From positions 1-64,000 of the forward strand of contig NZ_JAVDDU010000002.1 of NCBI RefSeq assembly GCF_030848505.1: DNA of 64,000 nucleotides, written 5' to 3'. Positions 1 to 64,000 of the stretch are shown here, piece by piece; the stretch's first letter is position 1; each line of letters begins with the position of its first letter. Source of the DNA: Marinimicrobium hydrolyticum (GTDB taxonomy: Bacteria > Pseudomonadota > Gammaproteobacteria > Pseudomonadales > Cellvibrionaceae). The notes below the pieces were generated by a model. The model had not been told where the DNA came from and did not search any database. It worked only from the letters and a program-made list of their open reading frames with translations. A program made the translations under genes and the position numbers.

Positions 1-66
1 ATAGACAATTTTGACAGTTTTTTTGCTGGCGAGTGCCCATCCTCGATTTCGGGGCCATCAAAGGTG

Positions 67-1374
67 TTACCGGACCTCAAAAAGGTGGTACTTCTTCTTG
101 CCCAGGCGACAGATGTAGAACCGCCCATGCAGCGCCTGCTCAGGAGCAAAACATTCTGGTACTCGCATATTGTCCTCGGCTGATTTGGGACTGCCATTAA
201 TAAACACCGCCTCCCGACCCAGCGCATCTTTAACTTGTTTGCCCGCCGCCGCCATGCCCGCATCCACCAGCAGCTGGGTCAGCGGTTCACCGGCGAGCGC
301 CGAACGCTCCAACAACGAGAAGGGCAAGCCGTCCAGCTTAAGCTGTTCGAGATCACCCTCATCCAACGCCAGAAAGTCGCCCTCAAATAGAGCAGCGGTG
401 ATACGCTCCGCACCCGTTAGGCCGGACTCTCCGTGGACTAGCCGGGTCATCTCCTCGGCCAATCGGCGCTGTGCTTCTGGACGACCTTCGCGCTCTCGGT
501 CCTCGGCTTCCACTTGCTCGATTTCAGCCAGCGACATAAAGGTAAAGTAACGAAGAAAACGGTACACATCCGCATCGGCCGTATTGAGCCAGAATTGATA
601 GAAGGCATAGGGTGAGGTTTTCGCTGGGTCCAACCACACTGTCCCGCTCTCAGTTTTGCCAAACTTGGTTCCGTCAGCCTTAGTGACCAGTGGCATGGTC
701 AACCCAAAAGTCTGGCCGCCATGAAGGCGCCGAGTTAAATCAATGCCGGAAGTAATATTTCCCCACTGATCGCTACCGCCAATCTGCAGGGTACATCCGT
801 GACGCTGGTACAGCTCAGCAAAGTCCAGAGATTGCAACAGCATGTAAGTGAACTCCGTGAAGGATAACCCCTCCCCCTCACGGTCAATACGCTGTTTAAC
901 GGACTCTTTGTTGATCATGTTGTTGATCGAAAAGTGTTTACCTACATCGCGCAGAAAGTCGAGCACGCTCATCCCGCCTACCCAGTCAAGATTGTTGACC
1001 ACTTCCGCCGAGATGCTTCCGCACTCGAAATCGATGAACCGACTCACCTGCTGTTTGAGCCTGTCGGTCCACTCGGCGACAACCTCGGGTGTATTGAGTT
1101 TACGCTCTTGGGCCTTGAAACTGGGGTCGCCCACCAGACCTGTCGCACCGCCCACCAGAGCGATCGGCTTGTGGCCCGCGAGCTGGAAACGCTTGAGCGC
1201 CAGCAATGGCACCAAATGACCTATATGCAGACTATCAGCCGTGGGGTCGAACCCACTGTATAAGGTCCGACTGGCCCCGCTCAAATACTCCTGCAGAGCA
1301 TCCCCTCCCGTGGTTTGAGCCACCAGGCCTCGGCCTTGGAGTTCTTTGAGTAACTGAGGGTCAACTGAAGTCAT
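67..1374 (-). CDS. tyrS: Tyrosine--tRNA ligase
   Basis: Class I aminoacyl-tRNA synthetase that charges tRNA-Tyr with tyrosine in the cytoplasm. The HIGH signature is intact at about residues 50-53 and the KMSKS-type loop reads KFGKT at about 236-240. The tyrosine-binding segment with [10 protein letters not shown] lies between them. The C-terminal 80 residues look like an S4 RNA-binding domain. The 435-residue length is normal for bacterial TyrRS. An in-frame ATG 12 bases further upstream exists, but the MTSVDPQLL start fits the family better. The gene diverges from the peptidase gene on the other strand. Product and family are certain; the exact start is probable. Confidence 0.97.
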
Positions 1375-1707
1375 ATAAAGCACCATTCAATCCGTTCAGA
1401 ATACGCCAACATGAGCGCCTGGGCACCGTCGCCCAAAAAAGGTGAGCAAGATACCCCATCCGGATACAAAAACAAGGGTTCTCCGCTGGCCTGGGGGCAA
1501 TTCTTCACAATAAAAATGACGCCAAAGCCAGCCTGCCCGCCCATCTGACGCCCTTTACCCAAAGAGGACAAATGCCCGCGCCTTGGCATCAGTTACGTGT
1601 TTAATGCACATTTTTCAACTATCTCCAGCATTCCGGGTGCTATTGCTAATATTTTCTGCTATAACTGCGGATATCTGTCACTAGCTAACAACGGGTTTAG
1701 GAACCGC
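1375..1707. other. Intergenic region between divergent tyrS and M23 peptidase
   Basis: About 330 bases between two divergent genes, so promoters for both must lie here. I could not pick a convincing -35/-10 pair. Open frames cross this stretch on both strands but have no recognisable protein features. The peptidase frame also stays open upstream of its chosen start. Confidence 0.5.
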
Positions 1708-3114
1708 ATGGAACCCTCTGAAAAACAAGATAAAAATCTGGCGCTGAATTTACTGAAGCAATACCCTCGGGGCCACGCGATGGCCGCGGGTATATTGCTG
1801 GGCGGTCTCTGCCTTGCCGTGATCGGACTGCCGTCCAATGAGGCCTCCGCCAGTCGGCAAAGTCTCGACGTGGAGCTACCTCTGGCGACATCTCCGTTAA
1901 CGACTGAACAGGAGGAAGAACAGTCTGCCCTGGAAGTAACCGAGCCAGAGGAGCCTTTCTTTACCGAATCCTGGGAAGATGAACCGGTTTTTGCTCGGGA
2001 AACATTCACCATTCAATCGGGAGACAGCCTGTCGAGGCTGTTTAATCGAGCCGGTTTGAACGACCGAGCGCTCTATGAGCTGATGAATGAAAGCCCCGAA
2101 GCCCGAGCATTGCACCGGATTATGCCCGGCCATGAAGTCACCTTCGAAATTGACACCGAAGGCAAGCTGAATCAACTGATTTATGATCGCAGCCGCCTGA
2201 GCAGTCTGGTCTTTACCCGCGATGACGGCAGTTTTGTCGCTTCCGAAGTCGTGCGCGAGCCCGATGTGCAGACCGCTTACCGCCAGGCCACCATCGACAG
2301 CTCGCTGTTCCTCGCGGGCGCGCGCGCCGGGATGAGCGACAGCATTATTATGGAGCTGGCGAACATCTTCGGCTGGGATATCGACTTCATTTTAGATATA
2401 CGCCGCGGAGATACCTTCAGCGTCCTTTTTGAAGAACGCTTTCTTGACGGGGAAAAAATTGGCAACGGCCCCATATTAGCCGCGGAATTCAATAATCGCG
2501 GCCGCAGTTTTCAAGCTGTACGCTATGTAAATAGTGACGGCAGAGCCGACTATTACACGCCCGACGGTAAAAGCATGCGTCGCGCCTTCCTGCGTACGCC
2601 CGTGGAATTTACCCGTATTAGCTCGCCCTTCAACCCGAATCGGCGCCACCCAGTTCTGAATACCATTCGCGCCCACCAGGGAACGGATTACGCAGCCCCA
2701 CGCGGCACCCCCATCAAGGCGGCTGGCGATGGCCGAGTAACCCTAGCAGGACGCAAAGGCGGCTACGGCAATACCGTCATTATTCAGCACGGGCAAACCT
2801 ACAAAACCCTGTATGCCCACTTGCACAACTTTCACCGCAGTATTCGCTCCGGAGTTAACGTGCGGCAAGGGCAAATTATCGGCTACGTGGGCTCTACCGG
2901 CTTAGCCACTGGACCGCACTTACACTATGAATTTCACGTCAACGGTGTCGTTAAGAACCCCGTTACCGTAGCGCTGCCCCAAGCGGATCCGATCCCGCAG
3001 GCCGAGCTGGCACGCTTTAAAGCACAAACCCAGCCGATCATGGCCCAGCTGGAACAGCACCTCGAGTCCACCACGGTGGCCATGAGTGGAGAGGACAACC
3101 GCGGGATAAACTGA
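1708..3114 (+). CDS. M23 family metallopeptidase (murein endopeptidase-like) with OapA/LysM-like domain
   Basis: Predicted zinc peptidoglycan endopeptidase of the periplasm, related to the YebA/MepM group. A membrane anchor or uncleaved signal lies at about residues 20-43. An OapA/LysM-like region follows at about 90-180, and the LytM/M23 catalytic domain occupies about 310-410. Zinc ligands are visible as HxxxD (H323, D327) and HxH (H404, H406). The frame is open back to base 1597, but the ATG at 1708 has an AGGAA ribosome site and places the hydrophobic segment normally. The order tyrS, M23 peptidase, anmK is common in gammaproteobacteria, which suggests a role in wall growth coupled to muropeptide recycling. 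Confidence 0.93.
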   Translation: MEPSEKQDKNLALNLLKQYPRGHAMAAGILLGGLCLAVIGLPSNEASASRQSLDVELPLATSPLTTEQEEEQSALEVTEPEEPFFTESWEDEPVFARETFTIQSGDSLSRLFNRAGLNDRALYELMNESPEARALHRIMPGHEVTFEIDTEGKLNQLIYDRSRLSSLVFTRDDGSFVASEVVREPDVQTAYRQATIDSSLFLAGARAGMSDSIIMELANIFGWDIDFILDIRRGDTFSVLFEERFLDGEKIGNGPILAAEFNNRGRSFQAVRYVNSDGRADYYTPDGKSMRRAFLRTPVEFTRISSPFNPNRRHPVLNTIRAHQGTDYAAPRGTPIKAAGDGRVTLAGRKGGYGNTVIIQHGQTYKTLYAHLHNFHRSIRSGVNVRQGQIIGYVGSTGLATGPHLHYEFHVNGVVKNPVTVALPQADPIPQAELARFKAQTQPIMAQLEQHLESTTVAMSGEDNRGIN

Positions 3115-3117
3115 GTT

Positions 3118-4239
3118 ATGGCTGACTCGAACCTCTACATCGGCTTAATGTCCGGAACCAGTGCCGATGCGGTAGACGCCGTGATTGTGGACTTTAGCGC
3201 AGACCAGCCCCGGCTGGTCGCCAGCCATTCACAACCGTTTGACCGGAGCACACGCGCCTCTATTCACAATTTGGCACTTCCTGGCACCAATGAAATCGAT
3301 CGTATGGGCGGTCTAGATCGCGAGCTGGGTGAAACGTTTGCCCGCGTGGTCATTGAGCTATTGGAGAAAGGGGGTTGCGAAGCTTCCCAAATTGCCGCGA
3401 TCGGCAGCCACGGTCAAACTGTTCGGCACCGCCCACCGGGCCTCAATGACAACCCTTTCAGCCTGCAAATTGGCGACCCCAACATTATCGCCCAGCGCAC
3501 GGGCATCACCACCATTGCCGACTTCCGGCGCCGAGACATGGCGGCCGGGGGGCACGGCGCACCGCTGGTGCCAGCGTTTCACAGCGCCTTCTTTCACAGC
3601 GCCGAACAAAGCCGGGCCATCGTCAATGTTGGCGGCATCGCCAACCTGACGTGGCTCCCAACTCAGGGGCAACCCTTAGGTTTCGATACTGGCCCAGGCA
3701 ATGTTCTGCTCGACGCCTGGATTATGAAAACCCGCGGCGCACCTTATGACCAGCAGGGCGAATGGGCGGCCAGTGGCCGTGTGGATAACACGCTTCTAGA
3801 GCAGTTGCTGGCACACCCCTATTTTACCCAACGCCCCCCCAAAAGCACTGGACCCGAAGCGTTCAATCTCGATTGGCTGAGCTCAGAACTGGCTCGCGTG
3901 GAAGGCGAATTGGCGCCTGAGGACGTACAGGCCACGCTACTGGTGCTTACCGCCCAAACTATTGCCGCAAGTGTCAGCGCACTGCAAAACGGAGAATTCA
4001 CAACGACCTATTTGTGTGGCGGCGGGGCTTACAATTTGCAGCTTCGCAGAGCGCTGGAAACTCTCCTACCCAAGCAGAGGGTCACCGACACTACCGAACT
4101 GGGGATCGCCCCGGAATGGGTGGAAGCCACCGCCTTTGCGTGGCTGGCGCGACAGACCAATGAGCGCAAGGCCGGAAACCTTCCGGAAGTGACCGGAGCC
4201 CGGGAAGCCTTGGTTTTGGGGGGAATCTATCCGGCCTAA
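3118..4239 (+). CDS. anmK: Anhydro-N-acetylmuramic acid kinase
   Basis: Phosphorylates and opens 1,6-anhydro-N-acetylmuramic acid to give MurNAc-6-phosphate during peptidoglycan recycling in the cytoplasm. The N-terminal GLMSGTSADAVDA motif is the family signature. Further conserved blocks are GSHGQTVRH, ADFRRRD, NVGGIANLTW, FDTGPGN and CGGGAYN. The 373-residue length is normal. It starts 3 bases after the stop of the M23 peptidase gene, so the two are almost certainly cotranscribed. It converges with erpA, with 13 bases between the stops. Confidence 0.97.
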   Translation: MADSNLYIGLMSGTSADAVDAVIVDFSADQPRLVASHSQPFDRSTRASIHNLALPGTNEIDRMGGLDRELGETFARVVIELLEKGGCEASQIAAIGSHGQTVRHRPPGLNDNPFSLQIGDPNIIAQRTGITTIADFRRRDMAAGGHGAPLVPAFHSAFFHSAEQSRAIVNVGGIANLTWLPTQGQPLGFDTGPGNVLLDAWIMKTRGAPYDQQGEWAASGRVDNTLLEQLLAHPYFTQRPPKSTGPEAFNLDWLSSELARVEGELAPEDVQATLLVLTAQTIAASVSALQNGEFTTTYLCGGGAYNLQLRRALETLLPKQRVTDTTELGIAPEWVEATAFAWLARQTNERKAGNLPEVTGAREALVLGGIYPA

Positions 4240-4252
4240 CGCTGGCCGAACG

Positions 4253-4609
4253 TCAAACTGAGAAGGAGGAACCACAGCCGCAGGTGGAAGCCGCATTGGG
4301 GTTTTGCACCACAAACCTGGCGCCCTGCAAGCCTTCTTGGTAGTCCACTTCCGAACCTGCCAGATAGGGAAAACTCATAGGATCCACCAAAACTCGAACG
4401 CCGTCTTTTTCCACCACGGAGTCATCTTCAGCCATGACTTCATCAAACGCAAAGCCGTATTGAAAGCCAGAGCAGCCACCACCGGTAACATACACCCTCA
4501 ACATGAGGTCGGCGTTGCCCTCTTCCTCAATCAAGCTCTTAACCTTATTTACCGCACTAGCGCTCACTTGTAACGCAGCTTCAGGGGTAAACACTTCAGG
4601 CGCTGACAT
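4253..4609 (-). CDS. erpA: Iron-sulfur cluster insertion protein ErpA
   Basis: A-type carrier that delivers iron-sulfur clusters to target enzymes. The three cluster-binding cysteines are visible: one in [12 protein letters not shown] and two in the C-terminal CGCGSSF motif. At 118 residues it is the usual size. The acidic [14 protein letters not shown] segment favours ErpA over IscA. It is transcribed convergently with anmK and lies 82 bases downstream of the bactofilin gene, with a terminator hairpin between them, so it probably has its own promoter. Confidence 0.96.
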
Positions 4610-4631
4610 TAACTTCTCCGCTCAAACCAAT

Positions 4632-4658
4632 GAAAAATGCCGGCCAAAACAGCCGGCA
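4632..4658 (-). terminator. Rho-independent terminator after bactofilin gene
   Basis: Read on the minus strand, TGCCGGC and GCCGGCA form a stem followed by TTTTT. It lies just downstream of the bactofilin stop and upstream of erpA. Confidence 0.7.
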
Positions 4659-4691
4659 CCGGTGCATTATGGTCTTACCCGAGTAAAGCAG

Positions 4692-5156
4692 TCAAGTATT
4701 CACAGAGAAGGACTTGGAGCCCTTATCGTCGGCATCTTCGGAGGTCTTGAGTCGCTCAGAAGCTTTGGGGGTTTCGGCACCCTTTTGAGCTGAGGAAGGA
4801 CCACTGTACACCAGGCTCCCATTGACCTGAGCGCCTTTTACCATCTCGATTAACTGGTAGTGAACATTGCCCTCTACCACGGCTTTACTGGCGAGCTCTA
4901 CATGCTTACTTGAATGGACATTGCCGTGGACATTGCCGTTGATAATCACCATCGGCACCCGAATTTCTCCTTCAACCACGCCTTTTTCAGCCACCACCAG
5001 CTTGGCATCATTGCCGCTCTCGGCCATGATATTGCCGCAAACGTGACCCTCAATCTGTAAGTCGCCAGTGAAATGCAGATCACCCACTACCTTGGTTCCA
5101 CGAGAAATCAGCGTATGATTATTTGAAAATGCCATAGCGTTCTTTTTGCCCCACAT
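4692..5156 (-). CDS. Bactofilin family protein
   Basis: Cytoskeletal polymer-forming protein with a bactofilin (DUF583) beta-helix. The repeated hydrophobic-glycine turns (GDLHFTGDLQIEGHVCGNI, VVEGEIRV, INGNVHGNV, VVEGNVHY) span about residues 20-115. A charged, Ser- and Lys-rich tail makes up the last 35 residues. It starts MWGKKN, as many proteobacterial bactofilins do. It follows the DUF6776-like membrane gene by 16 bases, so the two form an operon, and the membrane protein may anchor the bactofilin at the inner membrane (inference). Length 154 residues is normal. Confidence 0.92.
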   Translation of the reverse strand: MWGKKNAMAFSNNHTLISRGTKVVGDLHFTGDLQIEGHVCGNIMAESGNDAKLVVAEKGVVEGEIRVPMVIINGNVHGNVHSSKHVELASKAVVEGNVHYQLIEMVKGAQVNGSLVYSGPSSAQKGAETPKASERLKTSEDADDKGSKSFSVNT

Positions 5157-5172
5157 AGGATAAACTCTCGAT

Positions 5173-5910
5173 TCAGATTTCTTGCACCAGCCAACCGAAC
5201 TTCTTCTCAGCGGTTTGCGGGTTGTTTCCGCTAGAGCGGGCCGTTAGTTCAATACGTTCAGGCTCAAAGTCATCGGGCAACATCAAGCGCCCCTCAATGT
5301 TCTGAAAATACCTGAAACGCAAGCGAATATTCGCTCCATCTACCTGCTCTGACAGCTGGTGCAGCGGAATGGTCTCTTGCTCGCCATTGCGCCAACCAAT
5401 GATGTTAAAGTTCAAATGACCCGCCAACACTTGGTGGTTAGTCGCTAACTGCTGCACCACCACCTTGTATTCATATTGCCGTGGTACGCCAGTGCCGATC
5501 ACATTCAAGGAGCCGATAACCAAGCCACTACGACTCTTCTCCGGCGCCATAATGCCGCGATAGAAGCTGATATCCTCCTGTAACGCCGTGATTTCTTCCT
5601 TAAGGGCGATAACCTGGCTTCGGACCTGCTCGCTGGCCTTGTGATCGACCTGAGACCCCAGCCTCAGATTCACTACCTGCTGCTGCAGCGCCTCCGACTC
5701 CGCCGTAAGAGCGGCAACCTGTTTACGCAATTCATTGCGCTCGGTCACAGCTCCTGCCTGTATAGAGCTACCCTGGTGAAAACCCCAATAAAAGCTCGCT
5801 GCCACCAGAGCGGCACCCAGGATTATCACACTGAGCCACAGGACAATCGTTCGAACGGGACGGTAGGGAACCACCACCAGAAGCGGCTGTTTACTGCCTT
5901 TTACTGCCAT
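5173..5910 (-). CDS. DUF6776-like inner-membrane coiled-coil protein
   Basis: Membrane protein of unknown function, 245 residues. One transmembrane helix lies at about residues 22-44 (TIVLWLSVIILGAALVAASF). A coiled coil follows at about 55-115, rich in Glu, Gln and Leu. A C-terminal periplasmic beta-rich domain contains NVIGTGVPRQYEYKVVVQQ, like the DUF6776 family usually found next to bactofilins. It is the first gene of a pair with the bactofilin. A role in positioning or anchoring the bactofilin is inferred from the neighbourhood only. Confidence 0.8.
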   Translation of the reverse strand: MAVKGSKQPLLVVVPYRPVRTIVLWLSVIILGAALVAASFYWGFHQGSSIQAGAVTERNELRKQVAALTAESEALQQQVVNLRLGSQVDHKASEQVRSQVIALKEEITALQEDISFYRGIMAPEKSRSGLVIGSLNVIGTGVPRQYEYKVVVQQLATNHQVLAGHLNFNIIGWRNGEQETIPLHQLSEQVDGANIRLRFRYFQNIEGRLMLPDDFEPERIELTARSSGNNPQTAEKKFGWLVQEI

Positions 5911-5954
5911 TCCGACGCCTCTACTTATTATTACTTCCCAAGCTTAGCAGAGAA

Positions 5955-7001
5955 TCAGGGCAATATTGGCACAACATTCAGCCCCGCGGTCTCCTCAAAA
6001 CCGAACATAATGTTCATGTTTTGCACTGCCTGTCCCGAGGCGCCTTTGGTTAGATTGTCGATCACTGACAGAACCACCAGGGTATCACGGTCCTGGGGCC
6101 GGAAAACGGAAATACGGCAGATATTGGAACCTTTAACCGTACGCGTTTGCGGGTGCTCCCCCTCAGGTAGTACATCCACGAAGGGCTCGTTGGCGTACCG
6201 GTCCGCGTACAACGCATGCAGATCCGGCAGATCTTTAGGATTTAACGCGCGCGCATAAGCCGTGGCATGAATGCCTCGAATCATGGGCAGCAAATGAGGC
6301 ACAAAGGTGACTCGCGCAGGCTCAGCCTTGGCTGGCTGTATATCCCGCAATCCCTGCTCAATTTCAGGCAAATGCCTGTGACCGTTCGCGGCATAGGCTT
6401 TAAAACTGTCGCTAATCTCGGTCAGCAAGTTGTCCACCTTGGCTTGACGCCCCGCGCCAGTCGCGCCACTGGCGGCGTTTATAATCAAGCTGCTGGTATC
6501 CACCAAGTTGTGCTCAAGTAGTGGCAAAAGCCCCAACTGCGCCGCTGTAGGGTAGCATCCGGGGCAGGCAACCAATTTAGCCGAACGAATTTGCTCTCGA
6601 TTAGTCTCCGGCAAGCCGTAGACAGCGTCGCTCACCAGTTCTGGGCACCCATGAGCCTGTCCGTACCACAAGCCCCAAAGGTCTGTGTCCCGAAGCCGGA
6701 AATCGGCGGACAGGTCGATAATCCGTGCCTTGCGCTGCATCAGAGAGGGTACAAGGTTTTGGGCTACCCCATGAGGGGTAGCAAAGAAAACCACGTCGCA
6801 TTCACCAAGAGCATCAACGTCTGGCTCGCTAAAACACAAATCCAAATGGCCCCGCAGACTCGGAAACATATCCGCCACAGCAATGCCCGCCTCGGCTCGA
6901 GAGGTGATCACGGTTACCTGAGCACCCGGGTGGCGCACCAAAAGCCGCAACAACTCTACGCCCGTGTATCCGGTACCGCCCACAATGCCTACTTTAATCA
7001 C
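5955..7001 (-). CDS. argC: N-acetyl-gamma-glutamyl-phosphate reductase
   Basis: NADPH-dependent third step of arginine synthesis, cytoplasmic. The start gives a Rossmann motif [10 protein letters not shown] at residues 5-14. The catalytic cysteine is in the motif ACPGCYPTA, and [19 protein letters not shown] is the conserved dimerisation and active-site block. I chose the GTG at 7001 because it gives the family's usual VIKVGIVGG start and has a strong AGAGGAAGA ribosome site. An ATG 26 codons upstream would add a non-conserved extension. The 348-residue length is normal. It diverges from hemJ. Confidence 0.96.
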
Positions 7002-7190
7002 AACTCTTCCTCTATGCTGGCTCGCAAATTGGTTTAAAAATAAGTTCGCAGCGGCGGCGACCACGATCCACGCCGTCACGTAACATCAAAACGCCTATAA
7101 TACGGGCCTTGGGTGCAAACCGAAAGTTTCCACGGCACCTATCTCCACCCAGCCCTGCCAATCGGCAACAGAATGATTTAGGATTCCACT

Positions 7191-7613
7191 ATGCTCTGGA
7201 TCAAAGCCTTTCATCTCATCGCCATGGTGTGCTGGTTTGCCGCGCTTTTCTATCTACCAAGGCTGTTCGTCTACCACGCTATGAGTGAGGATCAGACAAG
7301 CCGGGACCGCTTCAAAACCATGGAACGCAAGCTATACCGGGGTATCGGCACACCCAGCATGCTTGCTACGCTGATTCTGGGTTTCTGGCTGGCGGGCGGC
7401 TATTGGGCCTACTATCAAGCCAGCGGTTGGTTCTGGGCTAAGATGGTGCTGGTAGCTGCCCTGGTGATCTACCATTTTATGTGCGGCTATTACGTGAAGC
7501 AATTTAGTAACGACAGGTGTCACAAGAGCCATGTGTACTTTCGCTGGTTCAACGAGGTTCCGGTACTGCCACTAGTAGCGATCGTGATATTGGCGGTGGT
7601 AAAGCCATTTTGA
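7191..7613 (+). CDS. hemJ: Protoporphyrinogen IX oxidase HemJ
   Basis: Membrane-bound heme-dependent enzyme that oxidises protoporphyrinogen IX to protoporphyrin IX, the penultimate step of heme synthesis. At 140 residues with about four transmembrane helices it fits HemJ. The conserved histidine in WIKAFHLIAMVCWFAALFY and the ERKLYRGIGTP loop are present. The gene is monocistronic or heads the short run hemJ-thiD-thiE-hemL. hemL lies about 1.7 kb downstream and belongs to the same pathway. Confidence 0.93.
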   Translation: MLWIKAFHLIAMVCWFAALFYLPRLFVYHAMSEDQTSRDRFKTMERKLYRGIGTPSMLATLILGFWLAGGYWAYYQASGWFWAKMVLVAALVIYHFMCGYYVKQFSNDRCHKSHVYFRWFNEVPVLPLVAIVILAVVKPF

Positions 7614-7692
7614 TCCATAAGCTGTGCTAGACTCGGCTCTCTGCAAGGTAAATGCAAAAGCTCATTGGTCGTCGGATGCGAGGGAAGCAAGA

Positions 7693-8529
7693 ATGCAACG
7701 CAACGCCCCAACACCGGTAGTTATGACTTTATCCAGCCACGATCCTTCTGGCTGCGTCGGTATTCAGGCCGACATCGAAACCAGTATCAGCCTGGGCTGC
7801 CACTGCACCCCCATTGTGACGGCCCTGTGTGCTCGCGACACGCGCGACATCAAAGATGTTATTGCGGTCGATACTGGCTTTTTGATTGAGCAAAGCCGCG
7901 CCATTCTAGAAGACATGCCCGTCAAGGCCATAAAACTGGATTATCTGGCCAATGTGCGCCAGGTGGAAGCGGTACACACCATCCTGAGAGACTACCCGAA
8001 TATTCCCGTCGTCCTCAACCCAGCCCGCTCCATCGCTAATATGGCGAGTCGCGAGGGCAGTGCGGTCCTCGAAGCCGCCAAACATCTACTGTTTCCCGCA
8101 ACTACCTTACTCTGCCCAGATATAGTGGAAGCTCATCAGATAGCCCAGCAAGGAGACACCATTGATGCCTGCGCTCAGGAAATCCTTGAGGCGGGTGGTG
8201 ACCACTTACTGATCAGTGGTACTCATCGCTGCCAAAAAAGCTATGAAAACAGCCTCTATAACTCACAAGGGCTGGTGCGTCGCTACACCTGGGAGCGATT
8301 AAGTGTCTTTAGCCATGGCGGTGGTGCCACTTTATCCGCCAGCATCGCGTGTTACTTGGGTCACGGATTGTTGCTCAGAGACGCAGTTCAACAGGGTCAA
8401 AATTTTGCTTGGCACAGCCTGGCCGCCAGCCGGCGCCTGGGCATGGGCCACGGCGTACCCAACCGTTTGTTTTGGGCCGACCGGAATACCGACGGCGGCC
8501 GCAGCCGCGGCTCGGGTGGCGGCTGCTGA
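7693..8529 (+). CDS. thiD: ThiD-like hydroxymethylpyrimidine (phosphate) kinase with altered active site
   Basis: Ribokinase-fold protein of thiamine synthesis, expected to phosphorylate HMP and HMP-P. It keeps SSHDPSG near the N-terminus, but the next residues read CVGIQAD where the family has GAGIQAD. The C-terminal anion-hole motif, normally GTGCT or GSGCT, reads HGGGATLSA, so the conserved cysteine is alanine. The ATG at 7693 has a GAGGGAAG ribosome site, and the frame is open further upstream. The last 15 residues are Gly/Arg/Ser-rich. thiE and hemL follow, the same order as in Pseudomonas. The family is sure; full catalytic activity is doubtful. Confidence 0.85.
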   Translation: MQRNAPTPVVMTLSSHDPSGCVGIQADIETSISLGCHCTPIVTALCARDTRDIKDVIAVDTGFLIEQSRAILEDMPVKAIKLDYLANVRQVEAVHTILRDYPNIPVVLNPARSIANMASREGSAVLEAAKHLLFPATTLLCPDIVEAHQIAQQGDTIDACAQEILEAGGDHLLISGTHRCQKSYENSLYNSQGLVRRYTWERLSVFSHGGGATLSASIACYLGHGLLLRDAVQQGQNFAWHSLAASRRLGMGHGVPNRLFWADRNTDGGRSRGSGGGC

Positions 8530-8646
8530 GCCCCGCCCCATTCGACGTAAATTAACGACGCCCCACCCCCCAACCCTTTCGCGACCTGAGCGCGCCCAAC
8601 GCTCAAAGAGGGTACACTGGGCGCTTTTCGCGCCCGTAGGTTGAGC

Positions 8647-9279
8647 ATGCTCTACGCCATCACTGACAGCCAGTTGTTGCCTGGCGAACACCTCTATGCC
8701 GCAGTCGCCGCCGCCTTGCGCGGGGGCTGCCGACGTGTCCAGTATCGGGACAAGTCGAGTGTCTCAAGCGTTCGGACCCATCAAGCCGCAACACTCCTGA
8801 CTCTTTGCTGCGAGCACGGGGCCGAGCTGATCATCAACGATGACGTGCGTTTGGCGCTCAACGTAGGCGCTCATGGCGTGCACCTGGGGCAGGAGGACAT
8901 GCCACTCGCCCAGGCGAGATCGCTTCTGGGGGCAGACGCCATCATCGGTGTTACCTGCCACGCCTCCCTGGATTTGGCCCGTTTGGCCGTGCAGGCCAGC
9001 GCCGACTATGTCGCCTTTGGCCGGTTTTTTCCTTCCAGCACTAAACCGGACGCTCCCCCCGCTCCGCTCAGCCTGCTCACTGACGCGCACCAGACTCTCG
9101 GCCTGCCCATCGTGGCCATTGGCGGTATAACTCTGGATAATGCGCACTCCGTACTGGCGAGTGGCGCGGACTGGCTGGCGGTGAGCCACAGCTTGTTTTC
9201 CGCCCCGGATATAGAAGCCCGCGCCCGGGCTTTTTTTGCCCTCGCCGACAACCGAATTTCGCAACCCAATAAGGATTGA
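8647..9279 (+). CDS. thiE: Thiamine phosphate synthase
   Basis: Joins HMP-pyrophosphate and thiazole phosphate to form thiamine phosphate in the cytoplasm. It is a TIM barrel with the family blocks YAITD at the start, [40 protein letters not shown] and AIGGI. The ATG at 8647 is preferred over the TTG two codons upstream. The 210-residue length is normal. It ends 2 bases before the hemL start, so the two are translationally linked. Confidence 0.95.
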
Positions 9280-9281
9280 TC

Positions 9282-10565
9282 ATGAGCCGTTCCGAAACCT
9301 TATTTACTCAAGCCCAGCGCCACATACCCGGTGGCGTGAACTCCCCGGTGCGCGCCTTCAAGGCCGTCGGTGGCACCCCGCGCTTCTTTGAGCGGGCGCA
9401 GGGCGCCTATCTTTGGGATGCCGATGGTCAGCGTTACATTGATTACGTACTGTCCTGGGGTCCCATGGTGGCCGGTCACACGCACCCGAAAGTCATTCAG
9501 GCGGTTACCGAAGCGGCTCAGTTAGGGTTGAGTTTCGGCGCACCGACCGAGCGCGAAACTCAACTTGCCGATAAGGTGTGCGACTTACTGCCCGGTATGG
9601 ACATGATTCGCTTCGTGAATTCCGGTACCGAGGCCACCATGAGCGCCATCCGCTTAGCGCGAGCGTTCACGAGCCGGGATAAAATCGTTAAATTTGAGGG
9701 CTGCTACCACGGCCACTCGGACTCGCTGTTAGTCAAAGCCGGCTCCGGCGCTCTGACGCTGGGCGTACCCAGCTCTCCCGGTGTGCCCAAAGCGCTGGCC
9801 GATCACACCATCACACTCGAATACAACAACGCTCAGCAGGTGCGTGATGCCTTTGCTGAACTGGGCGATCAGATTGCCGCCATCATCGTCGAGCCGGTAG
9901 CGGGAAATATGAACTGCGTCCCCCCAGTAGACGGGTTTCTGGAATGCCTCCGGGAGGTGTGCGATCAATCCGGCGCGCTGCTGATTTTTGATGAGGTCAT
10001 GACCGGTTTCCGAGTTAGCCCCACCGGCGCCTTGGGCCAATACGGCGTTAAGGCTGATCTGACCACTTTGGGTAAGGTCATCGGCGGTGGTATGCCGGTG
10101 GGCGCTTTCGGGGGCCGACGCGCCGTCATGGAGATGATTGCACCCTCCGGGCCCGTTTATCAGGCGGGTACTTTATCGGGCAACCCGGTGGCTATGGCGG
10201 CTGGTCTGGCAACTTTGGAATTGCTGGAGGACGAAACCGCCTATCCCACGCTGTACGCGCGTACCAATCAGCTAATGGAAGGCCTGCAACAGCTCGCCGA
10301 TGAAGCGGGCATTCCGCTGACCACCAACCATGTGGGTAGTATGTTTGGCTTCTTCTTCACCGAGGAGTCGCAGGTCACCAATTTCAAACAGGTCATGGCC
10401 TGCGATATAGAGCGCTTCAACCGGTTCTTCCATGGTATGTTGGAGCAAGGCGTGTACTTTGCACCGGCCTCTTATGAAGCCGGCTTTATGTCCACCGCCC
10501 ACACTGCCGATGATATTGATCAGACCCTAGCGGCAGCGCAAACCGTATTTGCCCACTTGTCATAG
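9282..10565 (+). CDS. hemL: Glutamate-1-semialdehyde 2,1-aminomutase
   Basis: PLP-dependent enzyme that converts glutamate-1-semialdehyde to 5-aminolevulinate, the C5 route to heme. It starts [12 protein letters not shown] and contains [11 protein letters not shown], the [17 protein letters not shown] block, the Asp of [11 protein letters not shown] and the PLP lysine in [13 protein letters not shown] at about residue 265. The 427-residue length is standard. The ATG at 9282 has AAGGA upstream, overlapping the thiE end. It groups with thiD and thiE as in Pseudomonas. Confidence 0.97.
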
Positions 10566-10666
10566 CATCATGGTCGTATGGGCAATAGCTCATACGGCCG
10601 GATACCTTAGCCAGACAGCAAGACAAGTGCACAACGCCTACACTGGTTCACCTACGAGGTGCCTCC

Positions 10667-12874
10667 ATGTCAGATCACCCTGAATCGCCCATTACCATTG
10701 TCGGCGGCGGCCCGAAAAAGGTTCTCTACACACTGAGAACCGTTGCCCGAATCGGCCTGCTGAATTCCGGCAAGGCCCTGAACAGCCACAACGCCTGTAA
10801 GGCGTGCGGCTTGGGTATGGGCGGCCAGCGCGGCGGCATGACCAATGAGCTGGATGAGTTCCCCTCGGTGTGCAACAAAAGCATTCAGGCTCAGTCCACA
10901 GACATCCAACCGCCTATTCCAGACGAGGTGTTTTCGCACACACTGGGTGAGTTCAATGAGCTTTCCGCCCGCGAACTAGAGCAATTGGGCCGCCTGAACA
11001 CTCCCCTTTATAAGCCCGCGGGGAGCGACCGTTACCAACCCATCAGCTGGGATGCCTCATTAGAATTAGCGGCGAGTCGATTTGGCGCGACCAGCCCCGA
11101 GCGCTCGTTTTTTTACAGCTCGGGCCGTTCCTCCAACGAGGCCGGGTTTGTGCTGCAATTGCTGGCGCGACTCTTCGGCACCAACAACGTCAATAACTGC
11201 TCCTACTACTGCCACCAGGCCACTGGAGTCGGCCTAAATCAGGTGCTGGGCACGGGCACGGCCACCGTGGGCCTGGAAGACCTTGGGCATGCGGATTTAA
11301 TTTTTGTAATCGGCGCGAATCCCGCGTCCAATCATCCACGTCTATTGCACCAACTCCAACGCTGCCGAGAACGCGGCGGTCAGGTGATTGTGATCAATCC
11401 GGCGAAGGAGCCGGGACTGGTGCGTTTCGCCGTGCCCAAAAGTGCAAAATCCATGCTCAGTGGTGGAACATACATCGCCTCGGAATATGTACAGCCGCGC
11501 ATCAACGGCGACCTGGCTCTGTTTAAGGGCGTGTCCAAAGTACTGCTCGAACGCGGCCACACCGATAAGTCCTTTATTGACCAGTACACCACCGGCTTCG
11601 AGGCTTTCAAAGCGGAAGTGGAAAGCACTTCATGGGAACAGATCGTTGCCGGATCGGGTATTGAGCAGGAAAAAATTGAACACCTGGCCGAGTGCTACGC
11701 CCGTGCCAAACACGCCGTGTTCGCCTGGGGTATGGGCATCACCCATCACCTAAATGGCGTGAGCAACGTGGAAGCCATCGCGAACCTGGCGTTAGTGCGA
11801 GGCATGCTGGGTAAACCCGGCGCGGGCCTTTTGCCGCTGAGAGGCCACAGTAATGTGCAGGGGATCGGTACTATCGGCGTGAAACCGGAGCTGGCCGAGG
11901 ACACATTGCGGCAGCTGCAGAATCAGCTGGGCATTCAGTTACCAAAGGCAAAAGGCCTGGATACTCTTGCTTGCCTGGAAGCAGCACACCGAGGCGAAAT
12001 GGATAGCGCCCTGTTGTTGGGTGGAAATCTTTATGCCGCTACTCCCAACGCCGAATGGGCACGGGCGGCCATGGATCGTATTGGTTTCAAGCTCTACCTA
12101 ACCACCACGTTAAACCGTGGCCATTTTCAAGGCATGGAGAACAGTGAAGCGTTAATACTCCCGGTCAGCGCTCGGGACGAAGAGTGGCAAGCTACCACCC
12201 AAGAATCCATGTTCAACTATATCCGACTCAGCGACGGCGGCATCAAACGGCTGAGCAATGTGCGGCCTGAAGTTCAAGTGCTGTGTGAGTTGGGGCAGCG
12301 GTTGTTGCCCGACGCGCCCTTGGACTTCGGCGAGTTAAAGCACCACGAGCGCATCCGTACACTCATAGCTGATACAGTGCCCGGGATGACTAAACTCGCT
12401 GGAATTGGAGCTAACAAAGAAGAGTTCACCATTGATGGGCGCCTACTGCACAAGCCCGACTTTAAAACTCCAGATGGTAAAGCGGCTTTTCAGCTAACGC
12501 CCCTGTCACCTCTCCCAGCCACGCGGGAGTACCCATTTACTTTGGCTAGCATTCGGAGCGAAGGTCAATTCAACTCCATCATCTACGAAGAAAAAGACAG
12601 CTACCGAGGCACCACCAGCCGCTGGACCCTACTCATGAGTCCAGAGGATATGAATGAGCTACAGCTTTCGGCTGGCGATGAGGTTACCGTGCGCTCACCC
12701 GTCGGGGAAATGCGGAACCTTAAAGCTCAACCCTTCAATCTTCCCAAAGGCAATCTGCTGGCTTATTACCCGGAAGCTAACGTGCTCATCGGCACGGCCA
12801 GAGACCCTAGAAGTCAGACTCCCGCCTTCAAATCCGTGGCTGTTAGACTGGAAACAGCAGAAAACTTGGAATAA
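10667..12874 (+). CDS. FdhF/YdeP family molybdopterin oxidoreductase
   Basis: Cytoplasmic molybdenum oxidoreductase alpha subunit of the YdeP type; the substrate is unknown. Near the N-terminus CKACGLGMGGQ plus a third cysteine in PSVCNKS (about residues 44, 47 and 68) are the family's cluster-type cysteines. NNVNNCSYYCHQATGVGL marks the molybdopterin pocket. The C-terminal 120 residues form the molydopterin-dinucleotide-binding domain. At 735 residues it is normal for YdeP, which in E. coli is linked to acid resistance. It stands alone, 100 bases after hemL, with no obvious partner subunit. Confidence 0.9.
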   Translation: MSDHPESPITIVGGGPKKVLYTLRTVARIGLLNSGKALNSHNACKACGLGMGGQRGGMTNELDEFPSVCNKSIQAQSTDIQPPIPDEVFSHTLGEFNELSARELEQLGRLNTPLYKPAGSDRYQPISWDASLELAASRFGATSPERSFFYSSGRSSNEAGFVLQLLARLFGTNNVNNCSYYCHQATGVGLNQVLGTGTATVGLEDLGHADLIFVIGANPASNHPRLLHQLQRCRERGGQVIVINPAKEPGLVRFAVPKSAKSMLSGGTYIASEYVQPRINGDLALFKGVSKVLLERGHTDKSFIDQYTTGFEAFKAEVESTSWEQIVAGSGIEQEKIEHLAECYARAKHAVFAWGMGITHHLNGVSNVEAIANLALVRGMLGKPGAGLLPLRGHSNVQGIGTIGVKPELAEDTLRQLQNQLGIQLPKAKGLDTLACLEAAHRGEMDSALLLGGNLYAATPNAEWARAAMDRIGFKLYLTTTLNRGHFQGMENSEALILPVSARDEEWQATTQESMFNYIRLSDGGIKRLSNVRPEVQVLCELGQRLLPDAPLDFGELKHHERIRTLIADTVPGMTKLAGIGANKEEFTIDGRLLHKPDFKTPDGKAAFQLTPLSPLPATREYPFTLASIRSEGQFNSIIYEEKDSYRGTTSRWTLLMSPEDMNELQLSAGDEVTVRSPVGEMRNLKAQPFNLPKGNLLAYYPEANVLIGTARDPRSQTPAFKSVAVRLETAENLE

Positions 12875-13038
12875 AGCACACTTTTTATGTGCGGGACTTG
12901 CCAAATGACGACAACAGCGCTTAAATGCCTGCAAGGAGGCTATTGGGGTTAGCCGGGTCTCCCTTAATAGCAAACTTGCAGCTATATAACGCAAGCGGCT
13001 TTTGTACTGGTTACACTTTTATTTTTTTGGAGAAAACA

Positions 13039-13515
13039 ATGATCAACACTTTTAAAGCGTTCCTGCTCGCCCTTGCAACCATCGGTTTGCTGGCTGGCTG
13101 CGCCACTGCCACCACTGAAGAGCAAGAGCCCGCGCCCGAAATGGCTGAAACCGAGGAGGAAACTCAACCTGCTCCGGAGACCACCACTCAAATCGATACC
13201 GTGTTCTACTTCGACTTTGACCGCTCTACCCTCAAACCTGCAGCTCGTGCAGCCTTGACCGCCCACGCCGAGCGCCTGAAAGACAGCGGCCAACGTGTAC
13301 GCATTGAAGGCCACACCGATGAGCGCGGCAGCCGTGAGTACAACATGGGTCTGGGCGAGCGTCGGGCCAAAGCCGTTCGCGATTTCCTCGTACTGCAAGG
13401 CGTTAGCGCCAACAGAATCGAAGTGGTTAGCTACGGTGAAGAGCGTCCAGTTGCCATGGGTAGTAATGAGTCCGCTTGGGCTCAGAACCGCCGCGCGGAA
13501 CTGAACGTTCAGTAA
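13039..13515 (+). CDS. Pal-like OmpA family lipoprotein
   Basis: Outer-membrane lipoprotein with a C-terminal OmpA peptidoglycan-binding domain. The signal peptide ends in LLAGC, giving a lipidated cysteine at about residue 21. A Glu/Pro/Thr-rich linker follows. The OmpA domain shows [31 protein letters not shown] and the final NRRAEL. At 158 residues it resembles Pal, but no tol genes are nearby, so it may be a paralogue. The ATG at 13039 has TTGGAGA upstream, and a strong terminator follows. Confidence 0.9.
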
Positions 13516-13545
13516 ATACCACTGACTAACTCTCAGGGTAATGAG

Positions 13546-13575
13546 GCCGCCATCCCCGGATGGCGGCTTTTTTTT
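13546..13575 (+). terminator. Rho-independent terminator after Pal-like gene
   Basis: A 10-bp perfect stem (GCCGCCATCC / GGATGGCGGC) with a 2-base loop is followed by eight T residues, 30 bases after the stop codon. Confidence 0.9.
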
Positions 13576-13652
13576 GGGCACGATTTACACTCTGCACATT
13601 TCAGCCTTGCCCACGTATCATGGTTAAAGCCGGTAACAAGTCGAGGTTAATC

Positions 13653-14774
13653 ATGGGTAAATTCAGGCTATTCGCACTACTTTTCGCCATGGCCAGCTCT
13701 GCTTTCGCCCAAAACGCGCCTGAGGAAGACCAGGCACGACACGAGGCATTGGAAAGTTGGCAGCAGGTGGTACGAGCCAGCCCGTATTGGATTAGCCAAG
13801 GGGTCTTCAACAACTTGGTCACGCTGCGTCGCTGGGTGCTGACTGGCGAGTCCTATTGCGCCCGCAAGGAGCGCCACATTCTGTTTGATAATCGCGCGAC
13901 GTTTCTCGGCTACATCGACGATGGCGAGAACATTGAAGCGACTCAGGAGCGGTTGAATCGGGAACGTGCCGCACTCGCCAAAGCCGGTCGAGTGGATGGC
14001 TGGGCCCCCGGCGCCCAGGGTCGCATCGGTTATCCTTTCGCACTCAGCTGCAATCAGCCGGAGGCTCGCCTGGATCAATCCCTGGCCCGCTACAAAGGTA
14101 CCGATGAGTCAGCGCGTTTATGGGGAACGTGGGACGGCATGCGCATTGGCAGTGAGCAGGATCAGGTATCTCTGCACGAAGCGATAGTGCAAGTCTATCA
14201 GGATCGCGTAACACAAAACCGCGTCAGCCTACCGGAAGAAGTTTTAAGCACGCTGGCGGGGAAAATCCTGATAGAAAGCGGTGGCCGTAAACAAGCCCAC
14301 TCAGCAGCGGATGCCCGAGGTGTGCTTCAGTTGTCTGTGTCAGCTTTAAACGACTGCGAGCTGGACGAACGGTTTCACTTTCACCGTATGGCCCAGATCG
14401 ATTGTTCTTTGCGCTTGTTGGAACAGAACCACCGCAACCTTGAGCCTGCTTTTAAGGCCCGTTTCGGTCACCTACCCACGGACAAGGCCAACGAACTTTA
14501 TGCCCTACTGTTGATTCAGGCCTATCACGGTGGTGTAGGCCGAGTCGCGGGACTGATGAATGATCCTACTACGGAAGCGGCCGCCAGCTATTTCGCTCGC
14601 CATCACGAGCGCTTCAGCGCGGGTGATATTGCGCTGGGCATGGTGTTTCACAACCTAGGCCGGAACCAATTTGGTTTTGCCTCCCTGTACTACGTAACTG
14701 ATGTGGGTATCGCCACTCGTGTCGCCTGCGCGGCCATCGAGGATTTACCCGGATGTTCAGCCGAGCCTCTTTAA
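13653..14774 (+). CDS. Lytic transglycosylase-like secreted protein
   Basis: Predicted periplasmic protein with a C-terminal SLT/lysozyme-like fold. The signal peptide is MGKFRLFALLFAMASSAFA. The catalytic-type glutamate sits in ILIESGGRKQAHS (about E208), followed by ADARGVLQLS, which matches the ESxG...GxxQL pattern of lytic transglycosylases. YALLLIQAYHGGVGRV and the VFHNLGRNQFGF segment resemble the AYN/NYG region. The first 190 residues match nothing I recognise. Upstream in-frame starts exist at 13560 and 13620, but only 13653 gives a clean signal peptide. Substrate specificity is not known. Confidence 0.75.
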   Translation: MGKFRLFALLFAMASSAFAQNAPEEDQARHEALESWQQVVRASPYWISQGVFNNLVTLRRWVLTGESYCARKERHILFDNRATFLGYIDDGENIEATQERLNRERAALAKAGRVDGWAPGAQGRIGYPFALSCNQPEARLDQSLARYKGTDESARLWGTWDGMRIGSEQDQVSLHEAIVQVYQDRVTQNRVSLPEEVLSTLAGKILIESGGRKQAHSAADARGVLQLSVSALNDCELDERFHFHRMAQIDCSLRLLEQNHRNLEPAFKARFGHLPTDKANELYALLLIQAYHGGVGRVAGLMNDPTTEAAASYFARHHERFSAGDIALGMVFHNLGRNQFGFASLYYVTDVGIATRVACAAIEDLPGCSAEPL

Positions 14775-14788
14775 AAAGTCTTACTAAT

Positions 14789-15910
14789 CTAGAGAAACAT
14801 CTGCTGCTCCGACGCTCTGGCTCTCTCAGCCATCGCGGCGGCCTTATCTCCGTGCCCCTGGGACTGATAGATCCGTTCCGCAAGGCGGTAAAAGCGCGGT
14901 TCCTCACCCTCTTTTTTCAGTGATCGCTGAATGAATTCGTAGGCACCATTCGCGTCCCCCTTCTCCAGGGCCTCTCGCGCCAGCGCGTAAAGGTAATAGG
15001 GATTGCCCTCCCGGTATTCCCGCGCCCGCTGTTCAAAGTAGTCTGCCTTGGCCACCTCCCCCATACGTTGGTACAAGTGGTTCAAGTTGCTGATCAGGCT
15101 TAAATTATCGGGCTCAAGCCTCAAGCCCTCCAGGAACGCCGCTTCCGCCTCTGGGTATAGCTGCTGGCGGTGGTAGAGGTTGCCCAGGTTGTTCCAGGCG
15201 TAGCTGGCCGCCGGGTCCAGTTGTACCGCCTTACGCAAGTGCAAAAAGCTCGGCTCCAACTCGCCGGCGCTGAGCAGCTCCATGGCGCGGTTGTTGTAGA
15301 ACTGGGCTTCCGCCCTCTGGTCGGAAATCAGCTCTTGTTGGTAGGCCGGGCTGTACTGACCCATTTCAAGATCCACCACCAGCGTATCCCGACCCCGCAC
15401 CATGACCTTGGCATTCACATGCCGGAAGACGGTCACAGAACCGTCATCGCGCAAATCCCAGTTGGGAGGCAACTTCACGTCATTGACCCGGGCATTGAGC
15501 CCCATGTGGCGAGCCATGGCCACATACAGTGCGGTAAAACTCAGGCAATTGACTTCGCGATCCATGAAGGCTTCGGCGGCGGTACCGGTCACGTATGCGC
15601 TGTACTGAATACCCATCCCACCCTGCATAGGGGAACCCAACAGCGCCCGATGCAGAGCTTGGGCGCGGGCGTGGGGGGAGTGATGGATGGAGGCCAACTC
15701 TTCGGCCATGGCTTTCATCGCGGGAGTCAGCTCAAACAGATCCACCTCCGGCAGTTCATCTACCTGGACGGGCCGTCCGAGCAAGGCTTCGCCGGAGAGA
15801 GTCGCTGCCAGCGCCTCCTGAGAAGGGGCTTGAACCCAGTCGGGATGAGGTTCGAAGCGACTACAGGCGGAAAGTAATAGTACCGTCACCACCCACACAC
15901 AGATTTTCAT
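14789..15910 (-). CDS. TPR lipoprotein with transglutaminase-like domain
   Basis: Lipoprotein with lipobox LLSAC (Cys at about residue 16). The N-terminal half carries a transglutaminase-like core: the cysteine in REVNCLSFTALYVAMARHMG, a histidine in FRHVNAKVMV and an aspartate in LVVDLEMG could form the Cys-His-Asp triad. The C-terminal half has about four TPR repeats (AWNNLGNLYHRQQLYPEAEAAF and following). Such proteins often act as envelope scaffolds. The ATG at 15910 is chosen for the signal peptide. It converges with the lytic transglycosylase-like gene. Confidence 0.8.
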   Translation of the reverse strand: MKICVWVVTVLLLSACSRFEPHPDWVQAPSQEALAATLSGEALLGRPVQVDELPEVDLFELTPAMKAMAEELASIHHSPHARAQALHRALLGSPMQGGMGIQYSAYVTGTAAEAFMDREVNCLSFTALYVAMARHMGLNARVNDVKLPPNWDLRDDGSVTVFRHVNAKVMVRGRDTLVVDLEMGQYSPAYQQELISDQRAEAQFYNNRAMELLSAGELEPSFLHLRKAVQLDPAASYAWNNLGNLYHRQQLYPEAEAAFLEGLRLEPDNLSLISNLNHLYQRMGEVAKADYFEQRAREYREGNPYYLYALAREALEKGDANGAYEFIQRSLKKEGEEPRFYRLAERIYQSQGHGDKAAAMAERARASEQQMFL

Positions 15911-16090
15911 GGGACATGCCTCCACCGGAGCGGGGCAACCCACGATGGGTGCAACACCTACCCGCTTCGGTAAGAGCGATGCACGAACCCCAAAGTGGGG
16001 GCCCTTACACAGGCTCTAGCGCATTTGACCGAATTTGGGCATGGAAGTTGCCGCTGCGCAGGTGGATTGGTCAAAAAGTGGGCAGCAAGA

Positions 16091-16543
16091 TCAGGCGGTG
16101 AGGTAGGCCAATTCCAGGCTCGATTCCTCGGCCACTACGGCGATACTCAGGGGATAGCCACTGACCGAGTCGTATTCCACCCGTACTGACGCTGGATCAG
16201 TCCGCAAGGCCCGGGCAATCTGCTCAAAATGCTCCTCGATACACAGCGCTTCCGAGGGCTGTGGCGACAGCTCACTCCCCTCGGGCAAACAGAATACGGC
16301 CTGCACCTGCCCCGCCTCGACGCGCACCTTCAGATCTGGCTCCGGAAGCGCGAAACAACGCCGCCTCAAGATGTACTGATAACGGTCGTAGTCCCGCAAG
16401 CGCCACAGTGCCCGGTGGTACTGCAATTGACTCAGCGGATTGGCGGGGTCCCGCAGGTAACGATGTTGCAAATCGGCCAAAATTGACGACGACACGGGCT
16501 TGCCATCTGAACAGATATTCATGGCGATCATTAGGGTATACAT
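16091..16543 (-). CDS. DUF6174-like protein
   Basis: Small protein of unknown function, 150 residues. The pattern DYDRYQYILRRRC, then VEAGQVQAV, then VRVEYDSVSGYPLSI is the DUF6174 layout. There is no clear signal peptide from the chosen start, although most relatives are exported; a start at the second methionine (MNICSDG) is possible. It lies 62 bases downstream of the beta-propeller gene on the same strand and is probably cotranscribed with it. Confidence 0.6.
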   Translation of the reverse strand: MYTLMIAMNICSDGKPVSSSILADLQHRYLRDPANPLSQLQYHRALWRLRDYDRYQYILRRRCFALPEPDLKVRVEAGQVQAVFCLPEGSELSPQPSEALCIEEHFEQIARALRTDPASVRVEYDSVSGYPLSIAVVAEESSLELAYLTA

Positions 16544-16605
16544 GGCACAACTCCGGTGTTCGATATCAACAGTTACGAGATCAATAGTCCAAGATTAGTG
16601 AGAGG

Positions 16606-18657
16606 TCAAAATGGCCCGTTCACCAGTTCGGGACTCTCCCAAAAGCTGGACCACACTTTGCCGTCGTGGATATAGAACAGGGTGTCATCGTGCAGCCGCG
16701 CGCGCGCCGAGCCACGCCAGTGATCGCCCCCTTCCGCCAGCAGGGATCCCACCATTTGCAGCTCCGCTTCTCCGCGCACACCATTGATTTCGTAAAGATA
16801 CAGGCGATTCTCCCGCCAGATATCGAAACTCCAGTTACTCACCGGAACGGTAAAGCGGAACTGATCGTCCCCCACTTGCAGAAAATTGAAAGACTGCAAG
16901 TCATTCAGGGCCTGGCTCCAGCTGCCTCGACCGCCCACCAAGTGCCGTCCTACACTTTGGGGGTTACTGATATCGCGCACGTCGAACAACTCGATTTTCA
17001 CTTCTGTAGGCATGCCATTCTCGTCCGCGTCTTGCCCCACAGAAGCTAGATAACCGTCGCCAACAGGATGCAGATAGGTGGCGAAGCCGGGCACTTCCAG
17101 CTCGCCGGCAATGCTCGGGCTGTGATGGTCACTCAAATCCAGCACATAGAGAGGGTCGATGCGCTCGAAGGTCACAATGTAGCCCCGGTCACCCAAAAAG
17201 CGCACCGCGTAAATATCCTCCCCCGGCTTGCCAATGGCGGCGGGCTCCTCTGCGTTGGGCAGAGTGACCACCACCTCCAGTACATCGCTGCCCTCCTGGG
17301 AACGAAGCACATTCAATTCGTGATGCGGATCGTTCCACCCCCGAGAGCGGTCGGTGGTCACGATGCGCAAATAACCATCCTGCTCATCCATGCTGAACGA
17401 GGGCGCGGCCCAATTGAGGGAACCCCTAACCTTACCGGTGCCGCGGTAGGCAATTTGGCCTTCATCGAGCTGGAATTTATGTACGCCGGTTTCCCGCTGC
17501 TCCCAATCGCCGACAGTAGCCCCCAAATACAGGCTGGTCGGCGACGCATAAAGGCCACTGACCTGGGTGTTCAGGCAAACAGAAGAGACCAGCGCCCGAG
17601 TATCCATATCGAAGGCGCTGATGGTGACAATTTCCGCATAACCCTGGTTTGGCTTAAGAGACTTGGGCAAAAAGCAGTCGTTCTCGCGCACCAGAGCGCT
17701 GGGCTCGCCCGCATCGATCTGAAATGAGGGCAAGAGCTCACTGATTGGCGCCTGAGCAATCCGCTGCTCATTGCTCTGGCGTGCCGCGGAGTCTGAAGGG
17801 TTGTGTATCATACCTTCCACCTGAGGACGGTGGCGGGTAACCAGGTACAGGATAGAGCCCACTTTTCGGCTATTGATCAGGTGTCCATCAATATCCAGAG
17901 TCCAGGATACACGGGGATCTTCGGGCGTCGCGACGTCAAACACATCCAAGCGGGCGGTAGTTCTTGCGGGCTGATACAACATGGGGCGGGCCAGAGTCAC
18001 ATCTTCATCGGACTGCTCAAGCCAGACCACTGGCTCATAGATCTCGCTGATGGCGATCAAACTCTGGGTTTTACCTTGTTCAGTTTCATGGAGATAGAGC
18101 TGAGAACGCCACTGGTTGTCGTCGTCCTCAGGCGCGGGAATTTCGGCCACGGCCGTCGCCTGCGCCTGTTCAGGGTTAGTACGTAGAATCCGGATGCTCT
18201 GTGCTAACGAACCATAGCTGGGCGCGAATGTTGACGTCGATGCCACATCCGTTTGAGGTTGGGTTTGGTGATTATAGCCAGCCCTGGGGGTACCGAGCAC
18301 ATAGAGGTATTCGCCGTCATACTTAACCAGATCCGCCTCGTCCACCCCCTGCACATGTACATTGGTATCGGAAAAATTACCGCTGGCTCGACTGGTTGTA
18401 TCAGACGCGGCCTCAGCCATCATTGCCACGTCAGCGCTCGGGCGCGATTGCCCCCCGGCTACCTGCAAGCGCAGACCGTTTTTCAGGTAATTTGCGAACG
18501 AATCCAGATCATGCTGATTGCTGAGGGGCTCGGCCACTGGAGACGCTTGTTCAAGGTGGCTGTAATCCACCTCAGCGCCCCTCTCTGAGCCCGAGCCACA
18601 ACCAACCAGCACAGCCGCCAAGGCCCCAAAAATCGCATAACCCGTACGTGGAAACAT
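16606..18657 (-). CDS. Secreted beta-propeller domain lipoprotein
   Basis: Exported protein of the Beta_propel family (PF09826 type), function unknown. The signal peptide ends in AVLVGCGSGS, a lipobox. NVHVQGVDEADLVKYDGEYLYVL is the family's hallmark start of the propeller, and repeated blades follow to the C-terminus. An ATG 9 bases upstream (18666) is possible; the ATG at 18657 has better spacing from AAGGATGGAG. It diverges from mipA, and the RstA-like boxes in between could regulate it. Confidence 0.85.
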   Translation of the reverse strand: MFPRTGYAIFGALAAVLVGCGSGSERGAEVDYSHLEQASPVAEPLSNQHDLDSFANYLKNGLRLQVAGGQSRPSADVAMMAEAASDTTSRASGNFSDTNVHVQGVDEADLVKYDGEYLYVLGTPRAGYNHQTQPQTDVASTSTFAPSYGSLAQSIRILRTNPEQAQATAVAEIPAPEDDDNQWRSQLYLHETEQGKTQSLIAISEIYEPVVWLEQSDEDVTLARPMLYQPARTTARLDVFDVATPEDPRVSWTLDIDGHLINSRKVGSILYLVTRHRPQVEGMIHNPSDSAARQSNEQRIAQAPISELLPSFQIDAGEPSALVRENDCFLPKSLKPNQGYAEIVTISAFDMDTRALVSSVCLNTQVSGLYASPTSLYLGATVGDWEQRETGVHKFQLDEGQIAYRGTGKVRGSLNWAAPSFSMDEQDGYLRIVTTDRSRGWNDPHHELNVLRSQEGSDVLEVVVTLPNAEEPAAIGKPGEDIYAVRFLGDRGYIVTFERIDPLYVLDLSDHHSPSIAGELEVPGFATYLHPVGDGYLASVGQDADENGMPTEVKIELFDVRDISNPQSVGRHLVGGRGSWSQALNDLQSFNFLQVGDDQFRFTVPVSNWSFDIWRENRLYLYEINGVRGEAELQMVGSLLAEGGDHWRGSARARLHDDTLFYIHDGKVWSSFWESPELVNGPF

Positions 18658-18778
18658 GGACTCCATCCTTTTTATTTGCTTAAGTGACTGCCCTGTAGAA
18701 CACCAGTCAGGGCTTCAGACTCAAAGTGTCAGTCTAAGCTTCCCCACCGGGTGGTTCTGTAGCGGAAATGCGAAAGAA

Positions 18779-18794
18779 TGTAAGTTTCTGTAAC
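18779..18794 (-). promoter_or_regulatory. OmpR/RstA-type direct-repeat box 1
   Basis: On the minus strand GTTACAGAAACTTACA contains two TTACA half-sites 10 bp apart, as in OmpR-family sites and the E. coli RstA box. It lies in the region between the beta-propeller and mipA genes. Confidence 0.5.
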
Positions 18795-18834
18795 GGCAAC
18801 CAAACTAAGGCAAGCGGGGCTGGCTCCCGGAGCC

Positions 18835-18850
18835 GTTACAACTTTTTACA
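18835..18850 (+). promoter_or_regulatory. OmpR/RstA-type direct-repeat box 2
   Basis: GTTACAACTTTTTACA has two TTACA/TTTACA half-sites 10 bp apart. It is in inverted orientation to box 1; the arms GCCGTTACA and TGTAACGGC are exact reverse complements 43 bp apart centre to centre. Confidence 0.5.
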
Positions 18851-18930
18851 GATTCTCACAATTGGTGGGCAGCATTAATAAGAAATACCCGGCACAATCG
18901 GGAAAATACCCGCAACGCAGTGACTACATC

Positions 18931-19869
18931 ATGAGTGCCTTTCGAATTCTTATCCTAACCATGGCCCTGAGCTTCTACACGGCTGGCGCAAGCGCCGAGC
19001 CCTGTGGCCACGGACAGAGTCACTGTGCGGCGGTAGGAGAATGGGAATTGAGCCTGGGCATCGGCCTGGGAGTGCGAAGCAACCCCCTACATAATGGCGA
19101 TGATATTCCCCTGGTATTGATTCCACAGATCAGCTACTACGGACAGCGCTTTTTCATCGAGAACCTGGACATTGGCTACACTCTGGTAGATCAACCCAAC
19201 CTCATGCTCAACGTTTTGGTGACTCCAGGTGGAGATGGGTTGTACTTTTTCCGGCGCGGGTGGCGAAACTTTGTCATGGATGGTGGCCTGAGTGGCCGAA
19301 ACAGTTTAGCGGCGCCCGCATCTCCCGGCCCCCAAGAGTACTTTGGCCCCATGCCTGTAGCGGACCAGGACGAACGCAGCTCAGAGACCCCTACCCCCTT
19401 AGTCGAGGAACCCCTCGACCCAGAGCGGACACGCCGCAGGCGCGTCGCGGGTATGGCCGGGCTAGAGGCCTCAGCGGCCCTAGGACCCGTGGATTGGCAG
19501 TTGCAGTTACTTACCGATGTGACCGGTGTACACCGGGGCGAAGAGCTTCGCTTCGCCCTGAGTAGCAGCCAATACTATGGCGAGCATCGCTTTGGTGTTG
19601 CTGGCGGCTTTAGCTGGAAAAGCGCTGACCTGTTGGAATACTATTATGGCGTCAGGGCTGACGAAGCAACCGAACGGTTGCCGGCCTATGAGCCTAACAG
19701 TGGCGTAACACCCTTTGTGCGCCTAAGCTGGGGCAAAGCCGTGAATCGGCATTGGCGTTGGCAGGGCAGCCTTCAGTACGATTATCTGAGTCGTTCCGTG
19801 CGCAATAGCCCTTTAATCGAGGACAGTGAGGTGGTGCAAGTATTTATCGGGGGCGTTTACCATTTTTGA
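18931..19869 (+). CDS. MipA/OmpV family outer-membrane protein
   Basis: Outer-membrane beta-barrel of the MipA/OmpV family. The signal peptide is MSAFRILILTMALSFYTAGASA. EWELSLGIGLGVRSNPLHNGDDIPLVLIPQISYYGQRFFIENLDIGY is the typical first strands, and the protein ends in VYHF, a terminal phenylalanine as in most barrels. A central insert rich in Pro and Glu (about residues 125-175) interrupts the barrel. It heads an operon with a DUF3019 gene, a response regulator and a kinase, much like ompV next to carRS in Vibrio. The ATG at 18931 is chosen for the signal peptide. Confidence 0.88.
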   Translation: MSAFRILILTMALSFYTAGASAEPCGHGQSHCAAVGEWELSLGIGLGVRSNPLHNGDDIPLVLIPQISYYGQRFFIENLDIGYTLVDQPNLMLNVLVTPGGDGLYFFRRGWRNFVMDGGLSGRNSLAAPASPGPQEYFGPMPVADQDERSSETPTPLVEEPLDPERTRRRRVAGMAGLEASAALGPVDWQLQLLTDVTGVHRGEELRFALSSSQYYGEHRFGVAGGFSWKSADLLEYYYGVRADEATERLPAYEPNSGVTPFVRLSWGKAVNRHWRWQGSLQYDYLSRSVRNSPLIEDSEVVQVFIGGVYHF

Positions 19870-20287
19870 GCTGGGCCGCAATCCAATAATAATAAGTTTA
19901 CCCTCGTTAGCCGGAGCCTGTGCCCTGCTAAGCTTGGCCGCTTTTGTCCCTCCGACGCTGGCCGAGAACCCCGTGCTGGCGGTTAAACCCCAGGTATGCG
20001 CACTCGCCGAAAACGAAACCCTATGTCGGGAACAGATCAACATCCACTGGCAATCCGGCCAACCCATGCACTTGTGCCTGTTTGTGGATACGGAGATCCC
20101 GCCCCTGGCCTGTTGGCGTGAAAAAGACTCAGGTGTTTACCAATACCAGGCCGATACTCGTGACAGCTTGGTGTTTCAATTGCGCCAGGAATCCAACAAC
20201 CAACTGCTGGCGAGCGAAATTTTTGACGTGATACGGGAACAAACCGAATACCGACAACGACGCCGCAAGCCCTGGAACTTTTTCTAA
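19826..20287 (+). CDS. DUF3019 family exported protein
   Basis: Small exported protein of unknown function. The hydrophobic segment IIISLPSLAGACALLSLAAF ending PPTLA looks like a signal. The mature part has PQVCALAENETLCREQINIHWQS, then LCLFVDTEIPPLACWRE and a basic Arg-rich tail; these cysteines and blocks match DUF3019. The start is uncertain: the GTG at 19826 overlaps the mipA end by 44 bases and has GAGGA upstream, and there is no ATG. The operon context with mipA and a two-component system is typical for this family. Confidence 0.7.
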   Translation: MRWCKYLSGAFTIFELGRNPIIISLPSLAGACALLSLAAFVPPTLAENPVLAVKPQVCALAENETLCREQINIHWQSGQPMHLCLFVDTEIPPLACWREKDSGVYQYQADTRDSLVFQLRQESNNQLLASEIFDVIREQTEYRQRRRKPWNFF

Positions 20288-20305
20288 CACATACGCCGAG
20301 CCCCT

Positions 20306-21004
20306 ATGCCCCAGATACTACTTGCCGAAGATGACAGCCGCCTAGCCAAATTGGTGAAGTCTTACCTGGAAGCCAATGACTTTCAGGTAGACGTTGAGGA
20401 TAACGGCAACCGGGTAGCCGAGCAGGTACGCAACCAGAAACCCGATATGCTCATTCTGGACATTATGCTGCCTGGGAAAGACGGCCTAACACTTTGCCAA
20501 GAGTTGCGTCCTGAGTTCAAAGGCCCCATTTTAATGCTCACGGCGCGCAACGAGGACGCGGATCAGATTCTCGGGTTGGAGTTCGGTGCTGATGACTATG
20601 TCATCAAACCGGTTGAGCCCAGGATCTTGCTGGCACGTATCCGTGCCTTGCTGCGCCGGGTCGAACCGCGCACGGCACAACCGCGCCAGACACTGGAGTT
20701 TGGTCGACTGCGCATCGACGATGCGTCCCGCAGCGTGCATCTAGGCGAAACACCCATCAACCTTTCCAGCCATGAATTTGATCTTCTGTGGCTACTCGCC
20801 CAACGCGCGGGCGAAGTGGTCAAGCGCGACGTACTGTTTCAAGAGCTACACGGTCGCCCCTATGACGGACTGGATCGCACCATTGACGTGCGCGTGTCCC
20901 AGCTGAGAAAAAAACTTGGCGACAACACCGACAACCCGCAACGAATTAAAACCGTGTGGGGCAGAGGTTACCTGTTCATCGCCGATGCCTGGGGCGACTT
21001 TTGA
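20306..21004 (+). CDS. OmpR/RstA-family response regulator
   Basis: Two-component response regulator. The receiver domain has acidic D9 and D10, phospho-acceptor D52 in LILDIMLPG, the TAR switch block and the conserved lysine in YVIKPVEP. The C-terminal winged helix ends with VSQLRKKLGDN and KTVWGRGYLF. The sequence resembles RstA and Vibrio CarR/VprA. Its stop overlaps the kinase start (TTGA). The likely binding sites are the TTACA-N5-TTACA boxes upstream of mipA (inference). Confidence 0.93.
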   Translation: MPQILLAEDDSRLAKLVKSYLEANDFQVDVEDNGNRVAEQVRNQKPDMLILDIMLPGKDGLTLCQELRPEFKGPILMLTARNEDADQILGLEFGADDYVIKPVEPRILLARIRALLRRVEPRTAQPRQTLEFGRLRIDDASRSVHLGETPINLSSHEFDLLWLLAQRAGEVVKRDVLFQELHGRPYDGLDRTIDVRVSQLRKKLGDNTDNPQRIKTVWGRGYLFIADAWGDF

Positions 21005-22284
21005 AACGCGCCTTTCTTTCCCTCTATCTGCTGTTGGTGCTCTCGATTCTGGGTATGGGCTGGGGATTGGACCAGCTCTGGAATGCGTATAAACCGGCAC
21101 AACAAGCGTCCCTTCCCGGCCAACCGTTGTTGGAGCTCATGCAGTTGGCCGCGCAAGAGCGCGAGCTTGAACAAACTCAAGTGTTCGTCAACAACATCAA
21201 CGCGGCCGGCTTGGCTGAGTTGCGCCTCTTACCCTTGGACAACCTCACGGGCTCCACCGTTTTGGAGCGGCTTCACGCCGGTGAGAATGTCAGCTTTGAG
21301 AGCCGCGAGGGCAAGCGGTACCTGTACCAGAAACTTTCCGGCCAACCCTGGGTACTCGTAGCCGAGGAGGGCGAGCCCGAGGGTCGCTGGCTGGAAACTT
21401 TTTTGGCCGCCCTGTTTTACACGGCGCTGGCCATTGCCGTTTTCTTCTGGCTTTGGCCACTCACCCGAGACTTAGACAAACTGGAGAGGCACGCTCAAAA
21501 CCTCGGCACCGACCAAAACTACCCTGCTGTGACCGTACCCCACAGCTCAACCGCTCACAGCCTGGCCAAAGCATTCAACCGAATGACCACACGAATTCGC
21601 GAGCTGCTGCAAACACAAAAGGAAATGACCCACGCGGTTTCTCACGAATTGCGAACACCCCTTGCGCGCATGAAATTCGCGCTGGAAATGGCCGGCGAAT
21701 CCCGCAACCCGGATGATATTCACAGCAAGCTGGAAGGCATGCGCAATGACGTAGCTGAAATGGATCAGCTTATTAATCAGCTGCTAAATTACGCACGCTT
21801 TGAACAGCAACGTCCGGAATTGAATTACAAGGCGGGAGACATGCCCAGCTTGGCGGAAGAGATCGTTCGCCGCCTTACCGCCCATCTGGATGGGAATTCA
21901 ATGCACATTGATATTCAAGCGAATCTGCAACAGGACTTCGTATGCGATTGGCCGCTTATGGAACGCGCCTTTCTGAACCTAGTTCAGAACGCCCTGCACT
22001 ACAGCCGCGGTTGTGTTCACATTCGCCTGTTCAGCGACGCTGAGCAATTTCGGATCGAAGTGGAGGACGACGGCCCAGGGGTACCAGAGACAGAGCGGGA
22101 CCGAGTTTTCGAATCATTTGTGCGCCTGCGTCAGGAACCGGAAAAACACACCGCAGGCTTTGGTCTTGGCTTGGCCATTGTTCGCCAAGTTGCCCTGTGG
22201 CACAAAGGCGAAGCGCATGTGGAAAATTCCGCTCCTGGAGGCGCCCTCTTCGTAATTTGGTGGCCCAACCCCCTCAATAAATGA
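21001..22284 (+). CDS. RstB-like sensor histidine kinase
   Basis: Inner-membrane sensor kinase, 427 residues. A transmembrane helix lies at residues 4-20, a short periplasmic loop of about 110 residues follows, and a second helix lies near 135-155 (AALFYTALAIAVFFWLWPL). Then come a HAMP region, the H-box THAVSHELRTPLARMKF, the N-box NLVQNALHYS and G-boxes DDGPGVP and GFGLGLAI. The start is a TTG overlapping the regulator's TGA by 4 bases, which gives tight coupling; no good ATG exists. Its stimulus is unknown. Confidence 0.9.
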   Translation: MKRAFLSLYLLLVLSILGMGWGLDQLWNAYKPAQQASLPGQPLLELMQLAAQERELEQTQVFVNNINAAGLAELRLLPLDNLTGSTVLERLHAGENVSFESREGKRYLYQKLSGQPWVLVAEEGEPEGRWLETFLAALFYTALAIAVFFWLWPLTRDLDKLERHAQNLGTDQNYPAVTVPHSSTAHSLAKAFNRMTTRIRELLQTQKEMTHAVSHELRTPLARMKFALEMAGESRNPDDIHSKLEGMRNDVAEMDQLINQLLNYARFEQQRPELNYKAGDMPSLAEEIVRRLTAHLDGNSMHIDIQANLQQDFVCDWPLMERAFLNLVQNALHYSRGCVHIRLFSDAEQFRIEVEDDGPGVPETERDRVFESFVRLRQEPEKHTAGFGLGLAIVRQVALWHKGEAHVENSAPGGALFVIWWPNPLNK

Positions 22285-22523
22285 CTTAAGCCCGCATTTT
22301 ATTCTTCCGTTTAAGACGCTTTACTCCGCTTGCTTGCCTGCAATTCATTCTACGCTTCACCTCGTGTCGCAATCTCGCCTATTAAATTCGCGCGGCGGAA
22401 CCATTCAAAAAGCCCGTCGGTCTGAAACCTTAGGGCCTGCATGATGCAGCCATGTATAGACCCGACTATGGATACAGTGCACCGCCTGGAGGGCGGAGCT
22501 AAACGGACTCAGCGAGGTGTCAT

Positions 22524-23657
22524 ATGCGTTCTCTAAAAAGACTTCTGTTTCAATTGTTCTTTACCTTCTCCGTGGTGAGCCTAGCTGCTTGTGGTGGAAG
22601 CAGCAACGGTACACCCTTCACTGGCGGCACCAATCCCGGCGTCGACAATACCGGCGACAACAATGGCGATACCGGTGATACCGACGACACTGGTGATACC
22701 GGTGATACGGGTGACAACGGCAACGACGATAGCAATGGGGATGATGACGGCAACGGTGACGATGCCCAGCCGAGCGGTACCTTTAGCCTGGCCATCACCG
22801 ATGCGCCTATCGACCACGCCTCTCACGTATATGTCGCTTTTAGCGGTGTCACTCTGCATCCGGCCGAAGGTGATCCGGTAGAGTTCATGTTCGAAGAAAA
22901 CCGAACCATCGACCTTTTGGCTTTGCAGGGCACCCAATCCGAACACTTGCTCAACGAAGAGAACGTGCCCCCCGGCGACTATGAATCCATACACATCCAT
23001 GTAAACGCCAGTCACGATGGCGTGCTGGACTCCTACGTTGAGATGAATGACGGTACTCAGCTCGAACTCGGCCTGGAGGAAGAAAACCAGCTAAACATTA
23101 CGCAAGCGTTTACTGTGGTTGCCGATGAGCACACGGACTTCACCGTCGATTTGGACTTGCGCCGGTCACTGATACTTCCAGAAGGAGAAACTGACGCCCT
23201 CCTGCGGCCCAGCCTACGCTTGGTGCACACACAGCAAGCAGGCAGTATCGCTTGTACCGTTGACGATCTTCTAATCAGTACTGTGTGCGAAAACCCAGAT
23301 GTCAGCCTGGGGGCGGTGTACATTTACGAAGGAGCCGATGTGACGCCGATGGATGTTCGCAACGAAGATACCGATCCGCTCACCACGGCCCTTGTGGTTT
23401 TCGAGGACGACGTTTACTACTATGAAGCCGGCTTTCTGCCTGCAGGTGAGTACACGGTTGCTTACACCTGCGATGCTGTAAACGACGATCCAGAAGCCGC
23501 TGATGAGCTGGATTTTTACGGTGTTGGTAACGCTGAAGTAACCGCCGGTCAGGAAACCTTGTTCCACTTCGGCTCCGGCAGTTCGCTGTTTAATGGTGAC
23601 GGCGAAGAAGGGGGTGAAGAAGAAACTACCGGTGACGAAACTACCGAAGAAGCGTAA
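22524..23657 (+). CDS. DUF4382 domain lipoprotein with Asp/Gly/Thr-repeat linker
   Basis: Exported lipoprotein (lipobox SLAACGG, Cys at about residue 23). A low-complexity linker of GDTGDT-type repeats at about residues 45-80 is very acidic and could bind calcium (inference). The DUF4382 domain follows with SLAITDAPIDHASHVYVAF, IDLLALQGT and PPGDYESIHIHVNA. A second domain (VYIYEGADVTP, AGFLPAGEYTVAYTCDA) is also found in the two DUF4382 proteins at 32-35 kb. It ends in an acidic EEGGEEETT tail. It lies more than 9 kb from its paralogues, and I saw no copy of their operator upstream. Confidence 0.85.
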   Translation: MRSLKRLLFQLFFTFSVVSLAACGGSSNGTPFTGGTNPGVDNTGDNNGDTGDTDDTGDTGDTGDNGNDDSNGDDDGNGDDAQPSGTFSLAITDAPIDHASHVYVAFSGVTLHPAEGDPVEFMFEENRTIDLLALQGTQSEHLLNEENVPPGDYESIHIHVNASHDGVLDSYVEMNDGTQLELGLEEENQLNITQAFTVVADEHTDFTVDLDLRRSLILPEGETDALLRPSLRLVHTQQAGSIACTVDDLLISTVCENPDVSLGAVYIYEGADVTPMDVRNEDTDPLTTALVVFEDDVYYYEAGFLPAGEYTVAYTCDAVNDDPEAADELDFYGVGNAEVTAGQETLFHFGSGSSLFNGDGEEGGEEETTGDETTEEA

Positions 23658-23668
23658 CCTGTCCTACA

Positions 23669-23708
23669 GAGGGGCGGCCCTAGCGTTGGCTAAGAGCCGC
23701 CTCCCCCT
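23669..23708 (+). terminator. Possible terminator hairpin after DUF4382 gene
   Basis: GGGGCGGC pairs with GCCGCCTCCCC across a 17-base loop, with one bulged T. It is followed by only a short T run, so termination is uncertain. Confidence 0.35.
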
Positions 23709-23932
23709 CCATTTTGGGTGCCTCGCAAAACCCTCATTTAGACTTCCCCCCCCCTTTCCGCAAAGGTACTGACCGAAAGGCTGAACCAAGACAACAAAAA
23801 CAATCGACGGGACAGTCGCTGTTGGTACGTTTAATTGACAATCAATAAGCTATCCAAAATCACCCGTCGCACCCTTAGCTGACGCCCTTAAGTGGAAAGC
23901 TGAATACGCTCCAATCAAGACTGACCAGACAC

Positions 23933-23960
23933 AAAAAAGCGGCCGCGTGGGCCGCTTTTA
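23933..23960 (-). terminator. Rho-independent terminator after DUF3014 gene
   Basis: AGCGGCC and GGCCGCT form a stem flanked by A and T runs. Read on the minus strand it ends in TTTTTT, 24 bases after the DUF3014 stop. The A/T flanks let it work in both directions. Confidence 0.8.
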
Positions 23961-23983
23961 CATCTCCTAAATACTTAAAACGT

Positions 23984-24844
23984 TTAAGGGGTTATACGCT
24001 GCAATTCTCCGCGCAACCCTTCTAATACTTCTTTAACGCGCTGGCTGTGCTCTGGACCTATACGTTGCATAAGCTTATGGGAATCCGGCATAGCCTCCAT
24101 GTCTTCGTCGCGGAATTCGTAGAAAACTTTCGGCCTAATCAAAATCGCATTAGGATTGGCATCTGGCGCTTCGAGGACATCATCTATGGCGTTCAGAACC
24201 ACTTCGTGAAAGTTTGCTTTCTCCGCCCCATGCTCGGCATAGGCGGTTTCCATTAGCGGTAAAAAGCGCTGATACCAACGGGCCAAAGTGGCCGGATCGG
24301 CACTGGTCAACAGAGCCACATAGGGGTCGTAACGGCGGTAGTTTTCTCGCGTCAGTCGATATTGCTGCTCAGCTTCCGTAGTGGCTTCACCTACGCGTTC
24401 AACGGCCAAAGGCGGACGCGGGGAAACCACGGGCCGGTATTCGTGCACGATTCGACCCTCGTCCACAGAGTTCACCGCGCGAACGAACTTGCGGATGATC
24501 TCATCCTCCACCAGTAAGCCAACCAACTCCTCGTCGTCCACAATCTCGCTGGCACTGTCTCGCACGGCATCATCACTCTGATCCAGAGGCGGCAAAGGCT
24601 CCTCCGGTTCAGGCGCTGGCTCGGGCGCCGGTTCAGGCTCTGGTTCAGGCTCAGGGGTGGGTGGAGGCTCGTCGGGAACGGTAGGATACGCAGGATCTGG
24701 CGAGGGCGCGGGTTCAGGAACTTCGCCGCGCCCGACTAAAAACACGACCAATCCTATTAACAGAATCGCCACAATCGCAACAGTGATAATGGTGGCCACG
24801 GGAGGCCGAGAGCGTTTGGGGGCTTGCCGGTCTTCATTTTCCAT
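23984..24844 (-). CDS. DUF3014 domain inner-membrane protein
   Basis: Membrane-anchored periplasmic protein of unknown function, 286 residues. It has a short basic cytoplasmic tail, one transmembrane helix (about residues 18-38), then a Pro-Glu repeat linker (PEPEPEPEPAPEPAPEPEEP). The DUF3014 domain holds LVGLLVEDEIIRKFVRAVNSVDEGRI and YRRYDPYVALLTSADPATLARWYQRF, which is the family core. The ATG at 24844 has AAGGGTG upstream. It is probably a single-gene transcript ending in a good terminator. Confidence 0.88.
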   Translation of the reverse strand: MENEDRQAPKRSRPPVATIITVAIVAILLIGLVVFLVGRGEVPEPAPSPDPAYPTVPDEPPPTPEPEPEPEPAPEPAPEPEEPLPPLDQSDDAVRDSASEIVDDEELVGLLVEDEIIRKFVRAVNSVDEGRIVHEYRPVVSPRPPLAVERVGEATTEAEQQYRLTRENYRRYDPYVALLTSADPATLARWYQRFLPLMETAYAEHGAEKANFHEVVLNAIDDVLEAPDANPNAILIRPKVFYEFRDEDMEAMPDSHKLMQRIGPEHSQRVKEVLEGLRGELQRITP

Positions 24845-25104
24845 ACTTACACCCTTATTAGTTCGAAACACGGATGACACCTACAATAGCAGGCGGACTC
24901 GCTCCTTAATTCGTGCGGCACAGGTTGGACCAGCGCAAACAACGCCGGTTTCCACTCGCTCTGCTATTTGTAGCACAGACTGAACGCTGACTCTAGACCA
25001 CTCGACGCACTAGCCATCGTGGAGACGTATCTTTATAATGCCCTGCGTTCCGTCGGACCAGTGTCTGGCAGAATTCTCTCCCATTTGGCGTTCACCGCCA
25101 CTGC

Positions 25105-25181
25105 GGGCCCGTAGCTCAGTTGGTTAGAGCATCCGACTCATAATCGGCAGGTCGACAGTTCAAGTCTGTCCGGGCCCACCA
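25105..25181 (+). tRNA. tRNA with CAU anticodon (Met or Ile2)
   Basis: A 77-base cloverleaf with CCA encoded. The acceptor stem GGGCCCG/CGGGCCC is perfect, the D arm has GCTC...GAGC, the anticodon stem-loop is CCGACTCATAATCGG and the T arm is GACAGTTCAAGTCTGTC. The anticodon is CAU. It could be elongator Met or the lysidine-modified Ile2. The GGGCCC acceptor and the GACTCATAATCG loop recall ileX-type tRNA, but I cannot decide by eye. A TATAAT box lies at 25034-25039. Confidence 0.95.
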
Positions 25182-25402
25182 TTATCAAAAGTCTTCATGC
25201 CAGCGTGTTCGTGACACTATACATTGGCCGTTTAGGCCAAACTAAGGTGTATTGGTACACCAACTTTGGCCACTGCGAGGCGAGCAGTAATCACACGTAG
25301 TCGGGTAATACATCCTGAAAACCGGCAGGTGATACACCGCGTAATGCAACGCGAGTTTGGCACAAGTTATCGAAACTAGCGCTGTAGAGTCAGGCGGTGG
25401 CT

Positions 25403-26866
25403 TTAGTCGACAAGCCGCTTCGCAGAAAGACTCTCCCGCTTTACCGGCCGACCTTTCACGATCACCCACTCAATGGAATCCCAGTTTGATGCGCTTTCCC
25501 GGGGGTTGCGCTCGAGCAGGAGCAAGTCGGCACGTTTGCCGACGTCAACGGTCCCCAAAACCTCTTCCAGCCTCAGCACTCGCGCATTGCCGATGGTCAG
25601 TGCGTTGAACAGCTGCTCCGATGTTGCTCCCGCTTCGACCCAAAGTTGCATCTCCCGCCAGCCGTTTAGGCCGGGGAATTGCGTATAAATGGGACCACTG
25701 GGGGTGTCCGAGCCGAATACCACTTCACCGCCCTTCCTAAAGAGCTCAGCCGTAAACCGATCCAGCACTTCAAACGGCCTGGCGAAGGCGGCCTCAACGG
25801 CGCCGTGACTATGGTGCCCGTCCTTCGCTGGCAGCCCCTGAGACACCTCTTTTGCGAACCACTGCCCTGCGTTCGAGCGATACCAGCCTATCAATGCGGG
25901 AGGCATGGCTTGGGCCAATTCAGGTTTTTCGAAGAACGTTGGATCGAATAAGTCCCGCTCGCCTCGAATGACTTGCATGGTGGGCTGCACCTTAAGGTTC
26001 GCGCCAGCGACTTGTTCGGCAAGAAGAGCGGCCTGGTCCGGCTCGCCGTGCCAAAGACCGTGTACTACCATGTCGATCCCGGTTTGCAGGGCAAATTTGT
26101 AGGCGTCTTCGCTGTTGCCGTGGAGATAGACGGGCAACTGGTGAGCATGGGCGGCCGTCACGAGTTGACGGACAGTATCTCGCGACGGCACCGGTAGGTT
26201 TTTGAGACGACCAAAACCGGTCTCGTAAAAGATCTTGATGCAGCGGGCATCGGTGCGCACGATTCGCTCAACCAACGGCCGTGGTCTGTGATCGTCGCTA
26301 CCTGGGGTGGCCTTCATCAGCTCCGGCTGATTCGGATCGTAGAGATAATAGTGGGCAGCGGGAGTGTGTAGTTGATCTTCCGGGGGTATCCATGCCAGAG
26401 GATAGCCCCCTGGAACCGGCGCGCCAGCGCAATGATACGCCGTGGGCGCTAAAGGTTGTTTGTTCCAGTCATCAATTAGCGAATCCCCGCTGAATAGATC
26501 TAGGACCGTGGTGAACCCAAAGTAGAGGTAGCTGCTAGGAATTTGGCTAAGCGCTTCTTCCCGTACTGCTTGCGGCATCGCCGGTGACTCCCCGGGCACG
26601 CCTTGCAGGTGTACGTGACTGTCGATCAGCCCGGGCGTCAGGAAGCGCCCCTTCCCTTCGATCACTTGGTCAACTCGCACCTGATCACCGCGGGCCGTAA
26701 GATCGCCGATGGCGCGGATGGTTTCGCCCTCGATAAGGACGTCTACCGCGTCACTGACAGGTTTTCCCGGCGATACGACGCGCACTTCTTTGATTAAAAC
26801 ATTTGCTGCGCTCCAGGATGGCAGCAATATGAAAACACTCATTAGGCAGAGGGGTAGCAGTTTCAC
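25403..26866 (-). CDS. Exported metal-dependent amidohydrolase
   Basis: Secreted member of the amidohydrolase superfamily, substrate unknown. The signal peptide is VKLLPLCLMSVFILLPSWSA. Metal ligands are visible: HVH in LTPGLIDSHVHLQG, the lysine in CIKIFYETG, histidines in VYLHGNS and VVHGLWHG, and the aspartate in VFGSDTPSGP. The GTG at 26866 has AAAAGGAG eight bases upstream and begins the signal peptide; an in-frame ATG 12 codons upstream is less likely. It is divergent from an AraC-type regulator that may control it. Confidence 0.87.
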   Translation of the reverse strand: MKLLPLCLMSVFILLPSWSAANVLIKEVRVVSPGKPVSDAVDVLIEGETIRAIGDLTARGDQVRVDQVIEGKGRFLTPGLIDSHVHLQGVPGESPAMPQAVREEALSQIPSSYLYFGFTTVLDLFSGDSLIDDWNKQPLAPTAYHCAGAPVPGGYPLAWIPPEDQLHTPAAHYYLYDPNQPELMKATPGSDDHRPRPLVERIVRTDARCIKIFYETGFGRLKNLPVPSRDTVRQLVTAAHAHQLPVYLHGNSEDAYKFALQTGIDMVVHGLWHGEPDQAALLAEQVAGANLKVQPTMQVIRGERDLFDPTFFEKPELAQAMPPALIGWYRSNAGQWFAKEVSQGLPAKDGHHSHGAVEAAFARPFEVLDRFTAELFRKGGEVVFGSDTPSGPIYTQFPGLNGWREMQLWVEAGATSEQLFNALTIGNARVLRLEEVLGTVDVGKRADLLLLERNPRESASNWDSIEWVIVKGRPVKRESLSAKRLVD

Positions 26867-26950
26867 GGTACGAGCTCCTTTTAGATAATCTGGTTCCCGC
26901 AATCCTGGCCCGTATCGATGTATGATGCGTCCTAAAACGCGATTGAGGAC

Positions 26951-27982
26951 ATGAAATTGCTGGCTACCATCTACGGACTGAGCACCGTGCTATGCCTGCT
27001 CGTAGCCGTAAGTTTTCTAACCACTCGCGCTGAAAGCCCGCTCTGTGCCCGGGTTTTGGCCGCAAACTATTTCCTTTATGGATTCCAGAGCCTGCTGGCC
27101 ACGCTGCTGCTTTCCAGCGTTTGGCCGGAAGCGGGAACCATTCGGGCAGTCGGCGCCATGGCACTTGGCCCTGCCTGGTACGCCTACTATATGAGCGTGC
27201 TTGATCCAGTGGCTCTTCGAAACGGTCGCCATTGGCCACACCTATTGCCTCCTGCCTGCATGGTTGTGGCGCTTGCCAGCGGTTTATGGCGCATAATGGA
27301 CTTGCTGATCATCGCCAGCTTTGCTGGGTATTGGTTGGCCTTGGTGCGGCATCTTTTGACGGGGAGTGAACCCAAACTTACCGGGATCCACAACTTTGAC
27401 AGCGCCCGAGGCTGGCTCCGGGTGCTGGCCTCCATGATGCTAATCAACTTATTCATTGAGATAGGCGTAACGGCCGAACTGGCGCTTGGCACACCGCTGC
27501 GGGACGCTCTGTCACTGAAGATTGGCGTCACGCTATTTTTCATATTCAACTGCATTGCCCTCTTGTTGGTGCTTTCCCGCGCCCCGTTGCTTGAGTGGAT
27601 GCACCAGCTAAAGCCCTGGCCCGCAAAGCCTAAAGCGCCAGAGACGGAGCTGAAAGCGGTTTTTGAACGCTGGCTGCATTTAATTTCAGAGCGCGAGCTT
27701 TACCTTAGCGAGCACAGTGTCACCCTGGCCCGGGCCGCACGCATGCTGGGAGTGCCCTCGCGTTTGTTGTCGCAGGCCATTAACAGCTGTTACGGCGCTA
27801 ACTTTTCCCGCCACCTCAATGACTTGCGGGTCGCGCGGGCGCAAAGCCTGCTCAAAGAAAGCCCAAGCATGGCTGTGACCGATGTCTATGTGGAAGCCGG
27901 ATTTAGCACCAAGTCCCACTTCCACCGGGAGTTTGCCCGCGTCACCGGCCTTAGCCCGAGCGACTATCGGCGAATCGCGTAG
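26951..27982 (+). CDS. Membrane-bound AraC-family transcriptional regulator
   Basis: Regulator with about six to seven predicted transmembrane helices in the first 220 residues (for example TIYGLSTVLCLLVAVSF) and an AraC DNA-binding domain in the last 100. The second helix-turn-helix ends with VTDVYVEAGFSTKSHFHREFARVTGLSPSDYRR, the AraC signature. It starts 84 bases from the divergent amidohydrolase gene and probably controls it (inference). Confidence 0.88.
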   Translation: MKLLATIYGLSTVLCLLVAVSFLTTRAESPLCARVLAANYFLYGFQSLLATLLLSSVWPEAGTIRAVGAMALGPAWYAYYMSVLDPVALRNGRHWPHLLPPACMVVALASGLWRIMDLLIIASFAGYWLALVRHLLTGSEPKLTGIHNFDSARGWLRVLASMMLINLFIEIGVTAELALGTPLRDALSLKIGVTLFFIFNCIALLLVLSRAPLLEWMHQLKPWPAKPKAPETELKAVFERWLHLISERELYLSEHSVTLARAARMLGVPSRLLSQAINSCYGANFSRHLNDLRVARAQSLLKESPSMAVTDVYVEAGFSTKSHFHREFARVTGLSPSDYRRIA

Positions 27983-28240
27983 TCGGGCCTGTTTCGAATG
28001 GCACTGACTTAAGCCGCAGCTCGCCTTGGGCACCCGCGTTTGCTGATTTTATCGCGCGCTTTTTGCCGATCCCTTTTGAATCTCACTAATTGGCTTCGAG
28101 CTGCGCTTGACGAGCCGTGGCTCGGCTCTCCCGGGTCGCGTATCAATTTGTCCCCGGCAGCACAGATTCCTCCAGGCTAACCATTCCTTTAGTGTGTGCT
28201 TTAGACTCAGCTGCAGCGTTGACAAGTCGGCGGATGGTGC
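27983..28240. other. Gene-poor stretch after AraC regulator
   Basis: No credible gene, hairpin terminator or repeat could be identified here. Short open frames on both strands lack family features. It leads into a probable gene remnant. Confidence 0.4.
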
Positions 28241-28531
28241 ACTTGCGGATGTCTGGGCGGGGCCACTAAGCGTGGCCGACAATATTGCTATTGGCGGCAT
28301 GATCAAGTCTACATTGAGGCCACTTCGTCGAATGACCGGTTTTTGCATAGATTGATCAGCCAGCACATTACCCTAACCTCCACCAATAAGGAGGCCATTG
28401 CCGCCACCATCCCAAAGAAGTACTCCTACGAGATGGACTGGACACTGGAGGTCTTTAAGGAGCTTGATTGGGCCTATTCCACCGACGCAGACGACATTGC
28501 TGTGCGCTACATCAAGACTATGGCGTCATGA
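28241..28531 (+). pseudogene. Probable 3' remnant of an unrecognised gene
   Basis: One forward frame is open from about 28224 to the stop at 28531 and reads like real protein, with DQVYIEATSSNDRFLHRLISQ, ITLTSTNKEAIAATIPKKYS and EMDWTLEVFKELDWAYSTDADDIAVRYIKTMAS. A stop codon precedes it, and the only ATG comes late. This suggests the C-terminal part of a larger gene whose 5' end is lost. I cannot name the family. Confidence 0.35.
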
Positions 28532-28586
28532 ACACTCTGTTTTTGACACCATAAGTTGGCGCCGCAGCGATGGCGAACGTCCAGGT

Positions 28587-29576
28587 TCAGCCGTCTCCAG
28601 CCATGGCCTGGGCGATGATTTCCACCGAGCGCAGCCGTTTTGCGGGGTCAAATACGTCGGACACGATCATTAACTCATCGGCTCCCGTTTGCTCGATGAG
28701 CTCGTGCAATCCATTGCGCACAGTGTCGCGGCTGCCGATGACACTGCAGCGCAACATTTGCTCGGCTTGAAGCTTTTCCATGGGCGTCCAATAGGACTCG
28801 ATATCGTCAATAGGCGGCTGCATCAGGCCGCGCGCGCCGCGAAAGATATCGGCAAAGGACATTTGCTGGGAGGTTGCCAGATAGTGCGCTTCTTCGTCCG
28901 TTTCGGCGGCAATTACATTGACCCCCACTAACGCATAAGGCCTTTCCTGCTGCACCGAAGGCTGGAACGTTGTTCGATAGATTTCAAGCGCATCGTAAAG
29001 CGCTTGCGGGGCGAAATGGGAGGCAAAGCCATACGGCAACCCCAAGTTTGCCGCCAGTTGTGCGCCAAACAGGCTGGAGCCCAGTATCCAAAGAGGCACC
29101 TCAGTGCCCGAGCCGGGTACGGCTTCTATACGCTGGCTAGCGCTCTTGGGTGCTAGGTATGCCTGTAACTCCTGTACATCTTGAGGAAACTTGTCCGCAT
29201 TAGCAGGATCCCGGCGCAAGGCTCGCAACGTTATAGGGTCGGTTCCCGGTGCGCGGCCAAGCCCCAGATCAATACGCCCGGGGAAGAGTGTCTCCAAGGT
29301 GCCGAACTGCTCTGCAATGACATAGGGCGCATGGTTTGGCAGCATAATTCCACCAGCGCCTACGCGGATACGCTCGGTGCCAGCCGCGATATGGGCGATA
29401 ACAACAGCGGTAGCCGCCGTGGTGACGCCCGGTAAATTATGGTGCTCAGCCACCCACACACGACGGTAGCCCAACCGCTCAGCAAGTTGCGCCAAGGTTC
29501 GGGCTTCATTCAGAGCTGTGCGGCGGTCCGCCCCTTCCCGCACGCGGCCGAGCTCAAGAATGGAAAGTGGAATCAT
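28587..29576 (-). CDS. LLM-class flavin-dependent oxidoreductase
   Basis: Luciferase-like monooxygenase of the MsnO8 type (E. coli YhbW-like), 329 residues, reaction unknown. It starts [39 protein letters not shown] and [26 protein letters not shown] form the conserved FMN-binding barrel blocks. [14 protein letters not shown] lies near the C-terminus. The ATG at 29576 gives the family's usual N-terminus; the frame is open 18 codons more upstream. No ribosome site stands out. Confidence 0.92.
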
Positions 29577-29703
29577 GGAATGATCTCGTTTGAACTGTTG
29601 GCGTTGATTGCTGGCCAAGCTAGGATTCATAGCCAGTGTGTCATGTAAAAGTGGAGTTGGAAAACACCCATCGGTTCCAAGCCCTCAGGGCCGGGCCACG
29701 TCA

Positions 29704-29739
29704 CTCTCTGTTAAAATTTCCCTCTCTGTTAAAATTTCC
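29704..29739. repeat. Perfect tandem duplication of an 18-bp unit
   Basis: CTCTCTGTTAAAATTTCC occurs twice head to tail, 24 bases upstream of the small gene at 29763. It may be a promoter-region duplication. Confidence 0.8.
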
Positions 29740-29762
29740 CTTTTACTTCGTAATGAGGATCT

Positions 29763-30011
29763 ATGGTCAACAAACACATACAAGCACTGGATTTCGCCCG
29801 TAGCGGCGATTGGGACGGGGCGCACGAATTGGTGCAGGATCATTCCGATGAACTGTCCTGTCTGATTCATGGGTACCTGCACCGTGAAGAAGGCGATATA
29901 GGAAACGCCCGTTATTGGTATGGGCGAGCGGGTGCGGATATGCCGAACAATACGCTGGCGGACGAGCTGGAGCGTTTGTCCCGACTGGTGAAAGACGAGT
30001 CGGATACCTAA
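29763..30011 (+). CDS. Small conserved hypothetical protein
   Basis: An 82-residue soluble protein, mostly alpha-helical. It reads ALDFARSGDWDGAHELVQDH, then SCLIHGYLHREEGDIGNARYWYGRAG, a pattern I have seen in many proteobacterial hypothetical proteins; it looks like a single TPR-like helical pair. There is no signal or membrane segment. ATGAGGA lies just upstream of the start. Function unknown. Confidence 0.75.
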   Translation: MVNKHIQALDFARSGDWDGAHELVQDHSDELSCLIHGYLHREEGDIGNARYWYGRAGADMPNNTLADELERLSRLVKDESDT

Positions 30012-30093
30012 GAGAAGTAGGACCGCTGTAGCGGATTCGCCCCGTGTTGGTGTGGCCAGCTCCGGGGCTTATTGCTTTGCTTCGTTCCGGGTC

Positions 30094-31596
30094 TTAGTGG
30101 CGAGTCGTGGCACCGTGCCCAACCCCGCCAGGCCGCCCCGCATCAAGAAGCTCCTCACATTCGGGGACAAGAATGGGGCACTCCCCCAAGTCCGGTAGGT
30201 CGGGTATGTTGGGCAGGTTAAGGTGGTTGGCGGTAATACGGCGTTGGCCAGAGGCGCTGCCTGCCACTTTAACGATGTCACCTTCAGTCAGTTGACCAAT
30301 GAGCGCCGCCCCTACCGCACCCTGCAAATCCACAGACACGCCCATAACCACGATCTGATTCTGAGCCAAGTCGATTTGGCTCACAGGTCCTCGCAGATTC
30401 ACGCCAGTCTCAGCATCCAAACGTTTGACGCGAGTGATGATCAGTTGATCACCGGCGTAGCGGGCGAACACCTCCACGTAATCGCCCACTCGCAGTTCGT
30501 TCATATTGATCAGGCGGTTGGGGTTCGGCCCTAAGTCCTCAAACGCGGTAAGTCCGGTACTGGTGTAAGTGGTGCCCATAATCACCACCGTATTGGATTG
30601 TGGGTCCACGTCATCCACCAACGCACGAGCTCGGTATAGGCCCGGCAGCAGCAAGCGCACTTGCTGAGCCTGGAGCATTCCATTTTCCAGAGCGCCAGAC
30701 ACGGCCACCCGAACACCGGAGGTCAGTTGCTCCGCCGTACCGCCGGAGAGTTCGGCCTCCGAGGCATCGACGGTTTGCCCGTCCAGTTCAAACTGCCCGG
30801 TCGCTTGCACGTTCTTCGCCATACCCTCGAGGGAGATCCATGTGCCTTCCTCCAGAGCTGACTCGGCAGCGACAAAGCGCACCCGCATCGCGCTTAGAAC
30901 GTCTCCACTCCTTTCGCCCTGAACGCGTACCACTGCTCCATTACTTAAGTCGTCCAAACTGCCGTCTTCAAAAACGGCATCAGAGTATTGAACCTGCACG
31001 TCTCGCAACTGGAAGTGTGTGCTATCGCGGTTCAGGTTTTGAATTTCGCCACTCACTTCGTCGTCAGCGTTTTCGGCGGCGGCCGCTACGCGCGATGCGA
31101 CCAAACGGCCTTCCGAGTCCACAAAACCGCTGACATCAAGTCTGATTCCTTCACCCAGCTCTTCGAAGGTCAGGCCTGCGAAATGAGTGTCATCGTGAAC
31201 GACCAAAGTTTGCCCCATGACGGCCAATACTTTGCGGGTCGCCGTAGTATCCACGACTTCCGACACCGTACCCAGCAACGCACGGCTGTAGAGCACTCGC
31301 TGAGCCACTACTGTGCCGTGTTCATCGCGCTCCGCTTCCACCTGCACCACCATGCCCAGCTCGATAGCCTCTTCCACGACGGTTTCGCCGTTGGCGTGGA
31401 TCTGCGCGCTACTGATATCAATGCGCTCACCATTGACCAAGATGCTGCCGTAGGACGTGACACTTCCGCGCGAGGCTACCGGGCTGCCCGTGCCTTCGAT
31501 GCCGGCCGTCTGATCGTCCTCATTCGCCAGGCAGCCAATGAGCGTCAGACCCATTGTCAGGACGCAAACCTTGCGCCAGCAGTTGATCAGTTTCAT
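30094..31596 (-). CDS. DUF5666-repeat lipoprotein (copy A)
   Basis: Exported lipoprotein of 500 residues (lipobox LTLIGCLAN, Cys at about residue 22). GIEGTGSPVASRGSVTSYGSILVNGERID is the typical N-terminus of this family. Several DUF5666 beta-barrel repeats follow, each of the form VVVQVEAERDEHGTVVAQRV or VDDVDPQSNTVVIMGTTY. The C-terminal tail has two cysteines near the end. Its start overlaps the DUF6502 stop by 4 bases (ATGA), so both come from one operon. Copy B at 35616 has the same architecture. Function unknown; a surface-binding role is only a guess. Confidence 0.85.
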   Translation of the reverse strand: MKLINCWRKVCVLTMGLTLIGCLANEDDQTAGIEGTGSPVASRGSVTSYGSILVNGERIDISSAQIHANGETVVEEAIELGMVVQVEAERDEHGTVVAQRVLYSRALLGTVSEVVDTTATRKVLAVMGQTLVVHDDTHFAGLTFEELGEGIRLDVSGFVDSEGRLVASRVAAAAENADDEVSGEIQNLNRDSTHFQLRDVQVQYSDAVFEDGSLDDLSNGAVVRVQGERSGDVLSAMRVRFVAAESALEEGTWISLEGMAKNVQATGQFELDGQTVDASEAELSGGTAEQLTSGVRVAVSGALENGMLQAQQVRLLLPGLYRARALVDDVDPQSNTVVIMGTTYTSTGLTAFEDLGPNPNRLINMNELRVGDYVEVFARYAGDQLIITRVKRLDAETGVNLRGPVSQIDLAQNQIVVMGVSVDLQGAVGAALIGQLTEGDIVKVAGSASGQRRITANHLNLPNIPDLPDLGECPILVPECEELLDAGRPGGVGHGATTRH

Positions 31597-32435
31597 GAGT
31601 TGTCCTCTTGAGAGTCATCCGTGTCCGGATATTGAAAGTAGTAGAGGCCGATCCCGGCGCGAGCCTTACCAGCGCCCTCGCGTTCGGGCATGGATTCACG
31701 GTCGTACTCGGCCAACCAATCGTTGACCTTTAACAAAAACGTTTGCCCTTCTTCTGCGCTGCGCTGACGAATACGGTCCAGCAATTCAACGGGAATATGG
31801 CTGTAAGACACTGTGCGTTGAATGAAGGGGCCGGGTGCCGATTTGGAGATGTTGTGGTCCATGGTGCTCAGCAGATCCTCGGCTGCTGTACCAAAAATTC
31901 GCACGTTCTCTTGCATGTCCTCCATGGGAATGTAGCCGCGTGCTTTTAAGGCGACGCGATCGCCAGACTTGCTTACCGCCTGGATGCGCTCCAGTTCATC
32001 CAGCAGTGCGCGCACAGGCACGTCGGTGCTGTAGTCGCGTACCAGTTGCCCAAAGCTCGCCCCATTGCCCTGATCATCAATGATCAGCTCCGCTGGCTCA
32101 CCTTGTGCATTGTGAAAGCGCACATCATTCAACCAGCCGGTAATCACCCGGGCTGCCGCTGTCGGTCGCTCGCTTGCCCCGTCCGATAGCGGGTGGGGGC
32201 GCTCCAACAGCTTGGCGATATCTTTGCGATTGATCCCAGTCAGCACGGCCATGCGCGAAAGGCTCTGTTTACGCCCCGGCAGTGAAAAGTCCTCTCGCGC
32301 CACGTCCACATAGGCATGCCGGGCAATGTCCGCGAACAGCCGGTAGGACACGCCGTGGCGCATCAACAGGCGCACCATCGGCCTCAGCACTTTGTATAGG
32401 GCCCGAAAGAGGGCTTTTTGGGTTTCATCGCTCAT
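31593..32435 (-). CDS. DUF6502 family protein, putative autoregulatory DNA-binding protein (copy A)
   Basis: A 280-residue cytoplasmic protein. Residues 1-50 are conserved with copy B (LRPMVRLL.RHGVSYR.FADIARH.YVDVAR.DFSLPGRKQ). SLSRMAVLTGINRKDIAKLL at about residues 58-78 looks like a helix-turn-helix, so I infer a transcription regulator. The start has no ribosome site: a TATAAT box ends 6 bases before the ATG, with TTTACA 16 bases further upstream, so transcription should begin at or next to the ATG and the mRNA may be leaderless. The palindromic operator covers that -10 box. Confidence 0.8.
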   Translation of the reverse strand: MSDETQKALFRALYKVLRPMVRLLMRHGVSYRLFADIARHAYVDVAREDFSLPGRKQSLSRMAVLTGINRKDIAKLLERPHPLSDGASERPTAAARVITGWLNDVRFHNAQGEPAELIIDDQGNGASFGQLVRDYSTDVPVRALLDELERIQAVSKSGDRVALKARGYIPMEDMQENVRIFGTAAEDLLSTMDHNISKSAPGPFIQRTVSYSHIPVELLDRIRQRSAEEGQTFLLKVNDWLAEYDRESMPEREGAGKARAGIGLYYFQYPDTDDSQEDNS

Positions 32436-32436
32436 A

Positions 32437-32454
32437 TTGGGATTATAGTGTCAA
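32437..32454 (-). promoter_or_regulatory. Operator O1 over the DUF6502-A promoter
   Basis: Plus-strand sequence TTGGGATTATAGTGTCAA, an imperfect palindrome (TTG...CAA around ATTATAGT). On the minus strand it holds TATAAT, the -10 box of the DUF6502-A promoter. It differs from O2 and O3 by one base. Confidence 0.7.
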
Positions 32455-32469
32455 ATTGGCTTTTGTAAA
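32442..32469 (-). promoter_or_regulatory. Sigma70-type promoter of DUF6502-A
   Basis: Minus strand: TTTACA (32469-32464), 16-base spacer, TATAAT (32447-32442). The expected start point is at or next to the ATG at 32435. Confidence 0.6.
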
Positions 32470-32500
32470 TGTGAACCACCTCACTCTTTGCGCTCCATAT

Positions 32501-32518
32501 TTGGGACTATAGTGTCAA
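32501..32518 (+). promoter_or_regulatory. Operator O2 upstream of the double DUF4382 gene
   Basis: TTGGGACTATAGTGTCAA. ACTATAGT is a perfect 8-bp palindrome and the outer TTG/CAA also match. TATAGT inside it is a -10-like box, giving a 5' leader of about 81 bases before the ATG at 32601. The -35 region is weak. Confidence 0.7.
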
Positions 32519-32600
32519 AAAAGGAGATTAACTCGAATTCTCTTTGCTCAGGTAGGCGTAATCAGCGCCTTTAGACACACGCAACACAGTGAGGTGAATC

Positions 32601-34370
32601 ATGACCACATACCGAAAGTATCTGACCCAACTAGTCCTGGCGGCATTCTGCGCAGCGTTGGTGGCCTGTGGTGGCAGCGATCCCGCCGAAGAGAACCGGG
32701 GAAGCGACACAGACAGCAGCAACGACACAGGGAGTTTTACTCTTGACGTGACCGACGCCGCCGTGGATCTCGCCAGCCAAGTAGTGGTGGAGTTTTCCGG
32801 CGTATCCATTAAGCCTGCTGCCGGCGATGTCGTGACGTTCGAGTTTGATCAGGCCATGAGCATTGATTTACTCGCCCTGCAGGGTTCGGCGTCGCAGAAC
32901 CTGGTGGCCAATGCGGAAGTGCCCGCCGGGGACTATGAGTGGATTGAGCTGCACGTAAACGCTGAAAACGACGGCGTTTTGGATTCCTACGTGGAGCTTA
33001 AAACCGGGAATGTTTTGGAACTGAGCATTCCCAGCGGGGCCCAGAGTGGGTTGAGACTGGTCAGTGGCTTTACCGTCAACGCTGGGGGCCACGCCGACTT
33101 CACGGTTGATGTGGACTTGCGTAAGTCCATAATCCTGCCCCCCACTAACATTTTGGACGGTGCGCTATTCAGACCCGCCTTACGGTTGATAGACAACACG
33201 ACGTCCGGGACTGTGACTGGCGAGGTGGAGAGCGAGCTACTCACGGCTTACTGTGAAGATCCAGCCAATCAGGCCGGCGCGGTCTATGTGTTTAGCGGAG
33301 CCGATGCCAGTGTATCCGACGTACGCGGTAGCGACTCTGACCCCCTCACTACAGCCCTGGTAAATTATGAAGACGGCGAGTACCGCTACGAAGTGGGTTT
33401 TCTGGCTGAGGGCGAGTACACCCTGGCGTACACTTGTGACGCGTACAAGGACGACCCGGAACACGCCGACAGCCTGACCTTTGTGGGCGAAACCAACGTT
33501 TCTGTACAAGCCGATGCTGAGACTGAGCTTAATTTCACCAGCGAGAGTGAAGCTTCCAGCGGCACCATGAGCATGGACATCACCGACGCGCCGGTCGACA
33601 GCGCCAACAAGGTGGTTGTTCAATTTGACGGCGTGGTGGTCGGCAGTAGCTCCGACTCTGGCCGCAAAATCATCGAGTTTGATGAACCTGTAAGCTTGGA
33701 TCTGCTGACGTTGCAGGGTCAAAACAGCGCATCGCTCTTTACTCACGAAACCCTCGCCGCTGGCGTTTATGAGTACATTCAGTTGATGATCACCGCCGAA
33801 GCCAACGGTGAACTGACCTCCTACATTGAGTATGAAGACGGCACTCAGGCTGAGCTCTTTATCCCCAGCGGCGGGGCTTCGGGGTTGAAACTGCACGGTC
33901 CCTTCCACGTGGAAGCCGGGGAGAGTCATGAATTTGTGGTGGACTTTGATCTGCGCAAATCCGTGCATTATCACCACAGCATGCACTCCGCCATCCTGCG
34001 CCCCGCGTTGCGAATTGTAGATAAAGCCTCCGCCACACACATTCGCGGCGAAGTGGAAGAGAGCCGAATCACGGGCGCTCATTGCAGCACCCACGCCGCC
34101 GTGTACGTGTTCGAGGGCAGTGACGCCCAACCCGATGAACTGGGTAGCGACAACGAGCCCCTGACGTCTGCCCTGGTACAGGCCACCGCCAATGGCGGTT
34201 TTGAGTACGAGGTGGGCTTCCTGGCACCCGGTGACTACACCCTGGCCCTCACCTGCCAGGCAGACCTGGATGACCCGGAGTACGGTAACGATGGCATCGT
34301 CTTCGAACACAGCGCCAACGTGAGCCTGGAGGCACACATTGAGCTGGAACTGAATATCGGCTTGCAATAA
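32601..34370 (+). CDS. Lipoprotein with two DUF4382 modules
   Basis: Exported lipoprotein of 589 residues (lipobox AALVACGG). The first module (about residues 45-310) is very close to the protein at 34557: VVVEFSGVSIKPA, IDLLALQGSAS, LHVNAENDGVLDSYVEL, DLRKSIILPP, then YVFSGADASVSDVRGSD and EVGFLAEGEYTLAYTCDA. The second (about 318-589) repeats this plan in a more diverged, His-rich form (HYHHSMHS). So it is an internal duplication. It is controlled by operator O2, and a strong hairpin follows. Function unknown; the modules look like beta-sandwich binding domains (inference). Confidence 0.85.
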   Translation: MTTYRKYLTQLVLAAFCAALVACGGSDPAEENRGSDTDSSNDTGSFTLDVTDAAVDLASQVVVEFSGVSIKPAAGDVVTFEFDQAMSIDLLALQGSASQNLVANAEVPAGDYEWIELHVNAENDGVLDSYVELKTGNVLELSIPSGAQSGLRLVSGFTVNAGGHADFTVDVDLRKSIILPPTNILDGALFRPALRLIDNTTSGTVTGEVESELLTAYCEDPANQAGAVYVFSGADASVSDVRGSDSDPLTTALVNYEDGEYRYEVGFLAEGEYTLAYTCDAYKDDPEHADSLTFVGETNVSVQADAETELNFTSESEASSGTMSMDITDAPVDSANKVVVQFDGVVVGSSSDSGRKIIEFDEPVSLDLLTLQGQNSASLFTHETLAAGVYEYIQLMITAEANGELTSYIEYEDGTQAELFIPSGGASGLKLHGPFHVEAGESHEFVVDFDLRKSVHYHHSMHSAILRPALRIVDKASATHIRGEVEESRITGAHCSTHAAVYVFEGSDAQPDELGSDNEPLTSALVQATANGGFEYEVGFLAPGDYTLALTCQADLDDPEYGNDGIVFEHSANVSLEAHIELELNIGLQ

Positions 34371-34379
34371 TCGCTGACT

Positions 34380-34411
34380 GCACGCTGTGGCTCACTTGAG
34401 TCACAGCGTGC
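34380..34411 (+). terminator. Strong hairpin after the double DUF4382 gene
   Basis: GCACGCTGTG and CACAGCGTGC form a perfect 10-bp stem, with CTCA/TGAG continuing inside. There is no T run after it, so it may protect the mRNA 3' end rather than terminate on its own. Confidence 0.5.
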
Positions 34412-34440
34412 CATTAAACAATCCCTTACCCCGTTTTTGC

Positions 34441-34468
34441 TTTACAAGGGTTAATTTGGGACTATAGT
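34441..34468 (+). promoter_or_regulatory. Sigma70-type promoter of the second DUF4382 gene
   Basis: TTTACA at 34441-34446, 16-base spacer, TATAGT at 34463-34468. The same boxes and spacing are seen at the DUF6502-A promoter. The -10 box lies inside operator O3. Confidence 0.6.
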
Positions 34469-34473
34469 GTCAA
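34456..34473 (+). promoter_or_regulatory. Operator O3 upstream of the DUF4382 gene at 34557
   Basis: TTGGGACTATAGTGTCAA, identical to O2 over all 18 bases, in a different surrounding sequence. The leader from the predicted start to the ATG is about 82 bases, the same as for O2. Confidence 0.75.
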
Positions 34474-34556
34474 ATACAAGTGAAAAACGGTCTTCCACGT
34501 CCGGTGCAGGCGACACACTCACGGTCGACGAATCATCAATACAGAGGTACGGCATT

Positions 34557-35531
34557 ATGAAAATTATTCCTAAACACACCACCAAATTGTTACTGGCGGC
34601 CTCCATCGGAACCCTAGTCGCCTGTGGTGGCTCTACCAGCGGAAACGCCAGCGGCGAAACCGGCCATTTCAGTCTGGCCGTCACCGATGCCCCCATCGAT
34701 TCAGCCACCCACGTCGTGGTGGAGTTTACCGGGGTGTCCATCAAGCCCGCGGACGGCGAGGCCATTGTTTTTGAGTTTGATGAGCCCAAAAGCATTGACC
34801 TGCTGGCCCTTCAGGGCTCGGCCTCCGAAAGCCTTCTGACCAATGAAGAGGTCCCCGCTGGCCAGTACAACTGGATTCGGCTGCACGTGAATGCCGAGCA
34901 CGACGGCGTTTTGGATTCCTATATTGAGTTGGAAACGGGTAACCAGTTGGAGCTTCGAGTACCCAGTGGCAGCCAAAGCGGTCTGAAGCTAGTCAGCGGG
35001 TTCGCCGTCAATGCGGGCGCTAGTGCGGATTTCACCATCGATTTTGACTTGCGCAAGTCCATCGTCCTGCCGCCGGGGCTTAGCGGTGCCATGCTCAAAC
35101 CCGCGTTACGCTTGGTTGATAACACGGTATCCGGCAGCATTGCCGGCTCCGTAGACGCCGAATTAATCACCGCCCGGTGTGAAGATCCCGCCAACGAATC
35201 CGGCGCGGTGTACGTATTCAGCGGCGCCGATGCGAGCGTCAGTGATGTCAGCGGCTCGGACAATGATCCGTTGATAACCGCGCTGGTTAATCATGACGGG
35301 AACGAGTATCGGTACGAAGTAGGCTTTTTGGCTGAAGGCGATTACACCCTGTCCTACACCTGTGACGCCCGTCTGGACGACCCGGAAGCGGAAGATGACT
35401 TAACCTTCGTAGGCACCGCCAACGCTTCGGTAGAAGCGGGCGCAGAAACGGAACTGAACTTTACGGTAGAAAGTGAGGAGACTGAAGAAGACGAAGAAAC
35501 CGAAGAAGGTGACGAGTCTTCTGAAGAGTAA
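34557..35531 (+). CDS. DUF4382 domain lipoprotein with acidic tail
   Basis: Exported lipoprotein of 324 residues. The ATG at 34557 gives a signal peptide MKIIPKHTTKLLLAASIGTLVACGG with lipobox LVACGG; the frame is open 30 codons upstream. The DUF4382 domain (SLAVTDAPIDSATHVVVEFTG and following) and the C-terminal domain (YVFSGADASVSDVSGSD) closely match module 1 of the gene at 32601, so the two arose by recent duplication. The last 20 residues are almost all Glu, Asp, Thr and Ser. It is controlled by operator O3 and ends at a bidirectional terminator. Confidence 0.87.
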   Translation: MKIIPKHTTKLLLAASIGTLVACGGSTSGNASGETGHFSLAVTDAPIDSATHVVVEFTGVSIKPADGEAIVFEFDEPKSIDLLALQGSASESLLTNEEVPAGQYNWIRLHVNAEHDGVLDSYIELETGNQLELRVPSGSQSGLKLVSGFAVNAGASADFTIDFDLRKSIVLPPGLSGAMLKPALRLVDNTVSGSIAGSVDAELITARCEDPANESGAVYVFSGADASVSDVSGSDNDPLITALVNHDGNEYRYEVGFLAEGDYTLSYTCDARLDDPEAEDDLTFVGTANASVEAGAETELNFTVESEETEEDEETEEGDESSEE

Positions 35532-35562
35532 AACACAACGCACCGGCTCCGCCGGTAAGCCA

Positions 35563-35599
35563 TAAAAAAAGCCGCGGTGATTTCATCGCGGCTTTTTTT
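35563..35599. terminator. Bidirectional terminator between convergent DUF4382 and DUF5666 genes
   Basis: GCCGCG and CGCGGC pair, with an inner TGA/TCA, flanked by seven A and seven T residues, so it can stop transcription from both sides. Confidence 0.9.
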
Positions 35600-35615
35600 A
35601 TGGGTGTAAAAGGTT

Positions 35616-37136
35616 TTAGAAGCGGAAGGTGGGCGGCTCCATACCATCCCACTCAAGACGGCTGGAGGTCAGTTCCCTCGGTGGCGCACAGCCCAGTCCC
35701 GGCGGGAAACATCCAGACAAACCGGGAACATCCAAGATATTCAGGACCTCGGCACTGATCTCACGGGAGCCCGTCAAGGTGCCCTCTACCGTGACCATAT
35801 CTCCCAAACTCAGGTTCGGAATCATTTCAGCCCCAAGATCTTCACCCAGGTTCACCCACACGTTTTTCACCATAATTTGATTATCCGCCTGGTTGATCTC
35901 CGTTACTGGACCACGAAGAGTGACGACGCCGGAATCACCATCAATACGTTTGATGCGTGTGGCCAAAACCTGCTCGCCCAAGTCTCGCGCGAACAATTCC
36001 ACTTGGTCGCCGACGCGGATTTCGGTCATGCCAATCAAACGATTGGGAGAGGGCGTTCGATCCTCAAAAGCCGTTAAGGAAGTTGCTACGTAGGTAAGCC
36101 CCATGACCACAACTTCACCCGTGGCGGGATTGATATCTTCCACCGTGCCGACCACCCGCTCAACACCGGGCAACACCAATCGCAATTCTTCAGCCTTCAG
36201 CTCACTGCCTTCAATCCGACCCTTGACCATAACCCGGATGCCATTCGCCAATTGATCTAGCTCGCCGCCGGAGATGCTGGCGTCCTCTGCATTCACGGAC
36301 ACACCGTTCAAGCGGAAGTTGGCGGCGGATTGATAACCCCGAACCACTCCTTCCAGAGAAACGCGTGTACCATCGGGCATGGATGCGGCATCCTGATCAC
36401 GGAGGGTGACGCGCTCGGCCACGAACGAATCCCCATTCTTGGCACCGCGCACCGACACCCTTTGACCCTCAGCCAAGGTATCCGCGCTCACACCAACGAA
36501 GACAGCCTGCGCGTAGTCCACACTCAGGCTACCCAGCTGGAAAGTCGCGGCGCTGGCGTTAAGCCCCTGCACGTCCGCATTGACTTCACCCATGGCATTC
36601 GTCGCGGCCTGGGCCACCCTGGTGGCCGTAACGCGGCCTTCGGCGTCAACGAAGCCACTGACGTCCAGAGTCACGCCCTTATCCAATTCTTCGAAAGCAA
36701 TCCCCGCAAAGTGCGTGTCATCGTGCACGATTAAGGTTTGCCCGAGGACCTTCAATTCTTTATGGGTACTGCCGACATGAATGACCTCGCTGACCGGACC
36801 CTGCAAATTCCGGTTATAGCGGACGTTGAGCACGTTGACTGAACCACGTCTATCCCGCTCCGCCTCAATGTATACATTCATGCCCAGTTTAATGGCATCC
36901 TCCGTCGCCGACTCGTCATTAACCTGAATCGCCGCGCCACCGATCTCTACGCGCTGCCCATTCACAATCACACTACCGTAAGCAGTGACCGTTCCCTGGG
37001 TGTTTTCACTGGTGGCGGGCGCACCTGTGCCTTCGATTCCCGCCACATAGGTATCGCTTTCCGTCAAGCAACCGCTCAGCGCCATTGCCAGCGCCAACAT
37101 AAGCGGCAAAGAATTTCTGGGCGCGAATAAACTCAT
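35616..37136 (-). CDS. DUF5666-repeat lipoprotein (copy B)
   Basis: Exported lipoprotein of 506 residues (lipobox ALSGCLT, Cys at about residue 23). It has the same plan as copy A: GIEGTGAP, TVTAYGSVIVNGQRVEIGGA, then repeated DUF5666 units such as VLGQTLIVHDDTHFAGIAFEELD, which is nearly identical in copy A. Two short repeats near the C-terminus read VTLRGPVTEINQADNQIMV. Its start overlaps the DUF6502-B stop by 4 bases. The copies are full-length and both look functional. Function unknown. Confidence 0.85.
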   Translation of the reverse strand: MSLFAPRNSLPLMLALAMALSGCLTESDTYVAGIEGTGAPATSENTQGTVTAYGSVIVNGQRVEIGGAAIQVNDESATEDAIKLGMNVYIEAERDRRGSVNVLNVRYNRNLQGPVSEVIHVGSTHKELKVLGQTLIVHDDTHFAGIAFEELDKGVTLDVSGFVDAEGRVTATRVAQAATNAMGEVNADVQGLNASAATFQLGSLSVDYAQAVFVGVSADTLAEGQRVSVRGAKNGDSFVAERVTLRDQDAASMPDGTRVSLEGVVRGYQSAANFRLNGVSVNAEDASISGGELDQLANGIRVMVKGRIEGSELKAEELRLVLPGVERVVGTVEDINPATGEVVVMGLTYVATSLTAFEDRTPSPNRLIGMTEIRVGDQVELFARDLGEQVLATRIKRIDGDSGVVTLRGPVTEINQADNQIMVKNVWVNLGEDLGAEMIPNLSLGDMVTVEGTLTGSREISAEVLNILDVPGLSGCFPPGLGCAPPRELTSSRLEWDGMEPPTFRF

Positions 37137-37960
37137 GACTGAACCTCGTGCGTATCGTCCGCATGTTCAAAATAGTAAAGCCCGATGCCCGCCCGATAGC
37201 CTGCGGCGGAATCCGTTTCCGGTGCCTCGCATTCCGCCAACCACTCGTTCACTTTCAGTAGAAATTCCTGTCCTTCGGCGGCGCTGCGCCTGCGAATGGT
37301 GTCCAGTAGCTCGGGGGGAATGTTGCGATAAGCGACCGTACGCTGAATAAAAGGGCCGGGCTGCTCTTTAGCAATATTATGATCCATAGTCGCCATCAAA
37401 TCTGCGGCCGCCGTTCCGAAAATGCGAATATTTTCCTGCATATCCTCCACGGGGATATAACCTCGCGCCGCCAAGGTTACTTGGTCGCCATCCTTATTCA
37501 CCGCTGCGACACGTTCCAGCTCATCCAGCAAGGCGCGCACAGGTACGTCCCGACTGTATTGGCGCACCAGTTCGCTGAAGCTCGGCGCGCCGTCGGCCGC
37601 TTCCACCGGCAAGGAGGCCGGGCTGCCATCGGCGCTGTGAAAACGCACATCGTTAATCCAACCGGTAATGACCCGAGCGGCAGGCGTGGGCTTCTCCGGC
37701 GCGGCACCGGAGAGCGGGTGCGGCCGATCCTGCAATTTGGCGATGTCTTTGCGGTTGATGCCGGTGAGCACGGCCATGCGCGACAAACTCTGCTTGCGAC
37801 CCGGTAGAGAAAAATCCGAACGCGCCACGTCCACGTATACATGACGCGCGATATCCGCAAAAAATCGATACGACACTCCGTGGCGCAAAAGAAGGCGCAC
37901 CATAGGCCTGAGAGTTCTATAAAGGGCTCTCGTAAAAACAGTTTGAGTCGTATCCGTCAT
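37133..37960 (-). CDS. DUF6502 family protein, putative regulator (copy B)
   Basis: A 275-residue paralogue of copy A. The N-terminal 80 residues, including the helix-turn-helix-like SLSRMAVLTGINRKDIAKL, are almost unchanged between copies; the C-terminal third differs more. As in copy A there is no ribosome site: TATACT ends 7 bases before the ATG, so the message may be leaderless. Its operator-like site O5 is more diverged than the others. It forms an operon with DUF5666 copy B. Confidence 0.8.
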   Translation of the reverse strand: MTDTTQTVFTRALYRTLRPMVRLLLRHGVSYRFFADIARHVYVDVARSDFSLPGRKQSLSRMAVLTGINRKDIAKLQDRPHPLSGAAPEKPTPAARVITGWINDVRFHSADGSPASLPVEAADGAPSFSELVRQYSRDVPVRALLDELERVAAVNKDGDQVTLAARGYIPVEDMQENIRIFGTAAADLMATMDHNIAKEQPGPFIQRTVAYRNIPPELLDTIRRRSAAEGQEFLLKVNEWLAECEAPETDSAAGYRAGIGLYYFEHADDTHEVQS

Positions 37961-37964
37961 GGTG

Positions 37965-37980
37965 TTGAGTATACCGTCAA
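37965..37980 (-). promoter_or_regulatory. Operator-like site O5 over the DUF6502-B promoter
   Basis: TTGAGTATACCGTCAA keeps the outer TTGA/GTCAA arms and a central GTATAC palindrome but is 2 bases shorter than O1-O4. On the minus strand it holds TATACT, a -10-like box, 7 bases before the DUF6502-B ATG. Confidence 0.45.
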
Positions 37981-38021
37981 TTTCTTGTGCAAAATATACA
38001 CACTCTTTTAATTAATTAAAT

Positions 38022-38039
38022 TTGGGACTATAATGTCAA
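38022..38039 (+). promoter_or_regulatory. Operator O4 facing a gene-less region
   Basis: TTGGGACTATAATGTCAA, one base from O2/O3. TATAAT gives a perfect -10 box on the plus strand. No DUF4382 gene follows; only about 170 bases and then a terminator. Confidence 0.65.
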
Positions 38040-38040
38040 T

Positions 38041-38212
38041 TACTCGTTTTTGAGGCGTCTTCCTTTTGACGAGCGACGATCCGAGTGTGCAACCAAAGCA
38101 GCTTTTTACCGCGCAACGGCGTCGAATCACACTTAGCCTGGGCAGAGTGCGACAGCTCTACTGCCTTTTCCAGGCCGCGATACGCCCCCCCAATAGTATC
38201 GCGGCCTTTTTT
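38041..38212 (+). ncRNA. Candidate short RNA downstream of operator O4
   Basis: The region between the predicted start of the O4 promoter and a strong Rho-independent terminator is about 170 bases. It contains no convincing coding sequence: the only frame starts with TTG and runs through the terminator. It may be a small RNA of the DUF6502 regulon, or the leader and tail of a lost DUF4382 gene. Only transcription data can tell. Confidence 0.3.
38172..38212 (+). terminator. Rho-independent terminator of the O4 transcript
   Basis: AGGCCGCGATAC and GTATCGCGGCCT form a perfect 12-bp stem with a 12-base loop and six T residues. Confidence 0.9.
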
Positions 38213-38311
38213 GTCTTCCTATCCGATTGCAACAGAACCCCTTCAGCAGGCATATTAGGCCGAACGTTCGGCTCAGTTTGCGCACTGGGTTCTGACTGAT
38301 AACGGAGTGTT

Positions 38312-38839
38312 ATGGAACGACTTTTCGTAGGGCTGGAGATACCCCCACTTATCAGAGAGGAGTTAATGCGCCTGCAACAGTGTGCGCCTTCCTCAAGTCG
38401 CTTAAGCACGCCGGATCAATGGCATTTGACGTTAGTGTTTATTGGTCAGGCGGAGCTGTACACTGCCCGCCAAGCACTCTCGAGCGTCAACCACTTTGCA
38501 CCCAAGATAACGCTCACCAAGCCCGGCTACTTTGGCGCCGGTCGGCGCCTCTCCTACTGGGTGGGCATAGAACCCACGCCAGAGTTACTAAGTCTGCACC
38601 ATACTTTGCGAACAGCGTTGCAAAATGCCGGGCTTCAATCCGATGATAGGTCTTTTGTTCCGCACATTACCCTGGCACGGAGCCGTGGCAGCGCCACAAC
38701 CGCGGAGCGGGAACGGTTTATGCACCAGCGCGTGCGCGCCGAGCGTTCTTTTTATCCCGCTGACTTCTGCCTCTTTAGCAGCGAAACCCATTCGGCCGGC
38801 CCCATTTACCGGGTTGAAGGACGCTACCAGCTGGATTAG
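38312..38839 (+). CDS. thpR: RNA 2',3'-cyclic phosphodiesterase
   Basis: 2H phosphoesterase of the ThpR/LigT family that opens 2',3'-cyclic phosphates on RNA. Both HxT motifs are present: HLTLVFIGQ at about residue 42 and HITLARS at about 125. MERLFVGLEIPPLIREEL is the usual start, and the 175-residue length is normal. ACGGAGTG lies upstream of the ATG. The phosphopantetheinyl transferase gene follows after 45 bases. Confidence 0.93.
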   Translation: MERLFVGLEIPPLIREELMRLQQCAPSSSRLSTPDQWHLTLVFIGQAELYTARQALSSVNHFAPKITLTKPGYFGAGRRLSYWVGIEPTPELLSLHHTLRTALQNAGLQSDDRSFVPHITLARSRGSATTAERERFMHQRVRAERSFYPADFCLFSSETHSAGPIYRVEGRYQLD

Positions 38840-38884
38840 GGTACGGACCATAGAATACGGATTTTTTAACCGAGTATTGCAATC

Positions 38885-39661
38885 ATGATGTTGCTACCGC
38901 AAAACATTGCCCACATCTGGCTGGTTGACTTGCGTACCGTGCCGGATGCACGGCTGGAAGACTATCGCAAGTTGCTGAGCGAGGACGAGCTCGCGCGGCT
39001 GGAAAACTACAAAAACCCCAAGGTTCAGCGCACGCAGTTAATTACCCGCGCGGCGGTGCGCGTTTGCCTGTCCCAATACTCGGACAGCATTCCCCCAAAA
39101 AGCTGGCGGTTCGAGCGCAACGAAGACGGCAAACCTCAGTTAGTACAACCGGCACCCATGCCTTTGTCTTTCAACCTGAGCCACAGCGGCGATTGGCTGG
39201 CCATTGCCGTAACTGTGGAGACGCCCTTAGGCGTGGACGTACAACATAAGACCACCCGCCCCGCGCACCTGGAACTGGCCCAGCGTTACTTTCATCCGGA
39301 CGAAGTTGAGGAACTGGAAGCTTGCCCAAGCGAGGCGGCGAGACTGGAGTTGTTTTTTCGGTTCTGGACGTTGAAAGAAGCCTACTTAAAAGCCCGGGGT
39401 ACGGGCATCGTTACCGGTTTGGAAAAAATTCGCTTTCACATTGATAACAACGGCTGGATCATCGCCACCATGGCACCGGAACTGGACGATGACAGTCAGC
39501 AATGGCAATTTCATCATTATCATCTGGGTGAAGAATACAGCCTATCCTTGGCGGTGAACCAACCCCGCGCCCAGGACGCCTGCCCCTGTTTCTATAAAGT
39601 TATTCCCCTGGCGCTGGAAGAGCGTCTGCACACCCAGGCGCACCGCATACTCCTTCATTAA
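38885..39661 (+). CDS. 4'-phosphopantetheinyl transferase (Sfp type)
   Basis: Transfers phosphopantetheine from CoA to carrier proteins. The Sfp-type motifs are visible: SFNLSHSGDWLAIAV, LGVDVQ (magnesium ligand) and FFRFWTLKEAYLKARGTGI. At 258 residues it belongs to the large, broad-specificity group. No polyketide or peptide synthetase lies in the window, so its carrier protein is elsewhere. It converges with the WYL regulator. Confidence 0.92.
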   Translation: MMLLPQNIAHIWLVDLRTVPDARLEDYRKLLSEDELARLENYKNPKVQRTQLITRAAVRVCLSQYSDSIPPKSWRFERNEDGKPQLVQPAPMPLSFNLSHSGDWLAIAVTVETPLGVDVQHKTTRPAHLELAQRYFHPDEVEELEACPSEAARLELFFRFWTLKEAYLKARGTGIVTGLEKIRFHIDNNGWIIATMAPELDDDSQQWQFHHYHLGEEYSLSLAVNQPRAQDACPCFYKVIPLALEERLHTQAHRILLH

Positions 39662-39677
39662 ACGCTTTCGCCGCGTT

Positions 39678-40634
39678 CTAATCGCACGCTTGTGCCAGTC
39701 TCTGCGCATAGTCCCGCACAACCTGTTTTAGCTCTGGCGGTCCCACCACGGTAAATGGAAAAGGTAAGCGCGCCAGCCAAGCGCCGAACCAATCAATGCT
39801 GTCGGTGTGTGTTTCCAGAAATAATCCTTCCGGTCGCTGCTGAAAAAGTCCGCTTACGTCCGAGCAAAAGCTGAACGCCTCGGTAGCGGTCGTCACGTCT
39901 GTATGCAGCAGTATCGACACCAAATGATTCCGCGGAAACGAATTGAGGCTTTGCATCAGGTGTTCAGCGGGGTTGAACTCAGGCGGGCGTTGGAAGCGCG
40001 ATGGTCGTGGCAGGACTTTGTCGATGCGATCCAGGCGGAAAGAGCGCATGGCTTGGCGCAGGTGGCAAAAACCGCTCAGATACCAGCGTCCGTTCCAGAA
40101 CGTTAGTCCGTATGGATCCACGTGCCGCTCAATCGCTTTTTGCTCTGGGGGCTGATACACGAAGCCCACCGTTTGTTCCGCCTCTATGGCACGAGTAAGG
40201 GTAACCAGGGCGCGATCGTCTTGAGGCGCATCGGTGCGAGGCAGCATAAACTTGGTGGTGTCACGCAGACTTTGGGCGCGGCGTTTAAGATTTTCCGGCA
40301 TGACCCTTTCGAGCTTTGCCTCAACGCTATCGATAGCCGGCGTAGCCTGAGCCACACCTAACTCCCGCGCGGCCAGCAGACCCAGAACAATGGCCTGAGC
40401 CTCTTCGTCGGTAAACATCATGGGCGGCAACTTATAGCCCGGCACCAACCGGTAACCACCATAGCGGCCTTGTTCGGTGGTCACGGGCACGCCCAACTCC
40501 TCCAACATGGCGATGTAACGGCGTACCGTGCGCCTATCCACACCCAATCGCTCGGCCAGCTCGGCACCGCCCATCAAACGATGATTCTGCAGTAACTCAA
40601 GTGCCGCCAGTACGCGGGTAGTGGGAGCTGACAT
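39678..40634 (-). CDS. YafY-type HTH/WYL transcriptional regulator
   Basis: The N-terminal winged helix (RVLAALELLQNHRLMGGAELAERLGVDRRTVRRYIAMLEE) is followed by a WYL domain (about residues 140-310) that senses ligands. YGLTFWNGRWYLSGFCHLR and SFRLDRIDKV are WYL landmarks. The 318-residue length fits YafY. It diverges from the glutathione S-transferase gene, whose promoter it probably controls (inference). Confidence 0.9.
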   Translation of the reverse strand: MSAPTTRVLAALELLQNHRLMGGAELAERLGVDRRTVRRYIAMLEELGVPVTTEQGRYGGYRLVPGYKLPPMMFTDEEAQAIVLGLLAARELGVAQATPAIDSVEAKLERVMPENLKRRAQSLRDTTKFMLPRTDAPQDDRALVTLTRAIEAEQTVGFVYQPPEQKAIERHVDPYGLTFWNGRWYLSGFCHLRQAMRSFRLDRIDKVLPRPSRFQRPPEFNPAEHLMQSLNSFPRNHLVSILLHTDVTTATEAFSFCSDVSGLFQQRPEGLFLETHTDSIDWFGAWLARLPFPFTVVGPPELKQVVRDYAQRLAQACD

Positions 40635-40759
40635 GGCCGCCTCTCCTGGGTGCGAAAAAGAATTTGCAGTATGCCGAATATATAGGACGGGATATAGCCT
40701 ATATCGCCATTACTCTTTACTCGCAATCTGCACACTTCAATAGCACTAAGGAGAGAACC

Positions 40760-41404
40760 ATGTCTGACATTACCCTTTACACCCACCCTTACTCCCGTGG
40801 CCGTATTGCGCGCTGGATGCTCGAAGAAGTCGGTGTGCCTTACACCGTGGAGGTGAAAGAGTGGGCCGCCATGAAAGCGCCGGAATACTTGGCCATAAAC
40901 CCAATGGGTAAGGTACCCGCCCTCACCCATGGCAATTTGATCGTAACCGAGGTGGCCGCCATTTGCGCTTATTTGGCGGATCAATTCCCCGAGAAAGGTT
41001 TGGCGCCCGCTCCCGGCAGTCCCGAACGCGGTTCCTATTACCGATGGCTGTTTTTTGTCGCGGGTCCGTTGGAAATGGCCACTACAGCCAAGGCGTACGA
41101 CTGGCGCATTGACGCAGACAACGTCACCGCTGTGGGTTGCGGTTATCACGCCGATACCGTGAACACGTTGGAATCCGCTCTGAAACAAAGCCCTTATTTG
41201 TGTGGCGACACCTTTACTACTGCCGACCTGTTGGCGGGCAGTTATATCGGTTGGGAAATGATGCAGAAGAATCTGGAAGAACGGCCGGTATTTAAGGACT
41301 ATGTGCAGCGAGTGGAATCACGGCCCGCAGCCCGGCGCGCCAACGAGTTGGACGATGCCTTGCTGGAAGAGCCGGCCTTGAACCGGCCGCCAAAAACCGG
41401 CTAA
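40760..41404 (+). CDS. Glutathione S-transferase family protein
   Basis: Cytoplasmic GST of 214 residues. The thioredoxin-like N-domain starts TLYTHPYSRGRIARWMLEEVG and holds NPMGKVPAL and the glutathione-contact TEVAAICAYLAD. The all-helical C-domain follows. AAGGAGAG lies just before the ATG at 40760. The divergent WYL regulator may control it. Confidence 0.92.
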   Translation: MSDITLYTHPYSRGRIARWMLEEVGVPYTVEVKEWAAMKAPEYLAINPMGKVPALTHGNLIVTEVAAICAYLADQFPEKGLAPAPGSPERGSYYRWLFFVAGPLEMATTAKAYDWRIDADNVTAVGCGYHADTVNTLESALKQSPYLCGDTFTTADLLAGSYIGWEMMQKNLEERPVFKDYVQRVESRPAARRANELDDALLEEPALNRPPKTG

Positions 41405-41411
41405 CAGTAGG

Positions 41412-42137
41412 TTACCCGTTCAGCAAAAAGGTGTTTAGGGATAAGCGCCCGGTACGCGGATTGGGATCGAAGTTAAAGTCTTCGGCGATATTGCCCGAAT
41501 GCAAAATCGGGCAACGGTACAACAGCAGGCGATTGAACGCGGCATCAAAGGATCCTGTGCGCTCAAACAACTCGGTATCGCCATTAATGTAAGCCGGGGG
41601 GGGCTCCCGCCCCTCGCGAATGGCCGCTTCCAGACTGGCCATATACGCAGGGTAGCGCGCGTCGTCCACGTGCTCAAAGCCGGTGTCCCGATGGCGGTAC
41701 ACGGAGGTACCACCATGCTCCGCGCCACACAGAAAATGGATCATGGCAAACTCGGTGGGCACGGTGGAATCAAAATGAGGAATTCGCTGCGGAATGCGCA
41801 GTTGATCCGGCGGCGTAGTCACCAGCGAATACGCTGACTCCACACCCGTGATCGCTTGAGAATCTACGCCAAACACACGCTCCAGAATCGGCGGCAAATA
41901 GGTATACAGCGCCATAAGATAAGATTTGGGCGCGGCCGCGCGGACCCCCGGGTACAGGCTGTCCTGCTCACCAAAATCCGGCCGCTCGGCAATGTAATCC
42001 ACCAGCTGCTCAGCATCGGCCAGAAAGTTGTCAATCACAACCACCGTCTGACTCTCGTTACCGAACTGCTCCACCCTCACGGCAAAATCTTTGTGGCGCT
42101 CAAACTGCACCTGCGCGATGTCTTGCTTGGCTTGCAT
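41412..42137 (-). CDS. DUF6445 family protein
   Basis: A 241-residue cytoplasmic protein. PHFDST, then HFLCGAEHGGTSVYRHRDTGFE and LHSGNI...GRLSLNTFLLNG give the DUF6445 pattern, which resembles a 2-oxoglutarate/Fe(II) oxygenase fold with possible metal ligands His, Asp and a distal His. Relatives often sit beside TonB receptors and flavin-dependent halogenases; none is seen here. Function unknown. It diverges from the DUF1499 gene and converges with the GST gene. Confidence 0.85.
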   Translation of the reverse strand: MQAKQDIAQVQFERHKDFAVRVEQFGNESQTVVVIDNFLADAEQLVDYIAERPDFGEQDSLYPGVRAAAPKSYLMALYTYLPPILERVFGVDSQAITGVESAYSLVTTPPDQLRIPQRIPHFDSTVPTEFAMIHFLCGAEHGGTSVYRHRDTGFEHVDDARYPAYMASLEAAIREGREPPPAYINGDTELFERTGSFDAAFNRLLLYRCPILHSGNIAEDFNFDPNPRTGRLSLNTFLLNG

Positions 42138-42250
42138 GAAAAGGGACCTTTGCTCTCGGGGATAAAAGCGCTAGTCTATGACGTTTGCGGACAAACCCCA
42201 ATAGCGAAACGCCTTCGGTCCGTCTCTGCCCCATGCATCAAGGACGCGTC

Positions 42251-42988
42251 ATGAACAAATTATTGAGTACCCTTATCGCCGCCAGCGGTTTTGTGGCGCT
42301 ACTGCTCCTGGCCCTGGCAGGCCCCCTGTACCGACTGGAGTGGTTGGGCCTGGGAATGGCCTTTGGCATGATGCGCTGGGCCTTTTTTATTGGCGTCGCC
42401 AGCGTGGTGCTTATTATCGGCTACAGCCTGTGGCGCCGCCCCGGCGGGCGCTTTGGCTCGGTGCTGGCGTTTTCAGCCTTGGCCGGGCTTGTCGCCGCCT
42501 ATATACCGCTCAGTCAGTTGCAGGCGGCCCGCTCCGTCCCGCCCATTCACGACATTTCCACGGACTTGGAAAATCCGCCGGAATTTGTCGAGACCCTTCC
42601 CCTGCGTCAGGATGCCCCCAATCCCCCCGAATACCCCGGCGAAGAAACTGCCGAACAGCAGCGTGAGGCCTACCCTGATTTGGCCCCCCTCATTTTGAAG
42701 TATCCCCTTGAACGGGTCCACGAAGCCGCTGAGCAATTGGTGGAACAGCTAGGTTGGGACCTGGTGGCCAGCGTGCTTGATGACAATAGGGCCCGCATCG
42801 AAGCTACGGACACCACGCGCTGGTTCGGTTTCAAGGACGATGTGGTCATTCGACTCATACAGGTAGACGAGGGTACGCGCCTGGACATGCGCAGCAAATC
42901 TCGTGTCGGTGGCAGCGATATCGGCACAAACGCCGAGCGCATTCGCGAGTTCACTCGAGCCCTGCCTGGAGCGCTTAGCAGCGAATAG
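42251..42988 (+). CDS. DUF1499 family membrane protein
   Basis: Membrane protein of 245 residues with three predicted helices in the first 90 residues, then a soluble DUF1499 domain (DLAPLILKYPLERVHEAAEQLVEQLGW, RVGGSDIGTNAERIREF). The ATG at 42251 has AAGGA upstream; an in-frame ATG at 42236 is less likely. Function unknown. The VTT-domain gene follows 70 bases later and may be cotranscribed. Confidence 0.87.
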   Translation: MNKLLSTLIAASGFVALLLLALAGPLYRLEWLGLGMAFGMMRWAFFIGVASVVLIIGYSLWRRPGGRFGSVLAFSALAGLVAAYIPLSQLQAARSVPPIHDISTDLENPPEFVETLPLRQDAPNPPEYPGEETAEQQREAYPDLAPLILKYPLERVHEAAEQLVEQLGWDLVASVLDDNRARIEATDTTRWFGFKDDVVIRLIQVDEGTRLDMRSKSRVGGSDIGTNAERIREFTRALPGALSSE

Positions 42989-43058
42989 TCGGGCAGTTTC
43001 TGAAATCTCGGCGCCGACTGGTACAATGTGCCCACAGCCACTAACTAGCTACAGACCT

Positions 43059-43796
43059 ATGACCCGTACCCCAGAATCCCAAGCTGACACCACAGCCCCA
43101 AGAGGCAGTCAGCGCAAGACCATTATTATTTTGGTCACGCTGGCGGTGTTATTTATCGCCTTCATGTTCATTCCACTGCCCTTCAGCACCATTATTACTT
43201 GGGGAGCGGAGGTGGCTCACAACCCATTTGCCATTGCCTTAATCTTGGTTGTTATGGCCGCCATGATGACGGTGGGCTTGCCGGGCAGTATTTGCTTTTG
43301 GTTGATTGCACCGTTTCACCCACCATTGGTAGCCACACTACTGCTGCTGACCGGCAGCTTGGCGGGTGCTATTGGTGGTTACCAACTGAGCTCGAGACTA
43401 AGTTACGCCGCGCCCAAATCCCGTCTGAGCAAGCGCATTACCAAACTGCTCACGGAGCGCAGTGATTTGTTTACCCAAACCTCCCTGCGGGTATTGCCGG
43501 GTTTTCCGCACGTGCTGGTGAATTTCACCAGCGGTTTTTTGCGCTTGCCGTTGCCGACGTTTATCCTCGCCGCCATCCTCGGTCTGACCAGTAAGTGGGC
43601 CGTGTACTGTACCGCGGTGTATGGCGCCAGAAATGTGCTCCAGGCGGAAGAATCTCTGAGCATTTCGACGCTCATGCCTTTGGCCATTCTGGGCATTATG
43701 CTGTTGATTAGCGGTCAGCTTAAGCGCCCACCGAAGGGCGAGAGCGACGATAGTGAAGACGGCGCAGACGAAGACTTCGAAGGCAAAGAAAATTAA
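43059..43796 (+). CDS. TVP38/TMEM64 (VTT) domain membrane protein
   Basis: Inner-membrane protein of the DedA/VTT superfamily, 245 residues with about five to six helices. GAEVAHNPFAIALILVVMAAMMTVGLPGS starts the VTT core, and VLPGFPHVLVNFTSGFLRLPLPTFILAAILG is its conserved re-entrant part. The tail is strongly acidic (GESDDSEDGADEDFEG). The ATG at 43059 is chosen because upstream sequence in this frame overlaps the DUF1499 gene. Members are linked to lipid scrambling. Confidence 0.85.
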   Translation: MTRTPESQADTTAPRGSQRKTIIILVTLAVLFIAFMFIPLPFSTIITWGAEVAHNPFAIALILVVMAAMMTVGLPGSICFWLIAPFHPPLVATLLLLTGSLAGAIGGYQLSSRLSYAAPKSRLSKRITKLLTERSDLFTQTSLRVLPGFPHVLVNFTSGFLRLPLPTFILAAILGLTSKWAVYCTAVYGARNVLQAEESLSISTLMPLAILGIMLLISGQLKRPPKGESDDSEDGADEDFEGKEN

Positions 43797-43825
43797 TATT
43801 TTTTAGATAGCAACGGACGCGCATC

Positions 43826-44587
43826 ATGGCCAAAACGGTTCTCATTACTGGCGCCTCATCTGGGTTCGGCGCCGCCTGCGCGGAGAAATTTGCCGAGGCA
43901 GGACACAATCTCATTCTACTCGCGCGCCGCCTGGATCGTTTGGAGACTCTGCAGCACACATTGCAGGATCGCTGTCAGGTTCACATTGATCGCCTGGATG
44001 TTACTGATTCATCGGCGGTAAGCGATGTACTGAATCGCTTGCCGAGCGCGTTTAAAAATATCGATATTCTGATCAATAACGCAGGCCTGGCACTAGGTCT
44101 CGACCCGGCCCACAGTGCCAGCTTGGAAGACTGGGAAACCATGGTGAATACCAACATCCTGGGCCTGCTGCGCGTCACCCACCAAATACTGCCGGGCATG
44201 GTGGCCAAAGATTCCGGCCACATCGTCAACATAGGCTCTACCGCCGGTAGCTGGCCTTATCCCGGTGGCAACGTTTACGGCGCCACAAAATCCTTTGTGC
44301 AAACCTTCTCCCGTCAGCTCCGTGCCGACTTACTGGGCAAACACATCCGCGTCAGCAACATAGACCCCGGCCTGGCGGAAACGGAGTTTTCTCAGGTGCG
44401 CTTTAAGAACGATCGGGAACAGGCCACTGGTGTGTACAAAGGCACCCAACCCCTTACCGCCAAGGACATTGCCGAGATCGTGTTCTGGGTTACTAGCGTC
44501 CCGCCGCATATCAATATCAACGCACTAGAAGTCATGCCCGTATGTCAGGCATGGGGACCTTTGAGTGTGGATCGAGAAATGGGGTAA
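43826..44587 (+). CDS. ydfG: NADP-dependent SDR oxidoreductase (YdfG type)
   Basis: Classical short-chain dehydrogenase, 253 residues. The cofactor motif TGASSGFG, the NNAG motif in ILINNAGLAL, the catalytic Ser in GSTAGSWPY and YxxxK (YGATK) are all present. The C-terminal VPPHININALEVMPV is typical of YdfG, the 3-hydroxy acid/malonic semialdehyde reductase group. It follows the VTT gene by 29 bases. Confidence 0.93.
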   Translation: MAKTVLITGASSGFGAACAEKFAEAGHNLILLARRLDRLETLQHTLQDRCQVHIDRLDVTDSSAVSDVLNRLPSAFKNIDILINNAGLALGLDPAHSASLEDWETMVNTNILGLLRVTHQILPGMVAKDSGHIVNIGSTAGSWPYPGGNVYGATKSFVQTFSRQLRADLLGKHIRVSNIDPGLAETEFSQVRFKNDREQATGVYKGTQPLTAKDIAEIVFWVTSVPPHININALEVMPVCQAWGPLSVDREMG

Positions 44588-44602
44588 GTCAGGCTGAGCC
44601 TA

Positions 44603-44627
44603 CCCAAGGCCAGAGTTTAGCCTTGGG
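44603..44627. terminator. Possible terminator between convergent SDR and esterase genes
   Basis: CCCAAGGC and GCCTTGGG form an 8-bp stem around a 9-base loop. The T content after it is modest. Confidence 0.45.
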
Positions 44628-44644
44628 GACTCTCGTCTCTTGCT

Positions 44645-45670
44645 TTAAAGCTCAAACACTTGGTTTAAGAATTCAACCATATCACTCACCGTTGGCTCCG
44701 AAAGTTCGTCAAAGCAGCCGTTGTTGTGTTCATTACAGCCGCTATCGAGAAAGCCGTGGTCCTTGCCATCGTAAATGGTAAACTGCACGGGTTGGCCCAG
44801 CTTTTTGAGCTGCTCAACGTAGTCTTTTGCGCTTTCCGGCGTAGTCAAACGATCCAGCGATCCAACCAATACAAATTGCGGCGGCAGAGCGTAGGTTTCA
44901 GAACTCACCAGATACTGATCAGGTGATACAGCTTGATAGTATTCAGGGTGATCTTCGACATTCACTTTATCGCCGAACACACCGCGCGCTTCAACACCTG
45001 CCCACCCCCAAAATGGGTTACTCTGCTGTTCAAAACCACCCTTGGCTGCGTCATGGAAGTTAAATGCCGCGTAGCTTAGTATCACCGCCTGCACGCGCAT
45101 ACGATCTTCCTTGGCGACTTGTTCGGCGCTTAGCCCTTCGGGCAAGTAAGTGGGCTTAAAACCTAGCGCCCCCTTCTCAAAGCCTTTGCTGTTCAAGTTG
45201 CGCCCCGCAAGGGCGACCATGGCGGCAAGGTGCCCGCCAGCACTGTCCCCGGTTATAGCAATTTTATCAGCGTCTCCCCCGTAGCGATGAATATGCTGCT
45301 TTACCCACAGCATCGCCCCCATCACATCTTCAACCATTTCGTTGAGGGTGGTTGTGTTATCAAGATCGCCCAAGGAACGGTAGTTAACATTCACCGTTAT
45401 GATATCTGTGCGTTTGGCTATGCTATTAGCCAGATCCGACATAATGGAATTGTCGTTGAGCAACCAACCACCGCCATGAATGATCACCAGTACGGGTTTG
45501 CTCTTAACATCCGACTCTGGCACCGCGATATCCAATGTGAGGTCCAAGTCTTTGGGGCTTGCCCACACAATATCCTTGTGGTGCACAATTGAGTGCTCGG
45601 CCAACGCTGGCGGACTCGCAAGCACAAGCAACCAACCAGCAACAAACAGTATTGCTCGCCATACGTTCAT
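44645..45670 (-). CDS. Exported alpha/beta hydrolase (esterase)
   Basis: Secreted esterase-like protein of 341 residues with signal peptide MNVWRAILFVAGWLLVLASPPALA. IHGGGWLLND is the oxyanion loop, GDSAGGH holds the nucleophile serine, and the aspartate (GSLDRLTTPES) and histidine (DGKDHGFLDSG) complete the triad. It resembles the BD-FAE group of bifunctional hemicellulose esterases, which would fit the nearby xylanase, but its substrate is inferred only. A terminator separates it from the upstream gene. Confidence 0.87.
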   Translation of the reverse strand: MNVWRAILFVAGWLLVLASPPALAEHSIVHHKDIVWASPKDLDLTLDIAVPESDVKSKPVLVIIHGGGWLLNDNSIMSDLANSIAKRTDIITVNVNYRSLGDLDNTTTLNEMVEDVMGAMLWVKQHIHRYGGDADKIAITGDSAGGHLAAMVALAGRNLNSKGFEKGALGFKPTYLPEGLSAEQVAKEDRMRVQAVILSYAAFNFHDAAKGGFEQQSNPFWGWAGVEARGVFGDKVNVEDHPEYYQAVSPDQYLVSSETYALPPQFVLVGSLDRLTTPESAKDYVEQLKKLGQPVQFTIYDGKDHGFLDSGCNEHNNGCFDELSEPTVSDMVEFLNQVFEL

Positions 45671-45723
45671 AGGGGTTACCTTTAAATTATGTGATCTAGC
45701 GAAGGGAATAAACGAGGGGGGGA

Positions 45724-45759
45724 AGAAAAAGACAGGGTCGACGCCACGCCGACCCTGCC
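45724..45759 (-). terminator. Rho-independent terminator after the ThuA/cytochrome gene
   Basis: Minus strand GGCAGGGTCG pairs with CGACCCTGTC across a 9-base loop and is followed by TTTTTCTT. Confidence 0.75.
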
Positions 45760-45775
45760 TTATTTTACTGAGGAT

Positions 45776-48700
45776 TTACTGCTCGCCCTCCAGGGTTCGA
45801 ATGTAGGCCACTACATCGCGCAGTGCTTGATCGTCCGGCAGCATATTGGCAAAGATCGCCATTTCCTGGCCGCGCGGATCTCGAGGATCCGAGCCGCGAG
45901 CACCGGAGCGATAGTTCCTTAGTTGCGTCAACAAGTACCAGTCCGCCTGACCGGCGAGACCCGGCGCTTCCAACTCCCGGTTACCTTGCCCCTGGGCACC
46001 GTGGCAAGAGGCACAGGTGGCGTAGTGCTGCGCACCCAGCTCGGCATTGCCTTCCACAGTGGCGGGCTGCTCGATCGGGTCCAGGGTGACCAGGTAATGA
46101 CCCAAGTGCGAAATGGGACGGTTCGGCTCAGGATTGACGTCCAGGAAATCCAGGGCCGCGCGCATGGAAATGCCATCCGGATCGCGGAAGTGGGTACCAC
46201 GCACACCGGCATAGAACTTCTGTAATTGCGTCTGCACGTACCAGTTTTCCATGCCTGCCAGTGGCGGCGCTGCTTGACCACGGTCGCCCCCGGCGTCGCC
46301 GCCGTGACAGCCCGCGCAGCTTTGCCGGTAAATGGTCTGGCCATCGGGAACGGCTACACCCCACCCCCAAACATGGGGCTCGAATACATGCTTGGCGTGG
46401 TATTCGGCGTAAGCTTCTTCTTCAACACGGTCAAAGCTAAGTTCCAGACCCGAAGAGCGCAGCTTGATCGGCATTTGCGCATCACCATCCAGTTCGTTGA
46501 TGACGGCCTGGAAGGCGGTCAACTCCGATGCACTCGGCTCTTGGCCACGATCACGCCATACATCCAATACCGCTGCACTCATCAACGCCAGCCGCTCCAT
46601 TGGAAGCCCGCGCCAGCCCTGCAGAGTCTGCGTTAAATCTTTCGCGTCAGCGGCGAGAAAACGCATAGCCAGGGAGTACTCTGGTGTTTGCTCCAAAGTT
46701 TCGTAGTTCTCCTGGAAACTGCCGTCCACGGTGAAATCCGCGTCATTCAGCACCTGCCAATAGAACTTATCATGGCTCAGCGCCGCGAGCGCAAAAGCCT
46801 GGGCCGTCCACTCGTCTATGGGCAGTTGGGTGCGCAGGCGCATAAGCTGCTCCCCCGCTTTGGCCGATGGCTCTTGCTCAGCCAGGGCCAACAATGCCCA
46901 TAGCCGCGCGCGCGGGTCTTCATCTTCCAGGGACTGCGCCGCCAAGGCCAAGTCGACGGGCGTGGCGTTTTCCACCAGCGCCTGTACCGCGTTTTTGCGG
47001 GTAGCGCCAGACGGATGATTTAAGGCACTGCGTACCACTTTAGCCGCTTCATCGGATGTCGCGGTGAACACACCCAAACCTTGCAGCGTCCAGATGGCAT
47101 GAATCGAGGCCACGTCCAGACCCAACGCATCGCTTTGTGGGCTGCCAGTCAGGATAGCTTGCAGGGCCGGAATCGCATCAGCGCGCTCCTCGGTGACCAG
47201 CAAACGCTGAGCGGTTAGACGCCAGAACATGTTGTCATTGGACAGGGTTTCGACCAATTCCGATGTTTCGGCATTACTCAGATCCAAGGGTTGGTACTCG
47301 GGCGCATTTTTGGCAACCAGCCGGTAGATTCGCCCATGTTGGCGATCACGCAGAGGGTTTACGTGCGCATTGCCGTGACCGGCATCCGCGTTAAAGCCAG
47401 CAGACTCCTCAGTGGGAATAGGATTGTGCTGGATAATAAAGTTGTACCAATCGGCGATCCAAACGTGTCCGTCAGGACCGACTTCCATATGCACGGGCGA
47501 TAGCCATTCGTCGGTGCTGGTTAGAATTGAGCCGCGGTTTTTGGCTACATAGCCAACGCTGTTATCCAATGCGTCGATAAAAAATTGACCCATTAGGTGC
47601 GCTGTGGGCTCACCCATAAACGCACCGCGGTTCCAGTAAGCTTCCGGGAAGGTCCGCGCGGTGTAGATATCCAACCCGGAACCGGCGGTGTAGCGGCCGT
47701 GGGCATCCACTTGCAGGTAGTTGTAGGTAGCCGGGAAGATATGCGGGAAATCTTCAATTTGGGCCGACATACGCGGCGGCACTTCCTCGTGGCGTCCATA
47801 AACGTAGTTGCGCCACAGGGGCACATGGAAGATTGGGGCATTGTTGGCGGTGGAGCCAAATACTTCGAAGTCCTCACTGAACGCCAGACCCCAGGTATTG
47901 TTGTTGAACTGACCCACGGGCTCAATGTTGCTGCCATCCAGGTTCATGCGATAAGGGCCGTTCTGGAAGGACTCACCGTGCTCGGTTTCCGGCGTGGCCG
48001 AGTAGCCCACCACACCCCAAAGGCGGTTGTCGTGACCATACAACAAGTTGGAAGGGCCGGCATGAGTGTCGAACGTCCCCCAACCGGTATTAAGTACTTC
48101 ACGCACGTCGGCTTTGCCATCGCCAGTGGTGTCTTTCAGGAACAGGAAGTCCGGCGCTTGCGCCACCACAAACCCGCCGTTCAGGCGCATGATGCCGGTG
48201 GGAATACTCAGCCCATCAGCAAACACTTCACAGCGATCGGCGCGGCCGTCGCGATTGGTGTCTTCACACATGGTGATACGGTCATTGCCCTCGCCGTCTT
48301 CCACCAGATCGTGGGGGTAGTCCACGGATTCCACTACGAATAAGCGACCTTTCTCGTCCCAGGTAAAAGCCACTGGGTTGACGATGTCCGGCTCACTGAC
48401 AAACAACTGCAACTCGAAGCCGTCCTGCACCATGGTTAGCGCCATGGAATCTTCAACGCTAAAGGCTTCCTGAAACTTCGGCTCTGGCTCAACCCGACGA
48501 TAGTTGGGGATGGTGGCGGATTCACGATAGACACCTTCGGGCAAGGTTTTCACCAGCGCCCGGTTGGCCTTGCGCTTATCGTCACCCACGGACCAGAGAA
48601 TGCCGCGAATCAGCAGGTCGTGAAACTGGGGCTGTTCCCAGGTTCTGTGGTCGTGCCCGTAGGCGGTGTAAAAAACCCGGCCCTGGCCTTGCTCGCGCAC

Positions 48701-49348
48701 CCAGGTCCAGGGCTCATCTTCGCGGTACATAAGCACAGTGCGGCCTTCCTCGTTATGGTCGGCATGCACATAGGTTTCATCCCAGGTTTCAAACATCTCA
48801 AAGCCATCCATGATGGGGTGAGATTCCTGACCTGGTGCAACTCTGGCGTTGAACACCCCTTCACCGTGACTGACGAAGCGCGCACCCACCAGTTTGGTGT
48901 ATCGCTCAGTGCAGCCAAAACAGGCACTGGCACTGTGGATTGGCAGGAAGGCGCCGCCGTTCTCAACGTAGCGTTCCAGGACGCGTTCGCCCTCGCCCAG
49001 CTCGTTGTAATTGGCGTACATCATGACGGCATCGTAGTTAGCCAAACCCTCGTCGGTGAGCTTGTCCAGATCTTCCACGTATTCCAGAAAGATCTTTTCG
49101 GCGCCAAGAGCCTGGTTAAAGAGCGGGGCGTTCGCATAGGACAGGTGGTACCCACCCTCGCCCTGGCGGTGACCGTGGCCAATGAACAGCATGTTGATGA
49201 CGCCGTCCTTGTCCGCGCCACTTGCGGCCGTCAGTGTGGTTTCATCTTCCGCGCTAGAGCAGCCGATAACCGGCAACAGTAACGCGGCCAATACCAAAGT
49301 ACCGAGCCGTGACCGCCAGGCGGTCCATTTTATTTTGAGTGTGTTCAT
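45776..49348 (-). CDS. ThuA / PQQ-like dehydrogenase / HEAT / dicytochrome c fusion lipoprotein
   Basis: An exported lipoprotein of 1190 residues (lipobox LPVIGCSS). The ThuA-like domain occupies about residues 45-250 (FIGHGHRQGEGGYHLSYANA, AYGHDHRTWEQPQFHDL). A membrane-bound glucose dehydrogenase-like propeller follows at about 300-680 (EKGRLFVVESVDYPHD, HMEVGPDGHVWIADWYN), then HEAT-like helices. Two c-type heme motifs sit near the C-terminus: CAGCH and CASCH. This layout suits periplasmic oxidation of a sugar with electrons passed to hemes. It is the last gene of a run with Gfo/Idh and isomerase genes. Confidence 0.83.
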   Translation of the reverse strand: MNTLKIKWTAWRSRLGTLVLAALLLPVIGCSSAEDETTLTAASGADKDGVINMLFIGHGHRQGEGGYHLSYANAPLFNQALGAEKIFLEYVEDLDKLTDEGLANYDAVMMYANYNELGEGERVLERYVENGGAFLPIHSASACFGCTERYTKLVGARFVSHGEGVFNARVAPGQESHPIMDGFEMFETWDETYVHADHNEEGRTVLMYREDEPWTWVREQGQGRVFYTAYGHDHRTWEQPQFHDLLIRGILWSVGDDKRKANRALVKTLPEGVYRESATIPNYRRVEPEPKFQEAFSVEDSMALTMVQDGFELQLFVSEPDIVNPVAFTWDEKGRLFVVESVDYPHDLVEDGEGNDRITMCEDTNRDGRADRCEVFADGLSIPTGIMRLNGGFVVAQAPDFLFLKDTTGDGKADVREVLNTGWGTFDTHAGPSNLLYGHDNRLWGVVGYSATPETEHGESFQNGPYRMNLDGSNIEPVGQFNNNTWGLAFSEDFEVFGSTANNAPIFHVPLWRNYVYGRHEEVPPRMSAQIEDFPHIFPATYNYLQVDAHGRYTAGSGLDIYTARTFPEAYWNRGAFMGEPTAHLMGQFFIDALDNSVGYVAKNRGSILTSTDEWLSPVHMEVGPDGHVWIADWYNFIIQHNPIPTEESAGFNADAGHGNAHVNPLRDRQHGRIYRLVAKNAPEYQPLDLSNAETSELVETLSNDNMFWRLTAQRLLVTEERADAIPALQAILTGSPQSDALGLDVASIHAIWTLQGLGVFTATSDEAAKVVRSALNHPSGATRKNAVQALVENATPVDLALAAQSLEDEDPRARLWALLALAEQEPSAKAGEQLMRLRTQLPIDEWTAQAFALAALSHDKFYWQVLNDADFTVDGSFQENYETLEQTPEYSLAMRFLAADAKDLTQTLQGWRGLPMERLALMSAAVLDVWRDRGQEPSASELTAFQAVINELDGDAQMPIKLRSSGLELSFDRVEEEAYAEYHAKHVFEPHVWGWGVAVPDGQTIYRQSCAGCHGGDAGGDRGQAAPPLAGMENWYVQTQLQKFYAGVRGTHFRDPDGISMRAALDFLDVNPEPNRPISHLGHYLVTLDPIEQPATVEGNAELGAQHYATCASCHGAQGQGNRELEAPGLAGQADWYLLTQLRNYRSGARGSDPRDPRGQEMAIFANMLPDDQALRDVVAYIRTLEGEQ

Positions 49349-49390
49349 AATTATTTCGCTATTCTAAGTTTTGCCCATGAGAATGAATGA

Positions 49391-50515
49391 TCATTGCTCT
49401 AATGTAAACGCCGGCATGGCTTTCAGCTCACCACCGGCCATAGCCGACTCGTGCGCGAGAATACCCACACAGGTGATATTGGCGGACTCCACTACATTCG
49501 GGTAAGCGTTATAGTTTTCCAACACCGCGCGAATGAAGTTGTGCACCAGATGTGGATGCGAGCCGCCGTGGCCGCCACCCTGGGTGAAGCTCAGGTGCTC
49601 ATGCTCCTCATCGTACACGCCTTGACCGGTAAAGGAGCGGATTTCTTCCGGCAGCAGATGAGCGTAATCCGGCACTTTCACATGCTCGGGCACTTCCGGC
49701 TCGGGCTTGCCGCGGGTGTGTATCACTGGGTCCTCGCCTTCGACCAGCGGCCACTCGTAAGATTTCTCAGAGCCGTACACATCAAAGCTCTCGCGGTACT
49801 GACGGGCGGTGTCGTATAGGGAGCGATAAATGCGCGCGCCCACGTCGGAGTCCTGCATTTGAATGTGGCAGGATTCGATGGCAAAGGGGGAACCGTAAAT
49901 TCCGGCAAACTCGTCGCGAATCTTGCCCGAGCCGATGCACTGCACCTGACTGGCCAGCTTGCGCTGCAGGCCCAGTACGGGGCCGACGCAGTGAGTGGCG
50001 TAGTGCATGGGCGGCATGCCTTCCCAGTAACTGGGCCAACCGTCCATATCCTGCTGGTGACTGGCCTGGAGGAATTGAATCCGGCCCAGGTCACCGCGCT
50101 CATACATCTCTTTAACGAACAGGTATTCACGGCTGTAGACGACGGTTTCCATCATCATATAGACCTTGCCGCTTTTTTTGGCGGCATTAACAATGCGCTC
50201 ACAATCTTCCACGGTGGTAGCCATGGGCACGGTGCAGGCCACGTGCTTGCCGGCTTCCAGAGCCATGATGCTGTGCTTGGCGTGGTCGCCAATGGGGGTA
50301 TTGATGTGCACGGCATCCACGTTGGGGTCGGCCAGCATGTCTTCATACGAGGTATAACGCCCGCCTTTGAGACCAAACTTATCCGCCAGCTCGTTCAAAC
50401 TTTCTTCGTTGCGCTGGCACAGGGCGACCACTTCCGCGTTCGGGTGCGCCTTATAAATAGGGATAAATTCCGCGCCAAAACCCAGTCCAACCAGTCCAAC
50501 CTTTAATGTCTTCAT
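49391..50515 (-). CDS. Gfo/Idh/MocA family oxidoreductase
   Basis: NAD(P)-dependent sugar oxidoreductase of 374 residues. The N-terminal Rossmann motif is VGLVGLGFGAEFIPIYKAHP. DAVHINTPIGDHAKHSIMALEAGKHVACTVPMA holds the family lysine region, although the usual EKP is replaced by TVP here. There is no signal peptide. The start has AAAGGGGAGCG upstream. It lies between the isomerase and the ThuA/cytochrome genes on the same strand. The substrate is unknown. Confidence 0.9.
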   Translation of the reverse strand: MKTLKVGLVGLGFGAEFIPIYKAHPNAEVVALCQRNEESLNELADKFGLKGGRYTSYEDMLADPNVDAVHINTPIGDHAKHSIMALEAGKHVACTVPMATTVEDCERIVNAAKKSGKVYMMMETVVYSREYLFVKEMYERGDLGRIQFLQASHQQDMDGWPSYWEGMPPMHYATHCVGPVLGLQRKLASQVQCIGSGKIRDEFAGIYGSPFAIESCHIQMQDSDVGARIYRSLYDTARQYRESFDVYGSEKSYEWPLVEGEDPVIHTRGKPEPEVPEHVKVPDYAHLLPEEIRSFTGQGVYDEEHEHLSFTQGGGHGGSHPHLVHNFIRAVLENYNAYPNVVESANITCVGILAHESAMAGGELKAMPAFTLEQ

Positions 50516-50595
50516 AATTTCGCTCCCCTTTTTAATCGCTTAAATCATTTAGTTTAAATAGCTTCCAGACGCACACGCACTCGCATGTGCGCCGG

Positions 50596-51441
50596 TTATC
50601 CCCACCAGTGGCGCAAAAATTCCAGCCCCCGACGGGCAAATTCATCTTGATTAGGTGCAAAACGGCGCCAAATACACACCGCTTCGGCCAAGCTGGAGGC
50701 ATCTGGCGAAAAACTCTCGATCGACAATTTGCCGTCGTAGCCTATCGCTTGCAGGCCCTTGCGCAGACCAGCCCAGTCGCTATTGCCGTCGCCCGGAACG
50801 CCGCGGTGGCTGTCGGATACCTGCACGTGCACCAGCTGATCACCGGCTTGCTTGATCGCTTCGCAAAGGTCGGTCTCCTCGATATTCATATGAAAGCTGT
50901 CCACGGCGATGCCCAGGTGGGGACTGTTGACGTCCGCCAGCATACGTTTGGCATCCTCTACGGTGCAGACCATATCGGTTTCAAAGCGGTTCAGCGGCTC
51001 CAGCCCCAGCCGAACGCCCCGTTCCCCCGCCGTCTGCGAGAGCTGAGCCAGGCTAGCCACCGATCGCTCCCACTCGGCGCGACGCAGTGCTTCAGTGGAA
51101 AGTCTGGGCTTGGCCACAGGGGCGTAGAGAGGGCCGACCAGGCAGCCTGACCCCAGGCCTTCGGCCAACTTCAGGCAGGATTCGAAATAATTGAGGGCGA
51201 TTTGCCGAATTTTCGGGTCTTCGGCGCTCAAATCGCGCTCACCCACTACCGCGGTACAGACTACGGCCTCTAGCCCCAGGTCCCGCAGGACGGGCTTCAG
51301 CTTGTCCACCACAATGTGCTCGGGGTCTTCGACCGGCAGCTCCACGAAATCGAAGCCCAGATCGGCGATAGTTTGCAGTAGCTTAACTTGATCACTGGTG
51401 AACGGGGATGTCCACAGCCAGGTACTCGCACCAAATTGCAT
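50596..51441 (-). CDS. Sugar phosphate isomerase/epimerase (TIM barrel)
   Basis: AP endonuclease-2-type TIM barrel of 281 residues, probably a ketose epimerase. Metal-ligand regions are visible as FDFVELPVED, RLGLEPLNRFE, LGIAVDSFHMNIEE, LVHVQVSDSHRG and GKLSIESFSP, close to D-tagatose/psicose 3-epimerase relatives. GGGAGA lies upstream of the ATG. It is first in the run with Gfo/Idh and ThuA genes and diverges from a PAS-AraC regulator. Confidence 0.9.
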   Translation of the reverse strand: MQFGASTWLWTSPFTSDQVKLLQTIADLGFDFVELPVEDPEHIVVDKLKPVLRDLGLEAVVCTAVVGERDLSAEDPKIRQIALNYFESCLKLAEGLGSGCLVGPLYAPVAKPRLSTEALRRAEWERSVASLAQLSQTAGERGVRLGLEPLNRFETDMVCTVEDAKRMLADVNSPHLGIAVDSFHMNIEETDLCEAIKQAGDQLVHVQVSDSHRGVPGDGNSDWAGLRKGLQAIGYDGKLSIESFSPDASSLAEAVCIWRRFAPNQDEFARRGLEFLRHWWG

Positions 51442-51540
51442 CGATAGTCTCCCAGGAACAGTTCTTATAGTCGCCTCATACTATCCGCCTTGGGCAAGTG
51501 GCGCTTGTACCTTGTCGCATAAAAATTGTATTATTTCGAC

Positions 51541-52290
51541 ATGACCACCCTGAACACCTGGCTTGATCAACTCGACCCTAAGCAATCCGCGGGCCTGCTC
51601 TTCGAGTATATGCCCAATGTGCTTTATTTCGTCAAAGACCGCCAGGGGCGCATCATCACCGGCAATCAGGCGTTTGCGGAACGCTGTAGCTGCCCCTCCC
51701 CAAAAGAACTATATGGCCGCCGGGATGACTCTCTCTTTCCACTTTACATGGTGGAGAAATTTCGCAGTGACGACGCCACCGTTTTTCACACCGGCGAACC
51801 GCTGCGGGATTTGATCGAGCTGTTTCCCACCCGTGAAGGGCTTCCAGAGTGGTGCGTCACTCACAAAGTGCCCTTGTTCAACCTCCAAGGTGAAGTCGTA
51901 GGGCTGTGCGGCATTGTGCAAAGCTATGAGCGCATGCACGACCACCCTCAACGGCCAGTCTTTCAGGTAGTGGAATACATCCGCGCCCACTACGCCGAGC
52001 GTTTGAGCATCCCTGAGATCGCTGAACGATTCGGTTTTTCCCAGCGTCAGTTGGAACGCCGATTTGTGGAGACCTTTCGGGCCAGCCCCCGGGAGTACAT
52101 CACTCGCCTGCGTATTCTGATTGCCTGCGAACATCTTCGTAACTCCCTCCTTCCCATTTCCGAGCTCGCCCTGGATTGCGGCTTTTACGACCACAGCAGT
52201 TTTATTCGTCACTTCAAACGGATGCTGGGGGTCACTCCTTTGGCTTACCGCAAGAAACACTCGAGTCAGAGTGCGGGTACTTTTGAGTAA
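51541..52290 (+). CDS. AraC-family regulator with PAS domain
   Basis: A 249-residue regulator. The first 125 residues form a PAS-like sensor (LFEYMPNVLYFVKDRQGRIITGNQAFAERC). The C-terminal AraC domain shows LSIPEIAERFGFSQRQLERRFVETFRASPREYITRLRI and LALDCGFYDHSSFIRHFKRMLGVTPLAYRK. I prefer the ATG at 51541 over a TTG 5 codons upstream. It is placed to control the divergent isomerase-oxidoreductase run and perhaps the xylanase (inference). Confidence 0.9.
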   Translation: MTTLNTWLDQLDPKQSAGLLFEYMPNVLYFVKDRQGRIITGNQAFAERCSCPSPKELYGRRDDSLFPLYMVEKFRSDDATVFHTGEPLRDLIELFPTREGLPEWCVTHKVPLFNLQGEVVGLCGIVQSYERMHDHPQRPVFQVVEYIRAHYAERLSIPEIAERFGFSQRQLERRFVETFRASPREYITRLRILIACEHLRNSLLPISELALDCGFYDHSSFIRHFKRMLGVTPLAYRKKHSSQSAGTFE

Positions 52291-52557
52291 CGACTTGCCC
52301 CTTCGACTGATTCGGCCCCTCACTAAAACCTGACGTAATTCCGCGTTTAACAAGTCAACGCTATATGATAAGCGCAACCTTATATTTCTTTTGACTATAT
52401 CCTTATGATCACATTGACAATAAGATGTTACCCCTCTAGGGTTCTCCTGCCCGGCTATTACGCGGTTGGCCGGGCAACGGTGTACGAGAGGTTTGCTCTC
52501 CGAGTAAACCACAACTCTTATCCGACAGGCGCTTAGCCTGTATAACCGGAGAAAAAA

Positions 52558-53616
52558 ATGAAAAACAAATCAACCTTACCAAAGGCTTGGTCACTACTCG
52601 TGGCATTAGCCGGCCTGTTGTTATCCACCGCTGTCAGCGCACAGCAACACTGTTCCAACCAAACCGGAACCCACGGAGGCTACTACTTCACCCACTGGAC
52701 CGATGGTGGCGGCACGGCTTGTATGACGCTAGGGGACGGTGGCAACTATAGCTATACCTGGTCCAACACCGGCAACTTTGTTGGCGGCAAGGGCTGGAGC
52801 ACCGGCACCAGCAACCGAGTGATTGGCTATAATGCTGGTGACTACTCGCCCTCAGGCAACTCATACCTGGCTCTGTACGGGTGGAGCACCAATCCGCTGA
52901 TTGAGTACTATGTGGTCGATAGCTGGGGAAGCTGGCGTCCACCGGGTGGCACTTCTGTGGGTACCGTTCAAAGTGATGGCGGCACCTACGATTTGTACCG
53001 TACTCAGCGTGTTAACCAGCCCTCCATTGAAGGCAACACCACGTTTTATCAATACTGGAGTGTGCGTACCTCACAGCGCCCTCAGGGACAAAACAACACC
53101 ATCACCTTCCAAAATCACGTCAACGCCTGGGCTAACCAAGGCTGGCAACTGGGCGCTCACAACTACCAGGTTATGGCGACTGAAGGCTATGAAAGTAGCG
53201 GCAGCAGCAACGTAACTGTTTGGGATGCAGGCTCCAGCAGTGGCGGTGGTGGCAGCAGCAACGGCGGTGGAAGCGCTGGCGGCTCCAACACTTTAGTAGT
53301 GCGCGCGGTCGGCACCTCTGGTAGCGAGCAGTTGCGAGTCAACGTGGGTGGCAGCACCGTTGAAACCCTGAGCCTCTCCACGAACTGGCAAGACTACTCC
53401 GTCAGCACTAACGCTTCAGGGGATGTAAATGTAGAACTGATCAACGATCAGGGCCAAGGCTACGAAGCCCGTGTTGAATACGTAATCATCAATGGCGACA
53501 CACGCTACGGCGCCGACCAGAGCTATAACACCAGCGCCTGGGACGGTGAATGCGGCGGTGGCTCATACACCATGTGGATGCACTGCGAAGGCATCCTCGG
53601 TTTTGGTGATATGTAA
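52558..53616 (+). CDS. GH11 endo-1,4-beta-xylanase with CBM60-type module
   Basis: Secreted xylanase of 352 residues. The signal peptide ends in STAVSA. The GH11 jelly roll (about residues 30-225) has the nucleophile Glu in [12 protein letters not shown] and the acid-base Glu in [12 protein letters not shown] Gly/Ser linker ([17 protein letters not shown]) leads to a C-terminal carbohydrate-binding module of about 115 residues ([43 protein letters not shown]), which looks like CBM60/CBM36. It has a good ribosome site (CCGGAG) and a terminator, so it is a single-gene transcript. Confidence 0.95.
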
Positions 53617-53623
53617 ATCGCAG

Positions 53624-53655
53624 AAAGCTCTCGCCGCTTAAGGCGAGGGCTTTTC
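53624..53655 (+). terminator. Rho-independent terminator after the xylanase gene
   Basis: AGCTCTCGCC and GGCGAGGGCT form a stem with one mismatch and a 6-base loop, followed by TTTT. Confidence 0.75.
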
Positions 53656-53848
53656 CTCTCACTTTCCCACCTAATGCACTATTGGCCGCCACCTCCAATT
53701 CACTTCCTGCCGTCAAACCCAGACAACACGCCCAAAGCATCATCGTTCAATACGCAGCTTTCCAGCGCGCACAGTGTTTTCATACGTGGAAACACAACGT
53801 AGGATAGCCTAAGGCTCTCGTGAGACATCTGGCACAGGAGAACTTGAA

Positions 53849-54616
53849 ATGGCGCATAGCGATAATCGACAACACGCGAAAACCGCTGAGCTCTATCGGA
53901 TGGTGACTGATGAGCATATCTGCCCTTTTGGCCTCAAGAGTAAGGATTTATTAGAGCGACAAGGCTTCGAGATCGAAGATCACCACCTGAAGACGCGTGA
54001 ACAAGCCGACGCGTTTAAACACGAACACCAAGTTGATACTACGCCGCAAGCTTTTATCGACGGCGAACGCATCGGTGGGTATGAGGATTTGCGGAAGTAC
54101 TTCGGGCTGGATGTACCGGGGGAAAAAGAAGTCAGTTATCAGCCAATCATTGCCATTTTCTCTACCGCATTTCTGATGGCCCTGGCTGTAGGTTGGGTGG
54201 CGCTGGAGACGCTTTGGTCAATACGCACGCTGGAGTGGTTTGTTGCCATTTCCATGTGCCTGCTAGGCTTGCAGAAACTGAAGGACCTGGAAAGCTTCAG
54301 CACCATGTTTCTAAATTACGACCTGCTGGCACAGAAGCAGGTACGCTATAGTTACGTCTACCCATTCGCCGAAACACTGGCGGGTATCCTAATGCTGGCC
54401 GGCGTACTGATTTGGCTGGCAGCACCCATGGCACTTTTTATCGGCACCATCGGGGCAGCATCAGTGTTCAAAGCGGTTTATATCGACAAGCGCGAACTCA
54501 AATGTGCCTGCGCTGGTGGCGATTCCAAAGTGCCACTCGGCTTCGTATCGTTGACCGAAAACTTGATTATGATTCTTATGGGGCTGTGGATGCCCATCAG
54601 GATGTATCTACTTTAA
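53849..54616 (+). CDS. Glutaredoxin-MauE-like membrane fusion protein
   Basis: Membrane protein of 255 residues. An N-terminal glutaredoxin-like domain (about residues 12-88) has the monothiol motif CPFG and the TTPQAFIDGERIGGYEDL glutathione-site block. Four transmembrane helices of MauE/DoxX-like type follow (about 98-255), with a CAC pair near the C-terminus (LKCACAGGDSKVPLGFVSLTENLIM). It may move reducing power across the inner membrane (inference). AGGAGA lies upstream of the ATG. It is followed by a DUF6231 gene after 100 bases. Confidence 0.85.
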   Translation: MAHSDNRQHAKTAELYRMVTDEHICPFGLKSKDLLERQGFEIEDHHLKTREQADAFKHEHQVDTTPQAFIDGERIGGYEDLRKYFGLDVPGEKEVSYQPIIAIFSTAFLMALAVGWVALETLWSIRTLEWFVAISMCLLGLQKLKDLESFSTMFLNYDLLAQKQVRYSYVYPFAETLAGILMLAGVLIWLAAPMALFIGTIGAASVFKAVYIDKRELKCACAGGDSKVPLGFVSLTENLIMILMGLWMPIRMYLL

Positions 54617-54716
54617 GCAAGGGTAGATCGATTCACGTAACCTTTATTCGCCGCGCCGCCTCCTGGCCGACCGGCGATCTCTCTGGCTCGAAGCCAGCAA
54701 TTCCAAGTGGCCGCTT

Positions 54717-55193
54717 ATGAATGAACCCTATCAAGCTCTAGCCGCCATTACAGAAAACTGCGCACCGGTGACACTACTTAGTTTCGGTCGCCTCGGCCAT
54801 ACTGTGGCCGAGCGCTGGAGCGAGCAACACCAATGCGTCATCACCACGCTAACTCCAACTGAAGCCAAGAATGAGTTAACCCTGACCCACCCCCAAGACT
54901 TGGCGCTCATTACCGATACTCTGGAGCACCTCAGTGTCACCCAAGGTCAACGCCTGCTCGGCCAACTACGCAACTACGGCACTCGCCAGATAGCCGTAGT
55001 GCTACCAGAAAACAGTGCCTGGACGCTCACCGACTTTATCGCTCTCGGTTTTCGCCGCGAAGCAGTTCTGCAGCAAACCGATCGCAAGTTTTTGTTGTAC
55101 ACCTACAACATAGAAAGCTATAACCACAAACGAACCTGGAACAACCCACGCTTTTGGGCGAACCCGGAGAGGTGGGGCAAGCACCGCTGGTAA
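54717..55193 (+). CDS. DUF6231 family protein
   Basis: A 158-residue cytoplasmic protein of unknown function. The C-terminal ESYNHKRTWNNPRFWANPERWGKHRW is the family's highly conserved tail, also seen in Pseudomonas. The body resembles a small Rossmann-like methyltransferase core without an obvious SAM motif. It ends just before the AT-rich stretch. Confidence 0.85.
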   Translation: MNEPYQALAAITENCAPVTLLSFGRLGHTVAERWSEQHQCVITTLTPTEAKNELTLTHPQDLALITDTLEHLSVTQGQRLLGQLRNYGTRQIAVVLPENSAWTLTDFIALGFRREAVLQQTDRKFLLYTYNIESYNHKRTWNNPRFWANPERWGKHRW

Positions 55194-55818
55194 TAAACCG
55201 TCTCAGATCCACTTAGTTTTACAGAAAGCCATTGCGATCAATTTTTTCTAGCCAACCGCTAACTCCACAGTTTACTGACACCAAAAACACTTTTTGGGCA
55301 GATTTTTTCTCAATCAAGTATTTTGTATTCCCAACTCCCGCCCCTGAATTATCAATGGTTTATCCAGAGGTAAAATTTCGGCCCTCATATTTGCGAAGAG
55401 TGACACAACTTTTCTGTTTTCGGACTTCTACCACTAACCTCAAAACCGATATGCTATGCACGCATAAAATACACATACTTTTCATTCAGATGCTCGAAAT
55501 CCCAGCCTTTCCGAGCGAAGGTAGACACACGAAGAACTATAATTTACATTGCTTCTATGAAGAATATTTTGATCAATGAAATGTTAGCCGATTTACTCAA
55601 GCGATGACCATATAGACTACGCAAATGCTTCGCATTAAACCGACTTTATAGGTTACATTGAGATTTTCCCATCTACCTTAGACCATTAAAACCAATAGAG
55701 GTGCAGGCAGATAGTAATTAAGAACTAGTCCTAGACAGCAATTGGAATGCAGACATCCTCCTGAAATATCAAGATCGACTTTTAGAATTTGATAATTCAT
55801 AATCAAAGGGATTGCCCT
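55194..55818. other. AT-rich intergenic region
   Basis: About 620 bases, clearly richer in A and T than the flanking DNA. Short open frames here (for example 55232-55579) have no ribosome site and look like chance. I see no repeats or tRNA. It may be foreign DNA that came with the two genes that follow. Confidence 0.5.
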
Positions 55819-56940
55819 ATGCGCACCAAAACCTCAGTGATGTATGTCACCACGTCCCTAAACTACCCGATCCATCGTAAGCGCTTGGCTAGCTTTATTC
55901 TGGAAGGAGGTGACTTTCATGCCATTGGCTTTGATCAGAAGACCTTCGAAATAATTTCTTCAGAACATTCCGGAGCGACAGACAACGTTACTGTTCTGGG
56001 ACAAATTGAACCCGGAAACTATATGAATAGGGCCTGCCTTCTGTTTAAAAACATAATCTCGTTCAGGAAGCATGCCAAGAAGTCAGATGTCGTATACGCA
56101 TCAGGGTTTGATGCCGCAGCATTGATGTTAATAGCAACAATTGGATTAAGGAAAAAGCTTGTCTATGAAATTCATGATATTCGACAGCAGATGCTTAATA
56201 AAAACGTTATTGGATCACTCTTTCGGCTTTTCGAAAAATACCTGGTCAATAGAACTGATCTGTTGATAGTTACTTCTGAATCTTACCTGGAGAATTACTA
56301 TTACAAGCTTCTCAATGCTTCGGTAAAACGAAGTTACAAGCTGGAAAATAAGCTATGGCCTCAAGATGTTTGCACGGATGATATCGGTCATCCACCAATA
56401 TCACCTCTGGTTATCGGCTATTTTGGGCTCATACGATGCAATGTTACCTGGAACTTTTTGGTGAATTTAGTTAAGTCTTCAAGGGGTAGTATCTTACTAA
56501 AGGTCAGGGGAGTTGCACAGCGTTCGATCACGAGTTTTGAACGAGATATTGAAGATGTTCCGTGGATTGAATACGGGGGTCCATATAACAATCCCAAGGA
56601 TGTTTTTGATATGTGCCGGGCCGTAAGCATGGTGTGGGTAGCTGGATATCAACAAAAAGACAGTTACAAGTGGTCTAGGACTTGCAGATTCTATCAAGCC
56701 TGTTGCTATGGCCGACCACTGATAGCTCAACAAGGAACCTATGAATGCGAAACTGTAAGTGGACTGGACATAGGAGTGGGAATAGACCTTCAGCAACAGG
56801 ATATCGCGTCAGAACAAATTAAATCTATTACTGATCGCGACATCAAAAAATGGTACAGAAATATAATAAGGTTGCCCGCCAGCACATATACGTACACAAA
56901 CGAAAGTACAGAAATCCTGGATATGATTGAAAACATTTAA
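55819..56940 (+). CDS. Glycosyltransferase-like (GT4 fold) protein
   Basis: A 373-residue protein with the outline of a family 4 glycosyltransferase. The N-domain has SDVVYASGFDAAALMLIATIGLRKKLVYEIHDIRQQML, with the typical YEIHD acceptor-side block. The C-domain has VIGYFGLIRCNVTWNFLVNLVK and SRTCRFYQACCYGRPLIAQQG, resembling the nucleotide-sugar site, though the usual EGFG-type glutamate motif is not clear. The ATG at 55819 has AAGGG upstream. It lies 12 bases before the next gene and is AT-rich, suggesting transfer. Confidence 0.7.
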   Translation: MRTKTSVMYVTTSLNYPIHRKRLASFILEGGDFHAIGFDQKTFEIISSEHSGATDNVTVLGQIEPGNYMNRACLLFKNIISFRKHAKKSDVVYASGFDAAALMLIATIGLRKKLVYEIHDIRQQMLNKNVIGSLFRLFEKYLVNRTDLLIVTSESYLENYYYKLLNASVKRSYKLENKLWPQDVCTDDIGHPPISPLVIGYFGLIRCNVTWNFLVNLVKSSRGSILLKVRGVAQRSITSFERDIEDVPWIEYGGPYNNPKDVFDMCRAVSMVWVAGYQQKDSYKWSRTCRFYQACCYGRPLIAQQGTYECETVSGLDIGVGIDLQQQDIASEQIKSITDRDIKKWYRNIIRLPASTYTYTNESTEILDMIENI

Positions 56941-56952
56941 GGAGGATTATTG

Positions 56953-58215
56953 ATGAACGTACTGGAACGGAGGTTACATCAATCACTGGAAGGTCAACCA
57001 CGTTTTCGAAATAGCCTTAAGGTTTTCTACCAAGCCGCACTATCTTCCTTACCCGCACAGAATATAAATGAAGATTTGATACAGCTTAGACCCAAGGCGT
57101 TCTATGGATTCCACACGACCTGTCCCTGGTCAAGAGACAATCGATATCTTTTGACACATCGCTTTAGCACACAACACCCACCCGATTCTCCGAAAGGAGG
57201 ATGCATGGAAGTCGGGATATTTTACGGTGATAATTGGAACGAATATCGGCCGATTTCCGAGACAAAACTCTGGAACTGGCAGCAAGGGTCGATGCTTCAA
57301 TGGCTCGGAAACAAAGATGTCGTCATTTTTAACGACTGGCTTGATGGCGCACATCGTGCCCACGTTTTCGACACATCTAGCCAAAAATTAGCTACCTTTG
57401 ACGTCCCGGTCGCCGCCACTTCTCCAGATGGCTCCAGTTTTCTCAGCTATAGCTTCGATCGGCTCTCCCAAGGACTAAAAGGCTATGGATACTTTCGTAA
57501 GAGCGGTTCCTTCATGATTGACGGTGTCGCATTTGAACACTCGTTAGTGTCTGTAGATTGTGAGACTGGACGAGCATCTGTCCTCTTCACCCTTGAAGAT
57601 ATAATTGGCATAAGTAAAAGAGAGTTCTCTACCGGAGCGTACCACTATTTCTCCCACTGCTTATATTCGCCCAAAGGCGATAAGGCTTTGGTGTTTCACA
57701 GGTGGATTGATACTTCGGACGATGTTAAAACCCAAGCTCTCGTGTACAGCTTTGAAAGCAACAGCGTTTCGATCTTGCCTCTTGGTGAATACATTTCACA
57801 TGCCAGCTGGCTTACGCAACATGAGGTAGTGCTGTATGCACAGAACCTCAATGGAAAACGAGGGTACTTTGTCGTTAATCCTGAATCGGGTAACGTCTCA
57901 CAGATAGGAGAGAATGCGTTTTCCAGTGATGGTCATCCACAAGCACGTCATGATGTACCCATGATTCTAACCGACACATATCCTGACCGATATCGAATGC
58001 AAAAACTCTATTGCTTTGATTTAACTACTCAAGTATCGCATTTACTACTGAGCCTAAAGATACCGTTAAGATATCGAAACACGGTCCGGTGCGACTTTCA
58101 TCCGCGCTGGGACAGAACAGGGAAATACGTTTCGTTTGATTCCGCACATACCGGCACGAGGGCTCACTGCACACTGCATCTCGACGATATAGATTCGCTT
58201 AACACTCCAGCATAA
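56953..58215 (+). CDS. Beta-propeller (TolB-like) protein of unknown function
   Basis: A 420-residue cytoplasmic-looking protein with repeated beta-propeller blades (CPWSRDNRYLLTHRF, LYSPKGDKALVFHRWIDT, DFHPRWDRTGKYVSFDSAHTGTR). No signal peptide is visible. DGHPQARHDVPMILTDTYPDRYRMQKLY resembles oligogalacturonate lyase-like and glycan-cluster propellers. AGGAGG is just upstream, and the ATG at 56953 is preferred over the TTG before it. It is paired with the glycosyltransferase-like gene. The substrate is not known. Confidence 0.65.
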   Translation: MNVLERRLHQSLEGQPRFRNSLKVFYQAALSSLPAQNINEDLIQLRPKAFYGFHTTCPWSRDNRYLLTHRFSTQHPPDSPKGGCMEVGIFYGDNWNEYRPISETKLWNWQQGSMLQWLGNKDVVIFNDWLDGAHRAHVFDTSSQKLATFDVPVAATSPDGSSFLSYSFDRLSQGLKGYGYFRKSGSFMIDGVAFEHSLVSVDCETGRASVLFTLEDIIGISKREFSTGAYHYFSHCLYSPKGDKALVFHRWIDTSDDVKTQALVYSFESNSVSILPLGEYISHASWLTQHEVVLYAQNLNGKRGYFVVNPESGNVSQIGENAFSSDGHPQARHDVPMILTDTYPDRYRMQKLYCFDLTTQVSHLLLSLKIPLRYRNTVRCDFHPRWDRTGKYVSFDSAHTGTRAHCTLHLDDIDSLNTPA

Positions 58216-58264
58216 ATTCCTCGAAGTAGTGGTCCCCTACACATCGCGGAGAGCCCACCTATTG

Positions 58265-58724
58265 ATGATGCCCGCTAATATGCCTGGAACAAATTAGAAC
58301 AGCAAAGCTGGTCCGAAGGACCGAGGCGCATGGAAGCGCCGAGTCAACGCCGGACCTCGGTCCGGCCTGGGCAAGAATAAAAAAAAGGCCCTCCGCAAAG
58401 CGGAGAGCCTTCTTTGATATGGTGCCCACCAATTTGCCCGGAGCAAATTGGCACAGCGCAGCTGGCCGCTGGCCGAGCCCCAGGGATGGGGCGAGTGCAC
58501 GCCGGACCCTGGTCCGGACTGGCACACATAAAGAAAAGGCCCTACGCTTTCGTGAAGGGCTTTCCTTAACATGGTGCCCACCATTTCGCCGGGAGCGAAA
58601 TAGGACAGCGGATGCTGGCCCGAAGGGCCGAGCCCCAGGGATGGGGCGAGTCAACGCCGGACCTTGGTCCGGCTTGGGCAGGAATAAAAAAAGGCCCTCC
58701 GCATCGCGGAGAGCCTTCGTCTTT
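58265..58724. repeat. Three tandem 152-154 bp repeats ending in tRNA 3'-end copies
   Basis: Units run 58265-58418, 58419-58570 and 58571-58724; a partial fourth lies at about 58243-58264. Read on the minus strand, each unit holds a terminator-like hairpin (GCTCTCCGC/GCGGAG, T run), then hairpins GCCGGACC/GGTCCGGC, GCCCCAT...GGGGC, GGCCCTTCGGGCC and an AATTTGC/GCAAATT stem. It ends with GGGCACCAT, matching the tRNA-Leu 3' end GGGCACCA. The layout resembles the repeats beyond E. coli tyrT. Confidence 0.85.
58686..58719 (-). terminator. Original terminator of tRNA-Leu, now beyond the island
   Basis: Minus strand GGCTCTCCGC gat GCGGAGGGCC followed by seven T residues, just after the left att copy of the tRNA 3' end. 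Confidence 0.75.
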
Positions 58725-58725
58725 A

Positions 58726-58747
58726 TGGTGCCAAGGCCGGACTTGAA
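58726..58747 (-). other. attL-type copy of the tRNA-Leu 3' end
   Basis: Minus strand TTCAAGTCCGGCCTTGGCACCA copies the last part of tRNA-Leu with one base missing (GGC for GGGC). AAGGCCGGACTTGAA (58733-58747) is identical to 63167-63181. Confidence 0.8.
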
Positions 58748-58800
58748 TAGGCGCACCAACCAATTGATATATATAAGGTTTATAAAACAGAACATTTTCA

Positions 58801-58821
58801 ATACCGTCACTGATACCGTCA
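58801..58821 (+). other. Left pair of integrase arm-type sites
   Basis: ATACCGTCA at 58801-58809 and again at 58813-58821, starts 12 bases apart. The same pair with the same spacing occurs near the integrase gene. Confidence 0.6.
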
Positions 58822-59151
58822 ATCTTTGCTGATACCCCCTATTGAGGCCACCATGGGGGGGCATGCAGAATCTCTTTAAGTACCTCCTACCAGACCACTG
58901 TGCCAGGCTAATTTTTGGCCGGGCATTTGAGCAAAAGCGGTTTTTCAGTTGGCTTGATGTTAACAAATGTTGACATTCAGGCGCGGCGCACGCGCGTATA
59001 GCCTTAGGATTTCTTACCAACTAACAGCCACCTACGCGCATGTAGCGTATAGGGACAAGATCACGGCAAGATTCGCGCGTGTACAAGTGTCGGGAATGCC
59101 CTTTTTATAGTCGGGAAATACCTCGCGCGTACTGGTAGCAAAACGCCCTTT

Positions 59152-59433
59152 TTAGGGACTCTCGAAATGCCCTTTTTCAGCCTTCAGGGAATGGGCTGCC
59201 CCGCATCGGTTTTTGATCCCATACAAGCCTGAGTAGCCATTGCGCTGTAGCATCCTGTAAAGCCGGTGAGGCGTCCAGGGGCTCCCCCGGCTAGTTGCAT
59301 ACCCCTCAGCATTCAGCACCCCCACAACGGCTTTGTAGCTTGGAATCTGCCAGGGTCTAGGGGTGCTTTCGATTAGGGCAGTTACTCGCTGGACAATGGA
59401 ATGGTTTAACGCTCTCGATTTCCGGTGCTTCAT
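59152..59433 (-). CDS. Small recombinase-like HTH protein of the island
   Basis: A 93-residue basic protein. VVGVLNAEGYATSRGSPWTPHRLYRMLQRNGYSGLYGI matches the DNA-binding helix-turn-helix of large serine recombinases, but no catalytic domain is present. It lies downstream of the iteron-like array, which may be its promoter-operator. It could help replication or excision of the island (inference). Confidence 0.55.
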   Translation of the reverse strand: MKHRKSRALNHSIVQRVTALIESTPRPWQIPSYKAVVGVLNAEGYATSRGSPWTPHRLYRMLQRNGYSGLYGIKNRCGAAHSLKAEKGHFESP

Positions 59434-59507
59434 GGCGTTGGTTTCTTGCGGTTAGCTTGTGACTGGAGCCGGTAAAACAGTAGATACCCTTGGTAATATA
59501 TAAAGGT

Positions 59508-59646
59508 CTCCAAAAAATGGAGTGATACCCAACCGAAAAACCGCCCAACAGCTCCAGAAAATGGAGTGACTAAAGCGGCATCGCTCCACTTTGTGGAGTG
59601 AGTCAGTACAGATTCTGGAGTGAATCGCTCCAATTTTTGGGGGTGA
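59508..59646. repeat. Iteron-like array of CTCCA-N5-TGGAGTGA sites
   Basis: Four sites: 59508-59525, 59552-59569, 59584-59601 and 59628-59646 (the last degenerate), spaced 44, 32 and 44 bases apart, plus a half-site at 59616. Each is an inverted repeat with a directional GTGA tail. The array lies in the noncoding gap between the winged-helix gene and the recombinase-like gene, so it may be a replication origin or multi-site operator. Confidence 0.7.
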
Positions 59647-59659
59647 AAAAATCGAAAAG

Positions 59660-60079
59660 TCATAGCCTGTCAGCATTCCCAAATTTTCGCGGAGCGGTCA
59701 CGGTCGGGCTAATATCCATCTTGCCATTGCACTCGTCGATATTTTCCCAGGTCACAGCATACAGCGAGCATTGCCCGTGGGGGTTGTCTCTATCTCGGCG
59801 CGGGTCTCTCGATCGCAAGATCAAGTCGGCCGCCTGTAGCTCTCTGAGCGCTTTTGCAAGGGTGGACTGGCTCTTGATACCCCATTGCTTGGCAAAGCTA
59901 AACGGGGCGCTTAGATCCCCGTTATTATGGCCGTTGTACTGGCGGCAAAGCATCATCAACACTTTAGCCGTTGTCCCTGACAGCTCCCGGTAATCTTCGG
60001 AGTCTAGGACAACGTGCGGAACACCAACAAAGCCACCTTTGCCCCTTCGCCCTTTGAGACGCTGGCGCTTGTCAGCCAT
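59660..60079 (-). CDS. Winged-helix protein of the island, replication-type
   Basis: A 139-residue protein. KVLMMLCRQYNGHNNGDLSAPFSFAKQWGIKSQSTLAKALRELQAADLIL is a winged-helix domain like those in initiator and helix-turn-helix proteins of small integrative elements. The N-terminus is basic (MADKRQRLKGRRGKGG). The ATG at 60079 overlaps the previous stop by 8 bases. The array at 59508-59646 right after it would be a natural binding target (inference). Confidence 0.65.
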   Translation of the reverse strand: MADKRQRLKGRRGKGGFVGVPHVVLDSEDYRELSGTTAKVLMMLCRQYNGHNNGDLSAPFSFAKQWGIKSQSTLAKALRELQAADLILRSRDPRRDRDNPHGQCSLYAVTWENIDECNGKMDISPTVTAPRKFGNADRL

Positions 60080-60266
60080 TGTCGCCCCCTCGCGTCGTTT
60101 CAGCCTCGGACACTCGCGCAACCTCCAGCCGGACGACCTCCAGAAACCGTACTGCCCCGGCGGCATCGCCCTCCAGGACAAGCTCCCGCGCGTGTTTTTG
60201 ACTCTCGGCCTCCAGGGTAACGGCAAAGCGCCGGGTTTCAACTACCTCCAGGTTATAGGTCATCAT
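60072..60266 (-). CDS. Small island protein, DpnD/PcfM-like
   Basis: A 64-residue protein, MTYNLEVVETRRFAVTLEAESQKHARELVLEGD, which resembles the short DpnD/PcfM fold. Its start overlaps the HTH_39 stop by 4 bases, and its end overlaps the winged-helix start. The tight packing supports a real gene; the function is unknown. Confidence 0.5.
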   Translation of the reverse strand: MMTYNLEVVETRRFAVTLEAESQKHARELVLEGDAAGAVRFLEVVRLEVARVSEAETTRGGDNG

Positions 60267-60568
60267 GCAGAGCCCCCATTGCTCGCCAGCTTAATCAGCA
60301 CATAACGTGCAACCCGGCTATGGGGCCTTCCGTCTCTATCAGTAATGGTAATCCGATCTGTGAATATGTCGTGGCCCGCGTTCTTCAATTCCTTGATTCT
60401 GGCGGCTGGCATCAAGATATTAAGCCGATCCCGTGCGTACAGCGTATTGACCGCCCCCAGGTCTATCAGGGCATCAAGTAACCGCTTGCGTTGGGCGCGG
60501 GTGCTGGTATTATTCAAGTGCGATTTGCTGGCCGCTTTCTTCTGGAGGCGGCTTGTTTTTTTATTCAT
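60263..60568 (-). CDS. HTH_39-type helix-turn-helix protein
   Basis: A 101-residue basic protein. LLDALIDLGAVNTLYARDRLNILMPAARIKELKNAGHDI, then ITITDRDGRPHSRVARYVL, is the HTH_39 winged-helix pattern seen in many phage and integrative elements. It starts 3 bases after the alpA stop and is cotranscribed with it. The exact role is unknown. Confidence 0.7.
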   Translation of the reverse strand: MNKKTSRLQKKAASKSHLNNTSTRAQRKRLLDALIDLGAVNTLYARDRLNILMPAARIKELKNAGHDIFTDRITITDRDGRPHSRVARYVLIKLASNGGSA

Positions 60569-60571
60569 TGC

Positions 60572-60796
60572 CTAGCCCTCCCTGCCTGTTCGCTCGATAA
60601 AATCCCGTATATCCTCAACTCTCCAGGCGGTACAGCGCGCGCCTAGTTTTACAGGTTGTGGATAATGGCCTTCCTTCACCCCCAGCCAGAAGCTGGATTT
60701 AGATACAGGGATAAGGGCTGGTACTGGTGGGTTTGCTTTGGGGTCGCCAATAATTTGCTTGAGACGGCAAAAACCGGTTTCTGGGAGTTGGTACAT
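60572..60796 (-). CDS. alpA: AlpA-family regulator / excisionase
   Basis: A 74-residue MerR-like helix-turn-helix protein. IPVSKSSFWLGVKEGHYPQPVKLGARCTAWRVEDIRDFIER is the AlpA signature. AGGTAGGA lies upstream of the ATG. It heads the run alpA, HTH_39, small protein, winged-helix gene. In P4-like elements AlpA controls integrase expression and helps excision. Confidence 0.9.
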   Translation of the reverse strand: MYQLPETGFCRLKQIIGDPKANPPVPALIPVSKSSFWLGVKEGHYPQPVKLGARCTAWRVEDIRDFIERTGREG

Positions 60797-60875
60797 AAAA
60801 GTCCTACCTCGATTGACTAAGTGCTGGCAGGATTATTGCGGTTTACTTTTAGGACAGTAGAGGGACTGTCCTACT

Positions 60876-61745
60876 TTATTTTTGGGGGTTCTTTGTACGT
60901 CGCTTAATTGTTCTGGTACTTACGTTGAAGTGTTTGGCCGTCAAAGATGCCGCGCGTTCATACGACAAACTAGGATTATTACTCAGAATGTCGTTGAGTT
61001 TTTGTTGGTAGGCGCCCCACTTTCGCGCCTTTTCCTCTTGTGTTCCATGCGCACGCTCATGCCCTTCTCTTCCTTTATCGCGAATCTTCTTTCCTGTTAA
61101 CGAATGACTCTCCCACTTAAATTTGTTTATAGCTTCGGAATAAAGCATTCCAAACTCAACGCCCTTCAAATACAATCTCCAAAGGTCATCTCCCGGCCCA
61201 ATCCGCCAATGCCCGCTGATTATACGATCAAGCTCTACGTCTCCAGGCAGTTTTCCCAATAGTCTGAGTGCATAGCCCGCCGGAGAGTCACAAAGTATGA
61301 GATTACCAACAGCGGAAAATATATCGCCTACCCCGTCAATTCCCTGAGCATTCTCCGTATATGCAGCCCACCACGCCCCCCATTCAATCCACTGCTGATC
61401 TGTACTCTTGTAGCTTAGAGCTGCATGGCAAGTGTCTCGTATTTCTTCAGGCACCTCCTCCCAATTCCCATCTTCAAACCAAATTACTGGTTCTTCATGA
61501 GTGGGAAGTCCTGCCTCTTCAACAACCGACCATAAAAACTGATAAATATCATCAGGGTGCGGTACAGACCATATCCTGGCCGTCCCACCCTCCAGTCCTG
61601 GCGGAATGTCGAACATGAAGAGCTGCGGCCACTCGCTATCGTAAACCTCACGAAATGATCCATCTTCCTCGCTCACCTTATATTCTCTGGCTGTTATCCC
61701 GGAGCCAACAGTTTTTATGTACTCGCCCTTCTTATCCTGTGCCAT
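60876..61745 (-). CDS. Island protein of unknown function with C-terminal HTH-like end
   Basis: A 289-residue protein that I do not recognise. The first 150 residues are rich in Trp, Glu and Asp (IWFEDGNWEEVPEEIRDTCHAAL, WIEWGAWWAAYTENAQG). The middle is helical. The last 60 residues (LNDILSNNPSLSYERAASLTAKHFNVSTRTIKRRTK) look like a helix-turn-helix. Its start shares one base with the integrase stop, so it is cotranscribed with the integrase. As the only large non-recombination gene it may be the element's cargo. Confidence 0.65.
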   Translation of the reverse strand: MAQDKKGEYIKTVGSGITAREYKVSEEDGSFREVYDSEWPQLFMFDIPPGLEGGTARIWSVPHPDDIYQFLWSVVEEAGLPTHEEPVIWFEDGNWEEVPEEIRDTCHAALSYKSTDQQWIEWGAWWAAYTENAQGIDGVGDIFSAVGNLILCDSPAGYALRLLGKLPGDVELDRIISGHWRIGPGDDLWRLYLKGVEFGMLYSEAINKFKWESHSLTGKKIRDKGREGHERAHGTQEEKARKWGAYQQKLNDILSNNPSLSYERAASLTAKHFNVSTRTIKRRTKNPQK

Positions 61746-62998
61746 TACGCCCTCCGCACTTTACTAAAGGGCACCACATTTTCACCCCCAACCCGAAGGG
61801 TATCCAAATAGTCTGCCCACCACTGCATCATCTTGCTTCGCTCTTCCAGATAGCGGGCATGGTGGGTATAAGCAGCCCTTACCCCGTTGCGCTCCATATG
61901 GGATAGCTGGCGCTCGATAGCATCGGGGTTAAAGCCGGTTTCGTTCAGGATGGAAGAGGCAGTGGCGCGGAAGCCGTGGGGGACTGCTTTGCTTTTGCCC
62001 TCGGTGTTGCCGTCATAGCCCATTTTGAAAATGGCGCGGCGCATGGTGTTGTCACTCATGCAGTCGTGGCGGTTTTTTTCAGACGGGAACACTAGGTCAT
62101 ATTGGCCAGTTATCGGCTTGATCTGCTCGATAACTTCCACGGCCTGTGCTGACAAGGGCACAATGTGGTCAGTGCCCATCTTCATGCGGCTGGCAGGAAT
62201 ACGCCAAACCTTTTCCTGTAGATCAAACTCTTCCCACGTAGCCCCGCGCAACTCACCAGAGCGCACAAAAGTCAGCACCAGCAGCTTGATAGCCAGCTTG
62301 GTCAGCAGTCGCCCCCGGCCTTCGTACTGCTCCAGCTCGCCTAAAAAGCCGGGCAACTGTTCCCGAGGCAGGGAGGCGCGGTGGCTGGTTTTTCGGCCTT
62401 TAAGCACATCGGAAAGGTCAGAGGCGGGGTTGTGAGTAAGTCGGCCCGTCTGGACGGCATAGCGGCAAATGCGGCGTATGTCCTGCAATACTCGCGCGGC
62501 TACATCCAGAGCGTCCCGGTGCTCGATTCTGCGAACAACGGCAATCACGTCTTGGGGCTGAATCTCGGCTATTGGGCGGTGGCCCAGGAATGGCAAGGCG
62601 TCGCTTTCAATGCGCGTCCAGATGCGCTTGGCGTGGTCTTCCGTCCAGGTGCCCTTCTGGTGCTCCCACCATTCCAGAGCCATAGCAGAAAATAAGGTGC
62701 CCTTGGCTATTACCTCTTCCCGGCGCTGGCGCTGCTTTTCCTGAGCTGGGTCAATGTTGGCCGCAAGTTGGTTTTTAGCTTTAGCCAAAGCAGCCCGCGC
62801 GGCCTTTAGTCCTATCAGGGGATAGGTGCCAATGGCCAGAGTCTTGCGCTTGCCAGCAAAGCGGTAGTCATAGCGCCAGCATTTGGTGCCGTTGATCTGC
62901 ACCAGTAGATAAAGCCCCGCCCCATCGGGCAGCTTGTAGGCTTTGTCCTTGGGCTGGGCTTGTTTAACAGCCGCATCGGTTAGTTTTTGTCCTGCCAT
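61745..62998 (-). CDS. P4-type tyrosine integrase
   Basis: Site-specific recombinase of 417 residues. The N-terminal DUF4102 domain (LTDAAVKQAQPKDKAYKLPDGAGLYLLV) is followed by a SAM-like arm domain and the catalytic domain with R in LTFVRSGELRGATWEEFDL, HGFRATASSILNE, HMERNGVRAAY and the tyrosine in RAAYTHHARYLEERSKMMQWWADYL. The ATG at 62998 gives the family's usual start; the frame is open to 63064. One arm-type site (reverse orientation) lies over this start. Confidence 0.93.
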   Translation of the reverse strand: MAGQKLTDAAVKQAQPKDKAYKLPDGAGLYLLVQINGTKCWRYDYRFAGKRKTLAIGTYPLIGLKAARAALAKAKNQLAANIDPAQEKQRQRREEVIAKGTLFSAMALEWWEHQKGTWTEDHAKRIWTRIESDALPFLGHRPIAEIQPQDVIAVVRRIEHRDALDVAARVLQDIRRICRYAVQTGRLTHNPASDLSDVLKGRKTSHRASLPREQLPGFLGELEQYEGRGRLLTKLAIKLLVLTFVRSGELRGATWEEFDLQEKVWRIPASRMKMGTDHIVPLSAQAVEVIEQIKPITGQYDLVFPSEKNRHDCMSDNTMRRAIFKMGYDGNTEGKSKAVPHGFRATASSILNETGFNPDAIERQLSHMERNGVRAAYTHHARYLEERSKMMQWWADYLDTLRVGGENVVPFSKVRRA

Positions 62999-63047
62999 GA
63001 CGGTATCAGCCAAAATTGAACCCGTGATACCGTCAACAATACCGTCA
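62998..63047. other. Right cluster of integrase arm-type sites
   Basis: ATACCGTCA at 63027-63035 and 63039-63047, starts 12 bases apart as at the left end, plus a reversed copy (TGACGGTAT) at 62998-63006 over the integrase start codon. Confidence 0.6.
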
Positions 63048-63099
63048 TTTTTGGCGGATGACAACGGATTAGCCTGGACGCTGCAAGACTAACAGATAC

Positions 63100-63125
63100 A
63101 AAAAAGCCCCGAATGACGGGGCTTC
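63100..63125 (-). terminator. Terminator next to tRNA-Leu, carried by the island
   Basis: Minus strand GAAGCCCCG tcatt CGGGGCTT followed by TTTTTT, 34 bases after the tRNA end. Confidence 0.8.
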
Positions 63126-63158
63126 TAGGACGATACTGGATCATATCGGTTTTTCAAA

Positions 63159-63243
63159 TGGTGCCCAAGGCCGGACTTGAACCGGCACGGCTTGCGCCAC
63201 TACCCCCTCAAGATAGCGTGTCTACCAATTCCACCACTTGGGC
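63159..63243 (-). tRNA. tRNA-Leu (GAG)
   Basis: An 85-base class II tRNA with CCA encoded. The acceptor stem GCCCAAG/CTTGGGC is perfect, the anticodon loop TATCTTGAGGGGGTA gives GAG, and there is a long variable arm (TGGCGCAAGCCG) and a T arm GCCGGTTCAAGTCCGGC. It lies after secG as in E. coli. The 3' half is the integration site of the island. Confidence 0.96.
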
Positions 63244-63279
63244 ATTAAACAGGGGTTACTTCTATTTAACTTTCTTAAC

Positions 63280-63690
63280 TTACTGGTCAGTCCCCTCGGG
63301 AACGTCGGATGCCTCAGGCACTTCAGGAACTTCCGGTACTGCAGCATCGTCATCCGGGGTATCTACCTGGGGCACTTCGGTATCTTCAACATCATCGTCA
63401 GTGATGGGGATTTCCGTGGCGTGAAAACCTGTCGGTATGGCGCGATCACCGATACCCGCGTCCTGCTTGGCGATAATGGCCAGGCCGAAGCTGGTGGCGA
63501 AAAAGAGAACCGCGAGGACTGCGGTAGCGCGGGTAAAAAAGCCGCCACTGCCCTGACTGCCGAATACGGTCTGGGAGGCGCCGCCACCGAAGGAGGCGCC
63601 GGCTACTGCGCCCTTGCCCTGCTGTAGCAGGATCAGGCCGATAATGGCCAGAGCGGTCAGTACGTGAACCAGAAGAATGATATTTTCCAT
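63280..63690 (-). CDS. secG: Protein-export membrane protein SecG
   Basis: Auxiliary subunit of the SecYEG translocon, 136 residues. Two transmembrane helices (about residues 3-22 and 52-73) flank the conserved LLQQGKGAVAGASFGGGASQTVFGS loop. The C-terminal tail is long and acidic with Val/Pro/Glu/Asp repeats (VEDTEVPQVDTPDDD). It follows tpiA by 43 bases and precedes tRNA-Leu, a conserved order. Confidence 0.95.
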   Translation of the reverse strand: MENIILLVHVLTALAIIGLILLQQGKGAVAGASFGGGASQTVFGSQGSGGFFTRATAVLAVLFFATSFGLAIIAKQDAGIGDRAIPTGFHATEIPITDDDVEDTEVPQVDTPDDDAAVPEVPEVPEASDVPEGTDQ

Positions 63691-63733
63691 TGCGTTTTTG
63701 CTCTCTTAGTGAGCGACTCTCAATACCGGGCGG

Positions 63734-64000
<267 letters not shown>

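Follow-up and report, generated by a model that had tools for sequence, protein, structure and literature searches.

A shared palindrome at DUF6502 promoters of Marinimicrobium hydrolyticum points to a probable family of self-controlling transcription regulators

The window analysed here is the whole stretch of 64,000 nucleotides from Marinimicrobium hydrolyticum. The features of the locus under study are listed below, with the proposed binding sites termed operators.

30094..31596, minus strand: DUF5666 lipoprotein-like gene a (PF18914, E 5.4e-35)
31593..32435, minus strand: DUF6502 copy a, the proposed regulator, 280 aa (PF20112, E 9.4e-68)
32437..32454, minus strand: operator O1 of DUF6502 copy a, minus-strand sequence TTGACACTATAATCCCAA
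32470..32485, unstranded: CRP-like site, AGTGAGGTGGTTCACA on the minus strand, 1 mismatch to TGTGA-N6-TCACA
32501..32518, plus strand: operator O2, over the -10-like TATAGT of the divergent DUF4382 gene (plus strand)
32601..34370, plus strand: DUF4382 lipoprotein-like gene a with two DUF4382 stretches, divergent from DUF6502 copy a (PF14321, E 4.9e-61)
34456..34473, plus strand: third operator, at the second DUF4382 gene, over a -10-like TATAGT (34463-34468)
34557..35531, plus strand: DUF4382 lipoprotein-like gene b (PF14321, E 3.4e-37)
35616..37136, minus strand: DUF5666 lipoprotein-like gene b (PF18914, E 7.7e-31)
37133..37960, minus strand: DUF6502 copy b, 275 aa (PF20112, E 1.1e-63)
37963..37980, minus strand: O1 of DUF6502 copy b in diverged form, minus-strand sequence TTGACGGTATACTCAACA, 2 nt before the ATG
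38022..38039, unstranded: O2-equivalent of DUF6502 copy b, one base altered, with no DUF4382 gene after it on the plus strand

Pfam returned two DUF6502 genes (PF20112; 228.4 and 215 bits, gathering cut-off 27), two DUF5666 genes (PF18914; 119.9 and 106.6 bits, cut-off 27) and two DUF4382 genes (PF14321; 205.3 and 128.1 bits, cut-off 25), the same families that a sequence-only reading of this DNA had assigned. The two DUF6502 copies share 72% identity. Each overlaps its DUF5666 gene by 4 bp (ATGA at copy a), and both DUF5666 genes encode GIEGTG, which in gene a follows a lipobox-like stretch. No paper naming DUF6502 or PF20112 was found in a literature search, in line with the earlier statement that these families had no known published role.

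The window was searched for TTGGGACTATAGTGTCAA with up to 3 mismatches, giving exactly four matches (32437, 32501, 34456 and 38022) where 0.04 were expected by chance and 100 shuffles gave at most 1. They are the only matches at this threshold in the 3.99 Mb genome (reversed control pattern: 1), and all four copies named by the sequence-only reading are thereby recovered. Its palindrome likewise holds, ACTATAGT being palindromic and the outer TTG/CAA also matching. The diverged copy that it placed near 37965 is present at 37963-37980; its recognition rests on its position and on a comparison with the other locus, the mismatch search not having picked it up.

Within O1 a -10-like TATAAT lies 6 nt 5' of the DUF6502 copy a ATG at 32435, and the placement of O1 relative to the DUF6502 ATG is preserved in relatives. 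O2 and the 34456 operator each lie about 80 nt ahead of their own gene; the second DUF4382 gene also has a -35-like TTTACA (34441-34446) 16 bp upstream of the -10-like box, giving TTTACA-N16-TATAGT. The centre-to-centre distance between O1 and O2 is 64 bp at copy a, and the diverged O1 and the O2-equivalent are 59 bp apart at copy b. It had been proposed that the copies cover -10-like boxes of DUF6502 genes and DUF4382 genes, which is what we find, or of an orphan transcript. The 38022 site need not serve an orphan transcript, because it occupies the place of an upstream operator for DUF6502 copy b, and it looks like that operator.

The exact motif form was found in nine of 144 genomes of the family, and every exact site lies at a DUF6502/DUF4382 locus, as the sequence-only reading would have it for related genomes; the absence of the motif beside these families, which that reading had named as refuting, was looked for and did not turn up. 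In these nine and in one further genome (G062) the DUF4382 gene is divergent from DUF6502; a single-protein search of genome contigs found only Marinimicrobium agarilyticum. A symmetric palindrome, TTGGGA-N6-TCCCAA, is found class-wide at promoters of DUF6502 and of DUF5666, and the window motif (TTGACA-CTATAA-TCCCAA in the window's clade) is a diverged form of it. DUF6502 was detected in 99 of 369 sampled class genomes (98 above the Pfam cut-off). The exact palindrome occurs in 36/99 genomes with DUF6502 versus 25/270 without it (Fisher 5e-9), and the reversed-pattern control is flat (10/99 versus 26/270).

Upstream regions were compared for 170 non-redundant DUF6502 genes drawn from the fetched loci only, not from all search matches. 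We excluded identical cores, proteins covering <180 profile positions, matches whose first profile position lay beyond 15 and frames lacking a start. As start codon we took the nearest ATG upstream of the profile match (GTG/TTG if none), the palindrome playing no part in the choice. Within 120 bp upstream, TTGGGA-N6-TCCCAA was present in 43 genes at <=1 mismatch and in 62 at <=2 (shuffle means for the same regions 0.1 and 1.4). Exact TGGGA-Nx-TCCCA was seen with N6 in 39 regions and N5 in eight, and never with N4, N7 or N8. No palindrome at <=2 mismatches was found in the remaining 108 regions, some of which carry a GTGGGA-N5-TCCCAC form; one family-level subclade shows a different promoter element instead (by eye). 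In an earlier set, 37 of 89 DUF6502 genes had a palindrome at <=2 mismatches versus six among 253 other ORFs, and of these six, four were O2 seen from DUF4382 and two lay within DUF6502 loci (L128 and L123).

In 36 of the 170 genes the palindrome ends 0-3 nt before the DUF6502 ATG. A TTGAC begins 15 or 16 nt upstream of the palindrome in 19 of these 36 proximal cases, the -35 distance for an internal -10 box, and 29 read TANNNT at the expected -10 place (counted by eye). DUF6502 genes with a proximal palindrome are apparently leaderless. The parts of the literature reached by a search on leaderless autorepressors held nothing on this system.

Operators were also found at DUF5666 genes elsewhere. 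Seventeen of 26 DUF5666 genes not adjacent to DUF6502 carry the palindrome (<=1 mismatch) within 100 bp of the start and nine do not; leaving out eight genes that had been found through the motif, the count is 9/18. 'Not adjacent' here means either that DUF6502 is on a different contig or that it lies about 9 kb or more away, and draft contigs do not prove distance. The companion DUF5666 subtype is present in 60 of 369 genomes, 59 of them with DUF6502; this count is biased towards that subtype, since the model used (A3) was built from nine proteins near operators. Among the matches listed, the neighbourhoods of 52 sites were surveyed, with distances running to open-frame starts, not ATGs; these sites fall in 38 genomes out of 61 that have a match (the other 23 include ten with DUF6502). 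Among the matches listed, 19 of 39 exact sites in DUF6502-containing genomes have no DUF6502 or DUF5666 frame in range. Two of these 19 (G361) lie 151 and 220 nt inside a DUF5666 open frame and probably precede the true start of their gene. Of the survey's 15 'DUF5666' sites, one (G389, L240) is in fact the operator of DUF6502. The genome G513 (81% complete) has an operator on a DUF5666 gene and no DUF6502 detected.

Regulation of the DUF4382 lipoproteins, as put forward by the sequence-only reading, fits the window's clade and finds hardly any support beyond it. A divergent DUF4382 gene was called in only 11 of the 170 DUF6502 records, many of which had only 1.5 kb flanks; DUF4382 as a general target is unsupported. 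Ten of the calls fall in the window's clade and the eleventh is L093, for which the same script also called, equally far away, a divergent DUF5666. No motif accompanies the genome's third DUF4382 gene (window 22524-23657). Within the window's clade DUF4382 appears to be a target, hardly so outside it.

The AlphaFold model of DUF6502 copy a (pLDDT 87.5) contains a predicted helix-turn-helix (HTH) at residues 59-78 (helices 59-66 and 70-78), in agreement with the HTH-like stretch suggested earlier at residues 58-78. Within it S60, R61, T66, G67, R70 and K71 are invariant or nearly so. N-terminal regions of TetR-family proteins align with residues 30-84 of the model (Z 5.7-5.9), and winged helices, for example of a CRP-family protein, with residues 88-168 (Z 6.0). 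Weak HTH matches (MarR, TrmB, HTH_29, Crp) were obtained for 2-3 of 68 members each. PHROGs, PADLOC and NCBIfam gave nothing for the DUF6502 proteins scanned, and the DUF6502 profile had no credible match among sequences of solved structures (best E 0.11). By eye, the recognition helix showed no visible difference between the TTGACA clade and several TTGGG relatives, and covariation between helix and half-site, also looked for by eye, was not seen.

HetR (Peptidase_S48) is the heterocyst regulator known from cyanobacteria. In Foldseek its structures (PDB 4j00, 4izz, 3qod, 4hri and 4yrv) ranked first for two DUF6502 AlphaFold models (E 3.7e-3 and 2.9e-2), which are not independent because they share alignment members. 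In the VIA lists HetR entries alone exceed 200 aligned residues, with best Z of 7.3 (rank 2) and 8.1 (rank 1); the superposition is weak (TM about 0.3, full-chain rmsd >10 Å) and unrelated proteins also reach such Z. Among full-length solved structures, HetR would on these comparisons be the one closest to the two models, a likeness that sequence does not back. PF03574 (Peptidase_S48/HetR) matched neither window DUF6502 at E <= 1 within the HMMER filters. hhalign found nothing with 68 DUF6502 proteins against one HetR sequence (probability <1%), nor with 169 against two HetR sequences, whole or N-terminal, local or global (probabilities <1%). HetR homologues were sought in plasmids, phages and viral contigs and none was found.

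Between the operators of copy a, the CRP-like site is centred 42 bp before the DUF6502 start, exactly halfway from O1 to O2, and the genome has a CRP gene. Such a site (0-1 mismatch) lies exactly midway in four of nine promoters measured; in the other five it is poor (2 mismatches in G055; 3-5 in G141, G142, G059 and window copy b). For window copy a, L070, L071 and L097 its centre lies 42 bp from the ATG, and for L073 the distance is 44 bp, compared with the class II position near -41.5 when the ATG is taken as the start site. The shuffle control for these sites preserves single-base composition only. The CytR and gal systems of E. coli likewise combine a CRP-like site with two repressor-like sites in one intergenic region; unlike them, here a single CRP-like site lies exactly midway and each operator sits on the -10-like box of one divergent gene. 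The sources covered in part by a literature search on CRP with looping gave nothing on this system.

The most likely reading makes DUF6502 an HTH autorepressor that acts on its own gene, on the lipoprotein gene overlapping it and, within the window's clade, on DUF4382 lipoprotein genes. As an HTH transcription factor it would bind the 18 bp palindrome and block the promoter by covering the -10 box, controlling its own apparently leaderless transcript including the overlapping lipoprotein gene (mostly DUF5666). It would also control DUF5666 genes located elsewhere in other genomes and the divergent DUF4382 gene in the window's clade. In part of the clade, where two operators flank the midway CRP-like site, one CRP dimer could serve both divergent promoters from a class II position; a pair of DUF6502 dimers, spaced by about six helical turns, could shut both. 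We regard this model as a whole as probable. The earlier proposal that DUF6502 represses its own operon gains from the palindrome at its own promoter in 62/170 genes, and does not extend to every DUF6502 gene, many having no operator. Phage CI-type, TetR-type and antitoxin-type autorepressors likewise pair an HTH with a palindromic operator on their own promoter and with divergent or co-transcribed targets. Unlike them, the window proteins have no Pfam match to those families, and NCBIfam gave none for the copy scanned; DUF6502 also differs in its length (about 280 aa), winged-helix-like middle, two long C-terminal helices and lipoprotein-like partner genes.

The palindrome could instead be the operator of another regulator, with DUF6502 and DUF5666 as mere targets and a different job for DUF6502. 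An operator at a gene's own promoter is no proof of autoregulation, many DUF6502 genes lack a site, and the G513 site stands at a DUF5666 gene where no DUF6502 was detected. We nevertheless consider another regulator unlikely, given the enrichment of the exact palindrome in genomes with DUF6502 against a flat control, the near-constant company of the DUF5666 subtype and DUF6502, the conserved predicted HTH of DUF6502 itself and the fixed distance from site to start codon in 36 DUF6502 genes. Activation, in which DUF6502 dimers bound at the site would aid RNA polymerase, perhaps with CRP, draws on the CRP-like sites that adjoin operators in part of the window's clade, in L097 and in L093, and on HetR, the closest fold match, described mainly at genes upregulated in heterocysts (PMC4192349). 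This too seems improbable: the site covers the -10 box itself, where a bound activator would be expected to obstruct polymerase, a TTGAC already stands at a good -35 distance in 19 of the 36 class-wide proximal sites, and the 34456 promoter has its TTTACA-N16-TATAGT.

An RNA hairpin near the start codon, acting on translation, or a merely conserved promoter sequence appears very improbable. The symmetric class-wide form can fold into an RNA stem (-7.5 kcal/mol, z -1.8 for an L168-like sequence), but two window-clade forms tested fail to form the stem (0 and -3.1 kcal/mol), and nine genomes keep forms of this kind, their half-sites mismatched. With the -10 box inside the palindrome, transcription would begin after it, and the distance of about 80 nt from O2 and the 34456 site to their genes also speaks against a hairpin. 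A bare promoter leaves the conserved TTGGGA/TCCCAA and the strict N6/N5 spacing unexplained.

The palindrome pattern, seen here and in many relatives, points to an unrecognised family of self-controlling transcription regulators. Proteins of a family otherwise unnamed in the literature searched gain a testable function from it. It also supplies an operator, the anatomy of the promoter and a set of likely targets, and it ties DUF6502 to two further uncharacterised lipoprotein families, DUF5666 and DUF4382. Since the sites are recognisable, the DUF6502 regulon can be read from genomes.

A wider reading, which we hold to be possible though rather doubtful, takes DUF6502 as a HetR-like family outside cyanobacteria acting on GGG/CCC palindromes. 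DUF6502 and the overlapping exported lipoprotein with its GIxGTG motif would make up a conserved module of two genes, and DUF6502 would receive feedback from the lipoprotein or from the envelope state that the lipoprotein reports. In part of the clade, CRP bound midway would bend the DNA and one DUF6502 loop would switch off both divergent promoters. The HetR resemblance, if true, would bear on the origin of that developmental regulator. HetR is described as binding palindromes with GGG/CCC half-sites, and in vitro it also binds DNA upstream of the gene that encodes it (PMC4192349). The half-sites of HetR and DUF6502 sites are alike and their spacing differs: the HetR target is GGG-N5-CCC, whereas in the 170 regions the DUF6502 sites are GGG-N8-CCC (39 exact) or GGG-N7-CCC (eight exact).

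Matches to TTGGGACTATAGTGTCAA with at most three mismatches were found in the window at 32437, 32501, 34456 and 38022, the four positions claimed by the sequence-only reading (0.04 expected; 100 shuffles, at most one match each). Over the whole 3.99 Mb genome the same four sites were the only matches at this threshold, and a reversed control pattern gave one. The diverged copy claimed at 37965 was placed at 37963-37980. Pfam returned the gene families as previously named, with two DUF6502-DUF5666 pairs and two DUF4382 genes; by their coordinates, the end of DUF6502 and the start of DUF5666 overlap by 4 bases (ATGA) in both pairs. The operators nearest to (O1) and farther upstream of (O2) each DUF6502 start, and the remaining site, are as follows.

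32437, minus strand: O1 of the first DUF6502 copy (copy a), reading TTGACACTATAATCCCAA, then T, then the DUF6502 ATG
32501: O2 of copy a, 64 bp from O1, covering TATAGT, the candidate -10 of the divergent DUF4382 gene
34456: site over the second DUF4382 gene's -10-like box, with TTTACA 16 bp upstream of the box
37963-37980: O1 of the second DUF6502 copy (copy b), diverged
38022: site at the position equivalent to O2 for copy b

With the TATAAT of O1 in copy a only 6 nt before the DUF6502 start codon, there is no space to fit a ribosome-binding site, and transcripts from this promoter would probably be leaderless. At 38022 the site was present, but its position is that of O2 of the second DUF6502 copy, and it need not belong to the promoter of an 'orphan transcript', as had been proposed; according to the window gene coordinates, it is not followed by a plus-strand DUF4382 gene. 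Within 20306-23657, genes identified by eye as encoding a response regulator and a histidine kinase precede a third DUF4382 lipoprotein-like gene (22524-23657), which is without an operator. In a family relative, G062 (L069), a similar kinase lies some 2 kb away from the DUF4382/DUF6502 locus.

DUF6502 was detected in 28/144 genomes of the family, 34/194 of the order and 99/369 of the class. The exact motif (C or T allowed at position 7) occurred in nine of the 144 family genomes, including Marinimicrobium agarilyticum (G059), and every exact site was at a DUF6502/DUF4382 locus; the search of related genomes suggested earlier thus recovered the motif beside these genes in nine genomes. The 19 further motif-matching family genomes had matches with one or two mismatches only. 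DUF4382 was divergent from DUF6502 in all nine exact-motif genomes and in G062, the site of which is more diverged. Eleven other family loci had neither a divergent DUF4382 gene nor the motif at up to three mismatches, and DUF5666 was downstream of DUF6502 in all eleven (L087 being taken from the class-wide set of 170). In G142 (L077, 7285-8877), DUF6502 and part of the next gene form one open frame of 530 aa, either a fusion or a sequencing frameshift.

Reading of the DUF6502 upstream regions revealed a symmetric palindrome, TTGGGA-N6-TCCCAA. In the 120 bp upstream of 170 non-redundant DUF6502 genes it was present in 43 with at most one mismatch and in 62 with at most two (dinucleotide-shuffle means 0.1 and 1.4, respectively). 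The half-site spacing was strict: exact TGGGA-N6-TCCCA was counted 39 times, the N5 form eight times and the N4, N7 and N8 forms not at all. In 36 cases the palindrome ended 0-3 nt before the DUF6502 ATG; the -10 position of these reads TANNNT in 29 (counted by eye), and in 19 a TTGAC begins 15 or 16 nt upstream of the palindrome, where a -35 element would be expected. The window form TTGACA-CTATAA-TCCCAA is most simply read as a diverged form of this operator. A close palindrome was absent from 108/170 genes, so either the operators of the family or its mode of regulation have diverged. One DUF6502 subclade at the family level (L018-L020, L023, L025, L028, L030, L031 and L033) has no palindrome; by eye, its members share a different promoter-like element, approximately TTTCTGNTANATTTCGC, some tens of bp upstream of the start. 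At L111, L112, L115 and L161 (one family), the region between DUF6502 and a divergent alpha/beta hydrolase-like gene (by eye) contains two copies, spaced 40-53 bp, of a second operator form, GTGGGA-N5-TCCCAC.

Exact palindromes were present in 36/99 class genomes with DUF6502 versus 25/270 without it (Fisher 5e-9), the reversed pattern giving 10/99 versus 26/270 (p 0.85). Of the exact sites examined, the script's rule placed 20/39 in DUF6502-positive genomes at DUF5666 or DUF6502 frames (15 and five, one of the 15 actually being DUF6502's own) and 19/39 at neither; in DUF6502-negative genomes the figure was 1/13. A Pfam check of targets gave seven DUF5666 and three other genes of different families. 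A DUF5666 model built from nine proteins found at operators (E <= 1e-30) matched 60/369 class genomes, 59 of them DUF6502-positive; the exception, G513, is 81% complete. An operator (at most one mismatch, within 100 bp upstream) preceded 17/26 DUF5666 genes that do not adjoin DUF6502 and was lacking at nine; when the eight found through the motif were excluded, 9/18 retained one. Exact palindromes also lie upstream of genes for a PF09826 beta-propeller lipoprotein-like, a CarboxypepD_reg-domain lipoprotein-like and a YgaP-like membrane protein (L265, L269 and L264), possible further regulon members.

DUF6502 is most likely an autorepressor, because the site covers the -10 of often otherwise good promoters at DUF6502 and recurs at DUF5666 and, in the window, DUF4382 promoters. 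On the palindrome, DUF6502 would cover the -10 and repress its own promoter; we infer its binding, its dimerisation and the sign of regulation. Control by an RNA hairpin formed by the palindrome is unlikely: neither of the two window forms examined adopts the hairpin stem, and yet forms of this kind are conserved. The DUF6502-proximal site of G055 and G140-G142 has lost its central TATA but keeps TTGAC...GTCCCA (starting TTGACG or TTGACA), with a CATAAT box overlapping the end of the site. Persistence of the outer half-sites after loss of the -10 would be expected of a protein-binding site.

The AlphaFold model of DUF6502 was confident (pLDDT 87.5, pTM 0.70), with predicted helices at 59-66/70-78 agreeing with the helix-turn-helix-like stretch claimed at about 58-78; its middle resembles a winged helix, and two long helices lie at the C-terminus. 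Among 68 sequences G67 and R70 of the helix-turn-helix are invariant and S60, R61, T66 and K71 nearly so. The top Foldseek match of two DUF6502 models was HetR, the cyanobacterial heterocyst regulator (E 3.7e-3 and 2.9e-2). VIA aligned more than 200 residues in HetR rows only, with best Z of 7.3 (rank 2) and 8.1 (rank 1), a level that unrelated proteins reach; hhalign gave no HetR sequence signal. HetR requires GGG-N5-CCC, according to PMC4192349; the half-sites of the DUF6502 operators are alike and their spacing differs. HetR is taken here as a lead for DUF6502, not as an assignment to its family. The literature searched contained no paper naming DUF6502 or PF20112.

At the exact midpoint of O1 and O2 of window copy a lies AGTGAGGTGGTTCACA, one mismatch from the CRP consensus. 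The genome encodes CRP (NCBIfam NF008732, 372.9 bits, cut-off 266), which may act at the DUF6502/DUF4382 promoters. Both operators were measurable in nine promoters: the centres of O1 and O2 are 64 bp apart in four of these, 61 bp in another two, 73 bp in a further two and 59 bp in window copy b. In the four with 64 bp spacing, the CRP-like site was exactly central with 0-1 mismatches; it had two mismatches in G055 and three to five in the remaining four. Over the 170 upstream regions it occurred without mismatch in six and with at most one in 18 (shuffle means 0.0 and 0.5).

A GxxGTG-type motif was found near the N-terminus of 139/160 ORFs downstream of DUF6502 versus 30/797 other ORFs, and its strict GIxGTG-type form in 96/160 versus 0/797. 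The partner overlapping or following DUF6502 is exported or lipoprotein-like in the window (31596-30094 and 37136-35616) and at class loci, with an exact 4 bp overlap in 67/165. The GIxGTG-type motif also occurs in partners the remainder of which was not called DUF5666.
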